Assembly (NCBI GenBank): GCA_005889475.1
Contig: VBGT01000001.1
Location: 1 to 38,263, forward strand
DNA length: 38,263 nt
DNA from: Chloroflexota bacterium
Lineage (GTDB): Bacteria > Chloroflexota > Limnocylindria > Limnocylindrales > CSP1-4
Direction: 5' to 3'
Below the pieces are notes generated by a model that saw only the letters and a list, made by a program, of their open reading frames with translations, searched no databases and was not told the DNA's origin. Each line of letters begins with the position of its first letter. Within the stretch, counting starts at the first letter, position 1. The position numbers and the translations under genes are program-made. Below, in pieces: positions 1 through 38,263 of this stretch.

Positions 1-908
1 CAGACCGAGAACCCGAGCGCGCCGATTCCGGCCGTGGCGAAGATGAACGCCTTGTACCCGAAGAGCGGCTTCCGACTGAAGACCGGCAGGACCTCGCTGA
101 TCACGCCCATGGCCGGCAGGACCATGACGTACACAGCCGGGTGCGAGTAGAACCAGAAGATGTTCTGGTAGAGCACCGCCTGGCCCTCCGGCGGCAGGAA
201 GAACGTGCCGCCGTAGTTGCGGTCGATGAACAGCATCACCAGGGCGCTCGTGATGACCGGCGTGGCCATGACCACGAGGACGCTCGTGACGAGCATCGTC
301 CAGACCATGATCGGCATCCGGAACAGGGTCATGCCCGGCGCGCGCATCTTGAAGATCGTCACGAGGAAGTTGATCCCGCCGAGGATCGAGCTCGTCCCGA
401 TCAGGACGAGGGCCATGATCCAGAGATCCTCGCCCGGCCCGGTGGAGGCCAACGGGCGGTCCTGGGCGAGCGGGCTGTAGCTCGTCCAGCCGGCCTGGGC
501 CACGCCGCCCGTCAGGAAGCCGCTGAGGAGCAGGACCCCGGCCAGCGGCAGCATCCAGAACGACAGGGCATTGATCCGGGGGAACGCCATGTCCGGCGCG
601 CCGATCATCAGCGGCACGGCGTAGTTCCCGAGCCCCGCGAGCATCGGGATGATGAACAGGAAGATCATCACCGTCGCGTGGATCGAGAACGCCTCGTTGT
701 AGACGTGCTCGTTGGTGAACAGCTGGATGCCGGGCACGGCCAGCTCGGTCCGGACCAGCAGCGCGAAGACGCCGCCGATGAGGAAGAACAGGAACGAGTT
801 GATGACGTACATGATCCCGATCTTCTTGTGATCGGTGGTCGTCAGCCACTCGTAGAGGCCGCCCCGGTAACCCGCGACGGCGGCCGGGCTCAGCGCGTGC
901 GTGGCCAT
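1..908 (-). CDS. coxA: cytochrome c oxidase subunit I (partial, A2-type)
   Basis: Catalytic haem-copper subunit of the aa3-type terminal oxidase, an integral membrane protein that reduces O2 to water and pumps protons. Only the first ~302 residues lie in the window; the C-terminal half with the two further CuB histidines is beyond base 1. Visible are the N-terminal TTDHKKIG motif, the low-spin haem histidine region (AFSIHATVMIF), the D-channel entry aspartate in GAPDMAFPR, and the helix VI CuB histidine with its neighbouring tyrosine. Helix VI reads YSHPAVY (His256, Tyr260). The Tyr-Ser pair and the absence of the usual glutamate (HPEVY) mark class A2 oxidases. The ATG at 908 follows GGAG/AGGG and lies 13 bases after the coxB stop, so both genes form one operon. 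The family and partial state are certain; the A2 assignment is very likely. Confidence 0.97.
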   Translation of the reverse strand, partial: MATHALSPAAVAGYRGGLYEWLTTTDHKKIGIMYVINSFLFFLIGGVFALLVRTELAVPGIQLFTNEHVYNEAFSIHATVMIFLFIIPMLAGLGNYAVPLMIGAPDMAFPRINALSFWMLPLAGVLLLSGFLTGGVAQAGWTSYSPLAQDRPLASTGPGEDLWIMALVLIGTSSILGGINFLVTIFKMRAPGMTLFRMPIMVWTMLVTSVLVVMATPVITSALVMLFIDRNYGGTFFLPPEGQAVLYQNIFWFYSHPAVYVMVLPAMGVISEVLPVFSRKPLFGYKAFIFATAGIGALGFSV

Positions 909-921
909 CCCTACCGGCTCC

Positions 922-2046
922 TTATTTGACCGTGAGCGTGCCCGTCATCGGCGCGATCGGATGGATCGAGCAGATGAACGTATACGTCCCTGGCGCCAGG
1001 GGCTCGTACTGGTAGTTCTTCTCCGTGCCGCCCGGGATCGCGTCCTGCTTCTGGACGACCGTGGTGCCGTCGCTCTGGCGGATCTCGACGTCGTGGGTGA
1101 TCGAGCTCGGGTCGCCGTTCTTGAAGTTGATAACGAACGGCGTGTTACCCGCGACCTCGAGGGTCTTCACATCGAACGCGATGTTCTTCGCCTCGACCTT
1201 GAGCGTGGGCGCCCCGGACGGGGGCGGCGGCGGGGTCGCGTTCGCGACCTCGACCAGCTTGGCCAGCCACGCGTCGAAGTCCGGTTGGCTCATGGCGATC
1301 ACGTCGAAGTGCATCGCGTTGTGGAACGTGCCGCACAGCTCGGCGCACTGCCCATGGAAGGTCTGGCCGGCCTCATCGGCGTCGACCGTGAACTCGAAAT
1401 GGTTGGTCTGACCGGGGACGACGTCGCGCTTGAACAGGAAGCGCGGCACGTACCAGGCGTGGATGACGTCACCGCTGGTCAGCGTCACGTAGACCTTCTT
1501 GCCGACGGGCACGGCCATGCCGCCGCCGCCGCTCCCGCTGAGTGCCTTCGTCTGCGTGGCCAGGTGCTTTCCGCCCGCGTCGAGGTACTCGAACTGCCAC
1601 TGGAACTGGCCGGCGATGGCGTTGATCCGGACGTCGGGCTGGCCGCCCTGGGCGACGCTCGTCGCATCGACCTTGTTGAGCGTGTCCCAGGACACCCCGA
1701 ACAGGAACAGGACGATGACCGTGGGGATCGCGGTCCAGAGCGCCTCGACGACGTTGTTGCCGTGCGTCTGGGGCGGGAGCTCGGTGTCCGTCGGGCGGCG
1801 CCGGTAGCGAAGGATGCTCCAGACGATCAGGCCTTCGACGGCGAGGAAGATCGCGACCGCGATCGCGAACACGACGTCGTACAGCTGGCTGATCTCGTGC
1901 GCCCGATCCGTGACTGCTTTGGGCGGAAACAGCGACGAGCCGGCACCGCTCCAGAAGACGAGACCGACGATGGCGATCAGGAGGACCACGACGCCGCCGG
2001 CGACGATCGCTTCGGAGGCGGGGCGCTTCCTCGGACTGGTCGACAT
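922..2046 (-). CDS. coxB: cytochrome c oxidase subunit II with extra C-terminal cupredoxin domain
   Basis: Accepts electrons at the binuclear CuA centre and passes them to subunit I. The 374-residue protein has two N-terminal membrane helices (about 14-34 and 58-78). A periplasmic CuA domain follows, with ligands His196, Cys234, Glu236, Cys238, His242 and Met245. After a Pro/Ala linker (about 268-280) there is a second cupredoxin-like domain to the end. It has a complete set of likely type-1 copper ligands: His318 (THDVEI), Cys359, His362 and Met367. Caa3 oxidases usually carry cytochrome c in this position, so the extra domain could be a built-in electron donor (inference). The ATG at 2046 has GAGGAG just upstream. 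It is followed by coxA and is divergent from ctaG. Confidence 0.95.
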   Translation of the reverse strand: MSTSPRKRPASEAIVAGGVVVLLIAIVGLVFWSGAGSSLFPPKAVTDRAHEISQLYDVVFAIAVAIFLAVEGLIVWSILRYRRRPTDTELPPQTHGNNVVEALWTAIPTVIVLFLFGVSWDTLNKVDATSVAQGGQPDVRINAIAGQFQWQFEYLDAGGKHLATQTKALSGSGGGGMAVPVGKKVYVTLTSGDVIHAWYVPRFLFKRDVVPGQTNHFEFTVDADEAGQTFHGQCAELCGTFHNAMHFDVIAMSQPDFDAWLAKLVEVANATPPPPPSGAPTLKVEAKNIAFDVKTLEVAGNTPFVINFKNGDPSSITHDVEIRQSDGTTVVQKQDAIPGGTEKNYQYEPLAPGTYTFICSIHPIAPMTGTLTVK

Positions 2047-2195
2047 GGCTCCTCGGCTGCGTCGGCGGTACCGGGACCCGGGAGCCTGGGACCGGGGGCC
2101 GCCGGGTGGTGACGTTGAAACGGCCGACCTGCGAGGGCCAGCCGAAGGCCATCATAGCGCGGGGTCGGATCGACGCGCCGTGCGACCATGGCACC

Positions 2196-3197
2196 GTGGT
2201 TCGCCTCCTGGGTCGCCTCGCCGTCGCGGGCGCCGTGCTGGCGTGGCCAGCCTCGGCCCTGGCCGACGGGCCGGTCCCCGCCGAGCCGCCGAGCCTGCGG
2301 ACGCTCGTCCTCGGCTGGTCGCTCGAGCCGTCGGTGGCGATCCCCCTGGTCCTCGCCGCGATCGGCTGGCTGGCGATCGTCCGGCGGGTCGCGCGGCTGC
2401 ATCCGGACCGGCCGGTGCCCGCCGCTCGAACGGCGGCGTTCCTCGGCGGGCTGGCCGCGATCGCCGTCGCGCTCCTGTCCGGGATCGAGCGCTACGACAC
2501 CACCTTGTTCTCGGTGCACATGGTCCAGCACCTGCTGCTCATGCTGGTCGCGGCACCGCTCATCGCCCTCGCCGCGCCGATCACGCAGCTGCTCCGCGCT
2601 GCCTCACCGGAGGTGCGCAGCCGGTGGCTCCTGCCGGTCCTGCAGTCGGCGCCCGCCGCCGCGCTTGGCCACCCCCTGGTCGCGTGGCTGACGTTCACGC
2701 TCGTGCTGTGGATCAGCCACTTCTCGCCCCTGTTCGACCTCGCCCTCGAGAGCCCCGGGATCCACGAGCTCGAGCACGCCGGGTTCCTGATCGCGGCGCT
2801 GCTCTTCTGGTGGCCGGTCATCGGCCTGGACCCGGCGCCCCACCGGCTGGGCTACCCGGCGCGGGCCTTGTACCTGCTGGCCCAGATGCCGTTCAACTCC
2901 TTCCTCGGCATGGCGATCCTCTTCGCCGCGGCCCCGCTCTACCCGCACTACGCGACGCTCGGGACCCCGTACGGCATCTCGCCCCTCGCCGACCAGGAGC
3001 TCGCGGGCGGGATCATGTGGCTCGCCGGGGACGTCGTGTTCATCGTGGGCATCCTCGTCGTGGTCGCGGCCTGGATGCGCCACGAGGAGCGCGACGCGCC
3101 CGCCGCGGAGCGCCGGACCGCGGCGCGCCGGGCGCTGATCAACGAACGGGCAGACCAGCTCGCGCGCGCGAAGCGAGAGGGGCTCGGGCCGAACTGA
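2196..3197 (+). CDS. ctaG: cytochrome c oxidase assembly factor CtaG (caa3 type)
   Basis: Multi-pass membrane protein of the caa3_CtaG family, required for assembly of the oxidase, probably at the CuB site. The 333 residues include an apparent signal sequence (VVRLLGRLAVAGAVLAWP) and about seven membrane helices. They also carry the family histidines in SVHMVQHLLLM and ELEHAGF and the conserved PxNSFLGMAI stretch. The frame is open upstream to 2106, but that part does not look like protein. I therefore place the start at the GTG at 2196, where the signal sequence begins; no clear ribosome binding site decides it. It is divergent from coxB across about 150 bases and convergent with the dehydratase gene, with an 18-base gap. 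Confidence 0.88.
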   Translation: MVRLLGRLAVAGAVLAWPASALADGPVPAEPPSLRTLVLGWSLEPSVAIPLVLAAIGWLAIVRRVARLHPDRPVPAARTAAFLGGLAAIAVALLSGIERYDTTLFSVHMVQHLLLMLVAAPLIALAAPITQLLRAASPEVRSRWLLPVLQSAPAAALGHPLVAWLTFTLVLWISHFSPLFDLALESPGIHELEHAGFLIAALLFWWPVIGLDPAPHRLGYPARALYLLAQMPFNSFLGMAILFAAAPLYPHYATLGTPYGISPLADQELAGGIMWLAGDVVFIVGILVVVAAWMRHEERDAPAAERRTAARRALINERADQLARAKREGLGPN

Positions 3198-3215
3198 GCG
3201 GCGCGATGGCGGCGC

Positions 3216-4295
3216 TCAGGCCGCGCCGGGGATCGGGGCGGAGAGCAGCTCGCGGTACCGCTCGGGGTCGACGTTGCCGCCGCTGACGATCGCCACAACG
3301 GTCCCGCTGAGCCCGGCGACCCCTGCCCCACGGGCATGGAAACGGGCCGCGACGGGCGCCAGCGCACCCGACGGCTCGACGACCAGGCGCGCTTCCTCGG
3401 CGACCAGTCGCACGCCCGCGGCGATCTCGGCTTCGCTGACCGTGACCACGCCGTCCATGAGCTTCGAAAGATGCGCGAAGTTGCGAGCGCCGATCGCCTG
3501 CGACCGGACGCCATCGGCGATCGTGCTGCCGGTCCGGACCGCGTCCCAGCGCACGATGCGGCCCTCGCGCAGCGATTGCGCCGCGTCGGCCGCGAGCTCC
3601 GGCTCGACGCCGATGATTCGAGCATCCGGATGCAGCGCCCGGATCGCCACCGCGACGCCGCTCGACAGGCCGCCGCCGCCGATCGGCACGAGCACGGCGG
3701 CGAGATCCGGCACGTCCTCGGCGATCTCCAGGCCGAGCGTCCCCTGGCCGGCGATGATCCGATCGTCGTCGTACGGCGGGATGAACTCGAGGCCGCGCTC
3801 GCTCGCGAGCCGGTCGGCCATCGCCTCGCGCTCGCTGCTCGCCGGTCCCACCGTCACGATCTCGGCGCCGTCGGCCTCGACGCGACGACGCTTGACCGCC
3901 GGTGCGTCGGAGGGCATGACGATGACGGCATGGATCCCGAGCAGCCGTGCCGCACGGGCGACGCCCTGGGCATGGTTGCCCGACGAGTGGGTGACCACCC
4001 CGCGTGCCCGCTGCTCCGGCGTCAGGCTCGCAATTGCGTGGTAGGCGCCGCGGATCTTGAACGCGCCGATGGGTTGCAGCGACTCGGCCTTGAGGAGCAC
4101 GCGCGGCCCGCCCGGGCCGGCCGTCCCGAAGGGGAGCAGCGGGGTGCGGATCGCCACGCCGGCGAGATTCGCCGCCGCCCCACGAACGTCCTCGATCGAG
4201 ACGAGCGGCGCCTCGTTCGAATCTCCCGTTGACGCCCCTGCCCCGCCGATCTGTGTGCCCGCCCGAGCGCCGCTTTGCGTCGCCTCGGTCGTCAT
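3216..4295 (-). CDS. PLP-dependent threonine/serine dehydratase
   Basis: Fold type II PLP enzyme that deaminates threonine (to 2-oxobutyrate) or serine; some close relatives are serine racemases. The PLP lysine lies in IGAFKIRGA. The phosphate-binding loop is GGGGLSSG and the substrate loop SSGNHAQG. There is no C-terminal ACT regulatory domain, so it is the short catabolic/racemase type (359 residues), not the isoleucine-biosynthetic long form. An upstream in-frame ATG exists at 4337, but the ATG at 4295 overlaps the TGA of the DksA-like gene (ATGA), suggesting translational coupling, and is preferred. The N-terminus (about 30 residues, Gly/Ala/Thr rich) is not conserved family sequence. The exact substrate cannot be read from sequence. 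Confidence 0.88.
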   Translation of the reverse strand: MTTEATQSGARAGTQIGGAGASTGDSNEAPLVSIEDVRGAAANLAGVAIRTPLLPFGTAGPGGPRVLLKAESLQPIGAFKIRGAYHAIASLTPEQRARGVVTHSSGNHAQGVARAARLLGIHAVIVMPSDAPAVKRRRVEADGAEIVTVGPASSEREAMADRLASERGLEFIPPYDDDRIIAGQGTLGLEIAEDVPDLAAVLVPIGGGGLSSGVAVAIRALHPDARIIGVEPELAADAAQSLREGRIVRWDAVRTGSTIADGVRSQAIGARNFAHLSKLMDGVVTVSEAEIAAGVRLVAEEARLVVEPSGALAPVAARFHARGAGVAGLSGTVVAIVSGGNVDPERYRELLSAPIPGAA

Positions 4296-4630
4296 CGCTC
4301 GAGCTTGCGAGCGCAGTCGATGCACGTCGGCGCCCACGGGATCGCCTCCAGCCGCTCCGCGCCGATCGGGTTGCCGCAGTTCGTGCAGATCCCGTACGTG
4401 CCATCGTCGATCGAGCGGAGCGCCGCCTCGACCCGCGACAGCTCGAGGCGCGAGCGGTCGCGCAGCGCGAGGTCCCGCTGCTGCTCGAAGACCTGGCTCG
4501 CGGCGGCCGCCTGCGAGCCGTACGTCATCTGTGCCGGGTTCTCGATCGGCTGCCCGAGCTCGACGAGCAGGCGTTCGCGCTCGGCGTTGAGGCTCGCGCG
4601 CGCGGTCTCGAGGTCCGTAGCTGGGGACAT
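4292..4630 (-). CDS. TraR/DksA-family C4 zinc-finger protein
   Basis: Small (112 residues) protein with an N-terminal alpha-helical coiled-coil segment (about 1-75). A C-terminal four-cysteine zinc finger follows (CTNCG and, 17 residues on, CIDC). DksA-like proteins insert into the RNA polymerase secondary channel and modulate initiation, often with ppGpp; whether this one does so is inference. The coiled-coil tip lacks an obvious DxxDxA motif of true DksA, so it is better called DksA/TraR-like. A TACGAT box six bases before the ATG suggests its own leaderless promoter, although it sits 27 bases behind potC on the same strand. Its stop overlaps the start of the dehydratase gene. Confidence 0.88.
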   Translation of the reverse strand: MSPATDLETARASLNAERERLLVELGQPIENPAQMTYGSQAAAASQVFEQQRDLALRDRSRLELSRVEAALRSIDDGTYGICTNCGNPIGAERLEAIPWAPTCIDCARKLER

Positions 4631-4636
4631 GCCCGG

Positions 4637-4642
4637 ATCGTA
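4637..4642 (-). promoter_or_regulatory. -10 box of dksA-like gene (leaderless)
   Basis: TACGAT on the minus strand, followed by six bases (CCGGGC) and the ATG at 4630. This spacing puts the transcript start at or next to the start codon. No good -35 is visible. Confidence 0.5.
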
Positions 4643-4657
4643 CTCCGAGTGGCGGAC

Positions 4658-5455
4658 TCAGCCCCGAGCCACCGCCCCGGTGTCCGAGGTCAGGCGCGAG
4701 GCGAAGTAGACGGGCACGACGGAGAGCAGGATTGCGGCGAGCCCGGCGACGTTCACGAGGGCAACCTGGTTGGCGAGCCGGAAGCTCCGGAAGATCCAGA
4801 TCGGCAGCGTCTGGACGCCGCCGGCGGTGAAGATCGTGACGATCACCTCGTCGAACGAGAGCGCGAACGCGAGCAGCGCGCCGGCCAGCATGGCCGATCG
4901 AACGGTCGGAAAGGTCACGCGCCGGAAGGTCTGCCAGGTGTCAGCGCCAAGGTCGCTCGATGCCTCTTCGAGCGACCGGCTCACGCGGCGCATCCGGGCG
5001 ACGACGTTGTTGTAGACGAGGACGACGCAGAAGGTCGCGTGGCCGATGACGATCGCCAGCAGCCCGAGCGGCAGGCCGGTCGTGGCAAACGTGGTGCTGA
5101 GGGCCATCCCGGTGACGATTCCAGGCAGGGCAATGGGGAACACGACGACGAACGAGATTGCCTGTCGGCCGAAGAAGCGATAGCGCGCCACCGCGACCGC
5201 AGCCAGGCTTCCGAGCACCAGCGCGACCGCGGAGGCACCGAAGGCGATCGCGACGGACGTCACGAAGGCGTCCCGAAGCCCAGTGTTCGCGAGCGCCGCG
5301 TCGACCCATCGGAGGCTGAAGCCGGCGGGCGGCCAGCTCGTGGACCCGCTCGAGTTGAAGGCGTACGCGATGACGACGGCGAGCGGGAAATAGATGAACA
5401 CGAGGGTGCCGACCGTCGCCGCGATCAATCCCCAGCGCGCTCCGCGTCCGCTCAT
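4658..5455 (-). CDS. potC: ABC transporter permease, PotC-like
   Basis: Second inner-membrane permease of a polyamine-type ABC importer (265 residues, about six membrane helices). The EAA cytoplasmic loop, which docks on the ATPase, is visible as SLEEASSDLGADTWQTFRRVTFP. The C-terminal FALSFDEVIVTIF stretch is characteristic of PotC. The frame stays open far upstream, but the true start is the ATG at 5455, overlapping the potB stop as ATGA and giving the usual MSGRG...-helix N-terminus. It is last of the four transporter genes; the DksA-like gene follows 27 bases on. Substrate (spermidine, putrescine or a related amine) is inferred from family only. Confidence 0.93.
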   Translation of the reverse strand: MSGRGARWGLIAATVGTLVFIYFPLAVVIAYAFNSSGSTSWPPAGFSLRWVDAALANTGLRDAFVTSVAIAFGASAVALVLGSLAAVAVARYRFFGRQAISFVVVFPIALPGIVTGMALSTTFATTGLPLGLLAIVIGHATFCVVLVYNNVVARMRRVSRSLEEASSDLGADTWQTFRRVTFPTVRSAMLAGALLAFALSFDEVIVTIFTAGGVQTLPIWIFRSFRLANQVALVNVAGLAAILLSVVPVYFASRLTSDTGAVARG

Positions 5456-6348
5456 AGCGCCTCGAACGCCCCGAGGCGTCGCGCCAGAGCGAGGTAGCCG
5501 AGCATGACGAGCAGCGGCACGACCGAGAGCGCAGCGGCGAGCGGCAGGTTCGGGGCGCCGAAGTTCAGGTAGATGAGGTTGCCGATGAACTGCGTCGTCG
5601 TGATGAGCGAGGGCGCCACGTAGTCGCCGAGCGTGAGCGAGAACGTGAAGATCGACCCCGCCGCGAGCGCCGGGATGACCAGCGGAAACACAACGCGACG
5701 GAACGTCGTCCCGCCGCGAGCGCCCAGGTCCGACGATGCCTCCAGCACCGAGGACGGGATCCGTTCCAACCCTGCGAAGAGCGGCAGGATCATGTACGGC
5801 AGCCAGAGGTAGGTGAAGACCAGCCACAACCCGATCTCGGTCTGGCCCGGCCCGCGGAGCCCGATCGGCGCGAGCAGCCAGTTCAGCAGGCCGTCCTCGG
5901 ACAGGATCAGCCGCCACGAGTACGCCTTGACGAGGTAGCTCGCCCAGAGCGGCATCAGCACCGCGACGACCAGCAGCCCGCGGACACGCGGCGACGCGAC
6001 GCGCGCCATGAAGTACGCGATCGGGAAGGCCAGGACGGCGCACGTCAGCGTCACGGCAGCGGCCATGCCGACCGTTCGCAGCAGCACGGTCCGATAGATC
6101 GGGGTCGTCGCGATTTCGATGAAGTTGTCGAGCGAAAGCGTTCGGCTCACGAGGCCGGTGAACTCGTCGCGAAGCCAAACCGAGTTGAGGAACAGGACGC
6201 CGAGGGCGCCGAGATACATGACCACGAGCCAGCCGACCGGTGCTGCGAGCAGGAGGGCGAGCCGTACGCGCGGGCGCCGGTCGAGCCAGATCGCGACGCG
6301 CCGCGAGACGGACGCTGCGGCGGGGCGCTCCGCAGGCGCCACGGTCAC
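5452..6348 (-). CDS. potB: ABC transporter permease, PotB-like
   Basis: First permease of the importer, 298 residues, with about six membrane helices. The EAA loop reads VLEASSDLGARGGTTFRRVVFP, very close to that of the neighbouring permease. The gene starts at a GTG at 6348 after a 73-base gap from potD that holds a strong hairpin (6361-6389). The stop overlaps the potC start. The MPLWASYLVKAYSW segment is typical of the PotB/spermidine permease branch. Function as half of the membrane channel is secure; the substrate is inferred. Confidence 0.93.
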   Translation of the reverse strand: MTVAPAERPAAASVSRRVAIWLDRRPRVRLALLLAAPVGWLVVMYLGALGVLFLNSVWLRDEFTGLVSRTLSLDNFIEIATTPIYRTVLLRTVGMAAAVTLTCAVLAFPIAYFMARVASPRVRGLLVVAVLMPLWASYLVKAYSWRLILSEDGLLNWLLAPIGLRGPGQTEIGLWLVFTYLWLPYMILPLFAGLERIPSSVLEASSDLGARGGTTFRRVVFPLVIPALAAGSIFTFSLTLGDYVAPSLITTTQFIGNLIYLNFGAPNLPLAAALSVVPLLVMLGYLALARRLGAFEAL

Positions 6349-6360
6349 GCTGGAACAGCA

Positions 6361-6389
6361 CCGGCCCGAGCGGTGCCCGCTCGGGCCGG
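6361..6389 (-). terminator. hairpin between potD and potB (attenuator-like)
   Basis: A perfect 13-bp inverted repeat (CCGGCCCGAGCGG and its complement around a TGC loop) lies in the only sizeable gap within the transporter operon. No T-tract follows. Such hairpins after binding-protein genes commonly protect or partly terminate the message, so that more binding protein than permease is made (inference). Confidence 0.6.
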
Positions 6390-6421
6390 CTTCAAATGGG
6401 CGCGGCCGATCGACGGCGCAA

Positions 6422-7609
6422 TCAGCCCTTGATCTCGGTCCAGGCCTTGACCCAGTCGTCGAAGCCCTTGCACTTCGTGTCCGTCCGCCCGTCGACGCAT
6501 GTCGTCTCGGGCGTCTGCCAATACCAGACGCTCTTCCAGTAGTTGACGTCTGCCGCGTAGAACGCGTCGCAGTTCGCCTGATCGGCGGCAGAGAGCGCGC
6601 AGGCCTTGCTGTTGCCCGGAGCTTCGCCGAACCAGGACGCGACCTGGGCGTTCACCTCTGGCGAGACGATGTAGTCCAGCCACTTGTAGGCGCAGTTGAG
6701 ATGCGGCGTCTTCGAGTTGATCATCCACGTGTCCGACCAGCCGGTCGCGCCGTCCGGCGGCTGGATCGCCTTGACCGGGATCGGCGGGTCCTCGGCCTGC
6801 AGGAGATTCGTGATCACCTGCCAGGTGGTCCCGACCAGCGCGTCGCCGGCCTCGAACGCCTGCTGCTGCTTGGCGTAGTCGGTCCAGTACTGGCCGATGC
6901 CCGGCTTCTGCTGCTTCATGAGGTCGACGACCGCCTGGAACTGCGTGTCGTCGAGCGCGTACGGGTTGGTGATCTTGAGGTCCGGCTTCGTCTTCATCAG
7001 CACGACGGCGCCGTCGGCGATGTAGATCGGCGCGTCATACACCGAGATCTTCTTGTCGGTGAACCACGACTTGCTCGGGTCGAACATGTCCGACCAGGTC
7101 GTCAGGTCCGGGGTGACCTTGTCGGTCCGCCACATGAGCAGATTCGCGCCCCGACCGTGCGGGACCCCGTAATGGACGCCATCGACGGTGTTGTATGGCT
7201 TGTCCTTGAGGTCCGCGAAGACGTCCGCATAGCTCTTGACGAGGTCGACGTTGATGGGCTGGACGTACCCGGCCCGGACGAGCCGGAGGCTGGCGTCGCC
7301 CGACGCCGAGACCACGTCGTACTTCCCGGGGTTGGTCGTGTACAGGCCGAATGCCTCGTCGCTCGTCCCGAAGACCTGGACCGTCGTCTTGCAGCCGGTG
7401 CTGTCCTCGAACGGCTTCACCCAGTTGACGGTCGGATCTGTCCCACCGTTCTCGGCGTAGCCGGGCCACGCGAGCACCGACAGCGCGCCTTCCCCGGCCC
7501 CGATCGCCGTCGGCAGGTTGAACGACGGCTTCGGCGTGCCACTGGTCGCGCAGGCCGACAGGGCCAGCGCGCTCGCAGCGATCAGCATCATCGCGCGATG
7601 GATCCTCAT
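6422..7609 (-). CDS. potD: polyamine-type ABC transporter substrate-binding lipoprotein
   Basis: Extracytoplasmic solute-binding protein of 395 residues. The N-terminus is a lipoprotein signal peptide ending in the lipobox LSAC with Cys20 as the acylation site. The mature part shows the PotD-like start [15 protein letters not shown], followed by sections typical of the PotD/PotF family. The ATG at 7609 lies within the potA stop (ATGA) and has GGAGGAG just before it, so it is translated from the potA message. Several cysteines near the C-terminus (for example in [11 protein letters not shown] and [12 protein letters not shown]) could form disulfides. Binding of spermidine/putrescine is family inference; aromatic pocket residues were not verified. 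Confidence 0.92.
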
Positions 7610-8805
7610 GCTCCTCCTCCCCGGGAACCCTCCTGGTCCCCGATCCTGAAGTTGTGGTGCCGCTTCCAGATCAGCCGAACTCGGCGGCCCTCCGCGGCCA
7701 GCGCTTCCATCGATGAGGTCGCCAGATTCTGCTCGGTCACGACAAGCTCAGTGCCGGCGTCGAGCACCACGATGTAGCGCGTGTCCGGCCCGAGGTAGAC
7801 GACGTTGCGGATGGTGCCATCGGCGCCCACCTCGTCGTCGGCCACGGCCGCGTTCGGCTCGGCCATTCGGATCTTCTCCGGTCGCACGGTGTACAGGCCG
7901 GCGTCGCCGACCAGCGCCATTGCGGCGTCACCGCGGAGCAGATTGGACGTCCCGACGAAGCCCGCGACGAACGCGGTTGCCGGGCGCTCGTACATCTCCG
8001 CCGGTGAGCCGACCTGCTCGACCCGGCCGCGGTTGAACACGGCCAGCCGGTCGCTCATGGTCAGCGCTTCCTCCTGGTCGTGGGTCACGTAGATGAACGT
8101 GATCCGGACGTCCCGCTGGATCGCCTTGAGCTCGAGCTGCATCTCCTCCCGGAGCTTGAGGTCGAGCGCGCCGAGCGGTTCGTCGAGGAGCAGCACGCGC
8201 GGGCGGTTGACGAGCGCGCGCGCGAGCGCGACGCGCTGGCGCTGCCCGCCCGAGAGCTGGGATGGCTTGCGGCGCTCGTAGCCGTTGAGCCTGACCATCG
8301 CCAGCGCGTCCCCGACGCGGCGCTCCCGCTCCGGGCGGGGCACCTTGCGGATGGTCAGCCCGTACGCGACATTCTCACCGACGGTCATGTGCGGGAACAG
8401 CGCGTAGTCCTGGAAGACCGTGTTGACGTCCCGCTCGAACGGGGCGCGCTGGGTGACGTCCTCGCCGTGCAGGTACACCCGGCCCTCGGTCGGCAGCTCG
8501 AAGCCGGCGATCAGCCGGAGCGTCGTCGTCTTGCCCGAGCCTGACGGGCCGAGCATCGAGAAGAACTCGCCATCGCGGATCTCGAGGTCGATGCCGTCGA
8601 CGGCGGTCACGGTGTCGGCGTCCGGGCTCGCCCCGGTGGATCGCGCCACGCGCCGGCCGACCTCGCCGCTGAATCGCTTCACGAGGTGCTCCAGCCGGAC
8701 GGCGGCCGCGCCCGAGGGAGCCGGCGCAGGCGCCGGTGCGGGGTCGTCCCGGGTCAGGATGGCCAAGCGACTCCTCGTGCGGCTCCCGTCGACTGTGGCG
8801 GCCAC
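7606..8805 (-). CDS. potA: ABC transporter ATP-binding protein, PotA-like
   Basis: ATPase of the importer, 399 residues. The Walker A loop is GPSGSGKT (86-93), the Q-loop Gln is 132, the signature LSGGQ is at 184-188, Walker B (VLLLDEP) is about 204-210 and the H-loop is in [11 protein letters not shown]-terminal TOBE domain begins near residue 270. Two oddities are visible. There is an Ala-Pro repeat in the N-terminal 35 residues, and about 20 extra residues (46-66) within the first beta hairpin of the nucleotide-binding domain. The start used is a GTG at 8805; a later start would remove only the non-conserved extension. It is first in potA-potD-potB-potC. Confidence 0.93.
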
Positions 8806-8926
8806 GGCGACGAGATTCGCAGCTCACCTCGCGCGTTCCCGCGAGGTTCGCACGCCCTGCCGAGGCGGCGTTCGGTGGAGTGTCCGGGCGCGGCCGAGGC
8901 CATGTCAAGGTCGCGGATGCCAGTGC

Positions 8927-8932
8927 TACCCT
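8927..8932 (+). promoter_or_regulatory. -10 box of fdxA (leaderless)
   Basis: TACCCT followed by exactly six bases and the ATG at 8939. There is no Shine-Dalgarno sequence, so the transcript probably begins at the start codon. Confidence 0.55.
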
Positions 8933-8938
8933 CCGGCC

Positions 8939-9226
8939 ATGACCTACGTCATCGCCGAGCCGTGCATCGATGTCCTCGACATCTCGTGTGTCTCGGTCTG
9001 CCCGGTCGACTGCATTCATTACGAGGAAGGCGTCGACCGCAAGCTGTTCATCGACCCGAACGAGTGCATCGACTGCGGCGCGTGCGAGCCGGAATGTCCG
9101 GTGAACGCCATCTTTCCGGAGGACCAGGTCCCCGCGGAATGGGCCGACTATACGGTCATCGACGCGACGTGGTTCAACGATCGGGCCGCCGCGCGCGAGG
9201 CGGTCGACGCCGCGAAGCCTCGCTGA
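8939..9226 (+). CDS. fdxA: 7Fe ferredoxin FdxA
   Basis: Small acidic electron carrier (95 residues) with one [3Fe-4S] and one [4Fe-4S] cluster. The spacing Cys9-x7-Cys17 with Cys53 fits the 3Fe cluster. Cys21, Cys43, Cys46 and Cys49 fit the 4Fe cluster, and Cys25 is an extra cysteine also common in FdxA proteins. The N-terminus MTYVIAEPC closely follows that of mycobacterial/Thermus-type FdxA. The frame is open further upstream, but homology begins exactly at this ATG and a -10-like box sits six bases before it. It could serve the 2-oxoacid:ferredoxin oxidoreductase beginning at 38112 (inference). Confidence 0.95.
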   Translation: MTYVIAEPCIDVLDISCVSVCPVDCIHYEEGVDRKLFIDPNECIDCGACEPECPVNAIFPEDQVPAEWADYTVIDATWFNDRAAAREAVDAAKPR

Positions 9227-9293
9227 GGGCCCCGTCTCGACCCTGACCTGACCCGCGGAGCGCCGCCGAAGGGCATGGCATACTCCGCGCCCA

Positions 9294-10163
9294 ATGTCGT
9301 CGCTCGCTGATCGCAGGATCGCAACCGTCGGCTCCGGGGTGATGGCCGAGGCGATCATCGCCGGGCTCCTCCGTGGCAACCTCGTCGCGCCCGAGCACAT
9401 CGTCGCGTCGCATCCCCGCGCCGAGCGCCGGGAGGCGCTCGAGCGCAGCCACGGCATCCGGACGGTCGACGAGAACGCGGCGGCGATCGAGGGCGCCGAC
9501 ATCGTCCTGCTCGCGATCAAGCCGCAGATGCTGGCCCGGGTCGGGCGCGAGCTTCGGGGCCGGCTGCAGCCGGGCCAGCTCGTGATCAGCATCCTCGCCG
9601 GGGCCACCACCCGTGCGCTGACGGGCCATCTCGGCCATCGCGAGGTGGTCCGGAGCATGCCCAACACGCCCGCCCAGCTCGGCCGCGGCGTGACCGTCTG
9701 GTACGCGACGCCGGAGACCTCGGCCGCACAGCGGGAGCAGGCAGGCGCCCTGCTCGCCGCTCTCGGATTGCAGTTCGAGGTCGACGACGAGCGCCTCGTC
9801 GCCATGGCCACCGCCGTCTCGGGCACCGGCCCGACGTACGTCTTCCTGGTGATGGAGGCGCTGATCGACGCCGCGGTCCACCTCGGCTTCGCGCGCCACG
9901 TGGCCCATGACCTCGTGATCGAGACGCTCGAGGGCAGCACGCTCTTCGCCAAGCAGTCGGGCATGCACCCGGCCCAGCTCCGGAACATGGTCACCTCGCC
10001 CGGCGGGACGAGCGCCGCTGCGCTCCACGAGCTCGAGTCGGGTCGGCTGCGGACGGTCCTCTCGGAGGCCGTGTGGGCCGCGTTCCGGCGCACGGTCGAG
10101 CTCGGGGAGCAGCTCGAGGTCGGTGTCCCGAGCGAGACCGAGGAGCTCAGCGAGCGGCGCTAG
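9294..10163 (+). CDS. proC: pyrroline-5-carboxylate reductase
   Basis: Last step of proline synthesis: NAD(P)H reduction of 1-pyrroline-5-carboxylate. The 289-residue protein has the N-terminal Rossmann motif VGSGVMAEAIIAG. The middle section LLAIKPQML and VVRSMPNTPA is typical of the family, and the C-terminal signature runs through SGTGPTYVF and SPGGTSAAALHELE. It is slightly longer than the usual ~270 residues because of an extra Glu-rich tail. The 3' end overlaps the convergent DUF5317 gene by 17 bases. A TACTCC box seven bases before the ATG hints at leaderless transcription, but less cleanly than for other genes here. Confidence 0.95.
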   Translation: MSSLADRRIATVGSGVMAEAIIAGLLRGNLVAPEHIVASHPRAERREALERSHGIRTVDENAAAIEGADIVLLAIKPQMLARVGRELRGRLQPGQLVISILAGATTRALTGHLGHREVVRSMPNTPAQLGRGVTVWYATPETSAAQREQAGALLAALGLQFEVDDERLVAMATAVSGTGPTYVFLVMEALIDAAVHLGFARHVAHDLVIETLEGSTLFAKQSGMHPAQLRNMVTSPGGTSAAALHELESGRLRTVLSEAVWAAFRRTVELGEQLEVGVPSETEELSERR

Positions 10164-10698
10164 GCGCCATCGAAGCTGGCACTCGTCGCATCGCGGCGGC
10201 GATGACGAATACGATCCCGACGCCGATCAGCACGTCGCCGACGCTGAACACGTTCGCGAACGGCACGCCCGCGGGAATCGCGAAGATGTCGGTGAGCGGC
10301 CGGAGCACCGGGTCCGGCACGACCACGCTGTTGGTGTGCGATCCCGCGCCGTCGAGGCCGGCCGCCGCGAGGGCCGCGGGATCCGCGGGCATCGCGCCCC
10401 CATTGGCCGTGATCGCGGCGAGGTTCGAGAGCGAAACCAGGGCGACGATGGCCATCCCGGGCAGTCGGACGTTCCGGAGCACGGCGGCGAAGACGGCGAG
10501 CGTCGACGCGACATAGATCGCCGGCGCGAGACTCCCGGAAAGGTGGTCGCCGGTCGGCGTAAACAGGACGACCTGGACGAGCAGCCCGCCGATCGCCAGC
10601 GGAGCCCACCGGAACCGGAAGCCGGACATCCCGTCGAGCCGGCCGCCGGCGAGCAGCCCGACGACGATCCCGGCCGGGATCGCCCAGAGCATGAACAT
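10147..10698 (-). CDS. DUF5317 family membrane protein
   Basis: A 183-residue integral membrane protein with about five hydrophobic helices. The pattern NGGAMP, then NSVV and LTDIFAIPAGVPFANVFSVGDVLIGVG, matches my memory of DUF5317, found mainly in Chloroflexota and Firmicutes. Its function is unknown. Two ATG codons (10698 and 10692) could start it; the first is used. Its last 17 bases overlap the end of proC on the other strand. It lies 23 bases beyond the DinB-like gene (10722) on the same strand and may be co-transcribed with it. Confidence 0.75.
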   Translation of the reverse strand: MFMLWAIPAGIVVGLLAGGRLDGMSGFRFRWAPLAIGGLLVQVVLFTPTGDHLSGSLAPAIYVASTLAVFAAVLRNVRLPGMAIVALVSLSNLAAITANGGAMPADPAALAAAGLDGAGSHTNSVVVPDPVLRPLTDIFAIPAGVPFANVFSVGDVLIGVGIVFVIAAAMRRVPASMAPSAAR

Positions 10699-10721
10699 CC
10701 GCGGTCAGCCCGGCGTTGCCG

Positions 10722-11228
10722 CTAGCGCGCCGCGGCGACGGTCTCGCGGAGCTGCGTCACGTGGCCTTCGAGATGCCCGACCATGAGCCGCTCGGCGATT
10801 TCGCGGACGGCGAGGTCGCCACGGGTCACGTGCCGGCCAAGGCTCGCTGCGTCCGCCTCGGTCAAGCCGCGAAAGCGGCGGGCGACCCGCCTCGCCTCGA
10901 CCTCGACCCGACCCAGGAGCTCACGCGCCGGAAAGCCCCGATCGCGCCCGATGATCGCCACGCGCAGGTCATCCGCCTCGAGTCGCCCGAACGACGGCGG
11001 CTCCGAGCCGCCGCCTGCGTCGAGGACGAGCTCGATCTCCCCCATCCAGTACGGCAGCATCTCCGCCACGTGGGCGAGGACCTCCCGGGGGCCCCAGCTC
11101 GACTCCGGCCCGGGACCGTAGACGTCGCTCAGCGGCCACGGCTCGCCGGCCGCGAGCTGTGGCCCGAGCTCGACCATCGCCTCACTGGCGCGCTCGAGTC
11201 GATCGGCCAGGTCGTCCAACGCTCCCAC
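10722..11228 (-). CDS. DinB-like / maleylpyruvate-isomerase-fold protein
   Basis: A 168-residue predicted four-helix-bundle protein of the DinB/MDMPI superfamily. The cues are SSWGPREVLAHVAEM near residue 50, with a likely metal-binding His, and HLEGHVTQLRE near the C-terminus with two more histidines. Members include thiol-dependent isomerases and transferases and many of unknown role; no substrate can be named. The GTG start at 11228 is preceded by GACACT and six bases, resembling the leaderless arrangement seen elsewhere here. DUF5317 follows on the same strand. Confidence 0.72.
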   Translation of the reverse strand: MGALDDLADRLERASEAMVELGPQLAAGEPWPLSDVYGPGPESSWGPREVLAHVAEMLPYWMGEIELVLDAGGGSEPPSFGRLEADDLRVAIIGRDRGFPARELLGRVEVEARRVARRFRGLTEADAASLGRHVTRGDLAVREIAERLMVGHLEGHVTQLRETVAAAR

Positions 11229-11234
11229 GCCGGC

Positions 11235-11240
11235 AGTGTC
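11235..11240 (-). promoter_or_regulatory. possible -10 box of DinB-like gene
   Basis: GACACT, six bases, then GTG at 11228 on the minus strand. It deviates from TAnnnT at the first base, so support comes mainly from the shared spacing. Confidence 0.3.
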
Positions 11241-11295
11241 GCACGCCCTGCCTCAGGGAGGGTCCTGCCCGAAGAGACTTCAAGCGCGCAGGGCT

Positions 11296-12609
11296 TCAGC
11301 CCGCGGCGAGCACCCGCTCGAAGATGCCGAGCCCCTCGTCGATCTCGACCGCGCTGACGTCGAGCGGCGCCAGCCAGCGGACGATGTTGTGGGCCGGGCC
11401 GCACGTCAGGAGGAGCAGGCCGGCGTCGGCGCAGCGGGCGATGACCGCATCGCCGAGCTCGCCGTCGGGCTCGCGCGTCTCGCGGTCCCGAACGAGCTCG
11501 ACCCCGAGCATCAGCCCCCGGCCGCGGACGTCGCCGATCCGGGCGTCATGCGCGACCAGGGCGTCGAGGCCGGCTCGCAGCTGATCGCCGCGAGCCGCCG
11601 CGTTCGCGACCAGGCCTTCGCCCTCGATCGTCTCGAGCACCGCCAGCGCGGCGGCGCAGGCCACCGGATTGCCACCGAACGTGCTGCCATGGGCGCCACG
11701 GCCCCAGCGTTCGTGGAGCTCCCGGCGGGCGACGATCGCGCCGAGCGGCAGGCCGTTGGCGATGCCCTTCGCCGCGCAGACCGCGTCGGGCACGATGCCC
11801 GCGTGCTCGAAGCCCCACATGCGGCCCGTCCTGCCGTAGCCGGTCTGGACCTCGTCGCTGATGAGCAGGATGCCGTGTCGATCGCACAGGGCGCGCAGCC
11901 GGCGCAGGAACTCCAGCGGCGCCGGGACGTACCCGCCTTCGCCGAGCTCCGGCTCGATGACGATCGCCGCGACCCGGCTCGGCTCCACCTCGTCGAGCAG
12001 CCGCTCCAACGCATCCAGGGAGACCGCCGTCGCCGCGGCCTCGTCGCCGCCGAAGCGTCGGTACGCCTCGGGGTAGGGCACGATGTGGACGTCGGGCAGG
12101 AGTGGGCCGTGGCCCAGCTGGTAGTTGGGGCTCGAGGTCGTGACGCTCAACGCGCCGTAGGTCCGACCATGGAAGGCGCCCTCGAAGGCGATGATCGCCG
12201 GCCGGCCGGAGGCGCGCCGCGCGAGCTTGATCGCGGCCTCGATGGCCTCCGCCCCCGAATTGCCGAAGAAGACCGCGTCGAGCGGCTCGGGGAGCGTCGC
12301 GGCGAGCCGTTCGGCGAGCCGGGACACGGGCTCGATGTAGCCGAGGCCGTTCATCAGGTGCAGCAGCCGGTCGGCCTGGGCGTGGACGGCGGCCGTGACG
12401 GCGGGGTGCCCGTGGCCCAGGATCGTCGTCGCGATGCCGGTCGCGAAGTCGAGGTAGGCACGGCCGTCGACGTCGTACAGGTGATGGCCTCGACCGTGGC
12501 TCCAGGTGCGCTCGAAGTACCGGGCCATGACCGGCGACAGGAACCGGCGGCCGGTCTCGCGCGCGTCGGCTGCCGCGTCGGCCACGTGGGTGCCTGCCTC
12601 TGATCCCAT
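11296..12609 (-). CDS. class III aminotransferase, candidate ArgD
   Basis: PLP-dependent omega-aminotransferase of 437 residues, related to acetylornithine, ornithine and 4-aminobutyrate aminotransferases. Visible are GNSGAEAIEAAIKLAR, FEGAFHGRTYGALSVT and ISDEVQTGYGRTGRMW with the catalytic Asp. The PLP lysine lies in AAKGIANGLPLGA, and GSTFGGNP is near residue 310. The frame is open upstream, but the start is the ATG at 12609, three bases after the preceding gene's stop. It adjoins the arginine cluster, in which no argD is found, so it may make N-acetylornithine. GABA or beta-amino acid transamination is an alternative and sequence alone does not decide. Confidence 0.87.
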   Translation of the reverse strand: MGSEAGTHVADAAADARETGRRFLSPVMARYFERTWSHGRGHHLYDVDGRAYLDFATGIATTILGHGHPAVTAAVHAQADRLLHLMNGLGYIEPVSRLAERLAATLPEPLDAVFFGNSGAEAIEAAIKLARRASGRPAIIAFEGAFHGRTYGALSVTTSSPNYQLGHGPLLPDVHIVPYPEAYRRFGGDEAAATAVSLDALERLLDEVEPSRVAAIVIEPELGEGGYVPAPLEFLRRLRALCDRHGILLISDEVQTGYGRTGRMWGFEHAGIVPDAVCAAKGIANGLPLGAIVARRELHERWGRGAHGSTFGGNPVACAAALAVLETIEGEGLVANAAARGDQLRAGLDALVAHDARIGDVRGRGLMLGVELVRDRETREPDGELGDAVIARCADAGLLLLTCGPAHNIVRWLAPLDVSAVEIDEGLGIFERVLAAG

Positions 12610-12611
12610 GC

Positions 12612-13328
12612 TCAGTACCGCCGCCCACGCTGGCGCTCGAGCGAGAAACGAGCCGTGTCGGCGATCGCCATGACGGCCATGGTGCCCGCCTGGACGGGGT
12701 CCGACACGACGAGGTCGGCGACCGACGGGACCGATCCGGCCATGTTCAGGGCAATGACCGGGATCCCGACCTCCTGCAGCTCCCGGATCGCCTCGGTGAT
12801 CTCGCCGCCCATGAGCGAGCCGGCCAGGACGAGGATGTGGGCGCGGGGCAGGTCGGCAACCGCCCGGACCGCGTCGGCGATCTCGTGCTCGCCCACGAGC
12901 GCGATCGTGTCGACACTGATTCGCTCGCCGCGCAGGTTGTGGCGGTCGGCTTCCGTCACAGCACCCAGGTTGACCTGCGCAACCTGCGCGCCACCGCCGA
13001 TCACGATGACCCGCTTGCCAAAGATCTGCCCGAGCGTCTTGCGCGGCTCGGCCCGCGACACCCCCGGCAGGTCGCGCAGCAGGTCGGCCCCCTCGGCGCT
13101 GTCGAAGTTCCGGGTCTCGAAGTCGAAGACGCGGACGACGTCCTGCTCGCCACGGGTTGCCGGGAACGTGTTGATGCCCACGATCTCCGCGCCGGCGTCG
13201 CGCAGCGTCGTGATCAGGGCGACGAGGTCGGCCTCGGCCGTTACCCGGACGCTCACGGCGCCGAGGCGGGTGCCGGCCACGGGCAGCTGGAAGTCCGGCA
13301 GATCGCTGGACGGGACGTCGTCGTTCAC
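12612..13328 (-). CDS. DUF5612-like protein with N-terminal ACT-type domain
   Basis: About 238 residues. The N-terminal part ([30 protein letters not shown]) looks like an ACT fold, the small-molecule-binding regulatory domain of amino acid enzymes. The C-terminal part has a nucleotide-binding-like [12 protein letters not shown] followed by [18 protein letters not shown] and AGSLMGGEI. This resembles DUF5612 proteins known mostly from methanogens; function unknown. A GTG at 13337 would add three residues. I prefer the GTG at 13328 because a TATAGT box ends seven bases before it. It is divergent from argC with a shared promoter and followed directly by the class III aminotransferase, so a role near amino acid metabolism is plausible. 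Confidence 0.65.
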
Positions 13329-13335
13329 CGGCGTC

Positions 13336-13343
13336 ACTATATT
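13336..13343. promoter_or_regulatory. overlapping divergent -10 boxes, argC (+) and DUF5612 (-)
   Basis: The eight bases ACTATATT carry TATATT on the plus strand (13338-13343, eight bases before the argC ATG) and TATAGT on the minus strand (13341-13336, seven bases before the GTG at 13328). The two boxes share four base pairs, so polymerases reading outward in both directions would compete for one site. Confidence 0.5.
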
Positions 13344-13351
13344 CAGCCTCC

Positions 13352-14410
13352 ATGAATGACGATGCGGTCGATCCCGGCGAGCTGAGGGTCGGGATCGTCG
13401 GCGCCACGGGTTACGGCGGCGGCGAGCTGGTGCGGATCCTGTCGCGCCATCCCTCGGTGCGCACCGTCGCCCTGCAGGCGCGCGACCGGGACGACGAGCC
13501 GCTCGCGGTGAGCCATCCGCACCTCTCGCGGACCGGCGCGAGAGTCGCCGCCGACCTGCCGGACGACGTCGACGCGGTCTTCCTGGCCCTGCCCCATGGC
13601 GCGGCGGCCGGGGTCGTGCCCGGCCTCGTCGATCGTGGCGTCGCGGTCATCGACCTCGGGCCGGACTTCCGACTCCGGGACCCGGCAGACTACCCGCGCT
13701 GGTACGGCTTCGAGCATCCCCGGCCGGACCTGCTCCCGGCGGCGGTGTACGGCCTGCCGGAGCTGCACCGCGACGAGCTCCGGGCGCTCGGCAGCTCGGG
13801 CGTGCGCATCGTCGCCTCGCCCGGCTGTTACGCGACCACGGCGATCGTGGCGCTCGCCCCGCTGGCCCGAGCCGGGCTCATCGCCGACGTCGTGGTCGAT
13901 GCCAAGAGCGGCGTTTCCGGGGCCGGCCGCGAGGCGCGCCCCGACCTCCTCTTCGGCGAGGTCAACGAGAGCGTCAAGGCGTACGGCGTCGGCGGCCACC
14001 GGCACGTCGCCGAGATCGAGCAGGAGCTGGGCCGGCTCGCCGCGGCTCCCCTCGACCCGGTCGACTTCCTGCCCCACCTCGTGCCCATGACGCGCGGCAT
14101 CCTGGCTGCCTGCCACGTCCGGCCCGCTCGCCCCGTCGGCCAGGGCGAGCTCGACGAGCTCTACGCGGCGGCGTACGGGCTGGAGCGCTTCGTCGAGGTC
14201 GTCGCGGCACCGCCGGCAACGAAGCACGTCATCGGCAGCAACGAGGTCCGCGTCCGCGTCCACCACGACGAGCGGGCCGGCCGGATCCTGGTCATCGCCG
14301 TCCTCGACAACCTCGTCAAGGGCGCCGCCGGCCAGGCGGTGCAGGCGTTCAACGTCCTCTTCGGGCTGCCCGAGGAGCGAGGGCTCGAGCAGCTGCCGCT
14401 GGCGCCATGA
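13352..14410 (+). CDS. argC: N-acetyl-gamma-glutamyl-phosphate reductase
   Basis: Third step of arginine synthesis: NADPH-dependent reduction of N-acetylglutamyl phosphate to the semialdehyde. The 352 residues show the N-terminal nucleotide-binding [17 protein letters not shown]. The catalytic Cys159 is in SPGCYATT, preceded by IDLGPDFRL, and KSGVSGAGR and [10 protein letters not shown] follow. The ATG at 13352 lies eight bases after a TATATT box and no ribosome binding site is visible. The stop overlaps the argJ start (ATGA). It is first gene of argC-argJ-argB. Confidence 0.97.
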
Positions 14411-15708
14411 GCAGCGTGTCGAGCGACTCGCGCACCTCGCTGCCGCCGCTCGATGTGGACCTGCCGCCGGTTGAGGAGGTCGTGCGCCTGCCGGCCGGCT
14501 TCCGGGCCGGGGCGGTCGCGGCCGGCATCAAGGCCTCGGGGGGTCTCGATCTCGGGATCCTCGCCACGACGAACGGCCCGGCGAGCGTGGCCGGCACGTT
14601 CACGACCAGCCGCCTGCCGGCGGCGCCGGTCCGCCTCAGCCGGGCCCACCTCGAGGCCGCGGCGGGGCGGACGGTGGCCATTCTCTCGACGAGCGGCTGC
14701 GCGAATGCGGGGACGGGCGAGGTGGGCGAGCGGGACCAGGCCGAGCTCGGGGACCTCCTCGCCGCGAGCCTGGGTGTCGAACGCGAGCTGACGCTCGCCG
14801 TCTCGACCGGGCTCATCGGCTCTCGCTTGCCGGTCGAGCGACTCCGCGACCCAGTGACCCGTCTCGCGACAAGCGGCCTCACCGCGTCCGACGCCGCATT
14901 CGGGACACTCGCCGAGCAGCTGATGACGACCGACACGCGGCCCAAGGCGGCGAGCGTCCGCCTCGAGCTTCCGGGGCCGGACGCGCGGCCGCGCGCCGTG
15001 ATCGTCGCCGGAATCGCGAAGGGAGTGGGCATGATCCACCCCAACATGGCCACGATGCTCGCGTTCATCGCGACCGACGCGACGGCTGAGCCTGGGACCC
15101 TGGGAACAGCGCTGTCCCGTGCGGTTGAACGAACCTGGAACCAGCTCACGGTCGACGGCGACATGAGCACCAACGACACCGTCTTCCTGCTCGCCTCCGG
15201 GGCTTCGGGGGCCATGCCGATCGAGGCTGACGACGCTGGGTTCAACCGCCTTGCCGACGCCGTGGAGGCGGTCGCGCGCTCACTCGCCCGCCAGCAGGCC
15301 GCCGACGGCGAGGGCGCCACGACGCTGCTGACGTGTGGCGTCAGCGGCGCGCGAGACGATGCCGAGGCGCGAGCCGTCGCCCGATCCGTCGTCGGCAGCA
15401 GCCTGGTCAAGGCGGCCGCCCACGGGCGCGATCCGAACTGGGGCCGCATCCTCGCCGCAGTCGGCACGGCGACGGTCGACGGCCAACCCGTGCCGATCGA
15501 CGAGCGACGACTCGTGATCGGCCTGTGCGGCGTGACGGTCTTCGCCGGCGAGCCCGTGCCGTTCGACCGCGACGCGCTCGCGCGCCGGCTGGCGAGGCCG
15601 GAGGTCGAGATCCGCGTCGACCTCGGCGCCGGTGGCGCGACGGGCGAAGCATGGGGTTGTGACCTGACCGAGGCCTACGTGGCGGAGAACTCCGCCTACA
15701 GCACCTGA
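14407..15708 (+). CDS. argJ: glutamate N-acetyltransferase / amino-acid acetyltransferase
   Basis: Transfers the acetyl group from N-acetylornithine to glutamate, making arginine synthesis cyclic; bifunctional members also use acetyl-CoA. The proprotein (433 residues) self-cleaves before the nucleophilic threonine, seen here as Thr216 in HPNMATMLAF. The oxyanion-hole STSGCANAGTG lies near residue 95-104. The C-terminus ends in the canonical YVAENSAYST. The start overlaps the argC stop. Because argJ is present, deacetylase argE is not needed. Whether it is mono- or bifunctional cannot be read from sequence. Confidence 0.96.
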   Translation: MSSVSSDSRTSLPPLDVDLPPVEEVVRLPAGFRAGAVAAGIKASGGLDLGILATTNGPASVAGTFTTSRLPAAPVRLSRAHLEAAAGRTVAILSTSGCANAGTGEVGERDQAELGDLLAASLGVERELTLAVSTGLIGSRLPVERLRDPVTRLATSGLTASDAAFGTLAEQLMTTDTRPKAASVRLELPGPDARPRAVIVAGIAKGVGMIHPNMATMLAFIATDATAEPGTLGTALSRAVERTWNQLTVDGDMSTNDTVFLLASGASGAMPIEADDAGFNRLADAVEAVARSLARQQAADGEGATTLLTCGVSGARDDAEARAVARSVVGSSLVKAAAHGRDPNWGRILAAVGTATVDGQPVPIDERRLVIGLCGVTVFAGEPVPFDRDALARRLARPEVEIRVDLGAGGATGEAWGCDLTEAYVAENSAYST

Positions 15709-15728
15709 GCGGGCCGAGGGCGAGCACG

Positions 15729-16514
15729 ATGCCCGCCGGTGCTCGGCCCCTCGTCGTCCTGAAGCTCGGCGGCGAGACGCTCGCCGAGCAGCACGACACG
15801 CTCGCCGGCGTGGCGGACGTCGCTCGAACGCACGACCTCGTGATCGTTCACGGCGGGGGGCGGCGACTCACTGACTGGCTGGCCCGTCTCGGCGTGGAGA
15901 GCAGGTTCGAGAGCGGGCGGCGGGTGACCGACGAAGCGTCGCTCGAGGTGGCGCTCGCGGTTCTCGCCGGCGTCGTCAACGCCGAGCTCGTCGTAGCCCT
16001 GGAGCGCCTCGGGGTGCGCGCAGTCGGCCTGACCGGCATCGACGCCGGCCTGCTCATTACCGAGCGCGTGGTCGAGCTGGGACGCGTCGGACGGGTCGTC
16101 TCCGCGCGGCCGGAGATCATCAGGGTCCTCCACGGCGCCGGGCTCCTGCCGGTCGTCGCCCCAGTTGCGCTCGACAGAGACGGCGCGGTCTGCAACGTCA
16201 ACGCCGACGAGGCCGCCGGCGGGCTGGCTGCGGCGCTCACTGCCCGGCTCGTCCTCCTGACCGACACGCCGGGCGTGCTCGACCGGGAGGGGCGGACGAT
16301 CGCTGCCCTCGACGAGCCGGCGGCCGAGGCGCTGATCGGGGACGGCGTCATCGCGGGCGGCATGATCCCGAAGGTCCGCGGCGCGCTCGTTGCGCTCCAG
16401 GCCGGGGTCCCGGAGGTCGTCATCGCCGACGGGCGCGGTCGCTCCGCCCTCGGCGATGCGCTTGGGGTGGTCGATGGCCCAGCCACTGCGACGCGGCTGA
16501 CCCCACCCGGCTGA
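15729..16514 (+). CDS. argB: acetylglutamate kinase
   Basis: Phosphorylates N-acetylglutamate with ATP, the step usually feedback-inhibited by arginine. The 261-residue amino-acid-kinase fold shows KLGGE at the start, HGGGRRLTDWL, the NVNADEAAGGLAAAL substrate/ATP section and LTDTPGV. The final part is GGMIPKVRGALVALQAG. There is no N-terminal kinked helix extension of the kind seen in arginine-sensitive hexameric enzymes; the protein begins directly with the first beta strand, so feedback control may be absent or weak (inference). The start is preceded by GAGGGCGAG. It is last gene of argC-argJ-argB and convergent with argF. Confidence 0.95.
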   Translation: MPAGARPLVVLKLGGETLAEQHDTLAGVADVARTHDLVIVHGGGRRLTDWLARLGVESRFESGRRVTDEASLEVALAVLAGVVNAELVVALERLGVRAVGLTGIDAGLLITERVVELGRVGRVVSARPEIIRVLHGAGLLPVVAPVALDRDGAVCNVNADEAAGGLAAALTARLVLLTDTPGVLDREGRTIAALDEPAAEALIGDGVIAGGMIPKVRGALVALQAGVPEVVIADGRGRSALGDALGVVDGPATATRLTPPG

Positions 16515-16686
16515 CCAAGGCGGCCCGGTAACCCGCCAGACCCGAACGCAGCCCTCGACGCGCGGGCAGCGATCGCTGATCAGCTCAGGTAGTGACCGGC
16601 TGGCAATCCAGGCGTCTCCCATCCGGTTGATGAGCGCCACCAATCGTTCGGCGAGAATGATCCGTGCCGGTAATCGGATCGGGCTC

Positions 16687-16710
16687 GACCAGCCGAAATA
16701 GCGGCTGGTC
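16687..16710. terminator. bidirectional terminator-like hairpin between argB and argF
   Basis: A perfect 9-bp inverted repeat, GACCAGCCG and its complement around a six-base AAATAG loop, sits in the 275-base gap between the convergent argB and argF. There is no T-tract. The gap (16515-16789) otherwise holds no supported gene and appears less GC-rich (about 60%) than its surroundings. Confidence 0.5.
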
Positions 16711-16789
16711 ATCACGACCCGCAATCACGGGTAGGCGGCGGTGAAGCCGACGTCGCCACGATGGGCACGTTGCCAACATTCGAACCGCG

Positions 16790-17809
16790 CTATGAAGGAA
16801 TTGCGACCCCGCGAGCACCCACGGCGGCGGCCTGCCGACCCGCCAGCCTGAACCGGCCCTGCCGGAGGAGCAGGAGGAGCAGGGCCTGCTGCGCGTAGAG
16901 CCGGTTCTCGGCCTGGTCGAAGACGACGCTCCGCGGACCGTCGATGACCTCCGCCTCCACCTCTTCGCCCCGGTGCGCGGGCAGGCAGTGCATGACCACG
17001 GCGTCGGGCGCGGCGCGCAGCAGCTCGGTCGTCAGGCGGAACGGGCCGAAGGCGCGGCGCCGCTCGGCGGCCTCGGCCTCGTCACCCATCGAGGCCCAGA
17101 CATCGGTGTACACGGCGTCCGCGCCGCGCACGGCCGCAGTCGGGTCGTGGAGGACCTCGACCCCGGCGCCGCTCCCGCGCCCGAGCGCGAGGGCGTGCTG
17201 GACCACCGCGGGATCGGGCTCGTAGCCACGCGGCGACGCCACTCTGACGCTCAGCCCGACCGCGGCGCCGGCGAGCAGGAGCGAGTGGCATACGTTGTTG
17301 CCGTCGCCGACGAAGGCCAGCGTGCGGTTGCGGAAGCCGCCGAGCTGCTCGTCGATCGTCACCAGGTCGGCGAGCGCCTGGCACGGATGCTCGCGCTCCG
17401 AGAGCGCGTTCACGACCGGTACCTCCGACGCGGCGGCGAGCCGGGCGAGGGTGGCGTGACTGAGCATCCGGATGACGATCGCATCGACGTAGCGCGACAG
17501 CGTCCGCGCCACGTCCTCGGGCGTCTCGCGGCTGCCGACCCCTACCTCGGCTCCCGTCAGCGTCGTCGTCGCGCCGCCAAGGCGGCGAATCCCGACCTCG
17601 AACGAGACCCGCGTCCGGAGGCTCGGCTTGTCGAAGATCAGGGCGACGTTCCGGCCGGCGAGGGGCCCGCCGCGCGGAAGCATCGGATCGGGGCCTGACT
17701 TCAAGGCCCGCGCATGCTCCACGACCTCCACGATCTCGATGGGCTCGAGATCGCCGATGGACAGCAGGTGGGCGACGCCCGGGCGCGCCGGGTTGGGGAA
17801 GAGGCGCAT
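16790..17809 (-). CDS. argF: ornithine carbamoyltransferase
   Basis: Makes citrulline from ornithine and carbamoyl phosphate. The 339 residues carry the carbamoyl-phosphate motif as SLRT (63-66; STRT in many homologues), HPCQ at 141-144 and the ornithine-loop HCLPAHRGEEV near the C-terminus. A GTPase-like nucleotide motif is absent, as expected. The frame is open to 17848, but the ATG at 17809 is chosen because homology starts there (MRLFPNP) and a TATCAT box lies exactly six bases upstream. An ARG-box-like palindrome overlaps its promoter. The C-terminal ~20 residues (RLAGRQAAAVGARG) are beyond the usual family end. Confidence 0.95.
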   Translation of the reverse strand: MRLFPNPARPGVAHLLSIGDLEPIEIVEVVEHARALKSGPDPMLPRGGPLAGRNVALIFDKPSLRTRVSFEVGIRRLGGATTTLTGAEVGVGSRETPEDVARTLSRYVDAIVIRMLSHATLARLAAASEVPVVNALSEREHPCQALADLVTIDEQLGGFRNRTLAFVGDGNNVCHSLLLAGAAVGLSVRVASPRGYEPDPAVVQHALALGRGSGAGVEVLHDPTAAVRGADAVYTDVWASMGDEAEAAERRRAFGPFRLTTELLRAAPDAVVMHCLPAHRGEEVEAEVIDGPRSVVFDQAENRLYAQQALLLLLLRQGRFRLAGRQAAAVGARGVAIPS

Positions 17810-17815
17810 GGCGGG

Positions 17816-17845
17816 ATGATAGACAAGTTGTGCATGACTATGCAA
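17816..17845 (-). promoter_or_regulatory. argF promoter (leaderless)
   Basis: On the minus strand TTGCAT (17845-17840), an 18-base spacer, TATCAT (17821-17816), six bases, then the argF ATG. This is the most complete -35/-10 pair of the leaderless promoters in the window. Confidence 0.65.
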
Positions 17846-17847
17846 CA
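17828..17847. promoter_or_regulatory. ARG box-like operator 1 (argF promoter)
   Basis: TTGTGCAT, four bases, ATGCAACA: an inverted repeat with core TGCAT-N4-ATGCA. It covers the -35 of argF and the spacer, the expected place for ArgR repression. TGCAT/ATGCA cores resemble ARG boxes of high-GC bacteria as I recall them. Confidence 0.55.
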
Positions 17848-17860
17848 CTAGGGCAGTCGG

Positions 17861-17874
17861 CGCATGTTAATGCA
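17861..17874. promoter_or_regulatory. ARG box-like operator 2 (argG side)
   Basis: CGCAT, GTTA, ATGCA: the same geometry as operator 1, centred 30 bp from it and about 65 bases before argG. Two sites in register suggest joint ArgR control of the divergent argF and argG. Confidence 0.5.
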
Positions 17875-17937
17875 GGACAGAGATCCGCAACATGCGCTCG
17901 CATCCCACCCCTTGATCGCATGAACCGGAGCTGAACG

Positions 17938-19224
<1,287 letters not shown>

Positions 19225-19230
19225 CCTGCC

Positions 19231-20649
19231 GTGAAGACCTGGGGCGGTCGATTCGAGGGTGGGCCCGACCCGACGGCCGCGGACTTCGGCCGGTCGATCG
19301 AGACGGACGTCGAGCTGGCCTTCGACGACATCCTCGGCTCGATGGCGCACGTCCGCGCCCTCGGCCGGGCCGGGGTGCTCACCGACGCTGAGGTCGAGGC
19401 GCTGCTCGCCGGTCTCGAGGCCGTCCGGGCCGACATCGAGTCCGGCTCCCTCCGATGGGATCCGGCGCTCGAGGACGTGCACATGAACGTGGAGTCGGCG
19501 CTCGAGGCCCGCGTCGGACCGGCCGCCCGCAAGCTCCACACGGGCCGCTCGCGCAACGACCAGGTGTCGACCGACCTCCGGCTGTGGCTGCGACGCACGA
19601 TCGACGACCTCGACGGCGCGCTCGTGGGCCTCGAGCGGGCTCTCGTCGACCTTGCCCGGCGCAATGTCGACGCCGTCATGCCGGCCCATACCCACACCCA
19701 GCCCGCCCAGCCGGTCCTGCTCGCCCACCACCTCCTCGCACACGTCGAGATGCTGGAGCGCGATCGCTCTCGGCTGGCCGACGCGCGACGTCGCGCGAAC
19801 GTCTCGCCGCTCGGATCCGGCGCCGTCGCGGGGAGCGGCTTCCCGCTCGATCGCGAGGCCGTCGCTGCCGAGCTCGGGTTCGCCGGCGTGACCCGCAACT
19901 CGATCGACGCATCGGGTGACCGCGACTTCGTCGCGGAGGCGCTGGCCGGGTTCGCCATCGCAATGGTGCACCTGTCGCGGCTGGCGGAGGAGCTCGTCTG
20001 GTGGTCCCACCCGAGGCTCGGCTTCGTCCGCCTTGCCGACGCGTTCTCGACCGGCTCGTCGATGCTGCCCAACAAGCGCAACCCCGATCCAGCTGAGCTG
20101 GTGCGTGCCCGGGCGGCGCGGGTCGTCGGCGACCTGGCGGGCTTCCTGGCGGTCCTCAAGGGCCTGCCCCTCGGCTACCAGCGCGACCTCCAGGAGGACA
20201 AGCGGCCGCTGTTCGAGAGCGCGCGCGAGCTGCGCCGCTCGCTCGAGGTCCTCGCCGGGATCATCGCCTCGCTGACGGTCGACGAGGCGCGGCTCCAGGC
20301 GGCGGCGGCGGAGGGCCATGTGACGGCAACGGCGGTCGCCGAGACGCTCGTCGAGCTGGGCGTCGCATTCCGCAGCGCGCACCACGTCGTGGGGCGGCTG
20401 GTCAGGACAGCCGAGGTCGATGGGCTGAGCCTCGAGGTCCTGTCCGACGATGCGGTCACGGCCGCCCTCCGCGAGAGCGACGACGAGTCGGTGCGGGCGC
20501 TTGCCGGCGACCCGACGACGGCCGCCCGTCTTCGGGCGGCCGCCTCGATCGAGGGCGCCCTCGCACGCTGCAACGTGATCGGCGGCACCGCGCCAAGCCG
20601 CGTCGCCGACGAGCTCGCGGCCGCCAGCCGCCGGTTGGGCTTGGCCTGA
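19231..20649 (+). CDS. argH: argininosuccinate lyase
   Basis: Final step to arginine, releasing fumarate. The 472-residue fumarase/aspartase-superfamily protein starts with KTWGGRF. It shows HTGRSRNDQV near residue 105, HTHTQPAQPV with the catalytic-region His near 152, and the superfamily signature GSSMLPNKRNPDPAEL near 274. The signature has Met-Leu-Pro-Asn where many lyases have Met-Pro-Gln, a conservative variant. A GTG start at 19231 lies six bases after the argG stop. It is co-transcribed with argG; argR follows behind its own promoter. Confidence 0.96.
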   Translation: MKTWGGRFEGGPDPTAADFGRSIETDVELAFDDILGSMAHVRALGRAGVLTDAEVEALLAGLEAVRADIESGSLRWDPALEDVHMNVESALEARVGPAARKLHTGRSRNDQVSTDLRLWLRRTIDDLDGALVGLERALVDLARRNVDAVMPAHTHTQPAQPVLLAHHLLAHVEMLERDRSRLADARRRANVSPLGSGAVAGSGFPLDREAVAAELGFAGVTRNSIDASGDRDFVAEALAGFAIAMVHLSRLAEELVWWSHPRLGFVRLADAFSTGSSMLPNKRNPDPAELVRARAARVVGDLAGFLAVLKGLPLGYQRDLQEDKRPLFESARELRRSLEVLAGIIASLTVDEARLQAAAAEGHVTATAVAETLVELGVAFRSAHHVVGRLVRTAEVDGLSLEVLSDDAVTAALRESDDESVRALAGDPTTAARLRAAASIEGALARCNVIGGTAPSRVADELAAASRRLGLA

Positions 20650-20667
20650 TCGCGGCCGGCGCGGGGG

Positions 20668-20673
20668 TATAGT
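20668..20673 (+). promoter_or_regulatory. -10 box of argR (leaderless)
   Basis: TATAGT, six bases, ATG at 20680. There is no ribosome binding site. It lets argR and hppD be transcribed apart from argGH. Confidence 0.6.
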
Positions 20674-20679
20674 CGGCCT

Positions 20680-21222
20680 ATGGAGCCGTCCGACGGCGGA
20701 AGCCAACCGCGCACGACGACACGAGCGACCCGCGTCGCACGACAGGGCGAGATCCGGAGGCTGATCGCCCGCGATCGGATCGCCAACCAGCGCCAGCTGG
20801 CCGATCTGCTCGCCGCCCGGGGCTTCGAGGTTACCCAGGCCACCGTCAGTCGGGACATCGCCGAGCTCGGCCTGGTCAAGGTCGTTCGGGGCGACGGCCA
20901 CGCCTACGCGGCACCGGCCGACGTCGCGGTCGCGCCGGGGCGCGACGAGTCGATGCTCCGGCGCGTGCTCCGGGACGTGCCGGTCGAGGTCCGCCGGTCC
21001 GGCCTGATCCTGCTGCTCGTGTCCACGCCCGGCACTGCCTCGATCGTGGCCGAGGCGATCGACCGCGCGGGGTTCTCCGAGCCTGCGGGTACCCTAGCCG
21101 GAGACAACACGGTGCTCGTCCTGTTCGGGGACGAGCAAAGGCTCGTGCACTGGCGAGACAACCTGCTGCGAACCCAGGCCGACGTAGCCAGCGGAGACGA
21201 GCGAGACGGAGGTCAGCGATGA
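20680..21222 (+). CDS. argR: arginine repressor ArgR
   Basis: Arginine-responsive transcription factor, 180 residues. The N-terminal winged helix-turn-helix (about 20-75) has the recognition motif TQATVSRDIAELGLVKV. The C-terminal domain (about 90-165) makes the hexamer and binds arginine. There, PGTASIVAEAID and AGDNTVL are visible. The usual arginine-contacting pair is Asp-Asp (GDDT), but here it reads Asp142-Asn143, which might alter ligand affinity. The N-terminus is about 20 residues longer than classical ArgR. Its stop overlaps the start of hppD (ATGA). It likely acts on the operators between argF and argG. Confidence 0.93.
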   Translation: MEPSDGGSQPRTTTRATRVARQGEIRRLIARDRIANQRQLADLLAARGFEVTQATVSRDIAELGLVKVVRGDGHAYAAPADVAVAPGRDESMLRRVLRDVPVEVRRSGLILLLVSTPGTASIVAEAIDRAGFSEPAGTLAGDNTVLVLFGDEQRLVHWRDNLLRTQADVASGDERDGGQR

Positions 21223-22388
21223 CCGAGACGATCACGCGGGGTGCCGCCAACCAGGCGGGCGCCCATATCAACAAGGACGCCTACGCGGAGGCCAAGGACT
21301 TCCTGCCGCTGAACGGCGTCGACCACGTCGAGTTCTGGGTCGGCAACGCCCGGCAGGCCGCCCATTACTACCGCGCCCTGTGGGGCTTCACGCCGGTGGC
21401 CTACGCCGGCCTCGAGACCGGTGTTCGGGACCGGACGAGCTACGTCCTGCGCCAGAACGACATCACCCTCGTCGTCACCGGCGCGCTGAGCCCCGACACC
21501 GAGATCGCGGAGCACGTCAAGCGCCACGGCGACGGCGTCAAGGACATCGCCTTCGGCGTTGACGACGCGACCTCGTCATGGCGCGAGACCACGAAGCGTG
21601 GCGCGCGATCCGAGATGGAGCCTGCCGAGCTGGACGGCGGCGAGGACGGCGTCCTGCGCCGGAGCGCGGTCGGGACATACGGCGAGGTCCGCCACTCGTT
21701 CATCGATCGGCGCGACTACCACGGCGCGTTCGCGCCGGGCTATCGCAAGATCAAGAAGCCCGCGGCGGCCGCGACCGGGCTGAGCCTGCTCGAGATCGAC
21801 CACTGCGTCGGCAACGTCGAGCTCGGCGACATGAACAAGTTCGTCGAGTACTACCGTGACGTCTTCGGCTTCGCCCAGCTGATCCACTACGACGACAAGG
21901 TCATCCACACCGAGTACTCCGCCCTCATGTCGAAGGTCATGACCAACGGCAACGGCCGGATCAAGTTCCCGATCAACGAGCCCGCCTCGGGCAAGAAGAA
22001 GAGCCAGATCCAGGAGTTCCTCGACTACTACCTGGACAACGGCACGCAGCACATCGCGCTGCGGACGGAGGACATCGTCGGCACCGTCCGCCAGCTGCGC
22101 GAGAACGGCATCGAGTTCCTGGGCATGCCCCATGCCTACTACGAGACCCTCGCCGACCGCGTCGGAGACGTCGGCGTGCCCATCGACACGCTCGAGCAGC
22201 TGGGCATCGAGGCGGACCGCGACGAGGAGGGCTATCTCCTCCAGATCTTCACGCGCCCGATCCAGGATCGCCCGACCTTCTTCTTCGAGATCATCGAGCG
22301 CCACGGCTCGCGGGGTTTCGGCGTCGGCAATTTCAAGGCGCTCTTCGAAGCGATCGAGATCGAACAGGCTCGCCGCGGCAACCTCTAG
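21219..22388 (+). CDS. hppD: 4-hydroxyphenylpyruvate dioxygenase
   Basis: Fe(II) enzyme that turns 4-hydroxyphenylpyruvate into homogentisate, the committed step of tyrosine breakdown. Of 389 residues, two vicinal-oxygen-chelate domains are clear. The metal triad is His195 (LEIDHCVGNV), His278 (TQHIALRT) and Glu357 (FFFEIIERHG). The C-terminal GFGVGNFKALFEAIE helix gates the active site in the family. GGAGG precedes the ATG, which overlaps the argR stop, an unexpected coupling of a catabolic gene to the arginine repressor. Partner enzymes are hmgA (31393) and the FAH-family protein (26005). Confidence 0.96.
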   Translation: MTETITRGAANQAGAHINKDAYAEAKDFLPLNGVDHVEFWVGNARQAAHYYRALWGFTPVAYAGLETGVRDRTSYVLRQNDITLVVTGALSPDTEIAEHVKRHGDGVKDIAFGVDDATSSWRETTKRGARSEMEPAELDGGEDGVLRRSAVGTYGEVRHSFIDRRDYHGAFAPGYRKIKKPAAAATGLSLLEIDHCVGNVELGDMNKFVEYYRDVFGFAQLIHYDDKVIHTEYSALMSKVMTNGNGRIKFPINEPASGKKKSQIQEFLDYYLDNGTQHIALRTEDIVGTVRQLRENGIEFLGMPHAYYETLADRVGDVGVPIDTLEQLGIEADRDEEGYLLQIFTRPIQDRPTFFFEIIERHGSRGFGVGNFKALFEAIEIEQARRGNL

Positions 22389-22419
22389 GTCGAGGCGGCA
22401 GCCACTGGAGGGCGGGTCG

Positions 22420-22815
22420 ATGGCCTCTGTCAACGAACTCACGCCAGGCCTCGCGCTCGGCAGGCGCTTCGTCGACGCGATCGTCACCCACGATTGGGAG
22501 GGCGTGGCAGCGTGCTTCTCGCCCGATGCTCGCCTGGTCGCGGTCGTCCCGAAGGAGCGTCCGTTCCGTGAGAAGGCGGGCGCGGATGAGGCAGCGAGCC
22601 TGATCCGCGCCTGGTTCGGCGATGCCGACGTCACCGAGCTCCTCAGCAGCGAGGTCGAGCCGCTTGCCGACCGAATCCGGATCCAGTACCGCATCCGGGA
22701 GCACGAACCCGATGGCTGGTACCTCGTCGAGCAGGTCGCATACGCGACCATCAGCGAGGGTTTGTTCGAGGACGTGAACCTCGCCTGCTCCGGGTTCCGC
22801 CCCGAATCCGACTGA
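22420..22815 (+). CDS. SnoaL/NTF2-like protein
   Basis: A 131-residue protein with the look of an NTF2-like cone-shaped fold. An initial helix (ALGRRFVDAIVTHDWEGVAACF) leads to SPDARLVAVVP, and a mixed alpha/beta section ends in VAYATISEGLFEDVNLACSGFRP. Such proteins act as small isomerases, cyclases or ligand binders; no catalytic residues point to one of these. The ATG at 22420 is well supported by GGAGGGCGGG upstream. It lies 31 bases after hppD and is probably in its operon, but a role in tyrosine breakdown is only guessed from position. Confidence 0.72.
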   Translation: MASVNELTPGLALGRRFVDAIVTHDWEGVAACFSPDARLVAVVPKERPFREKAGADEAASLIRAWFGDADVTELLSSEVEPLADRIRIQYRIREHEPDGWYLVEQVAYATISEGLFEDVNLACSGFRPESD

Positions 22816-22823
22816 CGCCCTCC

Positions 22824-22886
22824 TGGGACCGCGATCTCATCGTGGCGGCTCAGCGAGGCGACCAGTCGGCATTCGTCGGCGACTTG
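22824..22886 (+). pseudogene. remnant of an ECF sigma factor 5' end
   Basis: Read in frame from 22824, the sequence gives DRDLIVAAQRGDQSAFV, almost the same as the first residues of the two intact ECF sigma factors in this window (DRDLVERARHGDREAFA and DRDLVERARSGDQQAFA). The similarity stops after about 20 residues and no sigma region 2 or 4 follows. No start codon stands at the expected place (TGG). It is best read as a leftover from a deleted module. The match is short, so chance is not fully excluded. Confidence 0.5.
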
Positions 22887-22905
22887 TCGGCCTGTCGTTT
22901 CAGGC

Positions 22906-22931
22906 GCGGCGCCGGAACCTCTAGGCGCCGC
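22906..22931. terminator. possible terminator hairpin between convergent genes
   Basis: An 8-bp perfect inverted repeat (GCGGCGCC and GGCGCCGC, ten-base loop) spans the end of the diguanylate cyclase gene and could end both it and the hppD transcript. GC-rich arms of this size arise often by chance here. Confidence 0.3.
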
Positions 22932-24192
22932 GGCGGGCGCGCCGCACGAGTCCCTCGGGGACGCCGCTGCGCTGCTGCTCGACGGAGCCGATGCGCATGG
23001 TCGGCTCGTAGACCGCCGCGCGGCCCTTGCCGGCCGCCTTGGCCAGGTACATCGCAGCATCCGAGTTCGTGAGCAGCTCATCGACCGTGGTGCCGGCCTC
23101 GGGCGAGAGCGCGATGCCGATGCTGACGCCGATGACGACCTCCTCGTCGCCCTCGCCGATCGGCCTGCCAACACGAAGCGCGAGCCGGTCCGCCGTCGCC
23201 CGAACCTCGTCCAGGTCAACCGCGTCCTCGAGCAGGACGGTGAACTCGTCGCCGCCGAGGCGCGCCGCGGTGTCGCCTCGCCGGAGCCCGGCGCCAAGGC
23301 GCTCAGCGACGGTTCGAAGGACGTCGTCGCCTCGGTCGTGGCCGAACCGATCGTTCACACGCTTGAAGTCATCGAGGTCGAGGAACAGGACCGCGTAGCG
23401 GGCGTCAGGGTCCCGCGCCGAGCGCTCGAGGGCGTGCGCGAGGCGGTCGCGGAACAGGGCTCGGTTGGGCAGGCCGGTGAGCGGGTCGTGGAACGCCCGG
23501 TGTCGAAGCTGCTCCACGAGCCGCGCGTTCTCGAGCATGATCCCGGCCTCCGTGGCCATCGTCGAGGCCAGCCGCAGGCGATCGTTGTCGAAGACGCTCT
23601 TCTGCTCGACGGTCAACTCGACGAGCCCTGTGGACTTCCCCGCTACCACGAGCGGAACGACAGCGAGCGCCTGCCCGCCGATTGACGCGATGTACTGACG
23701 TTCTGGTGCCGGCAGTTTCGGGTCGTCGAGATCGAGCACGACCGATTTCTGCTCGACCAACGCACGTTCGCACTCGGGGTAGTCCGCGAGCAGGTAGGCG
23801 TTGTCAACCGGGTCGCGCCGATCGGGTGGGTAGTAGCCGAGGGTGAGCACTTGCCCGCTGGCCTCGTCCCAGTAGCAGATCCCGCACTGGTCGACCTTCA
23901 CGGCTCGTGCCAGGTGGGCCGCCATCCGGTCACCGACCGTGCTCGGATCGCCCGCCCGCGCGAGATCCGTGGACATTGCAATGAGGCTGTCGAGGGCGTG
24001 CCTGCTCCTGCCGGAACGCCGCTCAGCCGTCCAGACGTACCGAAGCAGGATCGCGACCGCGGCCGACACAACGAATGCGCGCGGCAGCGGCTCTGGGATC
24101 AGCACGGCCAGGAGCACGACGGCAGCCGCGAGGGCAGCCGTGCGTCCTGACTGCACGAGCGACAAGAGTGCGAGGCGTTGAGTTCGATGCAT
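22921..24192 (-). CDS. membrane-anchored GAF-GGDEF diguanylate cyclase
   Basis: Synthesises the second messenger cyclic di-GMP from GTP. The 423 residues comprise two N-terminal membrane helices (about 17-33 and 38-54) and a GAF-type sensory domain (about 65-222). The GGDEF domain (about 235-400) has an intact GGDEF motif at 313-317. An inhibitory I-site RxxD (Arg304-Asp307) lies exactly five residues before it, so product feedback is expected. The GAF domain has a Cys pair (CGIC, 103-106), but the ligand is unknown. The ATG at 24192 has no strong ribosome binding site. No EAL domain is present. Confidence 0.93.
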   Translation of the reverse strand: MHRTQRLALLSLVQSGRTAALAAAVVLLAVLIPEPLPRAFVVSAAVAILLRYVWTAERRSGRSRHALDSLIAMSTDLARAGDPSTVGDRMAAHLARAVKVDQCGICYWDEASGQVLTLGYYPPDRRDPVDNAYLLADYPECERALVEQKSVVLDLDDPKLPAPERQYIASIGGQALAVVPLVVAGKSTGLVELTVEQKSVFDNDRLRLASTMATEAGIMLENARLVEQLRHRAFHDPLTGLPNRALFRDRLAHALERSARDPDARYAVLFLDLDDFKRVNDRFGHDRGDDVLRTVAERLGAGLRRGDTAARLGGDEFTVLLEDAVDLDEVRATADRLALRVGRPIGEGDEEVVIGVSIGIALSPEAGTTVDELLTNSDAAMYLAKAAGKGRAAVYEPTMRIGSVEQQRSGVPEGLVRRARRGA

Positions 24193-24328
24193 TCGTCCAT
24201 GCCGGCACGTGGTCGAGGCCGCAGGTGCTGACCGGGAACAGCGTCGAGCGTCCGCGCATCGCGTGCCATGAGTCGTTCGTACCGACGGCGGCAGCGGTCG
24301 GCCCGGGTTCTTCGAGGCGCGATCAGAT

Positions 24329-24351
24329 ATTGACTGGAACGCCTAGTCAAT
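24329..24351. promoter_or_regulatory. palindromic operator before tetR gene
   Basis: ATTGACT, nine bases, AGTCAAT: perfect 7-bp arms. The left arm contains the -35 (TTGACT, 24330-24335) and the right arm fills the spacer, so a bound TetR dimer would block the gene's own promoter. Confidence 0.6.
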
Positions 24352-24358
24352 CAATACT
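24330..24358 (+). promoter_or_regulatory. tetR promoter (leaderless)
   Basis: TTGACT, 17 bases, AATACT (24353-24358), six bases, then the GTG at 24365. Good -35 and spacing. Confidence 0.6.
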
Positions 24359-24364
24359 CGTGAA

Positions 24365-24997
24365 GTGATGGCTCCGCGCGCATATACCCAGCACAGGCGC
24401 GCCGAGACCTCACGCCAGACGCGGCATCGCATCCTGGAGTCGACCCTCGCGCTCTATCGCGAGCGCGGCGTCGCGGACACGACCCTCAAGGCCGTCGCAG
24501 AGCGGGCCGACGTCTCGCGCGGCACGATCCTCCATCACTTCGGGTCGGGCGACGGGCTCCTCGGAGCGGTGCTGGATCAGGTCGTCGAATCACTCGACCT
24601 GCCCGACGAGCGGATCTACGAGGGCCTTGCCGGGCGCGACGCCCGGATCCGGGCATTCGTCGACGCGATCGTCGTGTTCAACGAACGCGGTGTGTCGTGG
24701 TGGACCATGTTCGAGGCCGAGATGCAGCGGCCCGAGCTCCAGAAGCGCGAGGCCCACTACTGGAGCGTGCTCGGCCAGCTGCAGGCGAAGGCGCTCGGTC
24801 CGCGGCTCGCTGCGGATCCGCTCGCAAACGCCGCTCTGCTCAGCGTCATTCATCCAGCGACCGTGGGCACGTTCCTGTGGTCGTTCGAGCGAGCCGGGGT
24901 GGGGAAGGAGGACGTGCGACCGATCCTTGGTGATCTCGCTGTCGATGCGGTCCGACGTGTGGCAGGCCGCAGGAGGGGGACGGGAGGGTTGTCGTGA
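24365..24997 (+). CDS. TetR-family transcriptional regulator
   Basis: A 210-residue regulator. The N-terminal helix-turn-helix (about 18-64) reads TRHRILESTLALYRERGV, TTLKAVAERADVSRGTILHHF. The C-terminal ligand domain is alpha-helical with a Trp-rich section (SWWTMFEAEM) of unknown ligand. Both GTG 24365 and ATG 24368 could start it. GTG fits the six-base spacing from the -10 box. It probably represses itself and the two small membrane protein genes downstream, with which it overlaps (GTGA at 24994). Confidence 0.9.
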   Translation: MMAPRAYTQHRRAETSRQTRHRILESTLALYRERGVADTTLKAVAERADVSRGTILHHFGSGDGLLGAVLDQVVESLDLPDERIYEGLAGRDARIRAFVDAIVVFNERGVSWWTMFEAEMQRPELQKREAHYWSVLGQLQAKALGPRLAADPLANAALLSVIHPATVGTFLWSFERAGVGKEDVRPILGDLAVDAVRRVAGRRRGTGGLS

Positions 24998-25380
24998 ACT
25001 CAATGCTTCGGCAGGTCCACGCCTGGGTGGCGTGGGGATTCGTGGCCGCGATCGTGATCCAGGTCTTCCTGGCCGGACTCGCCATCCCGCAGCTCGGCGG
25101 GAACGGCAACTTCGGCACGCACCAGGGCTTCGGCTACCTCATCGGACTGATCGCGCTCGCGCTCGTGGTGACGGCGGTGGTCGCGCGGATCGGACGCCGA
25201 CGGATCCTCCAGAGCGTCGGGCTCCTGGTCCTGTACGTCGTCCAGACGATCCTGCCGAACCTCGACCCCGGCCTGTCGGTCGGTGCAGCGCTGCATCCCG
25301 TCGGCGCCCTGCTCCTGTTCGCGCTGGGCACCTGGTATGCGTGGACGGTATGGCGCGAACGATCGACGGCCTCGGCCTGA
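24994..25380 (+). CDS. small membrane protein, DUF6220-like
   Basis: A 128-residue protein with about four membrane helices. The first helix pattern WGFVAAIVIQVFLAGLAI and a following His-Gln-Gly (THQGFGYLIG) resemble DUF6220 as I remember it, as does a second His near residue 101 (LHPVGALLLF). The histidines on helices could bind haem, but that is only a suggestion. The GTG start overlaps the tetR stop, so it is co-translated. Function unknown. Confidence 0.65.
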   Translation: MNSMLRQVHAWVAWGFVAAIVIQVFLAGLAIPQLGGNGNFGTHQGFGYLIGLIALALVVTAVVARIGRRRILQSVGLLVLYVVQTILPNLDPGLSVGAALHPVGALLLFALGTWYAWTVWRERSTASA

Positions 25381-25408
25381 TTCGCCAGCACGTGGGAGGG
25401 AGCGCTCG

Positions 25409-25912
25409 ATGGACCTGACCCCGTATGTCGCCTGGATCGTCTTCATTCATGTCGCAGCGGCATTCGTCTTCGCCGCCGGCCACGGCGTCTCGATGTACGT
25501 CGCCTTCCAGCTCCGGCGAGAAACCGATCGCGGTCGGATGCTGGCGCTCCTGGACATCTCCGGGTTCTCGCTCGTTGCCGCTGGCATCGCCCTGTTGGTG
25601 CTGCTCGTCGCCGGCATCCTCGCCGGGATCGTGCTGCAGTCCTTCGGCAGGACCTGGATCTGGGTCTCGCTGGTGCTGCTGGTCGTCATCGGCGGGCTCA
25701 TGACGCCGATCGGTGGCGCGTACTTCACCCGCGTGCGGCAGGCACTCGGACAGAAGACTCGCGGGATGAAGTCGGAGGATCCGGACCCGGTGCCTGCGTC
25801 CGACGCCGCGCTGGCCGCCATGCTCGCCTCGCGCGCCCCCGAACAGCTCCTCGTCCTCGGTGGCGGGGGATTCCTCGTCATCCTCTGGCTGATGATGTTC
25901 AAGCCGTTCTGA
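25409..25912 (+). CDS. integral membrane protein, DUF2269-like
   Basis: A 167-residue membrane protein with four likely helices. It starts with a helix carrying IVFIHVAAAFVFAAGHG, in the style of DUF2269/copper-resistance-D-like membrane proteins with conserved helix histidines. Family placement is tentative. The ATG at 25409 is preceded by a strong GGGAGGGAG. It lies 28 bases after the DUF6220-like gene and is presumably the last gene of the tetR operon. No enzyme motif is seen. Confidence 0.6.
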   Translation: MDLTPYVAWIVFIHVAAAFVFAAGHGVSMYVAFQLRRETDRGRMLALLDISGFSLVAAGIALLVLLVAGILAGIVLQSFGRTWIWVSLVLLVVIGGLMTPIGGAYFTRVRQALGQKTRGMKSEDPDPVPASDAALAAMLASRAPEQLLVLGGGGFLVILWLMMFKPF

Positions 25913-25992
25913 ACGACGAGCGGAGCTAGCCCGGTTCCACACGAAAGGCCGGCCGACCGTTGCGAGCGCCTGATCCTGTCGGGCGCTCGACC

Positions 25993-25998
25993 TAGACT
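25993..25998 (+). promoter_or_regulatory. -10 box of FAH-family gene (leaderless)
   Basis: TAGACT, six bases, GTG at 26005. An 8-bp inverted repeat (25963-25970 with 25982-25989) lies just upstream and could be an operator or the previous operon's terminator. Confidence 0.5.
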
Positions 25999-26004
25999 CT
26001 GCCC

Positions 26005-27045
26005 GTGCGCGTCGGCCATGTTCGCGAGCGGCACGGGCCCGCGGGGTCGCCGTGGCGACTGGCTGTTTCGCCGGACGCGACCGGGGCATGGCTCGATCTC
26101 GAGATCGTTCGGCGCCGCCTGGTCGCAGCCGACCCGCGACGTGCGCACAACGCGATCCTGTTCCGGCAGCCCATCACGATACTCGACGACCACCTCGGCC
26201 GCGGCCTGCGGATCGAGGCGCTTCGGGAGCTCGTCGAGGGGTTCGCCGCCGGTGGTGGCGCGCGAGATGTCGATGACGACGCGGTGCTGGACGAGGCGAA
26301 TCTCGCCTTCGGACCGCCCGTGCTCCGACCCGCCTCGTTCCGCGACTTCTACGCCTTCGAGCAGCATGTCCGGACGGTGTGGGAGCGTCGCGGGGGCGAC
26401 ATTCCCGAGGCCTGGTATCGGCTGCCGATCTTCTACTTCTCGAACACCTCCGAGCTCCGCGGGCCAGGTGACCGGGTGTGGGCGCCCCGAGGGTCCTCGG
26501 AGCTCGACTTCGAGCTCGAGGTCGGGGCGGTGGTCGACACGCCGGTCTACAACCTGCCGGAAGAGCGGGCGGCCGAGGCCATCGGCGGCTACCTCGTCGT
26601 CAACGACTGGTCGGCGCGCGACCTCCAGCGCGACGAGTCGACCGTCCGGCTCGGCCCGGCGAAGGGCAAGGACTTCGCGCTGACGATCGGGCCGTGGATC
26701 GTGACCCCGGACGAGCTCGCCGATCGATGGGCGACCGACGCGCTGTCACCCGACCTGGCGATGACCGCCTCCGTCACCGGCGCCGACGGGCGCACGGTCG
26801 TGGTGGCGAACGGCTCGTGGGCGAGCGCGCGCTACTCGTTCGCGCAGATGCTCGCCCGGGCCTCGGCCGATGTGCACGTCCGGCCGGGCGAGCTGCTCGG
26901 GAGCGGGACGGTCGGCACCGGTTGCCTGCTCGAGGTCAAGGACCAGACCCTCGGTCGATGGCTCGAGCCCAGCGACGTCGTGACCCTCGCCATCGAGCGC
27001 ATCGGCGAGCTCACGACGCCGATCGTCGCCCGCCCAGCCTCCTGA
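26005..27045 (+). CDS. fumarylacetoacetate hydrolase family protein
   Basis: A 346-residue C-C bond hydrolase of the FAH superfamily. The metal-binding acidic residues are seen in SELDFELEVG, followed by GGYLVVNDWSARDLQ and KGKDFALTIGPWIVT. The late GTGCLLEV and LEPSDVVTL blocks are also typical. The sequence FYFSNTSELRGPGD and the N-terminal extension resemble true fumarylacetoacetases (end of tyrosine breakdown) more than short FAH-domain isomerases. With hppD and hmgA nearby that is the likeliest role, but acylpyruvase activity remains possible. The GTG start is set by the -10 box. Confidence 0.85.
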   Translation: MRVGHVRERHGPAGSPWRLAVSPDATGAWLDLEIVRRRLVAADPRRAHNAILFRQPITILDDHLGRGLRIEALRELVEGFAAGGGARDVDDDAVLDEANLAFGPPVLRPASFRDFYAFEQHVRTVWERRGGDIPEAWYRLPIFYFSNTSELRGPGDRVWAPRGSSELDFELEVGAVVDTPVYNLPEERAAEAIGGYLVVNDWSARDLQRDESTVRLGPAKGKDFALTIGPWIVTPDELADRWATDALSPDLAMTASVTGADGRTVVVANGSWASARYSFAQMLARASADVHVRPGELLGSGTVGTGCLLEVKDQTLGRWLEPSDVVTLAIERIGELTTPIVARPAS

Positions 27046-27052
27046 GGCCGGC

Positions 27053-27082
27053 TTGACACTTCACGGTTGCTCCATCCATCAT
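27053..27082 (+). promoter_or_regulatory. TauE-family gene promoter
   Basis: TTGACA (27053-27058), 18 bases, CATCAT (27077-27082). Unlike the leaderless genes it leaves a leader of about 35 bases with a GGAGAG ribosome binding site before the ATG at 27124. Confidence 0.5.
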
Positions 27083-27084
27083 AC

Positions 27085-27117
27085 CCACTAATCCCACTAA
27101 TTTGGTGGACATAGTGG
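27085..27117. promoter_or_regulatory. nested palindromic operator before TauE gene
   Basis: A 33-bp nested inverted repeat centred on 27101, in which 12 of 16 base pairs match. The outer arms are CCACTA/TAGTGG and the inner arms CCAC/GTGG. Directly repeated CCCACTAAT units lie on the left side. It starts just after the -10 box, a good place for repression. The Rrf2 regulator two genes on is the obvious candidate binder (inference). Confidence 0.6.
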
Positions 27118-27123
27118 AGAGCG

Positions 27124-28041
27124 ATGCCAGTGGTCACGCTCATGGCCATCGCCTTCGCCGGGTTCGTCGCCCAGCTGGTCGACGGCTCGCTCGGCATGGG
27201 CTACGGCGTCACGTCGACCAGCTTGTTGCTGACGCTCGGCCTGGCACCCGCCCTTGCCTCTGCCTCGGTCCACCTCGCCGAGATCGGCACGACGGCGGTT
27301 TCCGGCCTGTCGCATTGGCGGATGGGCAACGTCGACATGCGGTCGCTGCTGATGATCGGGATCCCGGGCGGCGTCGGTGGGTTCCTGGGCGCCGTCGTGC
27401 TGGCCAACCTGTCGCTCGACGCCGCGCGCCCGATGGTGTCGCTGGTGCTCCTGGCGCTGGGGGCCGTGATCATCTTCCGGTACATCCACGGCCGGCGAAC
27501 CGCCGCAGCGCGTGCGGCAGGCGAGGCGCCGGCGGGCGGCGTCGGAAACGCAACTCTCCCGCTCGGCTTCGTCGGGGGCTTCCTCGACGCGAGCGGTGGC
27601 GGCGGCTGGGGTCCCGTGACGACCTCGTCGCTGATGGCCGCGGCGCGCATGCGGCCGCGGACGGTCATCGGCACCGTGAGCGGCTCGGAGTTCATCGTGT
27701 CGGTCGCCGCGAGCGTCGGGTTCCTGCTCACACTCGGCTCGGCAGGCATCGACTTCAGCATCGTGGCCATGCTGCTGCTCGGCGGGGTCATCGCCGCGCC
27801 GCTCTCCGCGTGGCTCGTCCGGCGCTTCGACGACCAGGCCCTGGCAACGGGTGTCGGTGGCCTGATCATCTTCCTCAACGTCGATCGAGGCCTCGGCCTG
27901 TTCGGCGTCGACGTGTCGATCGGGCTCGGGCTGCGCCTCGCGGTGGCCGCCGTCTCCGTGGTGGTCGTCGCCGTGCTCCTGGTTCGAAGCCGGGTGCGGC
28001 GCACGGCTGCGGCCGCAGCAGCGGGCACCCCCGCCGCCTGA
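27124..28041 (+). CDS. sulfite exporter TauE/SafE family membrane protein
   Basis: A 305-residue membrane protein with about eight helices in two repeats. Each repeat begins with the family motif: FAGFVAQLVDGSLGMGYG near residue 10 and VGGFLDASGGGGWGPV near residue 150. Family members move sulfite, sulfoacetate, organosulfur or other anions outward or inward; the substrate is not readable. The ATG at 27124 follows GGAGAG. The operator upstream and an Rrf2 regulator 28 bases downstream suggest regulated expression, perhaps by sulfur or nitrosative status. Confidence 0.9.
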   Translation: MPVVTLMAIAFAGFVAQLVDGSLGMGYGVTSTSLLLTLGLAPALASASVHLAEIGTTAVSGLSHWRMGNVDMRSLLMIGIPGGVGGFLGAVVLANLSLDAARPMVSLVLLALGAVIIFRYIHGRRTAAARAAGEAPAGGVGNATLPLGFVGGFLDASGGGGWGPVTTSSLMAAARMRPRTVIGTVSGSEFIVSVAASVGFLLTLGSAGIDFSIVAMLLLGGVIAAPLSAWLVRRFDDQALATGVGGLIIFLNVDRGLGLFGVDVSIGLGLRLAVAAVSVVVVAVLLVRSRVRRTAAAAAAGTPAA

Positions 28042-28057
28042 CGCGCCGTCCCGTCCG

Positions 28058-28063
28058 TACACT
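28058..28063 (+). promoter_or_regulatory. -10 box of rrf2-like gene (leaderless)
   Basis: TACACT, six bases, GTG at 28070. The identical box and spacing precede the CBS-domain gene at 37615. Confidence 0.55.
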
Positions 28064-28069
28064 CGCGGC

Positions 28070-28528
28070 GTGAGGGTCTCAGCGCGAGCGGACTACGCGA
28101 TCCGCGCGCTGGTGGAGCTGGCAGCTGCCGGCCCCGACGCGCCGATTCGCGGTGAGGCGATCGCGCGGGCGCAGTCGATCCCGACCAAGTACCTGGAGAA
28201 CCTCCTCGCCGACCTGCGACGGGCGCGGCTGGTGTCGAGCCAGCGTGGCCTCAAGGGTGGCTACCGGCTCGCTCGGCCGGCATCGTCGATCACGCTCGCC
28301 GACGTCATCCGGGTGATCGACGGGCCCCTCGCCGGGGTCCGTGACGAGGCGCCCGAGAACGTCGCCTACCCCGGCGCGGCCGCGAGCCTGCGCGATGTCT
28401 GGGTCGCCCTGCGCGCGAGCATGCGGACGGTGCTCGAAGCGGTGACCCTGGCCGACGTTGCCTTGGGTCGCCTGCCCGCATCCGTCCGGCGCCGCCTGCG
28501 CGACCCGGGCGCTTGGAGCCGCCGCTGA
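28070..28528 (+). CDS. Rrf2-family transcriptional regulator
   Basis: A 152-residue winged-helix regulator that starts with the family hallmark VSARADYAIRALVELA. It contains IPTKYLENLLADLRRARLV and RGLKGGYRLARP (the wing). The usual three cysteines that hold an Fe-S cluster in IscR/NsrR are missing; the protein has no cysteine at all. It must sense something else, as CymR does through a partner enzyme. It lies between the TauE exporter and a PLP enzyme whose start overlaps its stop, so the three probably form one functional unit. Confidence 0.9.
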   Translation: MRVSARADYAIRALVELAAAGPDAPIRGEAIARAQSIPTKYLENLLADLRRARLVSSQRGLKGGYRLARPASSITLADVIRVIDGPLAGVRDEAPENVAYPGAAASLRDVWVALRASMRTVLEAVTLADVALGRLPASVRRRLRDPGAWSRR

Positions 28529-29670
28529 TGGCCGTGCCGTCCGCCGCTTTGGAAAGTGCCATCGAGTCGATCGTCCCGCCGCGGCTTCCTTCCGGCGTCG
28601 ATACGCCCGCCCTGGTGATCGACCTCGACGTCGTCGAGCGGAACGCGCGCCGGCTCGCCGAGGATCTGGGCATCCGTGGGGTCGCCCTCCGACCGCACGC
28701 CAAGACGCACAAGAGCGTCGCGCTGGCGCGCCTGCAGCTCGAGAGTGGCGCGCGCGGGATCACCGTCGGGAACCTGGGCGAGGCCGAGGTCTTCGCGGCG
28801 GGCGGGCTCGACGACGTGTTCGTCGCCTACCCGGTTTGGGCGGAGGGCCCGAAGGCCGCTCGTCTGCGGTCCCTGCACGAGAAGAGCGGTCTCCGGCTGT
28901 CCGTCGGGTTCGACTCGATCGAAGGAGCCAGGCGGCTTGCCGCGGCCGCGGCGGGCTCCACCCGCCGGCTTCGCACCTTGCTCGAGCTCGACCCTGGCAA
29001 CCGACGGACCGGCGTGCTTCCGGACGATGCCGGGGGCGTGGCGCGCGCCGCCCGTGATCTCGGGCTCGACGTCGTCGGGCTGTTCACCCACGGCGGCCAT
29101 GCGTACGCGGGCCTCGACGCCGTTGCCGGTGCTGCCGCCGACGAGATCCGGACGCTCGAACACGGGCGTGACGCGCTCCGAGCAGAGGGCATCGAGGTCG
29201 AGATCCTGTCGGCCGGCTCTACCCCGACCGCGCTCGGCGCGGCCGCGGCGCCCGTGACCGAGATTCGAGCCGGCACGTACATCGTCGGCGATCGCCAGCA
29301 GGTGGTCCTCGGCGCCGTCCCGCCGGAGGGCGTGGCGATCTGGGTGGCGGCCACCGTGGTCAGCGTCGCTGTGCCGGGCCAGGTCGTCGTCGATGCCGGC
29401 TCCAAGACACTTACGAAGGACGTGGCGCCCAACCTCGCGGGCCACGGCTACCTGCCGGCGTATCCGGCCGCCGAGATCCTCCGCGTCGCCGACTACCACG
29501 GCATGACCCGGATCCCCGACGGCACGCCCGCACCGCGCCTCGGCGAAGTCGTGGCCATCGTGCCCAACCACTGCTGCCCGGTGATCGACCTGCGCGACAC
29601 GTTCGTCGCCGTTCGGTCCGGGTCCATCGTGGGGACGTGGCCCGTCGATGCACGGGGTCGCAGCGGCTGA
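28528..29670 (+). CDS. D-threonine aldolase / D-serine dehydratase-like PLP enzyme
   Basis: A fold type III (alanine racemase-like) PLP enzyme of 380 residues. The PLP lysine is in LRPHAKTHKS, the barrel section TVGNLGEAEVF follows, and the C-terminal metal site reads VPNHCCPVIDL (His and Cys). These features match D-threonine aldolase and D-serine dehydratase (DSD1-type) enzymes, which cleave or deaminate D-hydroxyamino acids. The ATG at 28528 overlaps the preceding TGA (TGATG). A TTG 15 bases upstream is a weaker alternative. Being co-translated with an Rrf2 regulator and next to a TauE exporter is unusual and may point to a sulfur-containing substrate (speculative). Confidence 0.85.
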   Translation: MAVPSAALESAIESIVPPRLPSGVDTPALVIDLDVVERNARRLAEDLGIRGVALRPHAKTHKSVALARLQLESGARGITVGNLGEAEVFAAGGLDDVFVAYPVWAEGPKAARLRSLHEKSGLRLSVGFDSIEGARRLAAAAAGSTRRLRTLLELDPGNRRTGVLPDDAGGVARAARDLGLDVVGLFTHGGHAYAGLDAVAGAAADEIRTLEHGRDALRAEGIEVEILSAGSTPTALGAAAAPVTEIRAGTYIVGDRQQVVLGAVPPEGVAIWVAATVVSVAVPGQVVVDAGSKTLTKDVAPNLAGHGYLPAYPAAEILRVADYHGMTRIPDGTPAPRLGEVVAIVPNHCCPVIDLRDTFVAVRSGSIVGTWPVDARGRSG

Positions 29671-29741
29671 ACGTTTTGCCGCGGCGCCCAGTGCGCCGCC
29701 ACCGCCGTCAACCTGACAATCTCAGTCCGCGCGACATGACG

Positions 29742-29779
29742 TGAACGTTCGGCCGCGAGCCTGCCGTCATAGTCGGTAG
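29742..29779 (+). promoter_or_regulatory. ECF-type promoter of sigma module 1
   Basis: TGAACGTT, 16 bases, GTCATAGT, then GGTAG. It is almost superimposable on the element before the second sigma gene (35836-35873), with identical spacing and about 24 of 30 further positions alike. Likely the site at which the sigma factor controls its own gene. Confidence 0.65.
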
Positions 29780-29815
29780 TCGCAGCACATTGACTGCGGC
29801 GACCCGGAGGTCCAG

Positions 29816-30364
29816 GTGGATCGAGACCTCGTCGAGCGGGCCCGGCATGGCGATCGAGAGGCGTTTGCGGTCCTGGTGCACCAGGTCAGCGATTCGCTCT
29901 ACTCCGTTGCCTACCGGATCCTGCGCGACACGGGCCTCGCCGAGGACGCACTGCAGAACGCCCTCATCCTCGCCTGGCGCCGGCTCCCGAAGCTTCGGGA
30001 CCCCGACCGTTTCGAGGCGTGGATCCATCGGATCCTTGTGCACGCCTGCTACGACGAGTCGCAGCGGGCGCGCTCCTGGCGCTCCACCGTTCGCGTGTTG
30101 CCCGTCGACGAACCGTCCGGCTTCGACGAGCACGCGCGGGTCGCCGACCGTGACGAGCTCGAGGGAGCGTTTCGAAAGCTGACGCTCGAGCAACGTGCGG
30201 TCTTCGTCCTGCATCACTACGTCGGCCTCCCGCTGGTGGAGGTCGCCGAGCTCCTGGAAATTCCGGCGGGGACTGCCCGTTCCCGCCTGCACTACGCGCT
30301 GGCCGGGCTTCGCGTGGCACTGCTGCGCGACGCCCCGCCTGTCCAGGAAGGACGCCTCGCATGA
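29816..30364 (+). CDS. ECF RNA polymerase sigma factor (module 1)
   Basis: A 182-residue extracytoplasmic-function sigma factor. Region 2 (about 8-75) contains AFAVLVHQVSDSLYSVAYRIL and the -10-recognition part AEDALQNALILAWRRLPKL. Region 4 (about 118-172) has LTLEQRAVFVLHHYVGLPLVEVAELLEIPAGTARSRLHYAL with the helix-turn-helix. There is no C-terminal sensor extension. The GTG start at 29816 has GGAGG six bases upstream. The stop overlaps the start of the membrane partner gene (ATGA), the usual arrangement of sigma and anti-sigma. A close paralogue is at 35242-35796. Confidence 0.92.
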   Translation: MDRDLVERARHGDREAFAVLVHQVSDSLYSVAYRILRDTGLAEDALQNALILAWRRLPKLRDPDRFEAWIHRILVHACYDESQRARSWRSTVRVLPVDEPSGFDEHARVADRDELEGAFRKLTLEQRAVFVLHHYVGLPLVEVAELLEIPAGTARSRLHYALAGLRVALLRDAPPVQEGRLA

Positions 30365-31305
30365 CCGACGATCGATCGCTCGAACGCGCCGCTCGATCGT
30401 GGCTCGAAGAGGGGCCGTCGCAGGCCCCCGATCGAGCGGTTGAGGCTGCCCTCCTGCGTGTCGAAACGACATCACAGGAACGGGATCTCCGGATCCCGTG
30501 GAGGTTGCCCAAGATGAACCCGATGATGCGCCTCGGGACGATCGCGTTCGTCGCGGTCGTCGCGATCGGCGGCACTCTTTATGTATTCAGACCCGCCCAG
30601 TTCGGTGGTCCTTCGACCACCGCCTCGCCGACGGGTTCGCCACTTCCCAGCACGGCGCCCGCGAGTCTCGAGGGGACCTGGGAAACGACGTTCACCAGGC
30701 AGGAGATGCTCGCCGCGGGCATCGCCGACGCGGCCGAGGACGATCCCAGCAACTACGGGCACTTCAAGCTCGCTATCTCTGCCGGCCTCGTGCTCACGGT
30801 CCACCTGGATGGCCCGCAGGACACCTCGGCGGGCAGGTACGTCGCCCGTGGAGGAACGTTCACCAGCACGACGCTTGCCGGCGAGACGTTCTCGTGGTCC
30901 TATGCAGTCTCGAGCACAACCCTCACGTTCGCGGGCAATGGGCCTGTCACGCTCCGGGCCAAGCCCTGGACACGCGTCGCCCCGGCGAGCATCGAAGGCA
31001 CGTGGGAAACGAGCTTCACGAGAGACGAGATGCTGGCCGCCGGGATCGTCCCGGGCGAAGACGACGCCAGCAACTACGGGCACTTCACGCTGGCCATCCA
31101 CGATGGCGGCTCGGTCCTGACCCAGCTGGACGGCCCGAAGCTCACTGGTCGCGCGGCGTGCGTGGTCCATGGCAGCTCATTCACGTCGGCTTCGACGAAC
31201 GGCGAGGTCTTCACCTGGTCGTTCACGGCCACGGACACCACGCTCACCTTCCAGGGCGGTCCAGTGACACTGCGGGTCAAGCCCTGGACGCGTATCGGTC
31301 CGTAG
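30361..31305 (+). CDS. putative membrane anti-sigma partner with duplicated outer domain (module 1)
   Basis: A 314-residue single-pass membrane protein. The cytoplasmic N-terminus (1-57) has WLEEG and QERDLRIPWR. These are shared with the otherwise different partner of module 2, so it is probably the sigma-binding part. One membrane helix (58-76) and a Ser/Thr/Pro linker (about 77-100) lead outside. There, a ~106-residue domain occurs twice in tandem (101-208 and 209-314), each copy with EGTWETxFTRxEMLAAGI, SNYGHF and TLRxKPWTR. The domain looks like a small beta barrel, perhaps lipocalin-like. No known anti-sigma domain (ZAS) is seen, so the role rests on context and the shared motif. Confidence 0.72.
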   Translation: MTDDRSLERAARSWLEEGPSQAPDRAVEAALLRVETTSQERDLRIPWRLPKMNPMMRLGTIAFVAVVAIGGTLYVFRPAQFGGPSTTASPTGSPLPSTAPASLEGTWETTFTRQEMLAAGIADAAEDDPSNYGHFKLAISAGLVLTVHLDGPQDTSAGRYVARGGTFTSTTLAGETFSWSYAVSSTTLTFAGNGPVTLRAKPWTRVAPASIEGTWETSFTRDEMLAAGIVPGEDDASNYGHFTLAIHDGGSVLTQLDGPKLTGRAACVVHGSSFTSASTNGEVFTWSFTATDTTLTFQGGPVTLRVKPWTRIGP

Positions 31306-31353
31306 CTCCACCTCGGCGCTGGTCTGGGCCGCAGCCCACTCCGAACGGCGGCA

Positions 31354-31359
31354 TAGACT
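31354..31359 (+). promoter_or_regulatory. possible -10 box of hmgA
   Basis: TAGACT overlapping the left arm of the palindrome before hmgA. It lies 33 bases before the ATG, so this gene would not be leaderless. Confidence 0.35.
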
Positions 31360-31386
31360 GGCCTCCGCAGACCGCGGAGGCCAGTC
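31356..31386. promoter_or_regulatory. 13-bp perfect palindrome before hmgA
   Basis: GACTGGCCTCCGC and its exact complement around a five-base loop, ending six bases before the hmgA ATG. The right arm contains GGAGG, the only ribosome binding site candidate, which the hairpin would hide. It could be an operator, a translation-blocking hairpin, or the terminator of sigma module 1. Confidence 0.6.
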
Positions 31387-31392
31387 GATTCA

Positions 31393-32616
31393 ATGTATTA
31401 CGTGCGCCACGGCAGCGTCCCGCAGCAACGTCACACCCAGCACCGGGCGCCGGACGGCAGCCTGTACGCCGAAGAGCTGTTCGGCGTCGAGGGCTTCACC
31501 GGGAGGAGCTCGCTGCTGTACCACCTCGTTCCACCGACGCGAACCCACAAGATCGAGCCCCTCCGCGAAATCCAGCTCGAGGCGGCTGACGAGAAGACTC
31601 ATCGACACCACCTGACCAAGACCGGCGGTGTCGAGCCGAAGGGCGATGCAATCAGCGGCCGGGTTCCGCTCTACTTCAACAACGACGTCGTCTTCGGCGT
31701 CGTCCGCCCGGCCGAGGGAATGCCCGCGGGGACCTTCTACCGCAACGGGATCGCGGACGAGATGCTGTTCGTCCACGAGGGCGCAGGGGTCTGCGACACT
31801 GTCTTCGGGCCGCTGCGCTATGGCCCCGGCGACTACCTCGTCCTGCCCATCGGCACGACCTGGCGCCTCGATCCCGATGCTGGCTCAGCGCAGCGCATCC
31901 TGTACCTCGAGGCGCCCTCCGAGATCGAGCCGCCGAAGCGCTACCGGAACGACTACGGCCAGCTGCTGGAGCACTCGCCTTACTCGCAGCGCGACCTGCA
32001 CGATCCCGAGGACGTGCCACCGAGGACCGACGAGGGCGACTTCGTCATCCACGTCCGTTCGACCGACCGGATCACCGCCTACCACTACCGGCACCACCCG
32101 TTCGACGTCGTCGGCTGGGACGGCTACCTGTGGCCGTTCCGGTTCAACATCGGCGACTTCCAGCCGATCACCGGCCGCGTCCACCAGCCACCGCCGGTCC
32201 ACCAGACCTTCCAGGCGCGCAACTTCGTGGTCTGCTCGTTCGTTCCCCGCAAGTTCGACTACCACCCGCTCGCCATCCCGGCGCCATACAACCACTCGAA
32301 CATCAACTCGGACGAGGTCATCTACTACGTCGCCGGCAACTTCATGAGCCGCCGCGGCGTGGAGATCGCCTCGTTCACCCTCCACCCGGCCGGCATCCCG
32401 CACGGGCCGCATCCGGGCACCGTCGAGGCGTCGATCGGCAAGGAGGCGACCGAGGAGCTGGCAGTGATGGTCGACACGTTCCACCCGCTCAAGCTCACGA
32501 AGGCCGCGCTCGACCTCGACGACGACCGATATCCGTACTCGTGGCTGCCCGCCGACGACCACGCGAGAGAGGCCTCCGAGCTCGCGGAGCGAGGCCCGGA
32601 GGCGTTCCCGGACTAG
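31393..32616 (+). CDS. hmgA: homogentisate 1,2-dioxygenase
   Basis: Fe(II) ring-cleaving enzyme that converts homogentisate to maleylacetoacetate. The 407 residues form a cupin-like fold. Likely iron ligands are the His in PYNHSN, the Glu in NSDEVIYYV and the His in GIPHGPHPG. YRNGIADEMLFVHEG, GDYLVLPIGTTWRL and GWDGYLWPFRFNI are family blocks. The ATG at 31393 is the first residue of homology. It sits behind a strong palindrome and between the two sigma modules. A 44-bp copy of its last codons, with three changes, is found at 34312-34355. The NCS1 permease follows 120 bases later. Confidence 0.92.
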   Translation: MYYVRHGSVPQQRHTQHRAPDGSLYAEELFGVEGFTGRSSLLYHLVPPTRTHKIEPLREIQLEAADEKTHRHHLTKTGGVEPKGDAISGRVPLYFNNDVVFGVVRPAEGMPAGTFYRNGIADEMLFVHEGAGVCDTVFGPLRYGPGDYLVLPIGTTWRLDPDAGSAQRILYLEAPSEIEPPKRYRNDYGQLLEHSPYSQRDLHDPEDVPPRTDEGDFVIHVRSTDRITAYHYRHHPFDVVGWDGYLWPFRFNIGDFQPITGRVHQPPPVHQTFQARNFVVCSFVPRKFDYHPLAIPAPYNHSNINSDEVIYYVAGNFMSRRGVEIASFTLHPAGIPHGPHPGTVEASIGKEATEELAVMVDTFHPLKLTKAALDLDDDRYPYSWLPADDHAREASELAERGPEAFPD

Positions 32617-32735
32617 TCGCGGCGAGGGGAAGGAGGTGGCGATCAACGTCGTCGACTTCGAGAGGGATTGAGGAGCCGTGCGCAATCAGGCTCCGTGATG
32701 AGGGAGCGGCCTGAACGGCCGAGGAGGGTTGGTCG

Positions 32736-34148
32736 ATGACTGCTGAACCCATGCCAATGCCCGGCGTCGGCGACATGCCGACGCACGAGGGCGACCTGAA
32801 GATCGAGAGCCACGGCTTCGAGCCGATCCCCGAATCGGCGCGCTATGGTTCGCTGAGTCGCGTCTTCACCGTTTGGTTTACGCCGAACCTCGTGCCGGCG
32901 GCGTTCTTCATCGGGACGCTGGTGACGCTCGACTTCCTCAAGCTCGGGCTCGTCACCTCGATCCTCGCGGTGATCGTCGGGAATCTGGTCGGCTCGTACT
33001 TCGTCGGGCTGCTCAGCACCATGGGCCCGAAGCTCGGGCTCGCCCAGATGGCAGCCGCACGCCTGCCGTTCGGCAAGTCGATCATCCTGCCGGGCCTGTT
33101 GAACTGGCTGAGCTGCATCGGCTGGGACGCGGTCAACAACGTGTTCGGCGCCGTCGCGCTGACGCTCCTGATCCCGGCGGTGCCATTCTGGCTCGCGTTG
33201 ATCGTGATCGTCGGCGCCCAGGGCGCCCTCGGCATCGTCGGCTACGAGGCGATCCACACCTTCGAGAAGTGGATGGCGCTCGTCCTGGGCGCGATGTTCG
33301 TCGTCCTCTCGATCTCGATCTTCGGACAGGCGGATACGAGCCTCGCGGACGGCTTCACCGGCGCCGACCAGATCGGTGCGTTCATCGCCTATGTCGCGAT
33401 CGTCGCCAGCTTCGTGCTCGCGTGGAGCCTCTACGCCTCGGACTACTCGCGCTACCTGCCCGCCCAGACGGATTCGCGCAAGGTGTTCTGGTACACGCTG
33501 GGTGGCATGGCCGTCGCGTCAATCTGGCTCGAGATCCTCGGCGTGCTCGTCGCGACAAAGGCGACCGGCGGGGAGTCGAGCGACACCATCTACGCCGTGC
33601 TCGGCGGCAACGGCGCGATCATCGCGAGCCTCGCAATGGTGGCGATCTTCCTCGGGACGATCGCGGTGAACGCGCTCAATGACTACACCGGCTCGCTGTC
33701 GCTGCAGGCCGCGGGACTCCGGGTTCGCCGGGTCTACTCGGCGGCGGTCGTCGCCGTCCTCGGTTTCCTGGCCACGCTGTACCTCCAGTACAACGGCGAT
33801 TTCGCCGGGAGCTTCATCAGCTTCCTGCTCTTCATCAGCTACTGGATCACGCCGTTCGTCGGGGTCGTGCTGGCCGACTGGTGGCTCCGCGGACGGAACG
33901 CCGACCCGCGATCGATCGTCGATTTCGCCCGCCTCCCCACCGGAACCGTCGGTCTGGTCGCCCTGGTGCTCGGCTTCGTGATCGGCATCCCATTCCAGAA
34001 CTCGGCGCTTGGCTACGACTGGGGTGGGCCGTTCAACTACGTCACGGCGACCTACCTGCACGGCGCCGACCTTGCGTACTACGTCGGTGGCGGTGCGGCC
34101 TTCCTCATCTATTGGTTCGGCGCTCGCAGAACGGTCGCGCGCGCCTGA
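32736..34148 (+). CDS. NCS1-family nucleobase/cation permease
   Basis: A 470-residue transporter with about twelve membrane helices, of the purine-cytosine permease (CodB/FCY) branch. Cues are the cytoplasmic N-terminus ending GFEPIPESARYGSLSRVFTVWFTPN, and then GPKLGLAQMAAARLPFGK with NWLSCIGWDAVNN in the core helices. SDYSRYLPAQTDSRKVFWYTLGGM is a near-signature of the family. Substrates in the family include cytosine, purines, allantoin and hydantoins; which one cannot be said. GAGGAGGG precedes the ATG. The preceding 120 bases hold no gene beyond a 12-codon open frame (32636-32671) behind AAGGAG. Confidence 0.88.
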   Translation: MTAEPMPMPGVGDMPTHEGDLKIESHGFEPIPESARYGSLSRVFTVWFTPNLVPAAFFIGTLVTLDFLKLGLVTSILAVIVGNLVGSYFVGLLSTMGPKLGLAQMAAARLPFGKSIILPGLLNWLSCIGWDAVNNVFGAVALTLLIPAVPFWLALIVIVGAQGALGIVGYEAIHTFEKWMALVLGAMFVVLSISIFGQADTSLADGFTGADQIGAFIAYVAIVASFVLAWSLYASDYSRYLPAQTDSRKVFWYTLGGMAVASIWLEILGVLVATKATGGESSDTIYAVLGGNGAIIASLAMVAIFLGTIAVNALNDYTGSLSLQAAGLRVRRVYSAAVVAVLGFLATLYLQYNGDFAGSFISFLLFISYWITPFVGVVLADWWLRGRNADPRSIVDFARLPTGTVGLVALVLGFVIGIPFQNSALGYDWGGPFNYVTATYLHGADLAYYVGGGAAFLIYWFGARRTVARA

Positions 34149-34217
34149 GTCAGTGCCGTGAGCATGGCCTCCGTCTCCGACGGTCGGCTGTGCCCCAGGG
34201 CAGGACGTACGTGAAGT

Positions 34218-34253
34218 GGAACGAGGCCGCCGAATGATCGGCGGCCTCGTTCC
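34218..34253. terminator. strong hairpin terminator after the NCS1 permease
   Basis: A perfect 16-bp inverted repeat (GGAACGAGGCCGCCGA and its complement) with an ATGA loop, 70 bases beyond the permease stop and between convergent genes. There is no clear T-tract, but this is the longest perfect hairpin in the window and probably ends transcription from both sides. Confidence 0.75.
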
Positions 34254-34311
34254 CAAGACGAACATCCGGTTGTCGGCTGGCACCCGGAACGATGGTTTGG
34301 AGCGTGAAGAA

Positions 34312-34355
34312 GCCTCCGAGCTCGCGGAGCGAGGCCGGGAGGCGTTCCTCGACTG
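34312..34355 (+). repeat. duplicated hmgA 3' end
   Basis: 44 bases match the last codons of hmgA (32572-32615) with three differences, 1740 bases apart. The frame still reads EASELAERGREAFLD and stops at the same place. It is a relic of a duplicated hmgA-like gene end. Confidence 0.7.
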
Positions 34356-34363
34356 ACGCGTGG

Positions 34364-35245
34364 TCAGGAAGGCCGGGTCGTCGGCGCCGGCGTGGCCGGT
34401 CCGCCCGGCAGCAGGTGCATAGTCGAGATGTAGCCCTCGAGAAGTCGAGTGGCACCGCCGTATGGGGCGACACTCGGTTCGTCCTCGGGCCGCCAGCACG
34501 CGACGATGTACATCCGACTGCCGACCAGGATGAAGGCTTGGGTGTCCTCCGCGAACCTCGCGAGCACGCCGGCGTGGCCGTCGACGGTCACTGGCGTGAC
34601 TCGCGGTCCACCCGGCCCGAGCCGGTCGCAGTCGGATGCGCTGGGCACAGAGATGGACGGGCAGTAGACGTCGACCATCCACGTCTGGGCGCTCGTGCCC
34701 GGAGCGACCACCACGGACCAGGCGCTCACGAGGACCGTCTGACCCGGAGCGATGAAGCCCTCGGCCGAAGTCCCCATCGCATCAGGCTCTCCCGACGGCG
34801 CCGCAGCCGGGAGCGTCCACGAATGGTCGGCGGGACGCTCCGTCCAGTCCGTCGGATGGCCGATGCTGAAGCCGTAGCGGCTGGAGGTGTAGGTCGTCCA
34901 CTTGGTGATGTCGAGCCGGTCGGCGACTGCCTGCGCGGCGGTCGTCGGTGACGGCGTCGCCGTCGGGAGGACGGCGGGCGACGGCGTCGGCTCTCCGCCG
35001 ACTCCGGGGGCCGGGCCCCGAAACACGATCAAGGCTCCGATCCCCACGACCGCGACGATCGCGATCGCGGCGCCGAGCCGCATCGAGGTTGTCATCTGGT
35101 AGAACCTCCGCGGGATCCGGAGATCCCGCTCTTGTGGGGTCGTCTTGACGGCCAGAAGGACGGCATCGATCGCAGATGGCGGGGTCCGGTCGGATCCGGA
35201 CTCGAGCCAGTCGTTGATGGCGTTGTCGAACAATCGGTCGCTCAT
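34364..35245 (-). CDS. putative membrane anti-sigma partner (module 2)
   Basis: A 293-residue single-pass membrane protein. The cytoplasmic N-terminus (1-56) shares WLESG and QERDLRIPRR with the module 1 partner. A membrane helix (about 57-76) and a Pro/Thr-rich linker (77-105) follow. The outer domain differs: SSRYGFSIGHPTDW near 122-134 recalls the YGFxxxxPxxW start of PsbP-like/DUF1795-type domains. Cysteines occur in VYCPSISVPSASDCDRL and VACWRPE. The ATG at 35245 overlaps the sigma stop (ATGA). The frame extends upstream, but that overlap and the paralogue fix the start. Function as anti-sigma is inferred from position and shared motif. Confidence 0.72.
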   Translation of the reverse strand: MSDRLFDNAINDWLESGSDRTPPSAIDAVLLAVKTTPQERDLRIPRRFYQMTTSMRLGAAIAIVAVVGIGALIVFRGPAPGVGGEPTPSPAVLPTATPSPTTAAQAVADRLDITKWTTYTSSRYGFSIGHPTDWTERPADHSWTLPAAAPSGEPDAMGTSAEGFIAPGQTVLVSAWSVVVAPGTSAQTWMVDVYCPSISVPSASDCDRLGPGGPRVTPVTVDGHAGVLARFAEDTQAFILVGSRMYIVACWRPEDEPSVAPYGGATRLLEGYISTMHLLPGGPATPAPTTRPS

Positions 35246-35796
35246 GCCAGCCGTTCCTCTGCCTTTTGTCCCTGCTGCCGACTCGCCTCGAAGGCGGTTC
35301 GCAGCGCCCTTGTCGCGTAGTGCAATCGCGAACGGGCGGTGCCGTCCGGGATGCCGAGCGTCTCGGCCACCGCCACGAGGGGCAGGCCCACGTGGTGATG
35401 CAGGACGAACACAGCCCGCTGGTCGAGCGGGATCGAGCGGAACGCCCGCTCCAGCTCGTCGCGATCGTCGATTGATCGGAAGTCGTCCGTCGTGTCCGCC
35501 CGCTCGAGCGGGAGGGCGCGAACGGTCATCGCCCATTGCCGGTTCCGCGGCGCATCTGCGTAACAGGCATGGACGAGGATCCGAAACGCCCAGGCATCGA
35601 AGCGCTCGCTGTCCCGAAGGTGCGGGAGCTTCCGCCAGATGGTCACGAGGGCGGTCTGCAGGACGTCCTCGGCAAGGCCCGTGTCGCGCAGGATCCGTCG
35701 GGCGACGCCGTACAGGGTGTCGCTGATCTGATGCACCAGATCCGCGAATGCCTGCTGGTCGCCCGAGCGAGCCCGCTCGACGAGGTCTCGGTCCAT
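35242..35796 (-). CDS. ECF RNA polymerase sigma factor (module 2)
   Basis: A 184-residue ECF sigma factor, clearly paralogous to the one at 29816. Both start MDRDLVERAR and share ILRDTGLAED, RILVHACY, QRAVFVLHH and GTARSRLHYA. Regions 2 and 4 are complete. An upstream ATG at 35823 would add nine residues; the ATG at 35796 is chosen because the paralogue begins at the same residue. Its promoter (35836-35873) is nearly identical to that of module 1. It is divergent from the HpaI-type aldolase gene. Confidence 0.92.
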   Translation of the reverse strand: MDRDLVERARSGDQQAFADLVHQISDTLYGVARRILRDTGLAEDVLQTALVTIWRKLPHLRDSERFDAWAFRILVHACYADAPRNRQWAMTVRALPLERADTTDDFRSIDDRDELERAFRSIPLDQRAVFVLHHHVGLPLVAVAETLGIPDGTARSRLHYATRALRTAFEASRQQGQKAEERLA

Positions 35797-35835
35797 CCAA
35801 CCCCTGGGCTGGGGTCGCGACACGGCGGCCGCGAT

Positions 35836-35873
35836 CTACCCATGATGAGGGCGGGCCCACGCCGGAACGTTCA
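35836..35873 (-). promoter_or_regulatory. ECF-type promoter of sigma module 2
   Basis: On the minus strand TGAACGTT, 16 bases, CTCATCAT, then GGTAG, matching the module 1 element base for base over most of its length. The start codon follows about 40 bases later, as in module 1 (36 bases). Confidence 0.65.
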
Positions 35874-35894
35874 GATGCAGATCAGCGCGCCGGG

Positions 35895-35900
35895 CATCAT
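35895..35900 (+). promoter_or_regulatory. possible -10 box of aldolase gene
   Basis: CATCAT, six bases (which include GGAG), GTG at 35907. The spacing equals the leaderless genes, but the box lacks the leading TA, and GGAG may instead act as a ribosome binding site. Confidence 0.3.
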
Positions 35901-35906
35901 ACGGAG

Positions 35907-36671
35907 GTGAACGGCGCCGACCTCCGACGACGGATCCATGCCGGCGAAGTGCTCTTCGGCGCGTGGGCAGGGCTCGGCTCGCCCGCGGCCGCGGAGCTGC
36001 TGGGCCGCTCCGGGCTGGGCTGGGTGGTCGTCGATCTCGAGCACGGCGCCGGGACCGAGGCGGAGCTGGTCGCGCAGCTCACCGCGATCGAGGTGACGGG
36101 GACGGCTGCGCTCGTCCGCCCGCAATCGGGCGAGCGGTTGCGCATCGGGCGCGCGCTCGACCTCGGCGCTGCCGGGGTCGTGGTCCCGCGCCTCGACACG
36201 GTCGAGCAGGTTCGAGAGACGGTCACGTTCCTGCGCTACCCGCCGGTCGGCATACGCGGGGTGGCGCTGCTCACGCGCGGCGGCCGCCTCGGATCGGTGA
36301 AGCACGCCGGCGTCGCGGCGCTCAACGACGACATCGTCGGCATCGTCCAGATCGAGTCGCCGAGCGCGCTCGAGGCGGCCGACGAGATCGCGGCCGTGGA
36401 CGGCGTCGACGTCCTGTTCGTCGGGCCCGCCGACCTGTCGCATTCGCTGGGCGTCCCCGGCCAGTTCGACTCGAGCTCGTATCAGGACGCGCTCGGAAAG
36501 GTCGTCGCGGCGTGCCGGGCGCACGGCAAGGCGGCGGGCATCCTCCTCTACGACCCCGCCAGCTTCGCCCCGCATCTCGACCTGGGCTACACCTTCGTCG
36601 GTCTCGGCGCCGACAACTCATTCGTCCTCGACGGCGCTCGCGCGGCCCTCGCCGCCGCACGGGGGAAGTGA
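35907..36671 (+). CDS. HpcH/HpaI-family aldolase
   Basis: A 254-residue class II (metal-dependent) aldolase that cleaves or forms 2-keto-3-deoxy acids, using pyruvate as donor. Visible are FGAWAGLGSPAAAELLG, the active-site VVVDLEHG, VVPRLDT and YPPVGIRGV. The metal/substrate sections are IVQIESPSALEAADEIAAVDGVDVLFVGPADLSHSLG. Relatives act on 4-hydroxy-2-oxoheptanedioate (HpaI), 2-keto-3-deoxy-rhamnonate or glucarate; the substrate is uncertain. The GTG at 35907 is preceded by ACGGAG. The stop overlaps the next gene's GTG start (GTGA). Confidence 0.88.
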   Translation: MNGADLRRRIHAGEVLFGAWAGLGSPAAAELLGRSGLGWVVVDLEHGAGTEAELVAQLTAIEVTGTAALVRPQSGERLRIGRALDLGAAGVVVPRLDTVEQVRETVTFLRYPPVGIRGVALLTRGGRLGSVKHAGVAALNDDIVGIVQIESPSALEAADEIAAVDGVDVLFVGPADLSHSLGVPGQFDSSSYQDALGKVVAACRAHGKAAGILLYDPASFAPHLDLGYTFVGLGADNSFVLDGARAALAAARGK

Positions 36672-37591
36672 TCGAGGGCCTCGATCTCGCCGCCGCCGAG
36701 GCGTGGATCCGAACCGTCGTCCGGCCGTCCGGCCCCATCATCCTGGAGCGGGAGCGCGCCTGGGCGACGATCGTCCGAGTCCCGCTCGCCGAGGACCAGG
36801 CCTGGTTCAAGGCCTGCGGGAGCGTCCAGGCGTTCGAGCCCAGGCTCACCGCGGAGCTCGCGGCGCGATGGCCCGACCGCGTCGTCCGCGTGCTCGCCCA
36901 CGACCCGGACCGCGCCTGGCTGCTGACCGCGGATGCCGGGCAGCCCGTCTCGACCGCCGGCAACCCACCCGAGGTCTGGCTCCGTGCGCTCCCCGCATAT
37001 GCCGAGCTGCAGGTGGGTGAGGTCGAGCACGTCGATGACCACCTCGCCGGTGGTGTGCAGGACCTGCGGATCGCGGTCCTGCCGGCGCGGTTCGACGACC
37101 TCGTCCGACGCAAGGACCTGCCCCTCGAGCCCGGCGAGATGGATCGCCTGCGATGGTTCAGGCCGCGTTTCACCGAGCTCTGCGACCGGCTCGCCGCCGA
37201 GCACCCGGTGCAGTCGATTCAGCATGACGACCTGCACATGCGCAGCCTGTTCGACGACGGCAAAGCCCTCCGGATCCTCGACTGGGGCGACGCGTCGATC
37301 GGCCATCCGTTCGCGTCGCTCGTGACCACCTTCCGGTTCCTCGAGGAGCTGAACGGCCTGTCCTCGACCGACCCATGGTTCGAGCGGCTACGCGACGCCT
37401 ACCTCGAGCCCTGGGGAGGCGGCCTTGCCGGCATCTTCCAGCTCGCGACACGCGTCGGCATGGTGGCCCAGCTGTGCGCCTGGCTTCGACACCGGGATGC
37501 GATGCCCGTCGACGCGGCGCGCGCATTCGATCAGCAGTTCGCGATCGTCCTTCGCCGGGCGCTCGCACGAGTCGTGGAACCGGTCTTCTGA
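36668..37591 (+). CDS. APH-fold phosphotransferase
   Basis: A 307-residue kinase-like protein of the aminoglycoside phosphotransferase/choline kinase fold. A lysine in AWFKACG (Lys48) may hold ATP. The catalytic loop reads QHDDLHMRS (His186, Asp188) and the metal Asp is in ILDWGDASIGHP (Asp205). In the loop, the usual metal-binding Asn (HxDxxxxN) is Ser193. The gene is coupled to the aldolase by a GTGA overlap, so a metabolite or sugar kinase is likelier than antibiotic resistance (inference). The substrate is unknown. Confidence 0.78.
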   Translation: MIEGLDLAAAEAWIRTVVRPSGPIILERERAWATIVRVPLAEDQAWFKACGSVQAFEPRLTAELAARWPDRVVRVLAHDPDRAWLLTADAGQPVSTAGNPPEVWLRALPAYAELQVGEVEHVDDHLAGGVQDLRIAVLPARFDDLVRRKDLPLEPGEMDRLRWFRPRFTELCDRLAAEHPVQSIQHDDLHMRSLFDDGKALRILDWGDASIGHPFASLVTTFRFLEELNGLSSTDPWFERLRDAYLEPWGGGLAGIFQLATRVGMVAQLCAWLRHRDAMPVDAARAFDQQFAIVLRRALARVVEPVF

Positions 37592-37602
37592 TCGGAACGC
37601 AC

Positions 37603-37608
37603 TACACT
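37603..37608 (+). promoter_or_regulatory. -10 box of CBS-domain gene (leaderless)
   Basis: TACACT, six bases, GTG at 37615. No ribosome binding site. Confidence 0.55.
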
Positions 37609-37614
37609 TTCGGC

Positions 37615-38115
37615 GTGACCGAACTGACCGAGCGCGCGGTGACGGAGCGCGTTCCCGGGCTCATCGACGAGAAGCTCAAGGTGATCAGCCGGCGCGATCC
37701 CGTGACCGTCCGGCCCGGGACGTCGCTGCAGACCTGCCTCGAGCTGATCCGCGAGACGGGCATGGCCGATTCGGTGTTCGTGACGGACGCGGGCGGGCGG
37801 CTCCTCGGCGTCCTCACCGAGCGCGACATCTTCGCTCGCCTGGTCGGGCCCGATGCGGATCTGAGCCAGCCGGTCGAGAAGCTGATGATCGACCACCCGA
37901 ACACGCTCCACCTCGACCAGCCGGTCCGCCGCGCCGTCGAGCTGATGCAGACCGGCAAGTTCCGGAATGTTCCACTCGTCGATGACGGGGACCTCCTGGT
38001 CGGGGTCGTGCGCCCGGTCGACATCCTCAAGTACCTGGCCGAGGCGTTCCCCGAGGAGCTGCTGAACCTGCCGCCGCGGCCCCACCAGCGGATGGTCGCC
38101 ACGGAGGGCGCGTGA
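37615..38115 (+). CDS. tandem CBS-domain protein
   Basis: A 166-residue protein made of two CBS motifs, with no other domain. The first (about 20-80) has [22 protein letters not shown] and [14 protein letters not shown]; the second (about 88-148) has [21 protein letters not shown] and [18 protein letters not shown] pairs bind adenine nucleotides (AMP, ATP, SAM) and regulate partner proteins. Its TGA overlaps the GTG start of korA, suggesting it may sense energy charge for the 2-oxoacid:ferredoxin oxidoreductase (inference). The start is set by the TACACT box. Confidence 0.88.
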
Positions 38116-38263
38116 CGACCGAGGCGCCGCCAAAGCACATCCCACCCAGCGAGAAGCAGCTCGAGCGGGTCACGATCCGGTTCGCCGGCGACTCCGGCGA
38201 TGGCATGCAGCTCACGGGCTCGCAGTTCACTCGAACGGCCGCCGCCTTCGGCAACGACATCAG
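38112..38263 (+). CDS. korA: 2-oxoacid:ferredoxin oxidoreductase alpha subunit (partial)
   Basis: Only the first ~50 residues are in the window; the gene continues past 38263. After a short polar start ([15 protein letters not shown]) the sequence [20 protein letters not shown] is the hallmark of the gamma-type domain fused to the N-terminus of KorA proteins. These make 2-oxoglutarate (or another 2-oxoacid) oxidoreductase together with KorB. The enzyme decarboxylates the 2-oxoacid to the acyl-CoA and reduces ferredoxin, so FdxA (8939) is a possible partner. The GTG start overlaps the stop of the CBS-domain gene. Substrate specificity cannot be judged from the fragment. Confidence 0.9.

Follow-up and report, generated by a model that had tools for sequence, protein, structure and literature searches.

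A second, C-terminal cupredoxin, predicted to be a type-1 blue copper domain, on cytochrome c oxidase subunit II in Chloroflexota

In this work, we describe a cytochrome c oxidase subunit II, encoded in a genome of the Chloroflexota, in which the CuA domain is followed by a second cupredoxin, predicted to bind copper as type-1 blue copper proteins do. The gene lies at 922..2046, on the minus strand of the window, as we call the whole stretch of 38,263 nucleotides that was analysed. A preliminary description, made from the sequence alone, had read it as CoxB joined to a second, type-1-like cupredoxin; this reading was borne out, and its coordinates proved exact. We think it rather probable that the tail, as a tethered blue-copper domain, relays electrons from complex III to CuA.

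The coxB gene and its second cupredoxin

From an ATG start, coxB encodes a cytochrome c oxidase subunit II of 374 aa with a C-terminal cupredoxin, which scores 179.2 bits against the NCBIfam CoxB model TIGR02866 (cut-off 147.7). Its COX2_TM region, containing two membrane helices (residues 42-115, positions 1702..1923, minus strand; Pfam PF02790, E 7.5e-13), is followed by the core of the CuA domain (residues 176-247, 1306..1521, minus strand; Pfam PF00116, COX2, E 1.2e-16). The ligand set His196, Cys234, Glu236, Cys238, His242 and Met245 is complete: the CuA domain had been described as such, and rightly, all six ligands being present. A Pro-rich linker recognizable in the sequence (residues 263-275, 1222..1260, minus strand), likely a flexible tether, leads to the type-1 cupredoxin domain (residues 276-374, 925..1221, minus strand), to which two Pfam families can be aligned: Cupredoxin_1 (PF13473) at residues 276-373, with E 2e-14 and 53.9 bits (cut-off 27), and Copper-bind (PF00127) at residues 282-374, with E 4.4e-5 and 24.3 bits (cut-off 21.2). 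The score of the protein for the plastocyanin equivalog TIGR02656, 18.7, is far below the cut-off of 87.85.

The tail presents a His, a Cys, a His and a Met in type-1 order, with the plastocyanin spacing C-x2-H-x4-M. These residues are His318, the N-terminal His ligand (codon at 1093..1095), Cys359 (970..972), His362 (961..963) and Met367 (946..948), all encoded on the minus strand; they are the four named in the preliminary description, which was correct as to both identity and order, and they are invariant in the relatives. The CXXCH motif is absent from the tail, where Pfam gives a cupredoxin; the window CoxB thus does not carry the cytochrome c that characterizes subunit II of caa3 oxidases.

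Conservation was evaluated on an alignment of 21 fused CoxB proteins, the window protein and 20 others, 30-77% identical to it. All 21 match Cupredoxin_1 and share, without exception, H318, C359, H362 and M367 along with the CuA ligands H196, C234, C238, H242 and M245. The four copper ligands are also kept in 40 out of 40 related tails, contributed by three different proteins; taken together, these figures are far from what chance would produce. The ligand loop varies in length among the tails, from C-x2-H-x2-M, as in amicyanin, to C-x2-H-x5-M, which indicates that the motif is not simply carried along by near-identity of the proteins. Within the genus, the tails diverge faster than the body of CoxB (62-65% vs 80-88% identity).

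The solved structures matched by a profile built from 19 tails include auracyanin A (E 9.8e-12), whose alignment keeps the ligand positions in register, as well as auracyanin B, amicyanin, plastocyanin and other blue-copper proteins. These sequence comparisons place the tail, as a prediction, among the type-1 blue copper proteins of the plastocyanin/azurin superfamily, and predict that it binds copper.

The full-length AlphaFold model features helices at residues 47-80 and 97-127. Most strands of the tail have a pLDDT of about 77-86, the ligand loop of about 56-63 and residues 271-290 of about 52-54. The model matches known subunit II structures among the top 50 matches listed, a result that carries no information on the tail. 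When the tail was modelled by itself, from just three input sequences, the pTM was 0.57 and Foldseek gave matches to unrelated beta folds; this outcome was not counted as evidence against a cupredoxin fold.

Distribution and evolution of the tails

Among 301 genomes of the phylum that were searched, the full-length fusion occurs in the genus, the family and the class of the window's genome, as well as in another family, f19. The f19 CoxB genes with a cupredoxin tail lie close behind a Rieske/cytochrome b/cytochrome c operon (L080:6276-7262, L082:5134-6075). The same fusion, in the same gene order, is present in a public named genome, the Chloroflexi MAG palsa_1032 (L113), while none of the other 79 of the 80 best CoxB relatives fetched has a blue-copper tail, and many of them have a cytochrome c tail. 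A tblastn search of plasmids returned no CoxB match covering 80% of the query.

Within the class, the tail of the main CoxB differs by family. In f1 and f3, one of which is the window's own family, it is a type-1 cupredoxin wherever the gene is complete, the f1 exceptions being three genes either cut by a contig end or apparently disrupted (G031, G264, G131). Two of the three f2 CoxB proteins end in another cupredoxin subtype (C-x4-H-x4-M) and the third is tail-less; the f2 tail may have been swapped, or gained twice. In this small-genome family, the subtype tails are found at L248:5653-6654 and L249:1611-2696. The caa3-type families f4 and f5 have a cytochrome c with CXXCH at the end of the main CoxB, a few of these proteins being tail-less; that cytochrome c is the usual domain at this position in caa3 oxidases, as stated beforehand, is thus true of the sister families themselves. 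The CoxB-cupredoxin fusion is a trait of long standing in this class. G219 and G243 also gave weak COX2 matches, which were left out: the proteins concerned, of ~660 aa, have the motif at their extreme end and are probably nitrous oxide reductases.

In f1, similar tails are found on CoxB, on a subunit-IV-like protein and on a cytochrome c. They group by lineage and not by protein, a separate clade for each protein being rejected (AU p <1e-4 each), in trees which are based on about 100 columns and have many weakly supported branches. Identity is about 49% between tails of different proteins from one subgroup and 42% between tails of the same protein from different subgroups, a contrast to be taken as descriptive, the subgroups having been named after the first tree was seen. 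These sequence data suggest that tails have either been exchanged between genes within lineages or evolved jointly.

Operons, electron carriers and a putative relay

The coxB gene belongs to an oxidase operon. The subunit I gene, coxA (3..908, minus strand, identified by Pfam), is truncated by the contig start, and ctaG, encoding a caa3-type oxidase assembly factor, is the divergent neighbour (2106..3197, plus strand; Pfam PF09678, E 2.9e-74). The remainder of the operon, namely the end of coxC and a subunit-IV-like cupredoxin protein, begins another contig, C112 (L053). In same-genus genomes (L063, L064) the operon is intact, and contains, in this order, coxB-cupredoxin, coxA, coxC, genes for a small and for a subunit-IV-like membrane protein, the latter ending in a second cupredoxin, then those for a Redoxin-family (AhpC-TSA/Redoxin) protein and an apparent ABC ATPase and permease, with ctaG divergent. 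The same-genus CoxA exceeds the NCBIfam CtaD_CoxA cut-off. The subunit-IV-like protein, whose tail is of type 1 (L053:599-1588; L063:6618-7730; L064:4439-5524), gives a weak Cyt_c_ox_IV match, below the cut-off.

The window's genome contains one COX1, one COX2 and one Cytochrom_C domain. The latter (L049:9513-10583) has one CXXCH, followed by a cupredoxin tail, and its gene is preceded by those for a FAD/Fe-S oxidoreductase, cytochrome b6, subunit IV and a Rieske protein. A second CXXCH is absent from this cytochrome c, which is therefore not the di-haem QcrC of a bcc complex. Its tail and that of the subunit-IV-like protein had escaped the preliminary description. No match to PF03916, the NrfD-type subunit of alternative complex III, was found in the genome, and there is hence no sign of this complex; the suggestion that an alternative complex might be the donor was not upheld, the operon present being of the bc type. 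Neither another cytochrome c nor a second CuA oxidase was detected in this genome, which is 90.7% complete. A cytochrome c might be encoded in the missing part, though the cytochrome c content of the same-genus genomes G155 and G211 agrees with that found here.

Some additional features of these loci may be recorded. At L049:5640-8203, the oxidoreductase with which the bc operon starts contains Pyr_redox_2 and Fer4_20 domains, and the cytochrome b6 passes the cut-off of the NCBIfam model for ExtP, a protein of selenite/tellurite reduction operons; a Kelch protein gene sits after the cytochrome c. Four small cupredoxins with a type-1 motif, possible free carriers, are encoded elsewhere in the genome (L050:5492-5914, L051:5440-5829, L052:5325-5924, L054:5165-5593); they are 130-200 aa long and lie on contigs other than those of the oxidase and bc operons.

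The relationship between CoxB tails and cytochrome c content was followed across the families. Exactly one Cytochrom_C domain is found in 12 out of 13 f1 and f2 genomes having a CoxB, but no tail-less locus of the bcc type, a set which includes one tail-less f2 CoxB and two of the other cupredoxin subtype; the exception, G179, has four. A tail-less CoxB is present as a second copy in the f1 genomes G115, G195, G203 and G235, and as the sole one in G139, and these genomes hold 2-3 Cytochrom_C domains. In four of the five loci (L238, L240, L241, L242) it lies near a di-haem cytochrome c (two CXXCH), in operons that comprise Rieske, cytochrome b and di-haem cytochrome c genes along with further respiratory subunits, and that resemble the actinobacterial bcc-aa3 arrangement; the contig of the fifth locus, L239, is short. 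Among f1 genomes of the class sample, those devoid of a tailed CoxB (G139, G049, G187, G257) are also devoid of the cytochrome c-cupredoxin fusion. Three of them, G049, G187 and G257, all of genus g3, have neither a COX2 nor a Cytochrom_C match, and seem to have lost oxygen respiration by the CoxB/cytochrome c route.

Genomes of f3 combine the CoxB tail with 2-6 Cytochrom_C domains, and none was seen to encode the cytochrome c-cupredoxin fusion. The tail is thus not always paired with loss of cytochrome c, and a strict replacement can be claimed for no more than f1 and perhaps f2; the pattern is, moreover, an association across related genomes and not a series of independent events. The preliminary description had proposed that the oxidase might take electrons without a separate cytochrome c, and that the fusion be looked for in genomes with and without cytochrome c genes. 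The proposal fits the window's genome, where the only Cytochrom_C detected is a bc subunit, itself fused to a cupredoxin; it does not extend to f3, which keeps several.

The relay rests on what the sequences show: its domains and conserved ligand residues, the setting of the genes in operons, and a genome in which no other c-type cytochrome was detected. The bc-type complex (Rieske, cytochrome b6, subunit IV) would oxidise quinol, and the electron would pass to the single haem c of the cytochrome c subunit and then to the cupredoxin tail of the same subunit. From there it would be transferred to the CoxB cupredoxin, either directly or via the subunit-IV tail or a small cupredoxin, and subsequently to CuA, haem a and haem a3-CuB. 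The linkers would act as swinging arms, and a soluble cytochrome c would thus be dispensable. In this scheme, we infer the copper loading of the tails, their redox potentials, the direction of transfer and the physical association of the complexes. Four observations speak against it: the f3 cytochromes c, the small cupredoxins of the genome, which could be the true carriers, the AlphaFold models, which yielded no usable geometry of the copper site, and the completeness of 90.7%.

The second of these observations lends itself to a different reading, in which a small free auracyanin-like cupredoxin is the donor, and the tail, instead of being an obligatory relay, serves for docking or parking or forms a side branch. 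Small cupredoxins with type-1 motifs are indeed encoded on other contigs, and AuraB of Chloroflexus has been proposed as a respiratory carrier (PMC3150298). We regard this reading as unlikely, since the free cupredoxins are not on the contigs of the oxidase or bc operons, and conservation of the four ligands everywhere goes beyond the needs of docking. The Redoxin-family protein, the ABC transporter and the divergent ctaG would also suit a cluster devoted to copper-site assembly, with the tail delivering copper to CuA or CuB. Such a role is improbable, because the ligands are the type-1 electron-transfer set, whereas PCuAC-like chaperones have been described with Met/His ligands for Cu(I) (PMC6696091), and because the same domain is found on the cytochrome c of the other complex, where assembly of CuA makes no sense.

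Still less credit can be given to a metal-free cupredoxin fold that only helps complexes III and IV to stick together: the low confidence of the ligand loop in the full-length model and the faster divergence of the tails with respect to the CoxB body would agree with it, but exactly the four copper ligands are invariant despite a mean tail identity of about 49% in one subgroup. That the fusion is an assembly chimera or an annotation artefact is hardly believable; most genomes are drafts and coxA is cut at the contig start, yet fusion and gene order recur in independent genomes, palsa_1032 included. The tethered relay is hence the reading we favour for the window's genome. Its extension to the whole lineage, which would move electrons from complex III to complex IV via three tethered tails, co-evolving in each lineage, without a soluble cytochrome c, is put forward tentatively, its chances being slightly less than even.

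Relation to known systems

Complexes III and IV are linked, in textbooks, by cytochrome c or by a tethered haem, as in mycobacteria and in caa3 oxidases. Blue-copper carriers between the two complexes are known or hypothesised, a halocyanin-IIa fusion and mycobacterial transfer without soluble cytochrome c are already known, and the CoxB-cupredoxin architecture is probably already listed in domain databases. The open-access literature gave no account of a CuA subunit II ending in a cupredoxin, subscription journals being mostly outside this search, nor did the class and order names retrieve anything from open-access literature. If the relay is true, a blue-copper tether would be present at both ends in A-type bacterial respiration, and in this group of Chloroflexota tethered copper proteins may have taken over from the usual soluble cytochrome c. 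Within one class, and on the same subunit, families are split into those with cytochrome c and those with cupredoxin tails, a natural experiment which asks when copper replaces a haem donor, be it for iron or copper supply, potential or the cost of haem.

In caa3 oxidases, such as that of Thermus, cytochrome c is fused to subunit II. The window CoxB is similar in having an electron-transfer domain fixed C-terminal to the CuA domain, ctaG adjoins it and the sister families are of the caa3 type; it differs in that the domain is a blue-copper one instead of a cytochrome c, with no CXXCH. Auracyanin, in Chloroflexus and Roseiflexus, is a blue-copper carrier partnered with alternative complex III. 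It is the top solved-structure match of the tail profile, comes from the same phylum, has the same four ligands and has a proposed respiratory role, AuraB having been suggested to carry electrons during respiration in Chloroflexus (PMC3150298). Auracyanin is, however, a separate protein working with alternative complex III, whereas the window domain is covalently part of the oxidase, in a genome with a bc-type complex.

Plastocyanin-like proteins have been hypothesised to link complexes III and IV in ammonia-oxidising archaea (PMC7300363); unlike the tails described here, they are separate proteins and not CoxB fusions. In Haloarchaea, halocyanin is fused to oxidase subunit IIa (PMC3128077), so that a blue-copper protein is, here as well, covalently attached to a subunit of a heme-copper oxidase. 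The haloarchaeal domain is carried by the small helix IIa of a B-type (ba3) enzyme and does not follow the CuA domain of a subunit II; in the genus of the window, CoxA is over the CtaD_CoxA cut-off and the domain is on subunit II. The mycobacterial bcc-aa3 supercomplex, which contains a di-haem QcrC and uses no soluble cytochrome c (PMC4505504), likewise passes electrons on to complex IV by way of a domain fixed to complex III. The mycobacterial tether is a second haem c, whereas the window's lineage has cupredoxins on both complexes, and some f1 relatives hold a di-haem cytochrome c and a tail-less CoxB as a separate chain.
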